Below, one piece after another: positions 1-64,000 of a stretch of DNA of 64,000 nucleotides. Both the position numbers and the translations under genes were made by a program. This DNA comes from Rhododendron vialii (taxonomy: Eukaryota; Streptophyta; Magnoliopsida; Ericales; Ericaceae), in contig NC_080569.1 in assembly GCF_030253575.1 (NCBI RefSeq), positions 25,742,501 through 25,806,500 of the forward strand, written 5' to 3'. Every line of letters starts with the position of its first letter. Position 1 is the stretch's first letter. Under the pieces are notes generated by a model. The model was not told the origin of the DNA and searched no databases. It saw only the letters and a program-made list of their open reading frames with translations.

Positions 1-876
1 GATACACTAGCTGGGATACCTGTGTGAGCAAAGTACGAGGATGTAGTGGAAGTAGAAGCTGTGGAAGATGGCCTAGCCATCATGTGCCTGAGAGTTTGTA
101 ACTCCCCTTGAGAAAAAGTACCTCCACTTTGGGAAGTATTAGACACGGGAGCTTGCAAACGAGCACCAATAGGGTCAAGCAACATGTCAACAGTAGACTC
201 CGAAACATGTGCGTGAGATGGGCGACCATGTAACTTCCAACAAAATTTCTTTGTATTCCTGGTTTTGTTGCAATAATCACACTTTGCAGTTCTTTATCAA
301 TAGAGCTACTTTTATCACCAAGCTAACCCTGGGTAGACTTACCATCCCGTGGAGTGGGAATGACAATCAAGTCAGAGCAATCCGGAATTGGAGGATGGAC
401 CATCACACTCCGTCTACTCTCCTCCTATTGAACGCATGCATAGGCCTCTCTTAGATTGGGAAAAGGAATATGAACCAACACTTGCACACGAGTTAGGTCA
501 TATTCCATATCAAGGCAAGCAAGAATGTCATAGATGCGCTCCTTGTCAACCATCTGTTGGAAAGTAGTTGCATCAGCAGTACAAACAGCTTGAAACCCTT
601 GATAATAATCAAGTTCTTGTCACACTCTATTCAATTCAGCATAATACTCAGCAAGAGATCGATTGTGTTGATCCAACTTGCAGAGTTTCTTTCTCATCTC
701 AAAAGCCTAAGCATCATTACCTTTTTGGGCATAGGTTTGGGTTACAGCAAGCCAAATCGTATAAGGTGTGTCCAGAAGCAAACAAGTATGGCAAATGGTA
801 GGAATCATAGAGTTAAATAGCCAAGTCATGGCTAAAGCATTCTGCCAAGTCCATGTCTCAAGTTCTGGTCCAGGAG

Positions 877-1491
877 TGTGGGTATACGATACACCTCACA
901 TTCGAACACACACCCTCCATAAGCTCTTTTGGCGACCCATCCTGGGAGGAACGAGGTTCCCTCCATGGTCTGATTATCCCCGCACACACTCGCCTCGTGA
1001 CATGAGTATAAGGGGACATTAATGTGGGTATACGATATATCCCGCAACCGGATGCACCTTCTCCAAGAACCCCGCCGGTGACCACCTCCAGGAGGAGCAA
1101 GGCCTCTTCCACAATAGTCACCTCCAGGAGGAGCAAGCCTCCTCCACAATATCCACCTCCAAGAGGAGCAGGGCCTCCTCCACAATACTAACTCCCAGGA
1201 AGAGCAAGCCTTCCTCCACAATCCTCACCTCCGGGAGAAGCAAGGCTTCCTCCATGATACTCACCTCCGGCGGAGCAAGGCTTTCTCCACGAACCTTGCC
1301 TCCGCCGAAGTGAAGCTTCCTCCACAAACTCCACCACCAGAGGAAGAACTCTCCACCCATGGAGGAGTGAGGTCACCTCTGGGCACTTCACCTCCTACTT
1401 AACACTTCGAAGACTCCAGAATACTTAAAGGCGACTCTATACACCATCCTAGGCCGGGAGCAGGGCCTAGGTACCTCGCTCGGGACCTAAG

Positions 1492-1524
<33 letters not shown>

Positions 1525-2027
1525 CTTGTCAAGGAAGACGAGCTTGCCTCCGGCGAGCTTTAACTTGACCAGTCCTAAAGAGAGAGGGGACATTGACTGC
1601 CATCTGACATCTCGGAAGAAGTATCATACCTACCGCCTGGCGCCTCGGAGCCCGTATCATACCTCACCTGACTCGGCAGATGATACGAGTCTCCATGTAT
1701 CACCGAAATAGCCTCTGTCGGTTCCTTGAATGGCCTTGGGACTAAAAGAGGAAAGCATGTCAACCTCTACTCTGCCCACCAATGGGGAGGAGCCTCACAC
1801 CTGGCTCTCTTTCAACTCCAAGGCTCATATATAAGTAGCATTCAACAAGCATTCAATAGATCTATCTACTCTCTGGTTAAGACCTCACTCTCTACTGCCA
1901 TCCCTTTCTCTCTCTAAGTCCGCCCCGAGCTCTCTCCTCCACCTCCGGTGGTCTCGAGCACCATTGTAGCAACCGCCATATACCCGGCGGGCGACCTCAG
2001 GTACTCTTCCCGCTCTTACCTCTCACA
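877..2027 (+). mobile_element. Solo LTR inserted in the copia gag
   Basis: The 1151-bp insert begins TGTGGGTATAC and ends CTCTCACA, and is flanked by the 5-bp direct repeat AGGAG (872-876 and 2028-2032). Removing the insert and one repeat joins the interrupted copia gag frame exactly. There is no internal domain, so it is a solo LTR. A TATA-like CATATATAAG lies near 1827 on the plus strand, giving the orientation. The last 200 bp resemble the LTR piece at 58841-59059, so they are one family. Confidence 0.85.
1080..1345 (+). repeat. About 36-bp tandem repeats inside the solo LTR
   Basis: Around seven diverged units of about 36 bp, each of the form CACCTCC..GGAGCAAGGC then CTCCACAAT, lie head to tail. 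Some of their short open frames look like Gly/Leu/Glu-rich proteins, but these are products of the repeat. Confidence 0.8.
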
Positions 2028-2712
2028 AGGAGTTGTTGGTTTTTGAACAGGGCTTGTGATGAAGTTCAACAAGCCACGGGCAGTAATAGCCAAAGTAAAG
2101 GTGCGAGACCAAAGTAAATAGTTGGAACCATCCAACTTAATGTAGCAAATATCCAGAGGAGAGTTATCCAGAGACCAAACACAACTCAACTCATTCTTCG
2201 AACAAGCGGAAGCATTTTTGGGATCCTCCGACATATTAACAGTAACAGATTACGAAGGGTTTGTCAGAGAGAGCAAGACAGGTAATTGAAGCCTCCAAAA
2301 AAAGGATTAAAAGAACACCCAAACTTCAAACAAACCTTAGAGATCAGACCCAGTCGATTTTGTGGTCACCAAGTCAATTTTGGACGCGATCGGTGATGAC
2401 CCAGTTGATTTTCAACAGAAATGAGAGTACCCAGACCCTTAACGATCCCAAATCAAGCCTAAACAGACCACCGACAACACAAACAACCTGAAACGTACCT
2501 GTACGTGGTTACCCAGTGGGTTTCGGCGGCAGATACAAGTTTCAAAGGCAAACGAGAGTCGTACGACGTCTGAAATGGTCGGGAATGATTGGAGAGACAT
2601 CATACAGCGTTGGAAATGAGCAAGGACGACTAGAGTGACGTCTTACAGTGTCGGAAAGTGATCAACTAAGGTAGTTGATCATGGGTTTTTGTCACCAGAG
2701 GTAAACGATTGT

Positions 2713-2732
2713 GGCTCTGAATTTTGATACCA
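2713..2732 (-). promoter_or_regulatory. Primer-binding site of the copia element
   Basis: Read on the minus strand, the sequence directly after the LTR end is TGGTATC-AAAATTC-AGAGCC. This is a slightly expanded form of the initiator-methionine tRNA complement TGGTATCAGAGC that is usual in copia elements. It fixes the LTR boundary at 2733. Confidence 0.75.
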
Positions 2733-2870
2733 TGTGGATTTTGGGGAAAAAGGAGAACCCAAAATTGGATTTCTCTCTCTCACACTTCGTATTTATATGG
2801 ACAAGAGTAAAAGTAAAAATATACCCCTAAGTAACAAATACATAACAAAGTGAACCCTAACTTAATAGTA
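2733..2870 (-). mobile_element. End of the copia 5' LTR
   Basis: The LTR ends in CA on the minus strand immediately before the primer-binding site. It contains a TATA-like CATATAAATACG (plus-strand position about 2793) and a CT-rich stretch. The outer boundary is not visible. From about 2870 to 3225 the sequence is repetitive, with a second TATA-like CTATAAATAC near 3113 on the plus strand, possibly another LTR fragment. Confidence 0.5.
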
Positions 2871-3225
2871 GTATCCATACAGGTATGAACCAAGTTATGC
2901 CGACCAACGAGATGGGCAGTTGGGTCATTCTAGAATGCTTTGGAATAAGCTCCTCGCGTGATAGGGGGATCCCATGAATAAGAGAATGATATATTCCACC
3001 ATAATGGGCAGAGATTGAGTTAATATATGGAATGCACTTCCACATAGAGGAGGATTCCTAACAAGGTAGGGTTTCCTAACGAATTAGGGTGCTTGGGAGC
3101 AAGCACGACGAAATCTATAAATACAAGGTACAACCTATTGAAATGTACATTGTTATCAGCAATTGCATTACTCACCTGAGTTAGGGTTTCCAGTATATGT
3201 GATACTAAATTAGGCATCGGAGGGC

Positions 3226-4740
3226 CTAGTGATTTAAAAGTGTGAGGTGAAGGTGAGGCGACAAAGCCCGTAAAACATGAGGTGAGTGCCTCATTGAAGC
3301 GAGGCGAGCGTTTAAAACAAAAAAAGATATACTACATAAATGACCAATATTTACTCCTTATCATCATCATATTGCATAATAACCAACAATCCAACTTATA
3401 AATACAAGTAAAAAACACAAAATACGCTCATTCATAAAATGAGAACAATCCGCATATTCCAAACAAGGAATTAAAGTTGAACGGAAGTACGGAATCACCA
3501 AACACTAACTAAACAAAACATATCATCCATGATTAGCCTTAGAGACATAGCAAAACGATTAATGGCAAACAAATCTAGCGGCATGCATAGGCATTAATCA
3601 TCATCCTCAACACCAAGAAATTCATCATCATCATCATCTGATTTATATCCTTCCACGTCTTCTTCTTCATCCGTATCTCCTATTTCATATTCATCCCAGT
3701 CTTTATTCTCATCATCTACAAGATTGTATAAAGATGTCTTTCCTCTTGAAACCCTTGGAGTTGGTCTTGCCTTTGTCGCGGTAGGTGTTGGGATAGAAGA
3801 AGTTGCTTTATGAGTTGACCTAGTAACTTTGCTTGGTTCTTCAACTCCACTAGCCCTCGCAACCTCATCCCAATTCAAATCTTCACCCTCAAATACAACC
3901 TCCTCGTCCAATTTCCCAATCAACCATTCATTGCTCTCATCAATGTTCTTCAAGGAAATCGGGTCAAGTTTGCCATAGTTTGCATATCGACGCCTCAATA
4001 CTCTATTGTACTTAACAAACACCACGTCATTGAGGCACTTTTGATCTAGCTTATTTCTTTTTTTGGTGTGAAGCTGCAAAATAAATGTTAAAGGGATTTA
4101 AGTTTATATCACACACATTAAAAACAACTGGAAACCTCTTAATGTAATACTCACATGCTCGAACACACTCCAGTTTCTCTCACATCCGAATGAACTACAA
4201 GGCTAAGGATTTTGATGGCAAATTTTTGCAAATCTAGAGTATTACGACCAAATGCGGACCACCACTCAACTACCACATTATAACGATATAACTAATAACT
4301 AATTAGCACAAGATAAACATTACGGAACAAAGGCGTATATATGTACTAGACTACAAGGAGTACGAAAATTTGTGATCACCTGTTGTCCTTGTAGTTCTTT
4401 GCCTAATTGCCATGGAATTTCCAAAGAGTCCTTCCGCCAGCTCATGTCTTGTTATTTGATAGAGAATCTCATCTTGGGTCTCCTCACATGGGACAAACTT
4501 TTCTATACACTCCATCACACCTTTAAATACCTCTTTATCAGCTTTCACCGCCGCAATATCTTTGTAAAAAATTCAGGGTTCAAATAAGAAGCCAACAGCA
4601 TGCAAAGGTTGATGCAATTGCACATACCACCACCAATCAATGATTTCAAACACATCCTATACTACAACGCCACCATAGTTGCTCCAGCAAAGACATCATA
4701 TGGGGGTTGTATAACACTGTTGACACAGATGCCGTTGTGA
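3226..4740 (-). pseudogene. Decayed hAT transposase (C-terminal half)
   Basis: Minus-strand exons read toward a stop at 3594-3596. The last exon (to about 4073) starts with HTKKRNKLDQKCLNDVVF and ends in a run of Asp/Glu. The exon before it (about 4270-4155) holds the hAT dimerisation core EWWSAFGRNTLDLQKFAIK and CERNWSVFEH, and is joined by a GT-AG intron. A further exon (about 4600-4375) reads NPEFF, then KADKEVFKGVMECIEKFV. At least two frameshifts (near 4565 and near 4212) and an in-frame stop near 4650 break it. The sequence at 3226 (TAGTGATTTAAAAG followed by GAGGCG-rich text) looks like the hAT end. The other end was not found. Confidence 0.75.
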
Positions 4741-5004
4741 AGCGATATCATCTGAAAGAACCCGATCTATAGACGTAATATTCGCCCAAAGACGAAAATA
4801 AAAACTCTTAAAAAAAGGATAGACAAAACTCTCATAGATAAGACAAGTCAATGATCCGAAGAGACAAGAGAAAAACAAACCAAAAAAAGAGAGATTGGGA
4901 GAGAGAACTAGTACCATGGCCTTCCCCTCCCATTGCCGTATTAGGGTTGTGAAGCCCAAGGGGGAGGGGAAGCGAGAACAAAGGTAAATGCGGCGGCTAG
5001 GGTT

Positions 5005-5005
<1 letters not shown>

Positions 5006-5050
<45 letters not shown>
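5006..5050. repeat. (GA)n microsatellite
   Basis: Perfect GA dinucleotide run of about 45 bp. Confidence 0.95.
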
Positions 5051-5053
<3 letters not shown>

Positions 5054-5658
5054 TTCTGTTTAAAATCCCTAGGTTTTTTTTTTTGATCCGCAAATCCCTA
5101 GTTCATACCTCCTATTTGCCTTGTTTCTTATTATGATTGATTTGTGGTACTTAATAGGAGCTAATGAATATATATTCTGCAAGACATTCTCAGGTAACTT
5201 GATGATTCTTTTTGTGAGTGCAGCTGCATCAGTCAGTGACACCTGAAGACTTGGAATCTGCTTCTAATTCACAACAGGCAAAGTAATAGGCTGAGGTTTG
5301 TGGGAAGCTTCTTGTTATCTTATTTCAAAACTGCAATGCCTGGCTCTTGCTTTGGCACAAAACCTTCTCCCTTTGTGCCCACACGATCATTTGCAATCCG
5401 AAGACTTTCTCTGCTGCGTTTCAATGCCTTGGCTAAATATTGAGGTTAGATAGTTTGAATTTCGCATCATAACTTTTGCTTCATACACCACCCATCTCCT
5501 GAGGTCTTATTTTTCTGATTGTGTACTCGTAAAAGATTTATTAGATGTATTGTTCTAATGGGTCCATTGTTTTATAATTGCATGGCCCTACTGAGTGAAA
5601 AAAGTGCGTAAAAATTGTTAGCTTGTGTAACATTTGTTCTTGGGACGTTATTTTTATG

Positions 5659-5659
<1 letters not shown>

Positions 5660-5709
<50 letters not shown>
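5660..5709. repeat. (CT)n microsatellite
   Basis: Perfect CT dinucleotide run of about 50 bp. Confidence 0.95.
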
Positions 5710-5712
<3 letters not shown>

Positions 5713-6493
5713 AAACTAACCTCTTGAACAGTTAAGTGGAATCATCTCTCGATAAATTTGTGGAGGATTATGAAGACATGAAAATGGTACAGTAAGAAGA
5801 AAGAAATAAACTTATGTTTGCTTTAGTTTTTCTTTTGCTTCACGAATTATCCAAAAACGACGTAACCTTTTTCTAGTTTCTGTATATGACCTAGCAAATT
5901 AGATCCCTGCTTTTCTGGTTGCAGATTTTGCTAATGCAAGTTTATTAAAAACAAAATGTGATACTAGAAAGCATTACGTTGACAGGATGCACTCAAAGTA
6001 CGTTGCCATCTTTCCAGTAATGGTCCCATGAGCATCTGATCTTCACTCCTTCCATATAGAAAGCAAGATGCTCGTCAGAATTCATCGCTTAGCAGAATCA
6101 ATAGGAGTTTTGTGTGTGTGTGTGTGTGTGTGTGGGTGTGTTGAATTGGCATCACTTTCAGCACAAGATTGTCACCAATCTCATTTTCAAGGCCAAGTTC
6201 TGGCATTTTTTATTCTATTATCTACCAAAATAGGCAAATATCGATATTGGGAGAGCAATGGAGAAGAGAAATTTTGGTTAGTACATGAGTCCTCCCCTTC
6301 ATTTTGATGAAAAGAGGTTAATTATTACTATCAAATCTCGGACTAATGCTGAGAGCAGATGGCACTTGTCGTTTTTTATTACAACCTCTAAAGTCTATGA
6401 ACATGCCACGGATAAACTTGGTTACGCAAAAAATTACCAGGAGTCTATGCAACTGATGGATAATTTTGTCCAACTCAAATCAGTTTTTCACCT

Positions 6494-7368
6494 CTCTCTA
6501 AACTTTTCATCAGTTAGGGCTACGTGGAAACTTCTTCCGCCTGGGGGGGGGGGGGGGGGGGGGAGGGGGGGGGCGCCTCCTCCCTTGGGCCTCCTCGTCC
6601 CTCTCCTTCCACCCTTTCCTCGTACACCCCTGTCCATGCGTCTCCTCCCGTCTCCGCCCTCCACCACCGTTCGATTGCTGGGATCCAAATCTGGGGGATT
6701 TCGGTTTTGTGTTTAACGGCTAGGCGTGGCGGTGGGTGATGGTGGCGGGACGCCCGTTGGGTCTCCGGTTTCGTGCCTAACGGCTATGGTTTGGTCCTTG
6801 TGTGTACTGACGATCTAGGATCCAGTAGATCTACGTTTTTGGCGAGGTTTTGTTGGGTTTGTGTGGCGTGTGGTTAGTGGTGGGCGGCGGTTCTATTTTT
6901 TTTTGTAGGTGGTGGTTGGGGGTTTGGCCAGAGTTTGGTGGTAGCGGCTTCTAGGGGTGGCTCTCGGTGGCTCTACCCTTGTGGTTCTAGTCGTCTTCCT
7001 ACCTCGGACTAAGCTTGGCCCGTTCGGGGATGGGCTAGGCCCATGTTCAACTGATTTTTGAGACATCTGACTTCTGGATACGTGCTCCACGTTTGCCGAT
7101 CCATGTATTTTTCGGTGTGAAGCAAGTAGTGGCTCCTGCAAAGGCATGGCTCCTCCTTATGTAATGGCTCCATATTAGAGTTTTCAACTATGCTTTGGAG
7201 TTTGACGAAGTCGTCTCAGATTTGGACCGGCAGTTGCTTTCTGTTCCACTGTTTTAGTTGGTTATCAGTTGTCGTTGTATGGCTTGCTCTGTAATTGGAT
7301 TATCTATAAATGCCATATGACGGATATTAATGAACTGGTTTGGTCTTCCGATTGAAAAAATAATAAAT
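6494..7368 (+). mobile_element. Non-coding LINE-like retroposon with a poly-G tract
   Basis: The 875-bp insert is flanked by the 12-bp direct repeat AGTTTTTCACCT (6482-6493 and 7369-7380). It ends in an A-rich tail, as expected for target-primed insertion. Its 3' 300 bp have the G/T-rich style of plant L1 3' ends. It carries a long G run at 6543-6573 near its 5' end. No reverse-transcriptase domain is present, so it is either a deleted LINE or a non-autonomous derivative. Confidence 0.7.
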
Positions 7369-7650
7369 AGTTTTTCACCTAATATTACATTTTGACCTTG
7401 ATGTTATGAATTGGAATTGGGCACTATAAAGCAACCCCATAAAGCTTTGATAAATGAAGCACAGAATTAGATGCCAAAACTTGAACTCATAATCGTTGAT
7501 AAGATGCTTTATTCTTGTGTTCTTTAAAAACTTGAGAACAAATGTTCTTGAGCTGAATTCAACCCTTTAGCACCTGTATGCTGTGTGCGAAAAAGGTGAA
7601 GGAGAAGATTGGGAAAAAAATATAATTGCACAATCTCGTTTTATTCATTA

Positions 7651-7884
7651 CTCCCTTTGTACCAAAATCTTTGAACTTTTGTGATGTTTGTGATATTTGT
7701 ATCATTCTTTAAGCTTTTATATCTTTCAATATGAATATTCAAAAATATGCAATATGGATCTCATTTAATAGTTTTCAATTAAATCTATAACATAAAGTTT
7801 TCAAAATTATGAAAAATATCATAAATTGAAAGATATGAATGACGTAAATATCGAAAAAGACCAAAGATTTTGGGACGGAAGGAG
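7651..7884. mobile_element. Stowaway-like MITE
   Basis: 234 bp with inverted ends CTCCCTTTGTACCAAAATCTTTG and the near-complement ending GACGGAAGGAG, flanked by TA on both sides. This is the Tc1/mariner-type signature common in plants. Confidence 0.8.
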
Positions 7885-8043
7885 TATTTGTTGTTAATGA
7901 AGTCTTAAAATTGTCCTTTCACGTATAAAAAGATGCAACAGGAATTAATGGATGAATTGAACCTTTAATAATCCCTCTACAACTAATAAAAAAAAAAGGA
8001 AAAAAGAATGAAAGAAGCATCTCTGCACAACTAGAAGTCATGA

Positions 8044-8687
8044 TACCGAGTGGCGTGAGAAGAACGCTAGAGAGACAGAGAGAGGAGAGTTTCCCCCCCC
8101 CCGCCCCCCCCCCCCCCCCCCCCCCCCCTTTTTCCTCTTCCCCCTTCTTTTTTTTTTTTTTTTCCCTTTACTGCACTCTTCCTTCCTCCTCCCCTCTAAG
8201 TCACCCATCATCCAGACTCTCTTCTCTCTTCCCACTATGGTTGAGTGGCGATCGATACTCATCCCCAGGAGAGATGATCTCCCACTACCCATTGTTTTTG
8301 GACATTGGTGACCCATATTTGGTTTTCAGATTTGAGTTTTTTTAGCCCTCAGATCCGATTAGCCTTGGCGACGGATCCATGGGTTTTATGCAACAGTGAT
8401 GGTGGCACCTAGCAGCTTTGACTGCAGTAGGACAAAGGGACGTTGAGCTTTAGCTGCCAGTGGGAATCTTCCATCTTCCTGCTGCCACATCCACATGTGG
8501 ACCAGTGGTCTCCATCAACGCGGTTGTCAATTTTGACGGGATCTTTATTTTGTTGTTCTTCTTTGTTTTTTCTTATTTTGTTCGGATCTTTTGGGGTCCT
8601 TTGTTTATTTTCTGTCGTTGTAGTTGTACTCTTTTTGTTTTAATATAAATGGGACAAACTCATGTTCGTAAAAAAAAATAAAAAATT
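8044..8687 (+). mobile_element. Non-coding LINE-like retroposon with a poly-C tract
   Basis: The 644-bp insert is flanked by the 14-bp direct repeat ACTAGAAGTCATGA (8030-8043 and 8688-8701) and ends in an A-rich tail. A C run (8093-8128, one G inside) and a T run follow the 5' end. The 3' part is T/G-rich like a LINE 3' UTR. It resembles the 6494-7368 element in plan (homopolymer tract near the 5' end, non-coding body, A tail), but I cannot show direct homology by eye. Confidence 0.75.
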
Positions 8688-8966
8688 ACTAGAAGTCATG
8701 AAAATCAACTTACATTTTCTTTCCCCATCAGTTTTTCACAATTTGATGGAATACCCAGAATTTGAGAGAGAGGAACTTCGGAAAGGGAGGAAGAGAGACT
8801 TGGGGGTTGAATATGGAAGAAAAATTATTCTATGCCTTTGCAAAGGTACTGTCCTGTGGTACTCCAAATTCATTTTTCACCACACGTCTTTTAGTGCATA
8901 GAATGAAACCAGTGCTAGCGTGCATCAAACACAGTACCGAAAAAGTATTAAACTATCTTTTTTTAT

Positions 8967-9060
8967 TACTAGCGTTAAGCCCGTTCAATACACGGAGCCA
9001 AAAAAAAAAAAATCAATGTGATTTTTTATCCCGTGCGTTAAAAGGGCACAAACGCTAGTA
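8967..9060. repeat. Short inverted-repeat element just upstream of the lectin gene
   Basis: About 94 bp bounded by TACTAGCGTT and AACGCTAGTA, with further internal complementarity (GCCCGTT against AAAGGGC). It ends 46 bp before the lectin start codon, so it lies in the presumed promoter or 5' UTR. Confidence 0.55.
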
Positions 9061-9106
9061 CTCTATAAGTACAAGATCTCCACGCATAGTTTGAGGAAGA
9101 GATGAG

Positions 9107-11649
9107 ATGGGAACACGGTGGTCGCAAGATGAAACTCCACAGGTTCGGGAAGAGGCTCCTCCACAAATTACAGAACAAGGTAGCACGAGCATACCAATAA
9201 TTTCACACAGCACTGAAAAAGATTCTTCCAGGGTTAGTGATGCAACACCACCAGAAGTAAAGCTGCCCCACAACTACGAAGCCATTGTCAAACATGCAGA
9301 CTCACCATTTGACTCCTCCTCCACTGAAAAGCTGTATAACCAGCTCCAGGCTGGAGTATTCTTAAACCAAGAAAAGAAGGCAAGTTTCAATTTTCTCACA
9401 GTTCGATGGAATTCCCAGAATCATGCATTCATTTCTCCAAAATCAGTTTCCAACGGAGTACAAAATAAAAAATAAAAAATGCAATTTTCATTTTCCACAA
9501 GGGGATGGATGAGCTTTACATAGTCAAACAGTCGTATCCCCAAAACCAAACCCCAACAAGAGTGAAAGAGGACGGCAAGTTTCATTTTCTCACAATTGGA
9601 TGGATTTACACGGTCGAATAGTGATATCTCTAAAACTAGTTTAACAAGCGTTAAAAGGACGGCAAGTTTCAATTATTTTTTTTTTACTGTTTGACAATTT
9701 CTACAACTAAAGAATGATCTCCAAAACCAGTTTCCAAAGGAATACAAAAAAAAAAAAATGTAAGTCTCATTTTCTCACAATCACACACAAGAGTCGTATC
9801 TCAAAACCAGTTTCCAACAAGCGTAAAATGCAGATGCAAGTTTCAATTTTTTTGTGTGGCAATTGGAAGAAATTTCTACCACCACTTTCTGACAACAGCA
9901 GAAAAGGAATGCAAGGTTCATTTCTCACAATTCCAAGGACTATACACAAACACGCATGGATCTTCAAACCAAGCTTCCACGTAGAGTTACAACATCAGAA
10001 GCAGAGGTAGGACTAGCCAAGGGCTTTGTTAAGCAAGTAACTCCATAGATAAGGGTTTTAAGGCAACTATCCATCCAATCTTCTGAATTAACATCACCAT
10101 AGACATCCAACCTCAATTTTCACTGTTGATTTGTATATGATACTTTTCAAATATTATCCTTACATCATTGGCATCGATATTCTCTTCTGATTAGCATTTT
10201 GTTTTTGTATGCAAAAGTATTGGGTTGATCGGAAGTCCAGCAGCAACAGCTTCATGTTATTTGCAAGGGATCTCTCAATCACTTGGGCTGAAGACAACCG
10301 CTATTGGCACTGGTCCTATCTCAAAGAAACAAGGTGCCAACTACAAGGGTTTACCTTAAGTTTTATGGTTCCTCATAAATTTTCTTACATTGATAAACAA
10401 ACCCATCCAAAAATCCAAGAAAATGGAGGGAAAATATGAACAAGTTGCCAGCAATCCAATATCCAAAACATGACCTATGGTGATCCATCATCCATGACTA
10501 TGATAGGTCGCCCTAGAACTAGCTTTGCAACCAAATTCCAATCCATGATCCAAAATCTTGATTTGTGGAGGGAAAAGAGATCGGAAGAGGAAGATACAGG
10601 TTTTTTTTTCTAATTTTTTTTTCCAGCACTCTAATATCCAAATACAGCCTATGGCTATGGAGCACTGACACACCTAAGTGTGTCGTTGTATGAGTGTCTA
10701 ACACGCTAAAGACATGAATAAGCCGGATAAACGGCGGGGAACGCCACGTGGTGTGTCCATTTATTGTAATTAGTTTTCTCCGATTGACACGAGGTTTTCT
10801 ACCATGTCCCAGGTAGAACACGTATGGGACACTGCATGGTAGAGTTTACAATTTAACAAACCTTTTTTGGGGGTTAAACTTCAATAATCAATATTACAAA
10901 CCTGGGATAAAACTTTTAAAAAGAAAACAGTTATGTGCGTTTATGACCGAGCCCAAAACCAACTATTTCTTTGCCTGGACCTAGTTAGTTTAGGAACCAA
11001 ATTCCAATCCTTGAGAAGGATACCCCCAACCTGTACACCAAAGAGTTGACGATGTAAAATCCAATTTGATAACCATCAAAGTCGTGCGGTCAACCCTTGC
11101 TCCAAAATCCTCCTACAACAACATAACAACATAACATAACCCATCTAGTCCCCAATCATTGGGGGTATGGGCAGGGGATGATTGGAGACAGACCTAACCT
11201 TTGGCAATATATGCACAAAGTGGCTGCTCCAGAATCCTCCTACCAATTCAATAATGTTTTGTTTGTTTCTGTTTCACAGTGATGTGTTTGTTGATGTTGC
11301 TGAACTGCTAAAAGTTTGCTGGCTGGAAATTCAAGGAAAATTTGAGATGGTAAACCTCTCACCAAGAACCGTTTATGAGGTGGTGTTTTTGGTCATGCTG
11401 AAAGATCCCGCTTTTGGGTGGGAAGTTCCAGTGAATGTTATGCTCATTCTCCCTGATGGAACAACGCAACAACATGAAGAAAATTTGATGGAAAAGCCAA
11501 GGGGACGATGGATAGAAATTCCAGCAGGGGAGTTTAGGACATCTTCTGAAAAAATTGGAGACATTCAATTCTCCCTCTATGAATACAAAGCTGGGATGTG
11601 GAAGAGAGGTCTGGTCATCAAAGGTGTTGCCATTCGGCCAAAAGCCTGA
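9107..11649 (+). CDS. Phloem protein 2-like lectin (PP2-A type), three exons
   Basis: Exons 9107-9379, 10218-10333 and 11280-11649 join into a 252-residue protein. Residues 1-91 are a hydrophilic N-terminal region ending in the HNYEAIVKHADSPF block seen in PP2-A proteins. Residues 92-252 form the PP2 lectin domain, with YWVDRKSSSNSFMLFARDL, ITWAEDNRYWHW, VCWLEIQGKFE, YEVVFLVMLK and a final KGVAIRP. The length suits the PP2-A family (about 250). Family knowledge: PP2 proteins are soluble phloem lectins that bind N-acetylglucosamine-type glycans; activity here is inferred. There is no signal peptide. Intron 1 uses a GC donor (AG|GCAAGT) with acceptor CAAAAG; intron 2 is GT-AG and contains a SINE. 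A GT donor 3-4 bases away would break the frame. Confidence 0.88.
9378..9990 (+). repeat. Diverged tandem array at the 5' end of lectin intron 1
   Basis: Six or seven units of about 75-100 bp start near 9378, 9480, 9572, 9660, 9760, 9831 and 9909. Each begins with a variant of GCAAGTTTCAATTTTCTCACA and most contain a CCAAAACCAGTTTCCAA motif and an A-rich end. The first unit starts at the 5' splice site itself. The unit at 9760 begins GTAAGT, a canonical donor. Confidence 0.7.
11117..11230 (-). mobile_element. SINE in lectin intron 2
   Basis: Minus-strand element ending in the Au-SINE-like tail GATTGGGGACTAGATGGGTT followed by GTTGTT-type repeats. It is flanked by AAAATCCTCCTAC (11104-11116) and AGAATCCTCCTAC (11231-11243), a 13-bp target duplication with one mismatch. 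It ends about 50 bp before the exon 3 acceptor. A second member is at 51343-51479. Confidence 0.75.
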
Positions 11650-13291
11650 AGCTTTAGACCTACCAAGAAGTACAATATCCATTCTTATTCAGATTTTTAT
11701 TTAGACGTTGTGACCTAGCATGGTAGCAGGTGCAATATAATGCTAGTTCTGTGGCCCGGGTTCGTATTACAAGGATCCGTCTCTCTGCAAAAGTGCGAGT
11801 AATAATGCCTAACTACTATCGCTTCCAAACCCCACTGTAAATGGAAGCCTAGCGAACTAGGCACAAGACATGTAATAAATATAATCATAACCTGAGGTTG
11901 GACAATAATAAAGCTCCATTCTTGGACAAATGCTTCACTTTCTTTTTCATGCAAACTTACAGATCAAGTCGCCATCTAGCCCTTTAAATTTTTCCATCTT
12001 CTTTTCATGATCGGTTAAAAGTATCCAATTCAAAATCCATTGGCAATAAGTTCAGAGACCACTTAGGCTTGTATACTAGTACTAGAAGTGATAATTAACC
12101 AATGTGGGACAACCTTAATACTCCTATGTGCGACCCTAGAATCATACTGGAGAGGTAAACAAAGGATTCATGGGTCTCAATGAAAGAAAGAGCTTTTATG
12201 ACACAAACAAAGGGAAAATCAATCTGGAGAGTCTTTCTTAAGCCTTGCTTTGAAATCCTAAAAGCATCTAATTCAAAACCAATTGACAATCAATGGAGAT
12301 ATCACCTAGACTCATATTCTTGTGTTGGAAGTGATAATTAACTGAGGTGGGACACGCTCTGAAATTAGGGGTGCAAATGAGCTAAGCTTTGTAGTGTTCG
12401 AGCTCGGCTCGTTTACTAACGAGCCTAGAGCCTAAAACTCGAGCTCAAGCTAAAAAACGAGCCCTTAATGAGCCAAGCCAAGTTCATTTACTAAATGTGC
12501 CTCTATAATCGAGCCGATCCTATACAAACGAAGACGAGCCTAAAACTCAAGCTCGGCCCGATTGCTAAACTAGTCAACCTGAGCCAAGCCTCAAGCAACT
12601 CGGTTCGTTTGCAGCCTTATCTAATAAGAACGCTAGCAGCTTTCCCTAGTTTCCCAGATGATCACTGTGTGTGTGTATACTTAAAAAAATATATAGATAT
12701 ATGTTAAGGGGAAGTTCAAGAGACTGACTCAGCTCGGCAGTATGAGCGTCAGAGACATAATGAGCGGACTGCGCATTGCGGTCAACCCTTGAGACCTTGG
12801 GTTTGACTATTTATTAAAGTGACGGACTATTTATTAGAGTGACGTGGCTATCCCCTGGGTCTTTCTCTAAGCCCGGCCACCACACTCAGTCTTCTCTTTC
12901 TCTCGTCTCATCTCTCTCTTATCTCTCGGTCTCTCTCTTTCTCTCTCTCATCTCTCTTTCATTTTGGGCTAAAACGTACCCGCGAAGTACCCAAGGTGTA
13001 CCGATGGAGTACCCTTGCCATACCCAAAGATACCAAAAGTACCCGGTGCGATTTTGCCGTACCCAGTACATTTTTTCCGTACCGACGCCGTATCCGTACC
13101 CAATGCGCGTACGGTGACATTTCCGGAGTACCCGTGCTTCATAGTGTGAAAAGAATATTAAATTTTCAATGACTAGTAGCAACAAATGAAGCCAATTTTC
13201 CACTATTTTCCTTTTTCAAATTCAGTTACTGCAGAATGAATGTAGACAGCACCTGATTGAGAGATTTCAAATGAAATTGCACTCGGGCATG
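11650..13291. other. Space between convergent lectin and phosphatase genes
   Basis: It holds the 3' flanks of both genes. Two related segments (about 12022-12110 and 12266-12353) share AATTCAAAA and GAAGTGATAATTAAC and look like an old duplication. A hAT-type MITE lies at 12366-12619, a CT-rich stretch at about 12890-12960 and a GTACCC-rich stretch at 12975-13130. No gene is seen. Confidence 0.6.
12366..12619. mobile_element. hAT-type MITE
   Basis: Ends are TAGGGGTGCAAATGAGC and, read inward from the right, TAAGGCTGCAAACGAACC. The interior is rich in GAGCTCG and complements. Flanks TCTGAAAT and TCTAATAA are only a weak 8-bp duplication. Confidence 0.55.
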
Positions 13292-16200
13292 TCAAAGTTC
13301 AGTGCGGTAGTTTTCTGGCTTAAACCACAACGAAAAATCAATACCCTTCTTCTTCAGTTTCTCTGTAGCAGGACCAATTCTCTCCAAAAGCTGCAATTCA
13401 TTTGAGTATAAATTATGCAATCCCGTTCACCGTTACACAAAAGCGATGCAAATTTATATCACAGTCAAATTCCTACAAAAGAAACAAAGACTAACCTGGG
13501 CATGCAGCACGCCATTGGATACCAAGACAGATCTATCAAATACACAAAAAATTTCACCATCCATGCAGGAAACTACCCCACCAGCTTCTTCAACTATCTG
13601 CTTGAAGTGTCAATCAGACACAAGCAAAAAAAAAAAAAAAGAAGCATAAAATGCAAAAATTTGAAACAGCAAGTGAGCAAAAGATGATTATAATCCTTTG
13701 ATCATAGCAACATTTAATGTAGATCTCTCATAGGCAAGAAGAGATTGTCAAAACTTATTTTAATACAGTAAGTTCTAGATAGAGTGAATCAGTTTATCTG
13801 TTAATTTAACTTTGCTATTCAGGATTGCCCCTCATAAATAATTCTTAACCTAAGCAGCCAAGCCCAATAGTTGAACTAACAAAAACGATTATATTGTTCC
13901 CGCTGTAAGAAACGTCATCTACCATTAAGGTAGTAAAAGAAAGTTTGAATGTCCTTTTGCGGTTGCAGCACCACAAGGGAAATGCCATTTCATCTTATCG
14001 TGTTTTTTGTTCTGCATGCTAGTGAAGGGAAAGATGATGTACTTGCAACTGTTTCATACAATACCGCAGTCTATACGTAAACTAGGTAGAATTGACAAAA
14101 TTTCGAAAGACAAATCAACTAACGAGCATGATTGATTTGTTCTCAGGGGCGGAGCCAAGAATTTTTATTAGTGAACTACAACAGTAAAAATACCTAAAAC
14201 AGTAAGAATTTTAATTCGCAACCGCCCATAAGCCTACAACAGTAGAAACATGCATCTTCAAGACCACCACCAACAGAACATCTACTTCCGCAACAATAAA
14301 ATAAAATAAAGAACATCAAAAGAATTTTGATTGTGTAACTTGAAAGTGTCAATCCATGGTAAACATGTATCACAACTAAATAGTAGTTTGTGGTCATTTG
14401 AGATATAGTGTGAGATAACACTAAGATTGTAGTTCATGGCGGATTCGTTCACACCCATGTAAATGGATTTGAGAGAGAGATAACAAGAGTGGGTGAAAAA
14501 CATCTCATTGTTTGCTCTCTAATTGGTTGCTCTAAAGAAACTTAGCAAACTGTGTGTAATTTGTGCATTTTGTGGGGTCAAGACTATCAAAAACATCCAA
14601 AACCTTAAGAGAAGTATTGGGCAAGTGACCCCACTTGCCCCATAATCCCTCTAATTGTTCTGGAAGGAAAAATCTTTGTCTAGAATCACTGTCTTTCATA
14701 TCATCCTGCCATTGTTATCCAGAAGAGAAATCAGCAAAGATCAAAAAGTGACATTACCAAAACACCAGCAGCCATATCCCATGGTTTTAGACGATATTCC
14801 CAATATGCTTCAACAATTCCAAGAGCTACATGGCACATATCCACTGCAGCAGCACCTAACCTTCTTACACCCTAAATATAAAGGCGAAAAAGGGGGAGAT
14901 ATGGAGGCAGAGAGAATATTACATAAACTATCCTCCCATATGTGATATACAACAAAATCTACGACAACAAATTGATCCTATAGTCCTATGCATGTATAAG
15001 CACAAAAGCAAGATGTCACTGTAAGGAATCGTAATTACCCGGCTGACATCAGTAAATTCTTTGAATAAGTCAATGTTGGTAGCCCATGCATCATCATGTT
15101 CATACCCAAACCCAGTAACCAGAAGAGATTGCTCCACCTAAGAAGAACAATGAAAGAAGGTAAGTTTTAAAAGAGAAATTCCAGCTTGAAGTTCCACCGT
15201 AATCTATGCTCTTCTATGAGTATCTTCAACTAACCTTGTGTCAGTTTTTAGTTAATATTTTTCCCCTGACAACTCCTTTCAAGTTCGCAGTCACAACTTT
15301 TGGGGAAAACAGATTAGGCAGAGATATCACTACGAATGCCAACAGAGTAACAAATATGCTTCCTTAACATAATAATATTGGTTAATGTGATTAGCCACTC
15401 TGGAACCAACTGTCCCACAAGTTCTTCTCTTGTATCATCACTTCTTTTTATTCAAAAACCTTTCTTTGTTGTTGGGCACACATGCTCAATCAGTCCCTCT
15501 TACTACATCTACCACTGGACAAAAAGACAAGATATTATAAACACAAGGCAGCTTGTCTTCCAAGATGACTGATACCGTATGAGGGCAACCTATTAATATA
15601 TAGCACTTCAACTCACCTTATCAGTAAGACTTGCATGAATTTTTTGCCCATTACAAAATGCACCTCCACCTAGAATAAAGAGGATCAAATATCTAGTCTG
15701 TAACTCAAAAATTCAATCTTGTATGCAAAAGAGCATGTTATATGGCTGCTTAGATTAAGCCTTCTTACCAGAAACTGCAGAAAAGACCCGTGTATTCCAA
15801 CACATAGGTCCTCCAACAAATTCAACCTTTAAGGACAAGCAACAGCATCATCTCTTGCCGTCAGAAATAGATAAATAAACATACTTCATCAACAAAAAAT
15901 AAACATTGGCCCTCTGTTTTACTTCTCTAGTACAGTAGCCCTTTGTACACTACCAGGTTCCATAAACTAGGCTTTGAACAGATAAAACAGCCAACTACTC
16001 ATTGGGTGTTAATAGATAAAAATAGTCATAGGGTATAAATAAGATAGAAGTTGATTTATGGCTATAACTAGATGATTCTGGATGCCTTTTAGTTACATGA
16101 ATACATCACCTTTTCACCTCCCCAAAGATATTTTTCCGTGCTCTTAGTTTTTCTGTTTGTGTATCTCAGGGTTTAATTTTCAATGGATAGCCCTTGACAG

Positions 16201-19200
16201 GCCTTCGACAGAATAACGGCAAAATTGGTCAGGTGTGGAGTACAACCTCAGTTGAGAAATTTAAGCTCATACTGGAAATTGTTCATCCATGCAAAAGCTA
16301 TAACTCATTTTTGCTCAGAGCAACAAATGATTTGACCACTTAACTGGTTAAAAAGAGTGAAATGGGGCGAGCAATATAGCCAAGGGAAATAATACCCTTT
16401 AAGTGGTTAAAAGTCGGGATATTAATCTTGCGGTTATGACTTTGAACCTGACGACAACCATTTTGCCCATTTAATGTCAAAGGTTAGGTCCACACCCTAT
16501 GTAAACCTCCTAGAGCACACTGATGGAGACTACTGGGTATGGTTTCTTTTACTGTAAAGGTCATCTCTATTGGTCACAAGACACAAAGTAATTAACATGT
16601 TTTCAACCAAACCATTTAATCGCATTTTTTGTGATTCCTCAGCCATTTTCACGAGAACTAATCTTCTGCCTATTACAGGATCAACGACCATATTATTTCA
16701 TATTTCCTCTTGCCATCTGAAGGATCAAAAGAGAAGTACACAAGTTCATTTCAGAAACTATAAGTGATTAAGTACCACAGCAGCAGCAGCTGGTTTTCCT
16801 CTAAAGAGAACTCCCACAGAGACAGCAAAGCTAGGGTAGCAATGTGCAAAATTCGTTGTCCCATCTACATAGATAGCATAAGTCAGATGGCCAGAGGTTG
16901 GAAAGTCAGCAGCCATCACAAAAAGTAAAGGCAGAAAAGTGAAGTTCCACACTCATGACAGCAGAAGGAAACAATGTGGTGAGTTATCATAGAATTTTTA
17001 ACGAAAGTCTAATTCCAAGGAACTCTAACAAACTATAATGAAACATCTTTAAATCAATTAAGTCCACAGTGAGAAGGAGTATGATCCATTGTGTAATAAG
17101 CGATCATAGACATACAAGAAAGATTTGGAGTGAGAAAAACCCTTAAATGTAAAGATTAAACTATGACATACCATCCGCTAGCCGATAAATCAAGTTTCTA
17201 ATTACTCAAGATCCAAACAAAGATCCTACCCAGTCAACTACTATGATCAGTTCCTTAGTTTCAACCTTCATCCTTCTGTTTCTTCATCTTTTAAAATTTT
17301 CAGATCTATTGTCTGCATTCCATGCCATGACCACAAATGCACAAGAAAAATCTTAGAACCAAGCCACAATGAACAGCGCCTGGCCACGTGGAACTGTAAT
17401 GATTGTATGCTATATGCTTATGTACAGTGTTCCTCATCTTCTTAGTATCTTACAAATCCCTCACTCACCTAACAATGCTCTGGCAAAATATCAAAGAACT
17501 GTGCACTCAATATGATTGATCAAATGGTCCCCGAGACGATCCTCGTGTGATACACTTATCGCTAAAACCTGTACCAATATGGGTAAAGGAAACCTAGACA
17601 ATTGAGGAAATAAAGTTTCTATGATTCGAAGTCCATAACTTCGCTTGGAATAACAACCGTGTTGAACTGTGAACACTCGAGATTCCATTGAACATTACTA
17701 ACTAAACTAAGAACATTCACTTGAGACTCAACAACTTCTAGAAGAAAGGGTTAAAGCACGCTGTAAAATTTTTAGGATAGTAACACTGCCAATTTAATTG
17801 TATCCAGAATAAAACCCCAGAATTAGTAGTCAAGTTATGAGCTCTAAGGAACTTAGTCAATAGGTTGTGAGCCAAACCTAAGGGATCTATGCACCAAAGA
17901 TAATCAGAAGATGAATCGCCAATAAGCCCTCCCTCCTCCCCAAGAATAAGGTGATCTGAGAAGTTCTTTTTCACAACTTCTAGAATTGCAGCCTCACTCA
18001 TTTTATCTGTCCTGCAAATAAATCCAAGTAGAAAACATCGAATCAAAAGGAAAGCAGGAGAGAGCGTGAAATTTAGACCAACAAATAAAACAAAACAAAA
18101 CAGGAGTCACAAAAAAAGAATTTTAAATATAATATAAGAAAGTTGAAGTTGTATGCATATAATTTAAAATGAAGCTTTTAGTCTGCAGTGTCCATGCATC
18201 TGTTGGTCTCAATATAGGAATGAGGGCACAATATAAGAGATGTAGGAATCAACTAATTGCACATAACATGTACATGTTATGGAACCATAGATGATGCAGA
18301 AAACGTGCATCAGATAAGGCAAATCTCAGATAAAACAAAAAACAATAACCAAGGCTAGTTATCCACTATAAACTTTGCACTAGGTGAAGTCTGCGTTGCG
18401 ATGAAAACAGAAACAAATCTAGGTTAAATGGTTTTGCATCAGCTAATCATTCCACACCACCAACACAAAAGCATTCCAACGCCTTGGCAGAAAAGTTTGG
18501 CCCTTAGGCAAAACTTGGAGCACCGAGAAGTTCCAAAAAGTAGGTGCACACAACAAGTAGGGACCGCCTACCTGGTATAAACTCTAACTTTGCAGCTGAA
18601 AGAGTAGATTATGATATCTCAGCTAAGTTTAATCTCCCAAATTATGCCTAAGACCCCCAGGAGACATCCAAAGTGCTGTAGCTGGTTATCTCATATGCCA
18701 TAATACACTATCATGTTCGAACAAACCATACATCTTAATGTCAATAAAACGAAGCAAGCATAGGATCATACATCATGGAAATGAGAGCTTAAAATGTTAG
18801 TCTTACTCTGTCACTAAGTCAGTGAGTCCTTTGTAGGTAATTGTTCGAGGCTTATTCACGGCGTCCATCACGACCTGAACAAGAAAAAGTATACATAACT
18901 TGAGATTCATAACACTAAAAGTCAGTCTTGAACAACAGAGGCAGGATTAAAAACACATTCACACGCTCCATCTGGCTCGTCTTCAAACGAGCATAAGTAC
19001 AAGAGTGAAATGCAGAATGAAGACCATGCTGAGAGACAATGGGGTGGGAAAAAAACATATGTTAAGGATATATGACAGAAGCAAAGGTTAAGTTTGACAA
19101 TAAATTTTGTACAGAAAACTTTATAAAAACATTTGATAGAAAGAACATGAACATTTGATGTGCCAGGGATTGTTCCAGGATAGTTGCTGATATCAGAGCT

Positions 19201-19983
19201 TGCGTGAGCTCATGGAGAAATGTGAAGAAAACTGATGCCAATAGATTGCTAATTTGCTATGTATGCCTGGAGTGGCAAATCTCTCCTAAAGTGTTTGTTC
19301 CTAATGGCTCTTCTTGAATCTGGTGTCTTGGTATTGCTCTCTAGCTTTAATTTTTTGGTTTTATTGGCTCTGTTTGTCCGTTGGGCCGTGTGTCTGTTTT
19401 CCTAGGTTTGGGGTTTCCGGGTGATTGTAGTAGCCTGTTGTTATCTGTTCTCCTTCTTCTGTGGGACTGGTTTTGTTTTGCTTTGCTGGGGTATGCCCCT
19501 AAGAACCTATATCTGGTTTTGCTTTCAATGAACTAATTTACCGAAAAAAAGCTAAATAAAGATTTTAAACAGTTAAATGCATATGAGTATTCAAAACATG
19601 GGAATGCGTAGAAATTGGGAATATAATATAAATACCTGAGCACCAGTTGTAGCAGCAGTCTCAACCACTAGAAGAAGATGATTAGCGGGAATGGGGCCTG
19701 TTGATTCAGCAGCAACTTTTGAGTAATTTTTCTTCTGATTTGGAATTTCAGGAGATAACACAGCTTTTGTGCAAGAGGATGATGATGATGAGGGTGTAGA
19801 AGAGTTAAAGAACGGAGTATAAATTCCAAACCCATGCAGCAGGAGAAGTTTCTTCTTCTTCTGGGGTGGATATTTTTGACAAGAAATACTCCTACTATGT
19901 GCAAGTGATATGCTGATGCTGGGTATTTGAGAGAATAGGAGGGGGGTTAATTGGGATGAGAGTAGACACCTTCCCATTTCCAT
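13292..19983 (-). CDS. IMPL1: Plastid-type inositol-phosphate phosphatase (IMPL1-like), ten exons
   Basis: Exons 19983-19636, 18874-18807, 18011-17878, 16864-16776, 15826-15769, 15669-15617, 15137-15039, 14871-14758, 13597-13496 and 13390-13292 join in frame into 387 residues, all with GT-AG introns. Residues 1 to about 95 are Ser/Lys-rich like a plastid transit peptide. The phosphatase fold follows, with metal-site signatures GEEGG, CIDPLDGTTNF and KPWDMAAGVL..EEAGG. The family is a Mg-dependent phosphatase acting on inositol monophosphates, and in plants also on related sugar phosphates; substrate is inferred. The residue after FAH in motif FAHCYPSF is Cys, where I expect Gly. Intron 1 contains an antisense-oriented LINE 3' end. 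The CDS looks intact. Confidence 0.92.
19170..19550 (+). mobile_element. Truncated L1 3' end in IMPL1 intron 1
   Basis: Plus-strand text reads as the tail of a LINE ORF2 (ADIRACVSSWRNVKK-like near 19190-19240, compare EVRACISSWRGVKR in the L1 at 31112). A G/T-rich 3' UTR and a short A tail at 19544-19550 follow. It lies opposite to the host gene. No clear target duplication was found. Confidence 0.65.
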
Positions 19984-20437
19984 TGCGGTGAGTTGATCGG
20001 TACGTCGATAGTTGGATACTGTGCCGGCGCCACACGATTTCTGGGCGTAAAAGCATCCGGCTATGAGGCCGGCACACCATTTCTGGGGTTAAAAGCATCC
20101 GGCTATGATGCTCCCAGGCGGTTTGGAGCATCATACTTCCATTATTTCTGAGCCGTCGGATGCTATGGGTTTAATCTCATCCATTGATATAAAACTCCTC
20201 CTCTCTCTCATTTACCTCCTACTCCCGGTTACCTTTGACTGAAAATCACGCCCTAATCTTTTGCCCCTCCTCCCTCCCTCCTCTCTCTCCTCACGCCTCC
20301 ACAGCCGAAAACTCCACGGCTCCCAAACGCAGCTCCACGGCTCCTCAGTAGCTCCCTAACGCAGACACTCCCAGACGCCTTTCAACAATGGTGGAAACCT
20401 CCATAGCTCCTACACCTCCTGACCTCCACAGCCCAGG

Positions 20438-20487
<50 letters not shown>

Positions 20488-20566
20488 GACAACAATGAGT
20501 TTGCTCCTTATCTGCCATCCTAGTGTTAAAAATGGGTTTGTAAAGCTGCAACTCTGTGACAGGGCC
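19984..20566. other. Upstream region of IMPL1
   Basis: It contains two adjacent copies of an about 45-bp unit (20022-20066 and 20067-20110) sharing ATTTCTGGG and AAAAGCATCCGGCTATGA, and a (CT)n at 20441-20483. On the gene strand the latter would be a (GA)n about 460 bp upstream of the start codon. No promoter element can be assigned with confidence. Confidence 0.5.
20441..20483. repeat. (CT)n microsatellite
   Basis: Perfect CT dinucleotide run of about 43 bp. Confidence 0.95.
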
Positions 20567-21065
20567 ACACTACAACAAATAGTGGCAACAATAGCAGTCC
20601 TTGAGTTGAAGGACACGGAAAGAAGCGGAGGATGAAATTACAGCGTTTCGTTAAAATCTTCCATAGCGTTCCGCCCAAAATCAAAGCGCCAAATCTCTTT
20701 CCGCTCAAAATTCGTTCGGTGCGCTTCTGAAATTTCAATCGATTCCTTGATTGGCGCCCCACTCTATTCATGTGAACCGGTGTTACTCTCTTATGGATTC
20801 ATTTCTAGTTAAGCTAGGGTGAATCGAGAGTTCTTCTTCCGCCCAAAGGTTTGTTCTTTTTTCTCTCTTTTCCAAAATCTGTACGTCATACGTGGTCCTT
20901 ACTAACAATCACATTTTTTCCCTCTTTCGTACTCGGAGAAGAATCAAAAGCCATTGTTTGATTTTTTGCACCAGTTGAAGCAAAGAATCATTGTCCACGG
21001 AAGCCATCACCACCCGAAATCACTAATCCAGTGCTAAAAAACCCTTAAAAACCCCAACCCAGCCC

Positions 21066-22520
21066 TCAGAATCACAAAGTCTTTCATTGGCTTATCTAAC
21101 CACATTGTAATCCCCTAGTTGAACCCAGGGAGATGCACCAATACAAGAAGAAATAAGCCTTTAAGTCCTGCCAAAGGTTTCTCCTATCCACAAAACCATT
21201 CATACCATACACTACAGAAACATAAAACCACTGCTGAGGATGCAAGAACTCCACCTTCGCAGTAATCAACTGAGAAGATCCCACCCAAGAATGATTCTAG
21301 CAACCTTGTCATTCCCCCTATTGTGAACAGCATATTGAGAGGAGGGAAAACAATGCCTAACAGTTGCATCAAAAAATTCTTGACGAACTTTAGATTCCAC
21401 AACACCAAACATACAAAGCTTATGAAACTTAATGAAAGAGAGTACCTCCTTCTGCTTTGAGGGGTTATTGAGGCCCCTTATATCCACACACCTATTTTAT
21501 TCATTTGAAGGGTTTAACCTTCCTACCCCCACCCTTAGTTCTACCACCCTTAGGAGTAGAAACAGTTACAATTGCAGAAATGGAAGCACCTGTGACAATA
21601 GTTTCACCCTTATCTTCTGCACCAACATCCAGCAATGAAGAAAACTTACTTATTCCCAACACATTTTGGCTTCTTGGCCTCTCACCTACACTAGAGGCAG
21701 GCACCCATCTACTCCTTTTTCCTTGCCCAAAGTAGACATAGCACCATTAAAGTAGCCTCCACCCTTCTCAGAAATAATCAGCTGGTTACCCATTGGAATA
21801 CCACCATCCCTAACTGACTAGAATGCTCAGCTTGACCCACCCCAGAAGCTTCCTTAGTTACAGAAACACTCACGCAACCCAGATCCCTCAACTCCTCAGC
21901 ATCTGGTAGTTTTGGTATGCCTTGAGAGATTCCATCAATAGTACCAGGATAGCCACCACATGCCCACCAGAAGCATTCTGTTGAATCAGATTCTTAACAA
22001 TTGGAATCTGTACACCAGTATGGGGCCTTGCCACTACCACCATCTTGGACGGTCCCAACCCCTTGTAGAAGAGCTGCCACTTCAATTTTCTTGGGACAAA
22101 CCATATCCACATGACCAAACCTATTACACACCTGACATTTTAGAGGTTTCCAAGGATATCAAATGCCCACATGAGCAACATCCCCATTCTAAAATCGCAC
22201 TTCAACAGATTCAGGCATGGTGGAATTCACATCCACCTCCACACATGTACTAGCATAGTTCAGCCGCTTACCAGATTCTGTAAGTTTATCAGCATAGAGG
22301 GGCTTTCCAATAGAGCTAGCCACATAACCCCTTAGCAGTCCAGAGCTCAAGGGGAACATTGTAAAAGTGTACTCAAACAGGAATTTTCATGATCTCCTCC
22401 TTTTCCAGCTTCATATGAGGGTGCCAGTGCTTAAGCATCATCATTTTGCCCACAGAAAACCAAGGACCAGACTCCAAAAGTTTCTGTAGCCCACCCTCCT
22501 GATTGAACAGGAAGAAGAAG
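21066..22520 (-). mobile_element. L1 LINE fragment: ORF1 and start of endonuclease
   Basis: On the minus strand, 22500-21500 reads as a plant L1 ORF1 (DUF4283 then a CCHC knuckle, CQVCNRFGHVDMVC at about 22140-22095). From 21487 the endonuclease begins with DIRGLNNPSKQKEVLSFIK and continues to about 21096. Stops and frameshifts interrupt both. The reverse transcriptase is missing. Confidence 0.75.
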
Positions 22521-23113
22521 AAACCTTCATTATTATATCATACTTATGGGTGTTGTTTTATTATTTTAGATCATACAAGGTACAGTTATCTATTTTGATA
22601 TTGACGTCTAGTTGAGGCTCAAGGTAATTTTCAATGTCAATTGTTGGTTAATTTGTTTGGTTGATTTGTAATTTATATGATTATGATAGCATTCACAATG
22701 CATTCATTTTTCTTATTGGTTTATCCGATTGTGTGTGTGTGTAACATTTTTACACGTGTAATTTATGAATTTGGTTTAAAGAATTTAACGTCAAGGGTTA
22801 ACAGTGTCAACCCTTGCACGACACACTTTTAAATAGGTCGTTTAGTGTCAAGATATAAGACATGCTCAAGTTAACAGGTTTTTTGACATTAAGTCACGAA
22901 CCTCCAAAGGATACAACTAAAAGTCTCGAACACGATAGAACAAATATATATTGATTCAAGTGGGCTTCAAACTATATTGATCTGTGCCGCAAAAGCTAGT
23001 ATATATATACAATATATTGTTAAACAATTGTCGTTCATACAAATATTGTTTTGAAAAATAACCAAAACTGATGTTATAATTTGCAAATTATACCTTTTGC
23101 TATTTAGATACTA

Positions 23114-23328
23114 CTCCCTCCGTCTCATAATATTTGTTCGGTCCGCAAAACGGAGACGTAAAAATAATACTATTTTGGTAAGAAAAGTTGAAAAAAAATT
23201 CAACAATTTACTAGATCTTGACGAGTTCTTTTAACTATTGAAAAAATTTTAAATTTTTTCTCGAAAGAAATGCATTATTTTGTAGTCCTCGTTTCGCGGA
23301 CCGGACAAATATTATGGGACGGAGGGAG
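23114..23328. mobile_element. Stowaway-like MITE
   Basis: 215 bp with inverted ends CTCCCTCCGTCTCATAATAT and its near-complement, flanked by TA (23112-23113 and 23329-23330). The terminal complementarity is about 38 bp. Confidence 0.9.
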
Positions 23329-23753
23329 TACAATTTTAAAATTAGGCTTAGTTTTGTTTATCTGCAATTTTTACCTTTCATTGAGCGAAGAATATAGTTT
23401 AATCCCCTGAGTAAGTTGTTAAAAAACAAATTCTGCCATGTCTTCACTTTGTCTAACTTACGCATATTCTATGTGTACCATGGTTAAAATTTTAGAAAAG
23501 TAATCTGATACGCGATGTGGCATGTCCATACATGTCCTGTCGTGTCCTCACTTCTGTCTAACTTGAGACACGTGTATCCGTATGTGCTGTGGTTGACAAC
23601 TAATTAAAGGAATCGGACATGCTAGGTGGCATGTCCTGCCGTGTTCTCACTGTGTCATGTGTCTCCAGAGTGTCCGACACGAATATTGAGACAATTATTT
23701 ATGTCAATACTTCCTGGATAATATTATGTGGGTTAATGTGTTTTCATCTGCAG

Positions 23754-24044
23754 CGCTTTGGGATCAAACTCGCGGAACTTTGCGATTACAATGGAGAGCA
23801 GTATTGGACATCACAAAAGTGGAATTACAAGTGTTTGATGCTGCATCTAAAAAATGTTTCAGTTGCTGAACATTTAATGATTCGTTGTTGTGACTCCGAC
23901 TTTTTTCTGTTGAGGAATGCAAGAGTGCTGCAAAAGATGGTTATCAGTAAGCCAAGAGGTAAGCAGAAGAAATATTTCAAAGCAGCTCAAAAGCTTTTAA
24001 GCTTCCCCAGATCGTCTCCTGATGCAGTAGTTATCTTCTATTAA
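23754..24044 (+). pseudogene. Orphan FBD exon of an F-box gene
   Basis: A 97-codon terminal exon follows a CATCTGCAG acceptor. It reads QYWTSQKWNYKCLMLHLKN and RNARVLQKMVIS and ends SPDAVVIFY, parallel to the last exon of the gene at 39646-44354. No matching F-box and LRR exons precede it; an L1 fragment lies upstream instead. It is open but cannot be expressed as a normal F-box protein. Confidence 0.8.
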
Positions 24045-24967
24045 TAAAAAAAATGGACGAAGAGCCCCTATGTTGTGGCACACATAGGTAGGACCCTCCA
24101 TTCTGATTGGTACCACTCTGTCAGTAAAACTGGTGCCTTTTAATTAGTCTACTTCTTGTTAATACTGGGTTTGCCCTTTTTCTTTTACGAACTGGTGGTT
24201 GCCACATTTTACATATTGCGGGCATAACGGATCATAACTCATAAGGTAAGGATTCTACTAGTAGTTTTTATTTCAATGTAGGAGAAGGGGTTGTGTGAGT
24301 TGCCAATTGAAAGAGTTGTTCTTTTAGTTCTACTTATGCCTATGCCGCTGCTGCTACTTAGTGTGTAGAAGTAACATGTAATTCTGTTTGTTGCTGCTAG
24401 TTGTTGACTATGCACTGATTTAGTTCATTTGTTTCTAGTAGACTGCTTGTTCTTGCGCTGATTTAGTCATTTATTTCTAGTATACTGCTTGTTCTTGCGC
24501 TGATTTAGTCATTTATTTCTAGTAGACTGCTTGTTCTCAACATGACAACATTGTGCAATATTTGCTTCTCATCTGGTGCATGGAGTAGTATGCATATACC
24601 ATCGTAGGAGTTGGAGTAGGCTCGGTATTGATAGGCGTGGAATGCCTATAAGGTGATGAAAATATCGCAAAGATGGACCAAATAGAGATGCTTTATAGGC
24701 TTATCTGCGTCGTTATTCCTTACAATTTCGTGTTGGTTTTCAAATTCGTCCCTCAAATTAACAAAGTGTCGATTTGTCTTTAACAAACATAAAACTAAAC
24801 TATTGAGTGAACAATCACAGAAAAAAAAAAACAGACAATGAACACATGATGCACTCCAAATATTAATGAAATATTTTTTGTTCTACCGTTCGATTTTTTT
24901 GATCGTTAACGGAAAAAATTAAGTTGTAAGAGAAAATCTTATTTACAGAGGTGCTGTAAACACAGTA

Positions 24968-25240
24968 CTCCCTCCGTCCCCTTTTTAATGTCCAGTATTT
25001 CATTTTGGGCTGTCCTTAATAAGTGTCCATTTTGTAAAGTTAGTGGGTAAAAGTTGATACATTTTTTATTTTGCCCCTAAAAGTATATTCTATTTTGAAA
25101 AGTTAGTGAGTAAAAGTATAATGATGATGTTTCCATAGAGGGTAAGTAGAGAAAGTTGAGGTAAAAGTTAATGTGAAAGGTGTAATAATGATGTTTTATT
25201 AATTAGTTGAAGTTATGAAACGGGACATTTAAAAAGGGAC
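24968..25240. mobile_element. Stowaway-like MITE truncated at its right end
   Basis: The left end TA-CTCCCTCCGTCCCCTTTTTAA is complete. The right end stops at CATTTAAAAAGGGAC, lacking the final GGAGGGAG-TA. It is joined directly to F-box coding sequence at 25241. Confidence 0.75.
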
Positions 25241-25537
25241 TGATGATCTTTGATTGCGATGGCGAGGATTTAAGAGCTGCAAGGAATAGTGGATTCGTTA
25301 CCTTTGTTGAAAAAACGCTATTTTCCTGTGACTGCAAGCTCAAGAAATTCGAGGTTGTATTTGAATACGAGCTGCGCTTCGCTTCGAATGTCGATTCGTG
25401 GACTCGATTCACAGCAGGAAATCGCGTGGAGGAGCTTTACCTTCAACTCTGGCTTGCCGACACCAGGTATGAGTTGCCACAGCTTTTGTATGACAACTCT
25501 TGGTTCAAAGAATTGCGTTTTTCACATTGTAGGTTTT
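25241..25537 (+). pseudogene. F-box/LRR exon 1 fragment cut by L1
   Basis: The frame reads NSGFVTFVEKTLF, RFASNVDSWTRF and YELPQLLYDNSWFKELRFSHC, matching the middle of exon 1 of the 39646 gene (its positions about 39846-40142). The F-box is missing because the 5' side is replaced by a truncated MITE. The 3' side stops at GTAGG, where a minus-strand L1 is inserted. The rest of the gene was not found beyond the L1. Confidence 0.85.
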
Positions 25538-26960
25538 TTTTTTCTTCTTTTTCTGGGGTATGGTAAATTGTGGAGTATTAGAAAACCCAATTACACAAGT
25601 TAATGGCATACCCCAAGCAAAACAAAGAAACATCAAGCAAAGCTTGAAAAAAGAACAGCACAAATCAAGACAACATCTAAACAAAAAAATTATGTGTTGT
25701 CAAAGACTCTAGCACGGACATTCCACAGGGAGCAAAGAACCATGTTAGGACTTGACTTTTTAACTCCTCTCTAGAAGCTAACACAACATGCTCGGCATCA
25801 ATCTCACTTTGATCTCTAACTGTTAAGCAGTAGCCCCATAGCCTTTAAAGATTCTATTATTCCTTTCTCCCCAAACATGGTATAGGAGAGCAGTCAAAGC
25901 AACCTTTGATAACAAACAGGAAAACTGAGAACCCTTGTTGACTAATCATCCGGTCCATAATTTGGGGCAGTCCATTGAATGGGCAAGTAGGCTTCAAGTC
26001 TTTTTGCAAGGATTGCCAAAGTTGAGAAGAGAGAGAATGTTTTCTACAGCAGCAGAACACAGCACACACTGGACGTCCATAGCCATACTCCACTTAAGAA
26101 GTCTATCCTTAGTAACAAGCTTCCCCAGATTTGCTAGCCACAGTATGATGGACCGACGAGGTATAAAATGCTTAAACCAAATGATGTTAAACTAGTGAAC
26201 TTTAGGATGTTGCTTTCGAATTTCATTCCAAGCTGACTTGATAGAGAACTTGTTATCAGGTGTGAAATTCCAAATAACTGTGTCCTCTTGAGATGGGTGA
26301 GGGATAAAAGTAGGAAGGGTGGCCCTCAAGATGTCCCTAGTCACAGTGTTTCGCCATCTTGGCCATTGCCAAGAGTGATCAGCAATTATGGTATCAATTT
26401 TAGCATGGAGATTTCTACCCAAATTGTATACAACTCTGGACCCAAACTTGGCAAAAAGAGGGCCAATTGGATGTTAGTTATCCAACCATAAAAATGAAAA
26501 TTTTCCATTTCCCACCACATTAGTTATCCAAGGATGAACTAGGGATCTTAGATTAAACAATTTCTGGATTGTCCAAGAGGCAGAAGCAGGAATAGGGATG
26601 TTCCAAAGACAATGATCTTTGATTATGTGTGTGTGAATCCATTTCACCCATAAAGTGTCTGCTTTCAAGGCAATAGCCCATAAGTGTTTAGCCATAGCAG
26701 CCTTATTCCAATCTTTAAGGACTCTAAACCCCAATCCACCTTCATCTTTGGGAGAACAAACATCATCCCATGTCACTTTAGCACCACTAGACTTCATTTG
26801 AATTCCAGTCCAGAAAAAAGATCACAACAAAGCTTCAATTTATTAAGGATCTTCTAAGGAAGCATAAAAATGGTGCTCCAATAAATTTGGACACTAAAGA
26901 GGATAGATTGAATGAGTTGGGCACGACCTCCATAAGATAAGTTACAGTTGATATCAGAGC
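25538..26960 (-). mobile_element. 5'-truncated L1 LINE
   Basis: A poly-T run at 25538 is the A tail of a minus-strand element. Higher up, minus-strand frames read as ORF2: SYGGRAQLIQSILFS (about 26930), VTWDDVCSPKDEGGLGFRVL (26780-26720), then the zf-RVT type region WPRWRNTVTRDILRAT (26380-26330). Frameshifts are present. The upper boundary is uncertain and no clear target duplication was found. Confidence 0.75.
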
Positions 26961-27762
26961 ACAACCCTGATGTATATGGTAGGGGCCACCTCTAGAATCT
27001 GTTACGAGCATATTGATTGTACTGTACAAAGCTAAGTGTCATATCATGACCACAAGGGGAAGGTTGCTAGGCCAAGGAGTGCAACGAGGACGTTGCATCA
27101 CAAGATGGAGAGATTGTGGGAACCCACTTGTGGCATAAGTCCCACATCGGGCAGCTTGGGAAAAGAAGTGTGAAATATAAGGTAAGGTTCACCAGCTACT
27201 GTATAACTTGAGGTTAATCTTTTGACCCACGTGGTTAGGCGAATGGTTAGCAGGTCAACTGGCGCGAGTCGTTACAACTATATTCCAAAAACGTGCCAAC
27301 TGACCATCATACTCCTTGTTAGGCTGGTAGCTACTACAGGCCACATAGGTGACAACAATGAAAACCTTGAATGGAAGTTAGAATCTTACTATTTATCAAA
27401 AAAAAAAACACGTTAAAATCTTACCTTTACTTCAAAGTGCAGTCTGGAAACTGGATAAGAAACATGTCGAAACTCCCAACAATTTTCAATTGTAGCCCAT
27501 GCTTCACTTTTCAGTAAAACGCAATCTACCTACTAGGAGAAACTTCACTTCAGGAGAAACAGAGGTTGAAGATGGGTAAAAAAAGGTCATTTTTACAACA
27601 CATACTAATCAAAGAAGTTCAACCCCATCTGCATAGACAAAATGTTGTCGCAAAGAACTGTTGCAAAGCTACAAAAATAACAAAACTGCTGCAAGAAAAC
27701 ATAAATACAGTAACATTTCTACCACCACAGCCTCTGAACATAATTATGCAATGTTAACATAA
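26961..27762. other. Repetitive spacer and 3' flank of the F-box pseudogene
   Basis: It contains a TRIM-like motif (AAGTCCCACATCGGGCAG near 27140), an A run at 27398-27408 and A/T-rich sequence that would be the 3' UTR of the minus-strand pseudogene. No gene is seen. Confidence 0.4.
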
Positions 27763-30700
27763 CTAAGAGAACAGAATCATAGCATGGGGCGAAGCCCTCG
27801 GAAAGCTCAATAATTTCTGTGTCAACCTGACAAATTCCTGTGACAAAGAACAAGCTGAGCATTTGTCAGAACGCCCTGACTTTCCTATTTTGATGACCAT
27901 CTTCTCCAGAGCCACTGCATTCTGCAGCAAAAACTGCACAAGCTGAAGCCGAAATCCTGCGTGATAATCCTTTTAAACCCACAATCACAATAGTCTTTAG
28001 ATGTAGCAACGGCGACAAAATCCTCTTGCTTGAGGTCCAGGGGTCTTCTCCATCAAAGTTGCAGGAATCCAGAAATTTCTTGCAAAATAAAAACTACAGG
28101 TATAAGGTAAGGAAGGTTACTTTGCATTCTTTTCTCAGTTTTCATGCACCGAATAACAGAAGAAAAAAATAACTTGTTTGATTGATGGTTGCGAAACTGG
28201 TTTTCAAATTATCGAGGAAAGTGGCCCATTTTCAGGAAACATTAAGATAGGTTTCCAAATTCTTGAAAAGCATTTCTGGTGGACAATAGGAATTACATAT
28301 GAAAATGATGAGTGTTTTTCTTTTCAAACAGTGCTTTTATATCGATTCATACGAAAAGAGAAAAATCCTTTAGCAGGATAAAAAAAAATTGAACCTGATT
28401 TTACAAACAACAAACGGGGGCTACTGATGTACAACTTATCACAACTACCCTTTACGCAAATAACCAATGCGGCAATGCCAATCCGAGGCAGCTCTACGTT
28501 AGTGTGACTGGGTTCACATGGACAATAGGATATGTTGCCAAGGAAACGAGTGCCTTCCAGTGTCCTCTTAGTTTTCTCTCAAGCCCTCTGATCTTTTGGG
28601 TGACAGAATGAAGGCAACATTGACACGCCAATTGGAGTGAGACGTGTAAAATTAAAGGGGAAAAAAAGGAAAACGTTCTCAATAACAACAAAAAATTCTA
28701 GCAATAAAATCTAAGAACACAACTTCAAGACAAATCCATGTCCACCTATCCTTTCCGAATGGTTACAATACAGAGGCCTATGTTGGATTTTATTATGAGT
28801 TTAGATCTATTAATCTTTTTTTCGGTCAAACGGAAATTCAATTAGGAGTTTAGATCTATTAATCAGTTGGAAAGAAAAGTAACTGTCAAATGGATTACCA
28901 AATACACAGATCTTTTAAAGAGGGCAATGATAAAATTTTCTTAGACAACATACCTGCGCGTGGTGGTAATCCGAACTCATGTTTACAACTAATTTCTCAA
29001 GACAAGGTGAACCTTGCAGCAGGCTTACTATGCCAGGGATGTCCCATTTCAGGACATGAGAATTCAGTGTCAAAATTTTGCAGCTTGATACCAGAGAAGG
29101 CAGACCCTTCAATTCCCCATACGATAGAACCTTAAGATGTAGAGAAATCAAAGTGGTTACAACGATTTTGACAACATTCCTATGATGCTTTGTATGGAAT
29201 AAATTGCAAGCAGCTTTTGGCAAGTATAAAATTTGCAAATAAACATTTCAAATAAATATGATTCTATTTCTTGTTTGACTATTGCACTTAAGTACAGGTA
29301 GAGGCACCCTAAGAAACACAGACAAATCTACCAGACTCAAGTATCAGCATGTGACGAGACACAACACGACACCTGCTAATAAGTGTCGGATACTTGTCTC
29401 ATTTTTATGTCGTTATTTCTAGTCAAACAAGTTGGGAAGACACGAAGATTCCTTTCTCCAGCGATGGGAGTCATGGTAGGAGGTTAAAATGCAATCCTTA
29501 AGAGAGGGCCGAGAGGCCAGATTCAAATTTGGGGAGACACTAAGATTCCTTTCCCCAGAGATGGGGACACGTTAGAGTCAAAGTTGCCACGAGTAGTTTA
29601 TGACTACTTATTTAGTGACTCTTGATTAATATCTACGAGCTATAACTACTGTTAACATGATTTGTGTTTTTATGTCAAATTTGACAAAGTAATGTTTTAC
29701 ATTTTGTACAAATTCTATGAGATCCACCTAACTCCAACTAGTAACATGTTTACAATGTTCCATGTTATCCCTAACGTGTCCGTATCCTAATTTTTGGAGA
29801 ATGGGCGTATCCGTACGCCCTTGTCACATGTTAGTCTCCGTGCTTCTTACGAGGCAGCAATCAGTTAAAACTCAATCATTGTTCAAGTATTTTGTTGCCG
29901 ATCAAAAAAAAATAAGTGTGCAAGTGTGAAACAAAATGCAAAGAAAGACAAACCTGAATGCACCAATCCCACAATTCAAGTTGGTTGACATGTTGAAGTC
30001 TCTCGAGAAGCTCTATCAATTGAGTACGCCTCTTTTCATGATCATATTCATCACTACATACTCTACCTGAAAATTTGAGGTTTACTCTAACCAGAGAGGA
30101 GATATTTGCAAACTGGAACTTTTGCCTTTTGAAATCCCCCATAAGTTCCAACATCAGAAGTTTAGGAGCTGAAATTTCTAGCACATATTGATCACTCATA
30201 GAATGTTGTATGACCACCTTTTCCAGGCTTGCTGAATTAATACTTCAACGACTGGGCCAGAAAACATACTTATTTTCAAGAACTCCAAAATTGGGCAACT
30301 TATTAATATTTTTTCAATCACTCCGTCACTTACAACTACATCATCCATCGAAAGACTCTTGAGCGATCTCCAGCTAATTTCACCACCTGGCGCAATAACA
30401 CAATTAGTTGCGCTAAAAATCCTCAAGGATGAGTTGGTGAATAGAATCTGAGGCAATCTGTGGACTAATGGAAAGCCCTGGTTATGCAAATAAAGGTCTT
30501 CTACATTATGTTGCGTTGCAAACTGTATCCAAAGGTTAGCATCCATCTCGGGAAAATACTCATGACCAAAGAAGCAGAAGTCGAGCACAAATTTCTTGAG
30601 GTTGGAGCACCTGCACAGAATTAGGACGCGATTGACAAAGGCCACAAACTTATGGATACCATCTAAGTCAATCTCCTCTGTGTCTTAAAAGCAAGTGTTG

Positions 30701-31001
30701 ATATGTTAGTCCAGAGGTATTGCCATCTTGTTGCTAATAAACCAGTTCGTACAACTTCTTCTGTGGGCAAGAAAGATAGGATGTGAAGGAGCACTGAGTC
30801 ATGCAAGGCGCTAATTCGATCAACAGTTTGATTCCTTGGCCGCTTGGGTAGAGGCAGCATGTTATCCTCTTCTCCTTTGCCCTTTCCCCCTTCCTCATCC
30901 TCTTCATTCTTCTCGTCCTCGCCCTCCTCCTCCTCTTCTTTTTCTTCCGTAACGTAAGAACCATTTCTAACAGTGTCTGAATTATCAAACACAAAATCCA
31001 T
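27763..31001 (-). pseudogene. F-box/LRR/FBD pseudogene with several frameshifts
   Basis: From 31001 the protein starts with an acidic stretch (about residues 18-48), then an F-box (VDRISALHDSVLLHILSFLP, RWQYLWTNISTLAF). A one-base deletion near 30685 moves the frame to FVAFVNRVLILCRCSNLKKFVLDF and LRR text to about 30250. A second shift near 30240 leads into YVLEISAPKLLMLELMG. Exon 1 ends at a CAG|GTTTGT donor near 29954. Exon 2 is 29130-28954. The terminal exon (about 28085-27763) has SKRILSPLLHLKTIVI, another shift, then LLQNAVALEKMVIK. The order is that of a complete gene, so it is a recently decayed one, unless the shifts are assembly errors. Confidence 0.75.
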
Positions 31002-31111
31002 GGTTTCTACAGTATCTTTTTCCTAGAGAACACCAGGTGAGCTGAGAGAATCAGAAAATCACAATTAGAAATTGTAGCATCACAATTCGTCTAATAAAAG
31101 TAGATCAAGGT

Positions 31112-32049
31112 AGATTTGGTGCCCGAGTGACTTATAATCTGGGTAGGAATCTACAGGCTAAAGTGGCTTCTATTATTGTTGATAATCATTGGCTTTGGCC
31201 CAGGGGGAGGAATACAGTCACTAGAGAGATTATTGAGCATACACCGGTTTCTCTTCTTCCTAATACTGCCCGGGAAGACTCTATTATTTGGAACTTAAAT
31301 GCCAACGGTAGATTCTCTGTTCAGTCTTCTTGGAATGCATTCAGAAGGCCCAAACCTCTGGTCCCTTGGGCTAAAGTAGTGTGGTACAAGCATGCAGTTC
31401 CTAGGTGGGCTATTGTGCAATGGTTGGCCATCCTGTGTAGACTTTCCACAAAGGACAGGTTGCAGCAGTGGGGTGTCTTGGTGGAAAACCAATGTGTTGT
31501 GTTCAAATGCTGTGGAATCTCATGAGCATCTATTTTTTCAATGCCCATTTTCATCTCACTTGTGGAGCTTGTTGCAAATGAAGTTTAGTTCCTTTTGCAG
31601 CCTTTCTGTTCTTTCTCAGGTGGTAGATTGGATGGTTCAACACCATACTGGCACTCTTTTCTTGAATCTGGTGGCTAAAGTGGTTTTTGCTGCTACGATT
31701 TATCATGTTTGGGGGGAGCGTAACAGACGTATTTTCCAACAGCATAGAGGCTTGGATGTGCGGGGTTTGGAAGTTCAGATTTCTACAGAGGTTAGAGCTT
31801 GTATCAGTTCTTGGAGAGGAGTGAAGCGAATAGGAGTTAATCTGGCTCTCTGCTCTCGTTGGCGCTTCTCTACTCGTATTTTTTTACTCTAGGTTTTAGC
31901 GAGTAGCTTGTATAGTTGTTGATTATGGGTGGGTTGTCTTTTCTGCTGTAGAGGTTCTTCTGAGCAATTTTTTGGCTTGGTTCTCGGGGGAATGCCCCTT
32001 TGATTTTGTTTCCTGTTTGTTGTGAATAAAACTTTAATTACCCAAAAAA
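31112..32049 (+). mobile_element. 5'-truncated L1 LINE with target duplication
   Basis: It is flanked by AAAAGTAGATCAAGGT (31096-31111 and 32050-32065, 16 bp) and ends in an A tail. The coding part is the ORF2 tail: DNHWLWPRGRNTVTREII, then the zf-RVT region HAVPRWAIVQWLAI. After a frameshift near 31490 comes SHEHLFFQCPFSSHLW. It sits about 110 bp upstream of the F-box pseudogene start, in the opposite direction. The related fragment near 46125-46220 lacks it. Confidence 0.9.
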
Positions 32050-32179
32050 AAAAGTAGATCAAGGTGTTGTCTTCTTGGTCATCTACACTGAATCACTGGA
32101 ATCAAGCTTGAGAAACGACCTTAAAAAATATTTCACCAGATCTGATGGTGAATAAAAAATCAGTTTCCATTCGAGTGGT

Positions 32180-32566
32180 CAGAGACGGGGCCAAGTGCAA
32201 GGGTGGGGAGGCCCGGGCCTTCCCCAACCTTGCTACTTGCTAGAGCCTAAAATCACTGTATATACAGTGTAAAATATACATTAATTATTCAAAATGTACT
32301 ATCAGCCCCTCGAAACTTTAAAAGATAAAATACAAAGTGGTTATACAGTGGAAAATAATTAGTCCCTTTCATGTGTATATGTATGTTTTGCCAAGTATGA
32401 ATAGATAGTGACTATATTTGTCTTGAAGAACATTATTCCTTAGATTTCATGCTTGAATTTAAACTATATGTGAAAAAGACTTAAAGATTAACAACCATGT
32501 GAATATGAGGAATCCTAGATTCTAATTTTCGGCCTCCCCTCGATACAAGTCCTAGCTCCATCCCTG
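32180..32566. mobile_element. hAT-type MITE
   Basis: 387 bp with ends CAGAGACGGGGCCAAGTG and, inward from the right, CAGGGATGGAGCTAGGAC, the common CAGGGACGGAGCCA family. The 8-bp flanks agree poorly, so the boundaries are approximate. Confidence 0.65.
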
Positions 32567-32910
32567 CGAATTCAATTTTGGAGGAGGTTGTTTAACCCTT
32601 GGTTTCCTATCCAATTTGTTAGATTTATTGGCAATTTCCAGATGTTGACAAATCATTGGAGTCTATATTTTTTTCTTATTTCATTTGGGTTTGGGGGGTT
32701 ATTCATTTAGATGTTTTAGATACTCCGCCGTTTAATTCAAGAATTCTCAAGTTGGTGATACCATGTAATTGCCGTGGCTTTGTTGGAGGCGGGTATACGC
32801 ATTTCATTTGCATTGGTCTTTTAACGCATCATTGGTTTGTATCGAGTCCAGGGATTTGCTGGGAAAAACCAAATTTATGTCTTAAGGCATGGTGACGGTT
32901 AGAACGCCAA

Positions 32911-34614
32911 ATGAATAGAGTGCTGACTCTCTTGGAAAATCAGCAACCAGCAATTCCACCTCCAGCTGTGCAACAAGTAACCACAACCCCAACCAGTAAG
33001 AAACCTTGATCTAAACCTTCCCGCCAATCCACCTCAACAACAAGAACCTATTGTAAATGAAGTACGAGTAAGGGGTTTCCAGAAACTGAAACCGCTAACT
33101 TTTTCGAGGGGAATCGATCCTATAAAAGCGAATGAATGGTTAGAGTCGATGGAAAAAATATTTTTAGTTATGAGATGCATCAAAGTCGGAAAGGTTGCTT
33201 TGGCTGCATATAATCTAACCGGAGAGGCACAACGGTGGTGGACTCTAACGCTGAAAACTGAGCCTAGAATGGAATGAACCCGCTTCTTAAGTAGTGTTTA
33301 ACCAAAAGCACATTCCCCAATCCATCAAGTGTTGGAATATTTTTAATGAAAATAAATATTAACTCCTCACCTTTAGTGTTTTACCGTTACAATATTAATG
33401 TAGTTTTGAAATATCGGTTACAAAATTAAGCGTATTTATGCTCTATCACTATCTCTATACTAATGGCTATTACTTCTATATATATGCGTATCTCATACAA
33501 GGGAATTAAAAGGAAAATAGAAAAGATATATACACATGTTCATAGAGATGTACACAGAGAGATACAAACATGTTTGTGTGAGTTCACATTCTATTGTCTA
33601 TATTTTCTATGTTGATTGGGCAACTCAGTTTGTAACTCGTTCAAACCTCCCGGTGGTCGTGAACATCGGATGAGGAATGCTTGTGAGCGTTTGGGTTTAA
33701 TCTTGGGGCTAGTACACTCCAGTGAAACCTTCACGAGGAGAGGAATATTAGCCTTAAGACATTGATTACACGACTCTCAATCTCACAGGCAACATCTTTC
33801 TTACTCTTAATATTTTCATATTGTCTTATTTCTAACTTGCTGTATTTCCATATATTATGTGCTCTAATTATTCTTGTGAAAAATAATATTTGTGAATAAA
33901 AATCCTAACATCAAGGACGGTAAGAGTATGGAATTTCAAAATCTAAAGCAAAGTGGCAAGATGACAGTGACCGAATATGAGGCACAATTTACCACACTTG
34001 CAAATTATGCCGAACATTTTATTCTGGTTGATAATATGAAGGCAAGAAGATTCGAGGACAGTCTTCACCCTGACTTGCGAAAAGCAATTAAACCCCTGAA
34101 GTTGCCAGCATATGCAGAAGTACTAGATCGGGCACTAATGCTTGGAATAAAAGAAGAAAATACTAAGCGATTTCAGGAGTCAAAGAAGCAAAAGGATTAC
34201 GGTGGTAATGAATAGATGAATAACGGACATCTGAAAAGACAGAATGGTGGTAATCCCAATAGAGGAAATCAGAATCAGAACCACAGCCAAAATCAGGGTG
34301 AATTCAAACCACTATGCGCAAATTGTGGAACTAACAATATGGGAGAGTGCCTAAAAGGATCTGGAGTTTGTTTCCTGTGTAAAGAACCAGGGCATGTAAA
34401 AAGAAGCTGCCCGCAGCCCGAAGCTGCGAGCAAATGGAGAGTGCAACCTGGGAATGCGAATCCAGGGAGAAATGAGAATGTGGGACGCAACTACAATAAC
34501 CAGAGACAAACAGGGAATGCGGCGCAAGGTCTGGTCCAAGGAAGGGCTTATGACTTAGTCCAAGAAAATGCAAGAGTTCGAGAACGTGGCGGCCGGTATG
34601 ACACACTCTCTTGA
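32911..34614 (+). pseudogene. Ty3/gypsy gag remnant
   Basis: 32911-33300 reads as the start of gag, with LTFSRGIDPIKANEWLESME and AAYNLTGEAQRWW. A stop replaces Trp near 33275 and a frameshift follows near 33292. After the solo LTR, gag resumes: MEFQNLKQSGKMTVTEYEAQF, then an amber stop at 34213, then a zinc knuckle CFLCKEPGHVKRSC (about 34372-34413). There is no protease, reverse transcriptase or integrase. Confidence 0.85.
33330..33910 (+). mobile_element. Solo LTR inside the gypsy gag
   Basis: 581 bp with ends TGTTGG and CCTAACA and a 5-bp target duplication TCAAG (33325-33329 and 33911-33915). Removing it and one repeat reconnects the gag frame. Orientation is not certain. Confidence 0.85.
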
Positions 34615-34864
34615 GTATTTGGCCTCCACCCCTAACATTACTCATATACCTGAATTGTTTGGAGATAAGTTATTAGATATACGTTTCCTTAGTAGGATAT
34701 ACCCTAGAGTACGGTTCAGCCTCAAAGGTTTATGGTAATTTAGTAAGGGAAACTTAACTGTTATCTAATTACCAAGAACACAACTCATTTTGAGGTTATA
34801 ATCAATTACCTAATTATTTAGTGAATTCAAGTTTGGAGGATCAAACTTCATAACGTCGGGAGAC

Positions 34865-35500
34865 TGTAAAACCCCGATCTCTAAACATGTGACTACATGA
34901 ACTTAACTGGGATAATTGACGCTAGTGATTATTTTAAAAGAGTAAATAAGGACGCTTCTAGATAATAATTTGAGGCCGTCGAATACAAAATTCTCATACC
35001 AGTCGGTCCTGCCCCAGCCCCCGGTGAGAGACTAACAAAATATAATCCATTTATAGGAGCTATTGAGTTTGGGTTCATCTTATGTCCTCTAAGTAAACAA
35101 GCAAAAGAAATTAAAAAGCCCCCCACTTTAGTTTGAATTAGCAGAAAACGCAAAAATAAGAAGCTCATATTTGTGCTACATAGCCATAAACTAACCCAGA
35201 AAATGTACTACCAATACTCATCGCAACAACTAAGAATTTTGATCAAAACAGGGATGGGAATAACACGTTATTTACGAAGGGGAATTGTAGGGCTAAAAAT
35301 GTCACTTGATTGTCGGAAAAGGGTCGCCGGAAAATTGGGTTGCAGGTTTGGAAAAGAGGACTTTGATTGAGGTTCAACCGATTTTGATAAAAAATAAAAG
35401 AAAAGAAAAGAAAGAAAAGAGTAAGGTAGAGCCGCTTAGGGTTTGGCTGTTAGGTTGGCGTGAAAATAATGGCGGGAAAATGTAGCAAGGAGGGAAAAGG
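34865..35500 (+). mobile_element. Probable gypsy LTR fragment
   Basis: It starts TGTAAAACCCCGATC, a typical opening of plant gypsy LTRs, shortly after the gag remnant. The right end cannot be placed. If it is the element's own LTR, pol was deleted. Confidence 0.45.
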
Positions 35501-35945
35501 GGCTTTGTAGGGCTTTGATCTCGTACATTTCAGGCCCAACTGTGCTACCACACAGACTTTTTTATGCATATTGCGCACAAATCATTGTGTTGGGCCCAAT
35601 CCAAGTCTCACACAAACTATCCAATTCGTTTATTAAATGTAAAATATTTTTTCAATGGCCCCCTTGAAAAACCACTTCAATTTGATACCTAAAAATACTC
35701 GATTTAATCATCTAACTTTTTATTTAGATTATTGGATCAAGCATCTATAGGTGTTGGATTGAGCTAATTTTTTTAAGGAGCCTTTGAAAACATTTGTTAC
35801 ATTAAATTAACGGATTGGATCATTCTTGAAGTAGGCCCCACATGATGATCTGTGTACAATCTTTGTAGAAAAAGTCTGTGTAAACAGATAATGTTTCAGC
35901 CCTAGGCTTGGCATTCAATTTAGACACACTCACCTGAATTATTAA

Positions 35946-36243
35946 GGGTACTGCTAAATACAACTGCGAATTTACTACATGTAGCCAATTCATAAAAGGA
36001 AATTTTTGGATTCCCTTTTATGAATCAATTTTTCTAACACCACACCCAATCACACACCCAAATACACACTCATACTCACAATAAAAATGGAGCCCACATA
36101 CACTGGGTGTGTAGTGTGTGCGGGCTCCACCCCTATTGTGAGTGTGGGTGTGTATTTGGGGTGTGTAGTTGAGTGTGGTTGTAGAATGACTCTTTATGAA
36201 TTAGCTACATGTAGTAAATTCGCAATTGTATTTAGCCGGGCCC
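35946..36243. mobile_element. Inverted-repeat MITE with 8-bp target duplication
   Basis: 298 bp flanked by ATTATTAA (35938-35945 and 36244-36251). Arms of about 45 bp pair closely, for example CTGCGAATTTACTACATGTA with its complement near 36208-36227. The core 36045-36170 is a second palindrome rich in ACACACCC and GGGTGTGT. Confidence 0.85.
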
Positions 36244-36629
36244 ATTATTAATCCGGACAAATTTGTCAAATCTGCAGGAAAAAATAGGACGCAAGGGTGG
36301 ATTATTTTTGTCTTTTTCATAATTTGTTCAATGGTCTCTTATTGTCAGCCTACTGAGCTGACGATAAGCACACAAAAAAATAAGAAAAATACATATTTTG
36401 TGTACCTTTTACACCCTTTAATACAAATCTACGCATTTCGTATTGTCAACCTATTGAGTTGATTTTAGAATTTTTCTTTTTTCAAACTCGATTATATTTA
36501 CTTTTAATCTAAGTTGTTATGTCTGTATTTGATTTTTTTTTTATATATTTATTAATTTTGCGCCAAATTTTTGTAGATTATTGATTTGTCTCGACGAGAG
36601 GAATCGAAGAAGTAAAGTTTTTCAATCAT

Positions 36630-36775
36630 TCTACCACCACACCCAATCATACACTCACACTCACAATAGGGGTGGAGCCCGTATACACTACACATCCAAT
36701 GTGTGTAGGCCCCAATCTTATTGTAAGTATGGGTGTGTAGTTGGATATGGTGTTAGAATTATTGAATTTTTTTTT
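36630..36775. repeat. Partial copy of the 35946 element core
   Basis: It repeats the CCACACCCAATCA..GTGGAGCCC..GGGTGTGTAG palindrome of the neighbouring MITE without its outer arms. Confidence 0.6.
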
Positions 36776-38124
36776 CCTTTTACAGTTTTACCCAAGTATT
36801 TTAATTCAACTTATCAATCATGTCACCGAAAAATATTGCCTCCTTCCAAACCTCCGCCATAGCCTCCGCCGATCATCAACCGCTACCTCCAAAACTTGCA
36901 ATAGCAAACCTCCCGAAAAAGCACTAATTAGAAGACCCAAGCCAAACCCGAGGATCCGATATTGATCGACAGCACGCCTTCCCGCCGGAGAGCGCAAAAG
37001 AAAATTAAGTCCATATGGGAATTGATTTTGCACTCCCCTCCTCGAGTGTGCCCTTTGATTTTTTGATCATTAATGAAAAAAAAATTAAGTCGATCAGACA
37101 TTGGTAAAAGCTTGATCGAATCATATTGGTCTTTTAAAAAATGAATGTTCATAATTTTTTTTTTGGAACACTCGGAGGCTTTATTTAGCTTACATTTTAT
37201 AAAGTTATTTTTGAGAGTTAAAGTGGTAATAAGTGGAGAGAGATAAAGAAAAAGATTTATTGAAAATTATGCCGAAAGTTAAAAATAGATTTATTGAAAA
37301 TTATGCCGAGAGTTAAAAGTAACTCTCAAAATGTTAAACCAAACGGAGTGTCCTTTCTTTTCCTTTCTTATGCGTCCAATATGCTTTGTCCAAATAGATG
37401 GGAGTGATCAAGTAGTACCCAATGATAAGTGAGTGAATTTGAGAGCCTCTCTATCTTTTCCCTGAGAGAGGGTTAATCCCGGTCAGTATCGTCTCTAAGA
37501 AAAGGCGAGTATGAAGTGTTGGCCCCAAAATTTTTTGCAAAAATAAAGAGTCCCAAAAAGTTGTACAGTATTAATTAGGGGTGATAAATTGAACTCAGAC
37601 CCATCAATTAAAAAATAAACCCAATCCAATTCATTTATTAATTAGATAAGAATGGATTCAAACCTAATTAATCTATTATTAATTGAATCTTAATTGGACA
37701 TTAATTAAATTAACTTAAATGATTCAATAGGTCATGAAAGTAACCCATCAAAATTTTGGTCACTTTACCGGATTTCAAAAGGAAAAGGGGTTGGGATCAT
37801 TGATGGGCGCTGGGGTTGGGATCAATTTCTTCTCTAACGTGTAAGGACCCATTTCTACTGGTAAATCAACCTCCCCTATGACTGCTCTCCTTCTCTCTCT
37901 CTCTTTTATTCAATTCTTACGTGCTAAATTACACGCGTCCAAAATTATTTAGAACGATCCGAATTAAAAATCAATTGTAACAGATAATAATTATTTTGAC
38001 CAGTCAAAATTGAAAACACATCTCATTCATCGATTGTGTGAATGGACTGATGAAATTGCGCTCCGTCGTGAATAAGTTTCTCTCATGGTAGTCTCGCATA
38101 GGGTTTGGATTGAAAAGCTAAGTA

Positions 38125-38440
38125 ACTTTTTTTTTTTCCTTATTTAAATTTTTTTTGCATTTTTTTGTTTTGTGTCAAACTTTTGTGACTTATTGATTCG
38201 TTTTGACGAGAGGAATCAAAAAAGAAAAAAAATTTGATCAAAACTTATAATTTTTTGAATAAAGACAAAAATAAGTCAATAAGACAAAAAATTTACTTAT
38301 TCTTGTCTTTTTGAAAAAATTTATGAGTTTCGATTATAATTTTTTACTTTTCCGATTTTTCTCGACGAGACGAATCACTAATTCACAAAAGTTTGATGCA
38401 AAACTATCAAATATGAAAAAAAAATTAAATAAAGACAAAA
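38125..38440. repeat. Foldback element 1
   Basis: Left arm (about 38125-38275) and right arm (about 38285-38440) are near-complements over about 150 bp, sharing GTCAAACTTTTGTGA, GATTCGT and TTTTTACTTTT motifs. Transcribed, it would form a long hairpin. Confidence 0.75.
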
Positions 38441-38526
38441 AAAAAAGATATATACATCTCGCAACGGGCTAGTTTTGATTCTTATCGAATGGAAAATTTG
38501 ACTTATGAATGGAAAGCTGGCTTGTT

Positions 38527-38842
38527 CGTGGCTTATTTTTTTGTCCTTATTTAATTTTTTTGGCATTTGTTTGTTTTTGTTAATTTTTTTGTGGATTATT
38601 GCTTCGACATGACAGGAGGAATCTAAAAAGTAAAAAATTATGATCGAAACCTAAATTTTTTGAATGAAGACAAAAATAAGCCAATTTTTTCATCTTTATT
38701 CAAAAAAATATGAATTTCGATCGTAATTTTTTACTTTTTAAATTCTTCTAGTCATGACAAAGCAATAATCCTTAAGAATTTGACAAAAGCCTAACAAATG
38801 CGAAAAATATTTGAATAAAGACAAAAAAAAATAAGCCACTTG
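38527..38842. repeat. Foldback element 2
   Basis: Two arms of about 155 bp, starting GTGGCTTATTTTTTTGTC and ending in its complement near 38842, with the loop near 38690. It is the same family as the preceding hairpin; a partial copy is near 36530-36610. Confidence 0.8.
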
Positions 38843-39645
38843 GATACGTTGCAATTTGATAATTAAGAGTGACCAATATGGTAATTAAGTGTACAGGGGT
38901 AATTTGGTCATTTTGTAGTAGAGGGATAGTATGGTAATTTTAGTCCTTTAAATTTACAGGGTAATATGGTCATTTTAGTGTACATATGTATTTTAGTCAT
39001 TTTAGTATATAGTATGTAATTGGGTTAATAGGCGGGGCGGGTTTGCTTTTAAATAAATGGGTTGGATTGGGCATGAGTTATTAGACTCATAATTAATGGG
39101 TCTAAATGGGTCAATGACCCATTAAAAATCCTATCTACTTGCAACTTACCCATTTTGACCCAAACCCGCCCATTTGACGCTCCTAGTATTAATTAAATAC
39201 AAGTCTATAAATCATACTCATTCAATGAGTTTGTTAAATAGGTGAAAATTTGATTATACAAAAATAATTAATACTTTTTCGGTAAAAAGTACCATCTCTG
39301 TTTCACAATAACAGTCTCATTTTTTTTTCTCTTTTCAAATCAAAAAATTAATTACTTCTTTGCATAATTTTTAAAAAAAATTCACACCGTATTAAAGATT
39401 TCGATTAGTACTTTAATTTGGTGCGAAAAAATTCAAAAAATTATACACGAAAGTAGTTGATTTTTTTATTTGAAAAGTGGCACGACTTTTCATAGTAGAT
39501 TCTTAATATGAAACGGAAGGCGCATGTGTCAAAAAAAAAAACTTTTTGTATTTTGTATTTATTTCATTTATTTTATTTTTTGAACATTCCTCACCAGTTT
39601 TAAAAGCAGTCGATGGAGAAGAGACGGGAGCCCTAAAAACGGACG

Positions 39646-41221
39646 ATGAGACGCAAAAGGAAAACCAGTCGCCCCGAGACCACCGCCGTCGATCGAATCA
39701 GTGAGTGTCCTGACTCTGTCCTCGTTCACATTCTCTCCCTCTTAGAAGAAATCGAAGACGCCGTCAGGACCCAAGTCTTGTCCAAACGATGGCGATTCCT
39801 CTGGACCCTCCTCCCTTCCCTCGTTTTCCGTTATACTGCGATTGATGATTACGGCGGCGAGGGCGAGGGTTATGGAGTTGCAAGGAATAGTGTTTTCGTT
39901 GCCTTTGTCGGAAAAACGCTATTTTCTTCTGACTGCAAGCTCAGGAAATTCGAGGTTGATTTTCACTACGAGCCGCGCTTCGCTTCGAATGTCGATTCCT
40001 GGACTCGATTCGTCACAGGAAAGGCCGTCGAGGAGCTTTACCTTCTACTCTTGCCCGAGTTGGGTGAGGAGGGACTTTACGAGTTGCCACAGCTTTTGTA
40101 TGACAATTATTGGTTCAAGGAATTGCATTTTTCATGTTGTAGGGTTATTCCTAGAGGAAATGTTGCCTGGTATTCGCTAAAGAAATTGTCGATTGGGTAT
40201 GTGAAGTTCAGTGATGATGTGATTGAAAGGATATTAGCAGGCTGTCCTGTGTTGGAGACATTGGAATTGCATAATTGCGAAGGTTTTAGTCACTTGGCTG
40301 TCACTAATTCATGTATGAAGAAATTGATCCTGAGAGATTTTTTGGATATTTGGGATGACAGTGGGTTGGAAATTTCGGCTCCTTACCTCCTATCGTTGGA
40401 GATGTCTGGTGTTTTAGGGAAGAGATGTCGATTTACAAACATATCATCATTGGTTGATGCTGTCTTCAACTGCCACTTTGCATGTTTTGAGCAAGATCGG
40501 GCTAATGATTATGAAAGGATCCAAAATATTGTAGTAGTATTTCTTGCAAGTCTTCTCCATGTGAAGAATCTCACGCTAGGTACTTGGGCAATTGAGGTTT
40601 GTATTTCTGCAGTCCTTCTCTTTTGCAATTGAGGTCTCTGTATTACAAGGTATTATTATTGCCTTTCCTTTCCAGAAGAAACTAACAAAACATGAATCTA
40701 CGGTGTTGCATGATTATTGAGTTTGTATAATTCTCCATGGCGGACTACACAATCAAATAATTCTATTGTTACTTGAAAGACGAGAATTGTGAAGTAGAAC
40801 ATTTTGATTTGCTCTTCAAGTCATCAATGTTCTATAGATTTCTTAGATTTTGAGGTTATAGCATAAACCCATAGCCTATCGGACGCTTGCTCCCATTAAA
40901 AAAGTTTGATTGATTACACCAAGAAGTCATTGAAAAGGGTTTTTTAGCTGTAAATGGTGCCTTGTACAGGATTCATACCTAGAGCTGAATGCTTAAGTAC
41001 GAAGCAACTCATTCTATATATAACAAATTTAGCGCGGCGGGACATATATGGACTTTGGTCATGAGATCAATTGATTACACCAAGAAGTCATTGAAAAGGG
41101 CTTCTTAGCTGTAAATGGTGCCTTGTACAGGATTCATACCTAAAGCTGAATGCTTAAGTACAAAGCAACTCATTCTACATATAACAAATTTAGGGCGGTG
41201 GGACATCTATGAACTTTGGTC

Positions 41222-41283
<62 letters not shown>

Positions 41284-44200
41284 CCTTTATGTGGATTTGG
41301 ATAAGAGAGAGAGCCATGGTCATGTTTCAACCTATCAAAGTGTGTTAATGTCAATCAAATGTACTATTAGGTGCTAAGTACTCAATCCTGACTCTTCACC
41401 TCTTTCTACTTACTTTTGCTCCTACTTTGCAAAAGCTCTACCCTCTGTCTTTTCGTATCAAAAGGGATTTTAGGGCATAGGACTTTGAAGTCAAAGTTGT
41501 GAACCTCTTTTGAACTAAAGATCTGCATCTTTTCTTGTTTTATGAATTTTGAAAGTTGTACGATCTGTCAAATATCCTAATGGTCTTATCCTCTTTTTGT
41601 CCTTCTGAATCTTTTTCAGGTGCTATCAATTATGGAAGCTAAAGGCTTGAGTTCTCCATTGTTGAATTGCGAATGTTTAACACTAGATACAAAGATAGAT
41701 AAATATGTCCTCCCTGGGATAGCAAACGTGTTCAAAAGTACTCCTAATGTGGAGGCATTGATCATGACCTGGTCCTTTTCCTCACCGGAGGTGCGATTTC
41801 TCGGAGCCCTTTTCATATATTCTCTGGATTATTTCATAAAGATGTGCAAAAAAATTTATTGGTTACAATGGTTAGATATTCTTTTGTATTCTATCTTTAT
41901 TTGTCATATCTAATAATTCCAAGCAGTATCACTAGCTCATGGCTACTTAACTTTGTCTGGGGTGCCTCTCTATTGGGAGTGACTGATGAACAATTTCTCA
42001 AGATTGCAAGTCATTACCTTGAATTAACAACTTCCCTGCCATGTTTATGCCTTCACTTAATATCCTCGTAAATGACCAATGATATACTCGTTGAAATGTA
42101 CAAACAGTTGCCGTAGTGGGAATTTTGGACACTACTCGAACCCTACACGAAGACTGAGGGTTTGGGTCGACAACTTTTTGAAATGAACACGAATGTGACA
42201 GTGCCCGACCACACAAATTTAACAGGACGAATACGGATTGGAGCAGCATAGCTCAAGAAGGACATGGATTACTGTCTCTTTTTTTTTGCGTCGACCTGTT
42301 AACCCAAGTGAGACGACGCAATACATACTAGTCTTGTAGTTCACAATCTATATTGAAGCTTATGTCATAGTTGTGGTGGGTGTTGGTTATTTACTTTAGG
42401 TAAACTCGGTACTATAATCTATATTTAATATTGATGTCTAGTTGATGCTTGAGGCATTTTTTAACGTGTAGTTTATATGATTTAATTTTTCTTATTGGTT
42501 TAACCGATTGTGCGTGTAGCATTTTTACATGTATAAATTTTTTAATGTTATTTAAAAAATTTAACAAAAAGGGTTAGCAGAGTCAACCCTACACGACACA
42601 TTTTTAAGCAGGTCGGGTGTATCAAGATATATGACACAAACCTCGAAAGGATATGAGTCATATGACTCAAACATGATACAACACGATGCAATGCCCACTC
42701 CTACCAGGACACAGAACACGGCAAATTCTAACAGATGGGGATATGGATACGACACAACTGAATATATAGATGTTGATTCAAGTTGGCTTCAAACTATATT
42801 GATCAGTGCCTTTAGGCACGAGCAAATGCTAGTATATGTACATTATAGTGGTATAACAGAAACTGATGTTATACTTTGCAAATGATACCGTTTTTTATTT
42901 AGATATACTACTCCATATAAATATCAGGTTGAATTTGGTTTATCTGCAATTTTTACCTTTAATTGGTCAAAGAATATAATTTGACCCCAGAATAAAGTTG
43001 TTAAAACTTTAAATCGATTTCTGCCATGTTTTCACTTGTGTCTAACTTCAGACCCGTGTATTTGGTGTGTGCCATGGTTAAAAATTAAGAGAAGAAAATT
43101 AATCTGATACGCGTGGTGGCATGTCCATACATGTCCCTTCGCATCCTCACTTGTGTCTTACTTGAGATGAGTGTATCCAGTGTGTGTCGTGGTTAACAAC
43201 TAATAAAAGTAATCAGACCCGCTAGGTGGTGTGTCCTGCCGTGTTCTCACCGTGTCACGCATACCCAGAGTGTTCAACACGAATATGGGGACAATTATGT
43301 ATGGCAATACTGTAGGTGGACAAAATCCGCCTAGTGCTTGTAAAAGCTTTTCTGTACGGTAAGCCTCATGTGCTTTCTCTGCCGGAACCCTAGCTGCAAA
43401 ACAGATAAGGGTGAGCTCACCTTTGCCTCGTTGGCAAAGGCCTAAGTATCACGTACTAGAGAAACCCTAATTATCAATAGAAAAGTATTGAATGCAACGT
43501 ATTGTGTACCTTTTACCTTTAGGTTTATCTCATTTATATAGACACTCAGATGCTTGGTGCCCAAGCATCCTTGCTGCCCTAGGTTTCCTTTCTCGTATAG
43601 GAACCCAGGATACTCCGGATCCTCATTCCCTTATCAGATCACTTCTTTAGCCCTTTTGGGACTCTTTTCCGTAACGGGCCAAACATCCTACTCTCATTAG
43701 GAGACCCACGCAGATCCGTTATTCACGGGATCCTATTCTATCACGGAGTACAGTTGTACTGGAACATTCTGGAACATTCCTACCGCCCTATCACTTAAGG
43801 CAGTATTGACAAGAGTTCTTCCTCTGTTCGGCCATCTTATTGCCGAACAGACTACGTCTACTAAACGACCCCTCATGTCTCCTGACTTTACCGCCAACCA
43901 CCACATTCCTCGGCAGTATGATCCATTTTACTCACATAGTGACCTCACATGTCACGTGCTCGGCTATTAATTGTACTTGCTCGGGAGTACCTCCCTACAA
44001 ATACTTAGATTTTTAATATGTGGCTTTATGTGTTTTCATCTGCAGCTCTATGGGATCGAAAGCACGATGCTTCTCAATTACGATGAAGAGCGGTATTGGA
44101 CATCACAAAAGTGGACTTACAAGTGCTTGGTGCTGCATCTAAAAAATGTTACGATTAGTGATTGTTTAATGAAGTATAATTGTGAGTCCAACTTTTTTTC

Positions 44201-44354
44201 TTTCATACAATTTCTGTTGAGAAATGCAAGAGTGCTGCAAAAGATGGTTATCAGTACGCCAAGTGATGCTCGGCTGAAGGAATATTTTGAAGCAGCTAAA
44301 AAGCTTTTAAGCTTTCCCAGATCCTCTCCTGATGCAGCAGTTATCTTCTGTTAG
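39646..44354 (+). CDS. F-box/LRR protein with C-terminal FBD domain, three exons
   Basis: Exons 39646-40596, 41620-41790 and 44046-44354 join in frame (all phase 0, GT-AG) into 476 residues. The F-box lies at about residues 14-60 (VDRISECPDSVLVHILSLLE, SKRWRFLWTLLPSL). LRR-like text follows (WYSLKKLSIGYVKFSDDVIERILAGCPVLETLEL), then LEISAPYLLSLEMSG, and an FBD domain in exon 3 (YWTSQKWTYKCLVLHLKNVT, LLRNARVLQKMVIS). The family serves as substrate receptor of SCF-type E3 ubiquitin ligases through SKP1; the target is unknown. The upstream ATG at 39613 is closed by a stop. Introns carry a tandem duplication, a (GA)n and a solo LTR, yet the frame is intact. Confidence 0.85.
40909..41230 (+). repeat. 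161-bp tandem duplication in F-box gene intron 1
   Basis: 40909-41069 and 41070-41230 are nearly identical (ATTGATTACACCAAGAAG at both starts). A (GA)n run begins where the second copy ends. Confidence 0.9.
41224..41281. repeat. (GA)n microsatellite
   Basis: GA dinucleotide run of about 58 bp in the intron. Confidence 0.95.
43311..43999 (-). mobile_element. Solo LTR in F-box gene intron 2
   Basis: 689 bp with ends TGTAGG and CCTACA and target duplication AATAC (43306-43310 and 44000-44004). The copied intron at about 23707 has the uninterrupted site CAATACTT. A TATA-like CTATATAAATGAG reads on the minus strand, suggesting that orientation. It ends 46 bp upstream of exon 3. Confidence 0.85.
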
Positions 44355-44378
44355 TAAGAACTGATCAAAGAGCACCAC

Positions 44379-45038
44379 CTTTTTTTTTTGGTTACCAAAG
44401 AGGGCCTAGGTCCTAAGAATCAAAAACATCTGACACAATAGCTCGATATACTCTGAGTCTGTCACGATCATCGCTCAGAACATCCAGCACCTCTACCGGG
44501 GCTTGATCAAACACTTGTTCACTTCTGTCTAACTGAAGACCCAACCCAACTAGTTTATGTGCACATCTATTTCCTTCCCTCCAACCAAAGGTAAAGTGAC
44601 AGATCCAGCTCATTTTAAGTTGTTCATTGATCAACATAATCATAATCAGGTTGTAATTAGGATCAAAGGGATGTTGATTCGAAATTGCACGGAGAGCCAT
44701 TTGAGAGTGTTTCCAACACAACACGCGGCAAACCCATATTCCACACAAGTTTGAGACCTCTCCAACTGCCCCAAAGTTCAGCTCTTAATGCATCCGCATT
44801 ATCGATTCTGCAAGCAAAGCCCCTTATCCAGTTCCCACCATCTGCAACTACTCCTCCAGCCGCAGCAAATCTTGGGTTTCCATTTGATGCCCCATCAACA
44901 TTGATTTTGAAAGTACCCCTATGAGGAGCCTGCCATTTCACAACTATCCTTCTGGGAGAGAGTTTGCTGGAAGGATAAAGCACTAACCACTTCGGCAGCC
45001 GAACGGCGAATCTCTTAGACATTGGGTCTCGCGGATAT
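44379..45038 (-). mobile_element. L1-type LINE 3' end with RNase H domain
   Basis: Flanked by ATCAAAGAGCACCAC (44364-44378 and 45039-45053, 15 bp), with a poly-T run at the low end as its A tail. Minus-strand frames read KWQAPHRGTFKINVDGAS and AAGGVVADGGNWIRGFACR, then, after a shift, MSWICHFTFGWREGNRCAH. This is an RNase H-like domain (RVT_3). It lies just past the stop of the intact F-box gene, probably in its 3' UTR. The copy at 24045 lacks it. Confidence 0.9.
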
Positions 45039-45905
45039 ATCAAAGAGCACCACTCCTTCAGTGAAACTGATGCCTTTTGACTAGTTCTTTCCTAATTAGT
45101 ATTACTCAGTTTGCACCTTTTCTTTTTCAATGAAGTGGTTGTTGCCACATATCACAGCTTGTGGGCTTAATGGGTGATAAGGTAAGGATTGCAGTAGTTT
45201 TATTTCAATGTGGGAACAGGGGTTGTGAGAGTTGCCAATTGAAAGAGTTGTAACTTGAAGTTCTACTTATGCATATGCCTATGCCGCAGTCTAACAGTGC
45301 TGTACCTAACATGTAACATGTAATTCTGTAGTTTCTGCTATGTATTTGTTGACTTTGCACTGATTTAGTTCATTTATTTGTAGCAGACTGCTTGTTCTTG
45401 CTTCTCGACATGACAATGTTGTGCATTGTCAAAAAAAACTGGTGCATGGAGTGTCCATATACCATCGTAGGAGGTGGGGTAGGTGCGGGATCGATAAGCA
45501 TGGCATGCCTATGACATGAAAAAAACATCGCAAATACGGACCAAATAGAGGTGCTTTAAAGGCTTGTCTGTGTCGTCGTTCCTGAAAATTAGTTGTTGGT
45601 TTGCAAACTTGTCCTTCAAATTTACGTTCCTCAAATTCAAAAATATTGTCAATTCGTCCGAAACAAACGTACAACAAAACTATAGAGAGAACAATCACGA
45701 AAACAACTGGCAATGGCTTACGTGATACACACTAAATATTCACGAAATACTATACGGTACTATATTGACAAGTAACTCTCAAATTGAATGTGTATCATTG
45801 AAACTTCGAAATGTGAACCAACTACCTATCCAAGTAAAGTAGCTCAAAGCCAGAGCTTATTATCTTAAAATGTGCCCCTGATTTTTCCGTCCTAGTAAAT
45901 ATGAC

Positions 45906-46110
45906 CTAACCCAGTGTAAATTTGATCCAAAGTTTGATTCCTTGGCCGCTTGGGTTGAGGCAGCATGGTTTCTTTTTCCCCTTTGCCCTTCCCCTTACAC
46001 TCCTCCTCATCTTCTTCATTCTGCTCCTCTTCTCCTCTTCTTCACTAACGTAAGAACCGTTTCTTTCATTTTCAATATCATCAAAGAAGAAATTCATGGT
46101 TTCTAATATT
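45906..46110 (-). pseudogene. 5' fragment of an F-box gene
   Basis: Minus-strand text NERNGSYVSEEEE, then in another frame LPQPKRPRNQTLDQI, matches the first about 65 residues of the pseudogene at 31001. It stops where the F-box should begin and has a frameshift. Upstream sequence (46111-46230) is also shared. Confidence 0.8.
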
Positions 46111-46230
46111 ACCTTGAAGAACACCTGGTGAGCTGAGAGAATAAAAAAAAGGCTTTAGAAAGTATAGCATCACAATTTCTTAAAATGGAAGAAGAATATC
46201 AAAGTGTGTCTTGGTCATCATTCTAGAATC

Positions 46231-47180
46231 AATTGAAGTCGATACTTAACCTTAAAAAAATTTAACATGATGGTGACTAACGAATGTTGGGTAGCCAGAA
46301 TTAGACCCGGAGAAGATTGTTTACCCCTTGCTTGCCCATTCAATGTGATTAGCCTCCCAAAGATGAAATAGCCCCCACTAAGGGCAAGTTCAAAACTTCT
46401 ATTCTTCCTTGAGATAAGCTAAGTCAAGTTCAAAACACACTTTAGCGTACATCACTGTGCAAATAGTAAGCATTCGTTTGAGCTAGGATACTTCAAAGTC
46501 AATTCAAGTTTCCAAGCATTGCCGTTCCAAAAAAGAAGAAGAAAGGTTTCCAAGCATTCATTTGAGCTCGGATTGGACAAGCATTCATTTGAGCTCGGAT
46601 TGGACAACATGCATGGGAACAGCAAACACCCCCTGCTGTTTGATAAGTCTCAAGTCTGTTCATAACTTCATGTAGACTGGCTCCATGACTCCATTCTTGC
46701 TTATGCCTTATCCATTGGGTTCGAAAGGAAGTGAAATTCTCATAAACTCGCAACCGCAACAAACATGTGTCTACTAAAATCCGAAATCTAAAATCTGCAG
46801 CAAAAACTGAAGCTAAAATCTAAAAATCTGTACCCATAACTATCGCAAACACGCCTAAATACCCTCCTATAATTTTCCAATCTCTAGATGTAGCAGTTTT
46901 CCATTTTTCCCAAACCCCTTCATCTCCCTCTCTAGGCCATGACCTCTTTTACACCACTGCAACTCCGGTGACTCTCTAATCTGACGAGGTCTCTCATCGT
47001 CTCTCTCCACTTCTCCCTCTCATCTCTTCAAGTGTTCCGTCTCCACTGTGCATCTAATTGTCAATAGATTGGAGCTAAAGCCATTGAGTTTGGGTAAGTC
47101 TTGGGTTTCCTAACCAACAGAAAACTGGGGGAATTCAGACAGAAGAAAACCCCCCCAACAACTTAGGTTTGGACCAGCAG
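46231..47180. other. Intergenic, no gene seen
   Basis: A 27-bp unit (GCATTCATTTGAGCTCGGAT...) is tandemly doubled at about 46555-46608. Otherwise no recognisable feature. Confidence 0.4.
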
Positions 47181-47616
47181 AACTGCAGCCTGCAGGACCA
47201 CAAATTTAGAGTTAAAACAAGCTCACTAATGTAATACATACCTGGAAACTAAAAAATTTAACAACACAAGACTTTTTAATCCAACCAAACCATACACAAT
47301 GCGAGCCGAGCTTCTGCGTGTTGAGCTCCCCTCGTTTAGTAAACGAGCATACGCAAACATTCAATCTCACAATACAAGTATTGTAACTTTGTAAATACCT
47401 AAGAAATGATAATACACAAAGTAATGCATAATCTTTAGACAACAGCATACATAAATATAAGATTTCTTCTGTACTTCTAAAAAAAAAAAAAGATTTCTTT
47501 GTTTCTTAGGCAAAAGGAAATGAAACAATAGTCAGCAGCATAGAACCTTTTTTCTTTTTCACAGTAGCATAGAACTCAATCGCAAAAAAGTACTAGAAGA
47601 TTGTTCAAACACCAAC

Positions 47617-47770
47617 CTTTGCAGCCCGACCACCTAATGAAAGTCTTTTCACCGGAACAAGGCTCTCAACAAGTCCTCTTAAAGTATCTTGGATCCCATA
47701 ATTATCACCATGGCTATCGTCTTCAAAAGTTTCCAAGTCAGAGTGAGTCCTTAATATCGCTCTAAGAGTA
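47617..47770 (-). pseudogene. Exon 1 tail fragment of an F-box gene
   Basis: YGIQDTLRGLVESLVPVKRLSLGGRAAK ends at a donor-like AAG|GTTGGTG, as in the exon 1 ends at 53677 and 62195. Sequence below it (47180-47616) matches the start of their intron 1. Its upper side is fused to the 3' flank of the next gene at about 47770. Confidence 0.75.
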
Positions 47771-48384
47771 TTTCTGGAAAACTGAAGTTCATTCCATTCT
47801 GACTCCGACAACACAAACTTTACTAAACTCGAGAAGAATTACAGGGAAAGAAATTTCCAACTCCATTACATGGAACTTGCAAAGAACTGTGCTTTTCAAA
47901 TGGGATTGCCAACCAAAGGAGAGCAAGGCGTGCTGAAGTTTTCCTACTCCCAGATATTATATCAAGAAACTAGAAAAGCAGCAAAATAATCAACATACAA
48001 CCCTTGTCACATATACTACATTACATAGCCAACATACTCTTTGTTGTCTTGAATCGACGAAGAACAGGTGGGCCAACAAGAGAGCATAAATAGAAAAACT
48101 AGGATATAGACAAACAATATCCATGAGCAATGATACTTAAAACCAAATAGGACAACAATAAGATCAGATCAACATAGGAGTAGGCATCATAAAACATCCA
48201 CTTTCAAGTGCCATGAGCTAGGCGATATGGACAACTGGAACACCAGCCACCAACCAAGAGTATTTAAGGAACCCAAAAATGGCCGCAGAGTAAATAAGTA
48301 AAGACCCAAATAGTAATGCTGAGACAACAGATATTCCAATATAAGACTCAAGATCTAACCAATAAACAGAAACAGAAACATAAA

Positions 48385-51300
48385 CTACTGAGGAGGAGGG
48401 GGTCCAAAGCGCTGAGTGTACTCGGAGATGAAGTGCTCCAATTTTTCACAGTACTGCTTCTGGCTAGACAGGAACTGCTCCATTGTTTCATACTGCCGCT
48501 GCTGGCCAGCTTGTATCTCAGTCAACAGGACTTGCATCTCATTCAACTGGACTCCCTGAGGACGGTGTTCAGCGCTTAGGTGGCGCAGGTTAGCCAGTGT
48601 CTTGTCAAGCAGACCCTGAATAGAAGCGAGATGGTCGGGCCTCCCTTGACAATCTCTATAAGGAAGGGCTGACTCTGCGTTTGTGGTAGAGGACATTTCC
48701 GTGAATAATGTCTCCAAATTAGATGAACTTTTGAAAATGCTTGCCATCCCAGGCTGGTCTGGTTTGTTGAGGAACGTATGTACACATTCACACTTCAACA
48801 GTCGAGAACTCAATCCTTTTGCTTCCATAGCCACTAGTACCTTTACGCATCAAAGAAAGACTCAAAAGAACAATCAACAAGATAAGACCAATTAGAATAC
48901 TTTGTAAGACTGACAGAACTTGCCAAAAGACAGTGTATTCCGAAAAGAGAACATCATGTGGAATTTCTGTTTGAACCTTGTACCACTAACTTTGACACCA
49001 AAAGCTATCTGCCATTCCATTAAGAAGATAAAGATGTGAATGGAATGTATCTTGGTGGTAATCTTTGAGTATCATATCATAATCATATCCTAGTGTATCT
49101 CTCTATTTAAGGTGTAGATTAGGCATAATCGTAATCATATCATACCTCTTTATTTAGGGCGTAGATTAGGCTCTCTTTTTTGTATATTTTCTAGGTTTAG
49201 AGTATCCACGATGTAATAATCAAAATCAAAGGGTTGCTAAAGTTAGAAATGTAAGCTCAAAAAAGTGCTCACATTGTAATAATCAAACTTAGCAACTCGT
49301 CAAATTTTGGCCTTTCAATAATCAAAACTAGCTACCTTTTTGCCAATAACCAAATTTATTGGACCCCACATCTTCTTAATCAAGTACAATCATCATGGGA
49401 AAGTGAAACTCACTCTCCATAAAACAAATGCTTTATTGGTAGGTGAAGCTCACTCTCCACTTTGACAAGTGGTTGTGCATTTAACAATATTGATCACTTT
49501 ATGGATTTTAACAAATGCTCTCTACTTTCACTTATTTTACTAGAATGTCATTCAATGTAGACCATTAGATTGAGAAGAAAAAAACTGACCATTAGATTTG
49601 AAGTTTTGGTTATCCAATTTTGATTATTACATTGTCAACCTTTACATTGCTAACCTTAGCAAGGTCTTGAATGGATAACCAAAAGGTGATGTGGCAACTT
49701 TTGGTTATCCAATTTTGATTATTACATTGAGGATGCTCATGTCTTCTCTATTATACCTAGCATTAGTGTTGAACAATGTAATCGACTCATTTAGTAATAC
49801 AGAAATTCTTCTTCTCTTCTTTCTTTCTTTGCTTTGTCACAATAGATAGGGTGGGCCGTGCTTTTGGAAAAATTGACAAAAAGTAAGCACAACATACCAA
49901 AGAGACAGGATCATAATCCTTAGCTCATAATAATACAACTGATTTGTTAATGCACGTATGTAGCGTTAGACATTCACACTTCAACCATGGAGAATTCAAA
50001 GAGATGGCAATGAGTCGGTTCAGCCCGGATTTTGGTAAAACCAAACCCAAACCCGAAATTTATGACTGATACTAAAATAGGTTTTTTTTTGGGCAAAGTC
50101 TACTTTCACCCCCTGTGGTTATCGCCATTTGCGGATACCTCCCTCATGGTTCAAAACTGACCACATAACCTACCCGTGGTTTTAAAAGTGCGGATAGACC
50201 CCCTGCTATCATGTTTTCCATCCATATTAACGGACACAACATTAAAAGACCGATATACCCTCATCATGTCCCTTGATTCTTCTTCTTTTTTAAATCTAAC
50301 CACACCATCCCCTATACCAAAAATTGAATCCAAACCGTTCATATTGTAAATTTTGACGAGTACTACATCTATGCCAAAATTCAAGTCAATCAAAAAATGA
50401 AAAGTTCATGGTCGAATAGATTTTGTTATGAAATTAAAATTTCAAATTTGAATTTACTAAAAATTAGATCACTGGGTTATTGATGCGTGATCGAGATGAT
50501 TTTTCACAGAGATACTCTATTCTTTATTTAATACATTCTAAATGACTCAAATACATTCTAGAGGCGTGTGAGATACACCTCCGTTAATATAGATGGAAAA
50601 CACGATGGCAGGGGTCTATCCACACATTTTCACAAAACCACAGGTAGGTTATGTAGTTAGTTTTGAATCATGAGGGGGGTATCCGCACATGGCGATAACC
50701 ACAGGGGTGAAAGTGGACTTTGCCCTTTTTTTTTCCCATCTAGTCACCTGTTCAGATTGGATTTTCCCCCATTTGGAGGGTTAACCAAGCTAAATCACCA
50801 AACTTGATCCGAAACCGACCCGAACATGAATTGACATTAAAAAATTAGGGCATAATGTGCGTATGTATTATGGTAACTTCAGAAATATATTGCGGTCTAG
50901 GATCGGGTTCGGGTTTCAGTGCGGGTATCATGTAAAACCGAACCCAAACTAAACCGGCTAGTTTGTTCAAATTAAAAACCAAAACAGAACTCACAGTTAA
51001 AGAATTGGGTAAAAACCGCCCCGATTCAACAAAAATATATTCGGGTATAATCGATAGTACCTTCACGTGTCAAAGAAAAATTCAAAAGGTCAAGCAACAA
51101 GAAAAGACCAATTGCTACAGTTTTCCTTAGACTATTAATTTGACAGGTCTTACCATAAGACAGTCTGTGTATTCCGGAATGAGAACAATATGTGGAACTT
51201 CTATTTGAACCATGTATCATTCCTTCAACACCTAAAGCTCTCTGCCCTTCCATTGGCAAGATAGATAGATAGGGTCACACGGAGGGCCGAGCTTTTGGAA

Positions 51301-54300
51301 AATTACGCATAAAATACCAACAATCCAAGACTATAATTCTTACAACAACAACAGAACCCATGTAGTCCCCAATCATTGGAAGGATGGGTGGGAGGATTGG
51401 AGACAGGCCTAATCTTTGGCAATACGCATAAAATGGCTGCTCTCAGAATACTACTGAAACAGTAGCCCCCTATGCCTGTACTATAATTCTTAGCACTAAG
51501 CAATAAATTAACTTGTACTAGCTTACAAGGTTGGACCAACTCCTATTAAAAATTCAATTACCACAAAAGCAAGCCCTAAAATATGGATGTGGGGGGTGAA
51601 AATAATAACAGGTGTCAAATAAGCATATGAAATGAAGATAAATTCACCAATGAAGTCAAATACAGACAAGAAAGTCAGCGCTAACCTTGGACTCGGTCAA
51701 CGGCAGAGGTCAACCAAGTACTTAGGTCAACTAGATCACGGAAGCCTGAGTTCCAACCTCAAGCTCGGTCAACACTTGCCTTGGTCATGGTCAAAAATCT
51801 TTGGAGGCCCAAGTTCTCAACCATCAATCTCATCAAATAGTACTCGTATCAGGGATCTCGGTCTCGGACAAAGTCTGAAGAGGTTCAAGAATTCAAAAAA
51901 CAAGAACCATCTCATGGTCGGGGGTGTATGTGTTCAATAGAAAGTCGACAGATATCTCCAAAGTCATGCCCGAGAGAAATCGAGCACATGCGCCTCCAAA
52001 ATGATTGACAAGCGTCCCATCATTCGCAAATGAGGCAAGTAGGTAGTTCCTTGGGCATACTAGACTCACCCGTGAAGATCTTGTGAAAAAGATTGCAATG
52101 ATGACACTTAACCATGGTTACAGGTCTGGTAACTTGTGTGTAGTAGCCAAATTTGCCTATAAGGCTATAAACACAGGAAGAACCCACATAATATGTAACG
52201 CCTTCCCTCACCCTTAATATATTGCCCGCTTTGGCGGCCAAGCCCTTATGGACTTCCAAGTAGGTCACCCATCCTTGGGTTATAGCAGGACAAGCACGCT
52301 TAACTGTGAAGTTCCAAAGGGCTTTAGCGTAAAAGGCCTTGTACAAGGTCGGTCATGATCTATTATATATAGCACCGAACTCTGCATTCACCAAGCGATG
52401 TGGGATTGTGACTGCCCATCTGTCGACTCTGGGTCTTTTTACTGGAGCTCGGCCCAGCCTAGCAATGGTGTGTCGTATAACAGATCATCCAAAATCCAAT
52501 ACAGAGAGTAATGCAAGGAAAATACTTTTGCTCCATTTCTACTTCCTCAGGAGTTCTCGAACTAGTGCCTCTAGCCAACAGGAAACTGACTTGACTGTCA
52601 GAGCACATTTCCGGCTATAAATATCGGTAGGAGTGTTCCTAACGGTCGTCTTATTTGCAAGGTCAACAAGCAAGGAAAGTCCTTATCTTCTAAGCAGGAA
52701 CTCAGGGTGTATATCCCATCACGAAGGGGGAGTCCTAAACCTGGTCTCCACACTTGACACGTTCAAATGTTTAGGAGCAGTTGTTTTCTTTTCCTACTTT
52801 TCAAGTCCTATGACTAAAACTCTGTCTCACACCCATGTTGCTTAATTTGTTATATCGAAGAGGGTTGTTATGTAAATAGGAAATACAATCGAGGTAAGAG
52901 TCAACTAATTTGCAAGTGATACAAGAAAACATTTAAAGCACCCATAACAAGAGAAAAAAGACCATCTTTGGTAACTTGTAATCAATTGGGCTTCTCTATG
53001 GGTGCTAGTTGTGCTATGGACTAATTGGCTTTACTATGGACGCTACCATTCGAAGAAACATGCATAGCATTGATGAGCCGATTACTTGGAGAGCAAATGC
53101 AAATGTTCAATCTGAAAATTCAAGTATTGTAACTTACTAACTTTGTATGTATGTTCAAAGGACGGTGTTCGGCCAGTTTAGGGGCTGTTGATCTTGGTAT
53201 GTATGTTCGAAAGACAGTGTTCAGGTGCTGGACCCACCTACAGACAAGGATCCTTAGCCCCTGATCGTTCTAATTCTGTGTGGTCGAAAGAAGGTGCAAT
53301 GGTGTTGGCCCACCTTCTTACATATGAAGATTAGGGGCCTTTGGGGCATTAATGTTGTTGAGTTTCATATGCACTTGGGTGTTCTTTTTTGTTTCATTAT
53401 TCAACCTTTGGTTGGATTTCTCTCTTCTCCCCCCACTTGATGTACCCTTGTCAAGTTTCTTAATAAAAATTTTGCCATTTCAAACAAAAAACTTACTAAC
53501 TTTGTAAGTACCTAAGAAATGATAATGTACACAAGTCACAAAGCCATGTGTAATTCTTAGAGAAGAGTTTACATAAATATAGCATTCTTTTGGTTTCTTC
53601 GGAAAAAGGAAATGAAATAATGGTCAATGGCATATAACTCAATCGCAAAAAAGTAGAAGATCGTTTAAACACCAACCTTTGTAGCCTGAGCACCTAATGA
53701 AAGTCTCTTCACATGAACAAGGCTCTCAACAAGTCCTCTTAAAGTATCTTGGATCCTTTCATTATTGTCATCGCTACCTTCGCAGTCAAGGGTGGCATCG
53801 ACCAAAGATGATATGTCCCTCAGCTGACAATTCCTCGGTATACAACAGGAAATCTCCAATGACTGGAGATAAGGAGCCGATATCTCCAACCTTTCCTCGT
53901 CGTATTCACCATCATCAACTTCATCTTGTTCAGGGTCGTCGTGTTCCCCATCTTCTTCCTCTTCTCCAGAGTCGTTGTGTTCCCCATCATCCTCCTCTTC
54001 TTCTTCAGAGTCGTCATGTTCCCCATCATCTTCCTCTTCTTCTTCTTCTTCAAAGTCATCGTGTTCGCCATCATCTTCCTCTTCTTCTTCTTCAGAGTCA
54101 TAGTGGTGTTCGCCATCTTCATCATCTTCTTCAGGGTCGCCATGTTCACTATCCGGCCTATATCGTCCCCAAAACTCCCTAAGGACCAATCTTTTCACAC
54201 TGGCATTGTTACTGAGGTCCAAACGGTTGAAACCCCCATAGCCATACAATTCCAATACTTCCAACACAGGACTACCAGCTAATATCTTCTCCATCACGCC

Positions 54301-54798
54301 GTCACTCAACTTGACATACCCAATTGACAGTTTCTTTAGCGAATTCCAGGCAACATTTCCTTTAGGAGTAACCCTACACAATGAGAAACCCAAACTCCTG
54401 AACGATGCATTGGTATACAAAAACTGTGGCAACTCGTACGATACGAAGCCGTCGGCTACAGAGTAGAAATCAAAGCAGAGCTCCTCCACGCCCTTCCCCG
54501 CTGCGAATCGGACCCACGAGTTCACGTTAGGAGCGAAACGCGGCTGGTAATCGAAATCGACACCGAATTTCTCGAGCTTGGAGCAGTTGAAGAGGGGAAG
54601 GGTTTTGTCGACGAAGGCGACGAATCCCTCGTTCGTCGCGTGGTCTTGGATGAAGCGGAGGGACGGGAGGTAAGTCCAGAGGAACTGCCATCGTTTCGAC
54701 AGGATTTCGGTTTTGATGGCGTCGTGGATCGGTAGGAAGGAGAGGATGAGGACGAGGACGGATTCCGGCAATCCGGTGATGCGGTCGTCGTCGGCCAT
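48385..54798 (-). CDS. F-box/LRR protein with acidic repeat and coiled-coil-like C-terminus
   Basis: Exon 1 54798-53677 and exon 2 48840-48385 join (phase 0, donor AAG|GTTGGT, acceptor AAAG|GTACTA) into 525 residues. F-box at residues 4-48 (DRITGLPESVLVLILSFLP, SKRWQFLWTYLPSL). LRR-like text at 60-210. A Glu/Asp-rich insert spans about 216-302 (repeats of EEEEEDDGEHDDS). LEISAPYL resumes at 304. Exon 2 opens like the FBD-type paralogue (VLVAMEAKGLSSRLLKCEC) but then runs without an intron into an unrecognised segment (about 425-525: GRPDHLASIQGLLDKTLANL, LNEMQVLLTEIQAGQQRQYE) with heptad-like Leu/Met spacing, ending in FGPPPPQ. FBD is absent. Expected role is an SCF substrate receptor. The 4.8-kb intron makes the join less sure than either exon. 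Confidence 0.62.
49035..49841 (+). mobile_element. Probable copia solo LTR with a nested MITE
   Basis: Starts TGTGAATGG and ends TTTGTCACA, with flanks AAAGA (49030-49034) and ATAGA (49842-49846), one mismatch. A CTTTCTTTCTTTG-rich end is typical of a copia LTR. The related sequence at 51263-51275 runs AGATAGATAGATAGGG without the insert. Confidence 0.5.
49200..49738. mobile_element. MITE nested in the LTR
   Basis: Ends GAGTATCCACGATGTAATAA and, inward from the right, GAGCATCCTCAATGTAATAA. About 36 bp of terminal complementarity. Confidence 0.7.
49945..51060 (-). pseudogene. Interrupted second copy of exon 2 within the long intron
   Basis: On the minus strand the acceptor and first codons (CGTGAAG|GTACTATCGATT) lie at 51060. 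The continuation (LKCECLTLHTC-like) appears only at about 50010-49945. In between is a CCGAACC/GGTTCGG-rich insert shared with the other duplicated locus, itself cut by a MULE-type MITE. Flanking intron pieces at 51061-51350 match 48841-49060 plus 49850-49945, so exon 2 and its upstream intron were tandemly duplicated. Confidence 0.6.
50091..50725. mobile_element. MULE-type MITE with long terminal inverted repeats
   Basis: 635 bp with ends GGGCAAAGTCTACTTTCACC and CTTTGCCC. The arms pair over about 150 bp. It is flanked by nine T on each side (50082-50090 and 50726-50734), fitting the 9-bp duplication of Mutator-like elements. The matching place at about 59212-59222 has a single T run and no insert. 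Confidence 0.85.
51343..51479 (-). mobile_element. SINE in the F-box gene intron
   Basis: 137 bp ending in CATGGGTTCTGTTGTTGTTGT on the minus strand, flanked by ACTATAATTCTTA (51330-51342 and 51480-51492). The duplicate locus at 60512-60522 has one copy of the site and no insert. Same family as 11117-11230. Confidence 0.88.
52194..52403 (-). mobile_element. Cassandra-type TRIM LTR with 5S-rRNA-like core
   Basis: On the minus strand 52315-52251 reads AACTTCACAGTTAAGCGTGC followed by GGATGGGTGACCTACTTGGA. These are the two internal control parts of plant 5S rRNA carried in Cassandra LTRs. Upstream are CACAATCCCACATCG and a TATATATAA box. The plus-strand end TGTAACGCC marks one border; the other is approximate. 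In the duplicate locus (about 61225-61250) most of this is deleted, leaving AAGTTCCA. Confidence 0.75.
53890..54150 (-). repeat. Acidic-coding minisatellite, unit 1 gene
   Basis: GAA/GAG/GAT-rich repeats of about 36-45 bp within exon 1 encode EEEEDDGEHDDS-type units. The complementary strand yields open Ser- or Phe-rich frames that are not genes. Confidence 0.85.
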
Positions 54799-55049
54799 TT
54801 TCCGGCGCGTTTTTGAGTTCTCTCTTCTTACATGTCAGTCTGTGTTCCTTCGTACTTTGGGGTTCTGAATTGTACTTGGGTTTTTACTTCTTTAACTTCA
54901 GCATCATCCTTCAATATTTGTTTATTTTCAGTTAGACCCTTTAAATTTTAAATTTTATTGGTGAATAGTGAAAGAGAGGTTAGTAGTAAAATAATAGGAG
55001 TTAAGCAATTTACAGATACAAAAAACATCTATTCTATATTATATATATA

Positions 55050-55287
55050 CTCCCTCCATCCCATTTTGGTTGTCATTTTTTAATGTTTGAGTCAGTTTTT
55101 AATTGCTTATATCTTTCAATGTGAATCTTCAAAAATATACAATATGAATCTTATTTAATAGATTTCAATTTTTCCTATAATACAAAGTTGTCGAAATCAT
55201 GAAAAACATTATAAATTGAAAGACATACGCAATAGACACAAAAAGAGATCAAAGAAATAATAGACAACCAAAATGGGACGAAGGGAG
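55050..55287. mobile_element. Stowaway-like MITE
   Basis: 238 bp with ends CTCCCTCCATCCCATTTTGG and its near-complement GACGAAGGGAG, flanked by TA. Confidence 0.85.
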
Positions 55288-56461
55288 TAAATACTAGGGA
55301 TTGCACGTGCCTAAAGGCGTGAAGCAACGTGTTTTGAACGCAAAATGTGTTTTATCACAAAAAGTTTTTGTTATTTGATCCCTTGCCGCTTATTTTCAAT
55401 TTTATAATAATTAAGAATGATATCTAACCCATGTGTATGACACTATCAATGATCATCCAAATCACCTAAATTCGAGCCACAAATGCGATCCCTACCATGT
55501 TGCATTCATATGGTCCAAATTCAAACATGAAATAAAAGCTATACTAAATAATAGAGTCAAATTCATACACAAATGTAGCTAAAAAGAGTGCTCCCCATAG
55601 GAGGTCGTGTTATACAAAAGGATCAGTCTAAAAAGTTTGTCTTTAAATGTCTTCTCATCACTCTTGAACTTTACATTTTCAAAGAGCGGAATTAAGAACA
55701 TGAAGGCCAACACAAAAACATACAAAAATAATAATTAAATGAGTAGGATTCTCTAAAGTAAAATGGTGGCGAAAATTAGTTACATTAATCATGGATCTCG
55801 TCTATTCGCATTTAGCATAGATTATGAATCTCTCTCTATTTCTCCATTAATAAAGGTACAAAGCAAAACTGATTTCTCCTCTTATTGGAGAGGCTGATGA
55901 ATTAAAAGAATTGTTTGTACGCTTATGAAAGAAAAATCTAAGTTTAGCATTCTATTCGCGCTTTTGCATAGACTATGAACCTCTTTCTTTCTCCAAAGAA
56001 ACATGTATGTGAATGTTAATTTTAAAGGAAAAAAAAGTTCTTACATTTCATATATGAATCCAAAAAGAATTGTTTCTTTTTTTACTCTAAGAAAAACCTA
56101 AAAGGAAACAGCTTAAAAGCAAATATTAAATTGAATGTAAAGAAATCAACTTTAGAGGAAAATCAATTATTCAGTTGATTTAAATTCAAAAATATATTCA
56201 AGTCTTTTAAGGAAATAACCTAAAAATAATCAATTGAAAGAATTTACCAGTCATAAGGTTAAGAGGTTTATATTAGGATGTATTTTCTTGATCGAATGGC
56301 CATAACCTATTGAAAATTCAATTTAACGGTTGGAGAGATGCTCTTGTTTGTATATGTGGACAAAAATCGCTCTGTTTTATAATACGTAGATTATACGTAA
56401 TTATACATTGACGTCTATAGAGACATCATGAAAAAGTGGGGGAGGGGAATTTATGGCGAAG
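55288..56461. other. A/T-rich intergenic region
   Basis: No gene, long repeat or element end recognised. Two segments near 55790-55830 and 55940-55980 share TCTATTCGC and GCATAGA-TTATGAA-like text, suggesting an old local duplication. Confidence 0.4.
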
Positions 56462-56469
56462 GTAGTAGC

Positions 56470-57044
56470 TAAGCCTATCAATGGACTGAATTGGATCCGA
56501 ATCTGACAAATTTGAATCCGAATTCAAGCTCCGATCCGAATCCAAACTTTAAAAATCCGACAGTGACAATCCAAATCCATAAAATCAAATATCCGATCCG
56601 AAAATCTGAATTCAATCCGGGTTTTTTTTTTTTCGTTTTTTAAACTTCCAAACTTCTAGAAAAAAGGAAAAAATACAAATTTTTTGGGAAAAAATAAATG
56701 GGGGGAGAGAGAGATCCAACCGAATCATTCAACTATCCGCAAGACAAAAAATGGAGGGAGGTGGAGGCGCCTCCGGTGGTTGTGGTCGTCGGTGGTGTTG
56801 GTCAACGGTGGAGATGAGACACCGCGCCCCCCCCCCCCCCCCCCCCTCTCCCTGTTAGAGAGAAGTGAGAATGTGTTGGATTTTTTAATCGATGAGAGGA
56901 AATAGGGTTTTTAAAATAACATTCGGATTTTAATCAGATTTAATCTGACACAATCCAAATCTGATCCAATCCGTTTGTTTATTATCAGATTACGGATTAA
57001 CTTTATCGAATTCAGATCGGATTCTCCGGATATTGACTAGCCTA
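56470..57044. mobile_element. hAT-type non-autonomous element
   Basis: 575 bp flanked by the 8-bp duplication GTAGTAGC (56462-56469 and 57045-57052). Ends TAAGCCTATCAATGGAC and, inward from the right, TAGGCTAGTCAATATCC. The interior has many ATCCGAAT/ATCCGATC motifs and a C run at 56827-56847. Confidence 0.8.
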
Positions 57045-57052
57045 GTAGTAGC

Positions 57053-58371
57053 GATGCACACGAGTTAACAAAGCACATAAATTTATGTGCTGATAAATGA
57101 ACGTCAAGGCCTGCACTTTGATTAAAGCACAGGAGGTCAAGTGAGTTGGCCCAACATTTTACATATCCAGTGACTTAAAGGAAGGTGCCACTAAAGAGGA
57201 AAACAAAAAAAGGCTAAACAATAAGCAATCTTCAAGAGAACTCAACTTCAAAGAATACATCTTGCAATTTTGGTCAAACTTGCATCCGTGCCTCCGTGGC
57301 ATGATCTCAACCGTTCAATCGGGGGATACCTTAGGTGTTCGCCGGTATTTATTCCTAATGAAGCGGCAAACTTGGCCTTACTCCTTTCAACTGAAAAAAT
57401 AACGTTATGGCATTGGAAGTCTGCAATGATACTCCATGCCCTAGTTGTACTAGCTCTCTAACGTGTAAATGATAGTAGGTTTTCACAGCTCTCAGTCGTC
57501 TGGCACAATGCTTCGTTTAGGTCGGGAATGCTGTATGCAAATATTTATAGTTGTCAGATAAAAAAACAGCATATATATAGTCGTCGTGTGCCCATAAATA
57601 GCTCCAGCAAACTCTAAACCGCTCGAGCGAGCCAAATCTCATCAGACCCTTCATATCCATGAAGGCTTGACATAGCGTTCGCCCAACCCTTGCTCGAACA
57701 TTATGTGGAGCGACTTCTCAATCGCACAAGCGTATTTCTGGATTCTTAAAGTTCATCCCATTCTGATTCCGACAACATAAACTTAAATAAACTTAAGAAC
57801 AATTACAATTTACAGAGAAAGAAATTTCCAACACCATTACATGAAATTACAAAAAAAAAAAAAAAAACAATGTTTTCCAAATGGCATTGCCAACAAAAGG
57901 AGAGCAAGGCATGCTGGAGTTTTCCTTTGGCAATGCCACAACAAAACACATCCAAACAAAAACAAAACCCCTCCTCCCAGAGATTCTATCAAGAAACTTG
58001 AAAAGCTGCAAAATGATCAACATATAACCCCAGTCACATATAGTACTACATAGCCAACATACTCCTTTTTGTCTAGAATTGACAAAGTACAGGTGAGGCA
58101 ACAAGAGAGCATAAATCAACAAATAAGCATAGGATCCAGACAAACAGTATACCTGAGCAATGAAATTTAAAACCAAACAGGATAACAATAAGATCAACAT
58201 AGGACTAGGGATCATAAAACATCCATTTTCAAGGTCCACGAGCTACGCGATATAAACAACTGGAACACTACGCACCAACCAAGAGAAATTAAGGAACCAA
58301 AAGATGGCTGCAGTATAACTAAGTATAGACCCAAATAGTATGTTGAGACAACAGATATGCCAATATAACAC
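57053..58371. other. Intergenic and 3' flank of the second duplicated F-box gene
   Basis: 57740-58371 matches 47770-48384 and would be the 3' UTR and flank of the minus-strand gene. 57053-57739 holds no recognisable gene. Confidence 0.5.
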
Positions 58372-58840
58372 TCAACATCCCACTGATAAACAGAAATAGT
58401 CGCATAAACTACTGAAGGGGGAACTTGGGAAAGCACTGAATGAGCTCAGACATGAAGTGCTCCATTTTTTCATAGTACTGCTGCTGACCGGACAAGAAGT
58501 ACTCCATTGTTTCAAGCTGGACATGAAGTGTTCCATTTTTTCAAACTGCTGCGGCTGCTGGCCATCTTGTATCTCACTCAATAGGACTAACATCTTGTTC
58601 AACTGGACTCCCTTCCAACGGTGTTCAGCTCTTAGGTGGTGCAGTTTAGCCAGTATATCATCAAGCAGACCCTGAATAGAAACGAGATGGTCGGGCCTCC
58701 CTCGGCGATCTCTGTGAGGAAGGGCTACCTCTATGTTTGTGGTAGAGGACATAGAACAATTTTTTTTGATAATTACATTGTCACGAACAATGTCTCAAAA
58801 TTAGGTGAACTTTTGAGCATGCTTGATACCACAGGCAGGT

Positions 58841-58912
58841 CTCAAGCTCCTATATAAAGAGGAGTTAACTCTTATTAAAGACAAGCATTCAATGCACACC
58901 TACTCTCCACTA

Positions 58913-58944
<32 letters not shown>

Positions 58945-59059
58945 AAGGTTGCCCTAAGCTCTCTCCTCCTCCACCTCCGGTGGTCTTGAGTCATCGTAGT
59001 AACCACCATATTCCCAAAGGGCGACCTCAGGTACTCTTCCCACTCCTCATACCCACACA
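58841..59059 (+). mobile_element. 5'-truncated LTR fragment
   Basis: Matches the last about 200 bp of the solo LTR at 877-2027 (CTATATAAAG, CT-rich run at 58916-58944, CACCTCCGGTGGTCTTGAG, GCGACCTCAGGTACTCTTCC) and ends CACACA. No target duplication: its left side abuts exon 2 sequence, so a deletion removed its start together with host sequence. Confidence 0.8.
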
Positions 59060-59344
59060 CTAATAACACATTTGATTTGTTAATGCACGTATGTACCGTT
59101 AGACATTCACACCTCAACAGTGGAGGACTCAAAGAGATGACATCGGGTCGATTCAGCCTGGATTTGGGTAAAACCGAACCCGAACTGAAATTTATATCAG
59201 AAACTGAACTTGGTTTTTTTTTCATCTAGCCACTAGTTCGGCTCGGATTTCCCCCGAATCCAGAGGTTAACTGGCCTAATCCGCAACCGACCCGAACATG
59301 TATTGACATAACAAAATTAAGGCATAATGTACATATGTACTATG

Positions 59345-60130
59345 TGTAGCGGGCCGAATATTCTGGTTCGGTCAAAGTCAATACACTCAGCAGAAGACCG
59401 GGCTCAGCCCCTCCTCGATTTTGTCTTATCAGATCGAGCCATTCACTGGACTGTTAGGTTCGGTGGGATAGGTTCGGCTTTGGCAACATTCAGATGAGCA
59501 GCATCGGACTGCCAGTCCATACTGAGGTCAATGATCAACTCCATGCAGTTCAGACATTAAGGTTCTGCAGACTCATACAAGCCAGCTCATCCAAGTGAGC
59601 CTAACTGCCTTGCTCCATACGTATTAGGGCATGAGTTGGGCACAAGTGCACATGGGTGACAGCTCAGGCACATGCACGATAACTGCCCTATCCAGTACGT
59701 TAGGCGTGACTTTATCTGAAGCGGTTACCGAGCGTGAGAGTCACGCGCTCGCTTGGAGAGCAAATCTAGGGACTCTATATAAAGGAAAGAGATCAACCTA
59801 TAGGGGAACGCTTACGTTAGGCATGACGTTATCTGAAGCGGTAACCGAGCGTGAGAGTCACGCGCTCGCTTGGAGAGAAAATCTAGGGACTCTATATAAA
59901 GGAAAGAGATCAACCTATAGGGGAACGCTACCCTAATCTCTCTGTACTTTCCTTTCCTCGCCTTGAGCACTTGCTCACTTAACCATCGGAGTGCCTGACC
60001 GGTCGCCTCTGACCGGCTTAGGCACTAACGGGGGTGTCACCTGTGCAGGTTAGGAGTTCGGAGCTAGGGAACCCATTCACTAAACTAGAGGCGCACACAA
60101 GGTTAACCGGATCAGATCAACAACCCCACA
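59345..60130 (+). mobile_element. Solo LTR with duplicated promoter segment
   Basis: 786 bp, ends TGTAGCGGGC and CCCCACA, flanks CTATG (59340-59344) and TTATG (60131-60135). The unoccupied paralogous site at about 50865-50875 reads GTATTATGGTAA, so one target copy has mutated. It is in the intron/exon 2 debris of the second F-box gene. Confidence 0.85.
59697..59930 (+). repeat. 117-bp tandem duplication containing a TATA box
   Basis: 59697-59813 and 59814-59930 are nearly identical. Each contains GAGTCACGCGCTCGCTTGGA and CTCTATATAAAGG, so the LTR has two core promoters. Confidence 0.95.
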
Positions 60131-62194
60131 TTATGGTATTTTTCAAATATATCACCGTCAGGCTTGGGTTTCGGTGCAGGAATCATATAAAATCAAACCC
60201 AACCTAAACCGGCCGGTTTTTTGAAATTAAAAACCACAACGGAACCCGCGATTAAAAATTCAGGTAAAAACTGCCCCGATTGATTCAAATCAATTCCTGA
60301 ACGTACCTTGATGCATCAAAGAAAAATTCAAAAGCAAGCAACAAGAAAAGACCAATTAGTACAGTTTTAAACAGTCTTACCATAAGACAGTCTTTGTATA
60401 TTCTAGAATGACAACAATATGTGGAACTTTTGTTTGAACCATGCATCATTCCTTCAAGGCCAAGCTTTTGGGAAATTAGAGGAAAAGTAAGTAAAAAATT
60501 CCAACAATCCTAGACTATAATTTTTTGCTCCGAGTAGTACATTTACTAATTACTTGTACTAACAACCCTGGACCAACTCCTCCTAAAAATCTCATCATCT
60601 ACCACAAATGCAAGTCCTAAAATATGGATGTGGGGGGTGAAAACAGTGACATATGTTAAATAAACATAATGAGAAATGAAGACAAATTCATTAAAAGAAG
60701 TCAAATACAGACAAGGAAGTCAGCGCAACCTCGGACTCATTCAACAACAGAGGTCAACCAAATACTTAGGTCAACTAGATCAAGGGATCCTCAGTTCTGA
60801 CTTCAAGCTTGGCCAACACTTACTGTAGTTATGGTCAAAAATCCAAAGAGGCCCAAGTTCTCGAGCCGTCAATATCATCAAACAATACTCGTATCAGGTA
60901 TCTCGGTTGAATAGAGTCCGAGGAGGTTCAAAAGTCTGAACTAATGAGAACCATCTCATGGTCGGTCCTTCTAGATAGCCGAGGTGTATGCTCGTTCAAT
61001 AGAAGGTCGACAATTATCTCCAAAGTCATGCCCGAGAGAATTTGAGCACATGCACCTCCAAAATGATTGACAAGCATCAATTCGGTTGCTGCATGGGGAT
61101 GTCAAACCCACATGCGGAGATCTTATGAACAAGATTGCAATGATGACACTTAACCACAGTTACAAGTCTAGTAACCTATGGGTAGTAGCCAAATTCACCT
61201 ATAAATACAAGAAAAATGCACATAACTGCTAAGTTCCAATGGAAGCATTCACCAAGCGATGTGAGATTGTGACCATCCATCCAAACGTCTACAGGGACTC
61301 TTCATTGGAGCTCAACCCCAGCCTGGCTATGGTGCATCACATAACAGATCATCTAAAACCCAATACAGAGACTCAGAGAGTACTATGAGGAAAATACTTC
61401 TATTCCATTTTTACTTCATTAAGAGTTCTCGGACTAGTGCCTCTAGTCAACAATTTGCCCTCGAGTGGAAACTGACTTAACCGTCGGAGGGCATTTCCGG
61501 TTGCCAACCCCAGCTGGAGTGCCACTAACGGACTTCTATTTCTGATTATGGTAGCTAGTTGACGAGCGTAGAATAAGAATATCTTTTCTTGTTAAGCCAA
61601 AGTCAGCAAGGAAAGCCCTCATCTTCTAAGAAGGGACTCATAGAGTAAATCCCATCACAAAGAGGGAATCCTAAAGCAATTGTCTTTTACTTTTCCTCTT
61701 TTAAAGTCATATGACTCACACTCAGTTCCAACCCATGTCGCATAATTTGTTATATCGTAGAGGCTTGCCATGTAAATAGGAAATAAAATCGAGGTATGAA
61801 TCAACTGATTCTGATTGGCAAGAGATACAAGAAAACATTTAAAGCCCCCATAACAAGAGAAAATGACCAGTTTTGGTACGTCGTAGTTGTAATCAATTGG
61901 ACTTCTTTATGGGTGCTAGTCGTGCTATGGACTAATGGCCTTTTACCGTGTGACTCTACCAATTGAAGCAACATGCATAGCATTGACGAGCCAATTACTT
62001 GGAGAGCAAATGCCTGAGAATTGGTAGCTTTGAAATTACCTGAGAAATGGTACTATACACAAAGCCACGTGCAATTCTTAGAGAATAATTAACATGCATA
62101 TAAGATTCCTTCGGTTTCTTCAGCAAAAGGAAATGAAACAATAGCCGGTAACATATAACTCAATCGCAAAAAAGTAGATCTTTTAGATACCAAC

Positions 62195-63553
62195 CTTTGC
62201 AGCCTGAGCACCTAATGTAAGTCTCTTCACATGAACAAGGCTCTCAAGAAGTCCTCTTAAAGTATCTTGGATCCTTTCATTATCGTCATATCTATCCAAG
62301 TCGCAGTCAAGGGTAGCATCAACCAAAGATGATATGTTCCTCAGCTGACAATTCCTCGGTATACAACCGGAAATCTCCAATGACCGGAGATAAGGAGCCG
62401 ATATTTCCAACCTTTCATTGTCGTGTTCACTATCAACTTCATCTTCTTCAGAGTCATCGTGTTCCCCGTCATCTTCTTCAGAGTCATCGTGTTCCCCATC
62501 ATCTTCCTCAGAGTCACCATGTTCCCCATCATCTTCCTCTTCTTCAGAGTTGTTGTGTTCGCCATCAGATTCCTCTTCTTCAGAGGAGTTGAGTTTGCCA
62601 TCAGATTCCTCTTCTTCAGAGTCATTGTGTTCACCATCAGATTCCTCTTCTTCAGAGGAGTTGAGTTCGCCATCAGATTCCTCTTCTTCAGAGTCATTGT
62701 GTTCGCCATCAGATTCCTCTTCTTCAGAGTAGTTGTGTTCCCCATCCTCTGCCTCTTCTTCAGAGTTGTCGTGTTCGATGTTCAAATAAAAAAAATTGTT
62801 TTCCCCATCGTCGTCGTCTTCGCCATCAGATTCCTCTTCTTCAGATTCACTATCGTCATCTTCATCATCTTCTTCAGAGTCATTATCGTGTTCCCTATCC
62901 GGTACATATCCTTCCCAAAACTCTCTAAGGATCAATTTTTTCACACTGGTATTACTGAGGTCCAAACGACTAAAACCCCCATAGTTACACAATTCCAATA
63001 CTTCCAACACAGGACTACCAGCTAATATCTTTTCAATCACACCATCACTCAACTTCACATACCCAATCGACAGTTTCTTTAGCGAATTCCAGGCAACATT
63101 TCCTTTAGGAATAACCCTACACAACGAGAAACCCAAACTTTTGAACGATGAATTCGTATACAAAACCTGTGGCAACTCGTACCGTACGTCCTCGTCCAAA
63201 TCATCGGAGTCGAATTCGAGGTAAAGCTCCTCCACGCCCTTCCCCGCTGCAAATCGAGTCCACGAATTCACATTCGGAGCGAAACGCGGCTGGTAAAAGA
63301 AATCGACCCCGAATTTCTCGAGCTTGGAGAAGCTGAAGACGGGAAGGGTTTTGTCAACGAAGGCGACGAATCCCTCCTCGTTTGTTGTGAGGTAGTCATC
63401 TTGACGGAAGAGGAGGGATGGGAGGTAAGTCCAGAGGAATTGCCATCGTTTCGACAAGGCTTCGGTTTTGATGGCGTCTCGGACAGGTAGGAAGGAGAGG
63501 ATGTGGACGAGTACGGATTCGGGCAATGCAGTGATGCGGTCGTCGCCGGCCAT
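62195..63553 (-). CDS. F-box/LRR protein exon 1 with long acidic repeat (gene broken downstream)
   Basis: Open exon of 453 codons from the ATG at 63553 to the donor-like AAG|GTTGGTATC at 62195. F-box at residues 5-48 (DRITALPESVLVHILSFLP, SKRWQFLWTYLPSL). LRR-like text at 60-212 (WNSLKKLSIGYVKLSDGVIEKILAGSPVLEVLEL). Acidic insert at about 221-380 built of NDSEEEESDGEH/NSSEEEESDGEL units. LEISAPYLRSLEISG resumes at 382. Without splicing it would end three codons later. Downstream exons are broken, so at best a truncated protein with F-box, LRRs and acidic tract could be made. Confidence 0.75.
62440..62800 (-). repeat. Acidic-coding minisatellite, unit 2 gene
   Basis: About nine 36-bp units, shortening to 30 bp toward the low-coordinate end. 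In the middle, His- and Leu-ending units alternate, giving a 72-bp higher-order period. Confidence 0.88.
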
Positions 63554-63726
63554 TTTCCGGCCGTGTCTGTGTTTCCTTCGTTTCGTACTTTTGGGGTTTT
63601 GAAAAGTACTTGGATTTTTACTTCTTGTCTTGTTGTTGATGATCGTCGTTCTTTAACTTCAAAATCATCCTTTAATTTTTGTTTATTTTCAGTTAAACCC
63701 TCTAAATTTTATTTGTGAATAGTGAA

Positions 63727-64000
63727 GTTTTTTTTTTTTTTTTTGAAGAGTAAGAAATGCATTAATATTAATAATAAGGAGAATAGTTACAGGTACAAAC
63801 AACAGAATAATAGGACTCGGATCCTCTGTCCAAGCGTCTGTCCCATCGTTCTCCTTGCGCCACATAACTCACTCCAGCTCCTTTTAACTTCTCCTATTAA
63901 TATCTTTTTAACTTCTCCTCTTAATCTCTGTTTGGCGCCCAATAAATAGGCATGATGATTAATTATTTTATGAGGTCCATTTCGGATTCCAAAAAATTGA
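63727..64000 (-). mobile_element. Probable LINE 3' end at window edge
   Basis: A T run at 63727-63744 interrupts sequence that in the other duplicated unit (near 54970) continues uninterrupted (GTGAATAGTGAA-AGAGAGG). The run would be the A tail of a minus-strand retroposon continuing beyond the window. Confidence 0.45.

Follow-up and report, generated by a model that had tools for sequence, protein, structure and literature searches.

Many plant F-box genes with an altered or missing C-terminal module are interpreted as pseudogenes or drifting loci in the study of Hua et al. 2011 (PMC3030570), where F-box pseudogenes are also reported to be enriched among genes without a recruitment module. 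The gene described here, which we call copy A, fits the picture given there. Like the loci treated there, it lies in a tandem cluster, has lost the C-terminal module and shows neutral-like change at its C-terminus; unlike them, it has a C-terminus that is a coding-like, repeat-bearing open frame. The comparison with the FBD-associated F-box/LRR proteins of the At5g56370 type (PF00646, PF24758, PF08387) showed that copy A has in common with them the F-box and the LRR region, the exon-1/exon-2 boundary with its phase, and the exon-2 motifs VLSIMEAKGLSS...NLETL. It differs from them in that no FBD exon was found and no GT stands at the intron-2 donor position, and in having a unique tail and, within the LRR exon, a tract of acidic repeats.

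The window, that is, the whole stretch of 64,000 nucleotides that was analysed, corresponds to C13:25742501-25806500, and the whole-genome searches covered 532.6 Mb in 13 contigs. The features of copy A, of its broken sister copy B and of the FBD-type paralogue C are listed below.

Coordinates of the features in the window
Feature	Position	Strand	Description
Copy A exon 1	53677..54798	(-)	374 codons; codes for an F-box (residues 8-46) and an LRR region; Pfam
Copy A acidic repeat tract (DGEHDDSEEEE)	53900..54147, limits approximate	(-)	inside exon 1; from the translation
Copy A proposed intron 1	48841..53676	(-)	4836 bp; GT...AG ends; phase 0
Rival exon 2 (A1)	50845..51060	(-)	family acceptor and VLSI, then inserted repeat; 71 codons, stop
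Copy A exon 2	48385..48840	(-)	open, 151 codons
Family-homologous part of copy A exon 2	48673..48840	(-)	56 codons, VLVAMEAKG...MSSTTNAE
Inferred intron-2 donor position	48671..48672	(-)	TC in copy A; alignment of 14 paralogues
Copy A locus-specific tail	48388..48672	(-)	95 codons; helix predicted
Two 42-bp repeats in copy A tail	48409-48492	(-)	
Copy A tail stop	48387-48385	(-)	
Third F-box unit fragment	47608..47715	(-)	exon 1 end and intron start; 75% identity over 36 residues
Copy B exon 1	62186..63553	(-)	open, no stop; 64% identity over 460 columns
Copy B exon-2 end remnant	58729..58845	(-)	26 inserted bases (~58753-58778) bring a stop before MSSTTN
Copy B tail	58409..58728	(-)	frameshift in repeat; GT at 58728-58727
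FBD-type paralogue C	39637..44354	(+)	exon 1; exon 2 41620 to ~41790; FBD exon ~44046-44351; Pfam FBD

Gene structure of copy A and the FBD exon

The first exon of copy A encodes an N-terminal F-box (PF00646, 24.7 bits; Pfam cutoff 20.5) and an At5g56370-type LRR region (PF24758, LRR_At5g56370, 51.2 bits; cutoff 27). Within the LRR exon lies an in-frame tract of the DGEHDDSEEEE type, which is clearly longer in copy B than in copy A and is missing from the paralogue at 39.6 kb. From the sequence, exon 1, whose donor reads AAAG|GTTGGT, can splice in phase to exon 2, and the coordinates and the 53676-48841 junction given by the first-pass annotation were confirmed: the intron has GT...AG ends and the second exon is open. 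The predicted product has 374 + 151 = 525 residues, with the frame open throughout; both exons are open, and no disabled reading frame of the kind that marks a pseudogene was found. At 50079-50734 the intron contains a repeat, some 650 bp long and bounded by inverted terminal repeats of roughly 145 bp each, which looks like a MITE and has many genome copies at about 90% identity (at least 127 match rows among the best 40 of 514 candidates).

The family had been described as FBD-type and copy A as lacking an FBD exon, and both statements were confirmed. With the FBD exon of paralogue C as the query, no FBD exon could be assigned to copy A or copy B in the window, where strong matches were confined to the query locus (paralogue C), the copy at 24 kb and the gene at 28 kb. 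Pfam detected no FBD in exon 2 of copy A and recovered the control FBD of paralogue C with 31.3 bits (cutoff 22). A genome-wide search with the paralogue C exon minus four residues returned 16 matches at E <= 1e-10, and among the matches listed the closest minus-strand FBD below the window lies some 113 kb away from copy A exon 2.

The boundary between exon 2 and the tail

Exon 2 was said to resemble that of the paralogue at 41620, and MEAKGLSS, KCEC and IFKSSSNLETLF are indeed common to both. The likeness extends further than had been proposed: it continues 10 residues beyond NLETLF, through MSSTTNAE. Used as a genome query, the family part of exon 2 had 15 matches at E <= 0.01, the query locus included. 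Copies A and B were then aligned with 14 paralogues, namely 13 of the matched loci (L007-L019) and the 29-kb paralogue in the window, leaving out L020 (truncated) and L027 (GT present); L024 repeats L008. In this alignment the length differences of copy A within the family part are multiples of three. Exon 2 of the paralogues usually ends in ...NLETLVVTTMSSSSYYE|GT or similar, and copy A has NLETLFTEMSSTTNAE and then reads on. At the inferred intron-2 donor, GT is present in 13 of the 14 paralogues and in copy B; the exception among the paralogues (L009) has TT, and copy A has TC. By this alignment exon 2 ordinarily closes with MSSTTNAE, and the start of the new segment coincides exactly with the inferred exon-2/intron-2 boundary.

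These data do not support the proposal that the FBD exon was replaced by a coiled-coil exon, as the segment directly continues exon 2 at the inferred donor, which lacks GT, and is not a separate exon. Since the tail begins at the inferred intron-2 boundary, where copy A has TC, it is best read as the predicted read-through past a lost splice donor rather than as a swapped exon. Two other possibilities were considered and rejected. A separate open reading frame starting from MSSTTN was set aside, MSS...E being the normal exon-2 end in the paralogues. An ordinary intron 2 like that of the paralogues, read through by chance, was dropped on the coding-like composition of the tail and on its having no likeness to the 13 loci, whose intron-2 side gave nothing beyond a 19-bp match to the tail (best E 0.18).

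Copy B contains the same arrangement in a damaged form. Its 26 extra bases are present neither in copy A nor in any of the 14 paralogues in the alignment, the 5' part of exon 2 adjoining the tail is missing or replaced, and a 32-bp length difference from copy A shifts the tail frame inside the repeat. The copy at 58372-58752 had been taken to mean that the architecture is older than the duplication. Judged from the two sequences, the juxtaposition of exon 2 and tail DNA does predate the A/B duplication, and a working fusion does not follow from it, copy B having both a stop and a frameshift. Because the 26 bases are confined to copy B in this alignment, the in-frame state may have come first.

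Relatives, composition and divergence of the tail

The segment of about 100 residues had been reported as unrecognised, and our searches agree. No Pfam family exceeded its cutoff with the 95 residues of the tail (best the coiled-coil profile HOOK, 14.2 bits; cutoff 35), exon 2 had no match in the PDB (best E 0.5), and pattern searches of the viral and prokaryotic collections yielded 6 and 115 stretches, respectively, of which none was confirmed. Among the best-scoring candidates the tail protein was found in only two places of the 532.6-Mb genome, copies A and B, both inside the window (at E <= 0.001 there were 3 matches, and in searches to E 10 there were 2 and 3). A DNA search of the whole genome with the tail and its 3' flank likewise returned copies A and B alone. 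This search can detect repeats, since the repeat in the copy A intron, used as a control, gave at least 127 matches (best 40 of 514 candidates). On these sequence comparisons the tail is not a repeat, nor is it a shared domain. A transposon open reading frame, which had been named beforehand as an alternative, was not borne out, as multiple dispersed copies were not found.

The composition of the tail looks coding-derived. Counted over the three codon positions, G or C occurs 61/35/54 times in the 95 codons of copy A and 48/22/40 times in 75 codons of copy B, and the period-3 GC signal, given the absence of stops, had p values of 0.00075 (A) and 0.0001 (B), two tests that are not independent, the copies being related. 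None of 56 stop-free windows of the same length elsewhere in the window reached the period-3 GC of copy A, and in codon-usage score 2 of 75 equalled or exceeded its tail, a weaker result than the period-3 one; the windows of both sets partly overlap one another. The repeat unit in the tail measures 42 bp (14 residues); copy A has two units, and the pattern in copy B would fit three units with about 10 bases lost.

The segment had also been called coiled-coil-like. AlphaFold, run on a two-row alignment, predicted two helices in exon 2 (residues 70-91 and 96-145), with pLDDT of 55-82 in ten-residue blocks from 71 to 150, an overall mean of 53.9 and a pTM of 0.31; the AlphaFold models obtained are weak (mean pLDDT 53.9 and 41.3). 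The uncorrected p values of the hydrophobic periodicity were 0.03 (whole segment), 0.13 and 0.06 (its parts). The C-terminal segment is in frame and unique, and a helical form of it is plausible; the indication of a coiled coil, with this pTM and a periodicity p of 0.03 at best, is weak.

Over the first 66 ungapped codons of the tail, 6 of the changes between copies A and B are synonymous and 22 replace the amino acid, with a distribution of 9/10/9 over the codon positions, and the replacement share of 79% lies close to the 73 +/- 8% expected from a neutral simulation. Omega is 0.66 over 82 codons of the tail and 0.36 over 373 codons of exon 1. Taken together, this shows exon 1 as a whole to be constrained, and a tail without visible constraint that seems to drift like neutral DNA, although the tail omega would also fit a constrained copy A and a decayed copy B. 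This contrast with the tail does not extend over all of exon 1, whose final 77 codons (53668-53898 and the copy B equivalent) give an omega of 1.03, with few changes. Synonymous divergence in exon 1 falls from a dS of 0.295 in the first 209 codons to 0.08 in these last 77, which suggests gene conversion between A and B at the exon 1 end. A neutral simulation gave a 9-17% chance that exon 2 of copy A would be free of stops.

For the outgroup comparison of exon 1, 7 of 18 loci were dropped (stops or short matches) and 11 were kept, of which 10 are distinct, L039 giving the same gene as L038. The branch lengths were 0.171 for A and 0.078 for B, the longer A branch speaking for relaxation or decay of copy A. 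The A lineage received 18 synonymous and 23 replacement changes and the B lineage 5 and 8, with 28 unassigned, and we read this as indicating mild constraint on exon 1 of the copy A lineage. The idea that the segment forms a new C-terminal partner surface gains no support from selection, the A/B divergence of the tail being neutral-like and copy B broken.

Interpretation of the locus

We consider it probable that copy A is a tandem F-box duplicate of F-box/LRR/FBD ancestry that is relaxed or in decay and has an accidental C-terminus. An F-box/LRR/FBD gene would have been duplicated in tandem within a rapidly turning-over cluster, giving rise to copy A, in which the intron-2 donor GT, presumably ancestral and functional, would have been lost, and the frame would read on into 95 codons of locus-specific DNA where its relatives start intron 2. 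Given its coding-like composition and the 42-bp repeat, the tail DNA probably represents either an old fragment of coding sequence or a small open reading frame; it would have been joined to exon 2 before the A/B duplication and would have drifted since. If translated, the protein would keep the F-box for SKP1 and the LRR region, and, with the frame reading through and no FBD exon, it would lack the FBD and carry a putative helical tail instead. Several points go against this reading: both exons of copy A are open, for which the chance in exon 2 under neutrality is only 9-17%; the length differences of copy A in the family part are multiples of three; exon 1 shows mild constraint in its lineage; the tail omega would also fit a constrained copy A beside a decayed copy B; L009 also lacks GT; and the end of exon 1 makes the contrast with the tail uneven.

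The alternatives concern the splicing of exon 1, the source of the tail and its function. A single exon-2 junction had been proposed, and its acceptor at 48840 is indeed among the top-scoring sites; the proposal had overlooked a second acceptor, at 51060, inside the intron. These are the best two of the 280 AG sites there and nearly equal (16.9 for 51060 and 16.7 for 48840; next 9.4), with a matrix that was built on only 14 paralogous sites and gave leave-one-out scores from 2.9 to 19.2. The site at 51060 is closer to exon 1, and copy B carries the same acceptor (score 17.0) and the same interrupted exon. If exon 1 were spliced to it, the product would end 71 codons on in the inserted repeat and the tail would never be translated with the F-box. 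We regard this as unlikely, exon-2 homology covering about four or five codons after 51060 against 56 after 48840. A transposon open reading frame or an exon captured from another gene would account for the coding-like composition and for the abrupt start at the boundary, and we think either source highly unlikely: there are only two copies in the genome, against the many matches of the repeat in the same intron, and six-frame searches to E 10 disclosed no donor gene, with the caveat that these searches score the best candidates without exon joining, so that an intron-split or very diverged donor could escape them.

Copy A might also be a functional lineage-specific SCF receptor, with the tail as a coiled-coil dimerisation or partner surface and copy B as its dead sister. 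In favour of such a gene are the frame open over 525 codons, the coding-like tail, the predicted helices, the length differences in multiples of three and the perhaps older in-frame state, yet we find it quite unlikely when the tail is without visible purifying selection and without a relative found elsewhere in the genome and copy B is broken. The bolder proposition, that donor loss exposed a helix-forming, locus-specific open reading frame and so created a lineage-specific SCF receptor whose C-terminus bears a coiled-coil surface, seen at an early stage beside a broken sister, we judge decidedly improbable from sequence. A gene in decay or of very recent origin is a likelier description of copy A than a proven receptor of a new type, and the locus is a real, precisely located oddity that most likely arose as a by-product of F-box turnover. 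If it is expressed and selected, it would be a clear case of an E3-ligase receptor gaining a new C-terminus through the loss of a splice site; if it is not, it would illustrate how the turnover of F-box clusters yields open frames that mimic new domain architectures and are liable to be annotated as such.

Exon 1 has at least 27 matches genome-wide at E <= 1e-20, at least 21 of them on C13 (among the best 150 of 238 candidates), some being pieces of one gene. The third F-box unit fragment lies directly downstream of copy A. Further along, an open frame on the minus strand at 44663-45091 contains INVDGASNGNP, which we take to be an RNase H-like retroelement motif. We also detected two local tandem duplications that look recent, at 40909-41227 (158 bp, 94%) and 59696-59929 (117 bp, 97%).
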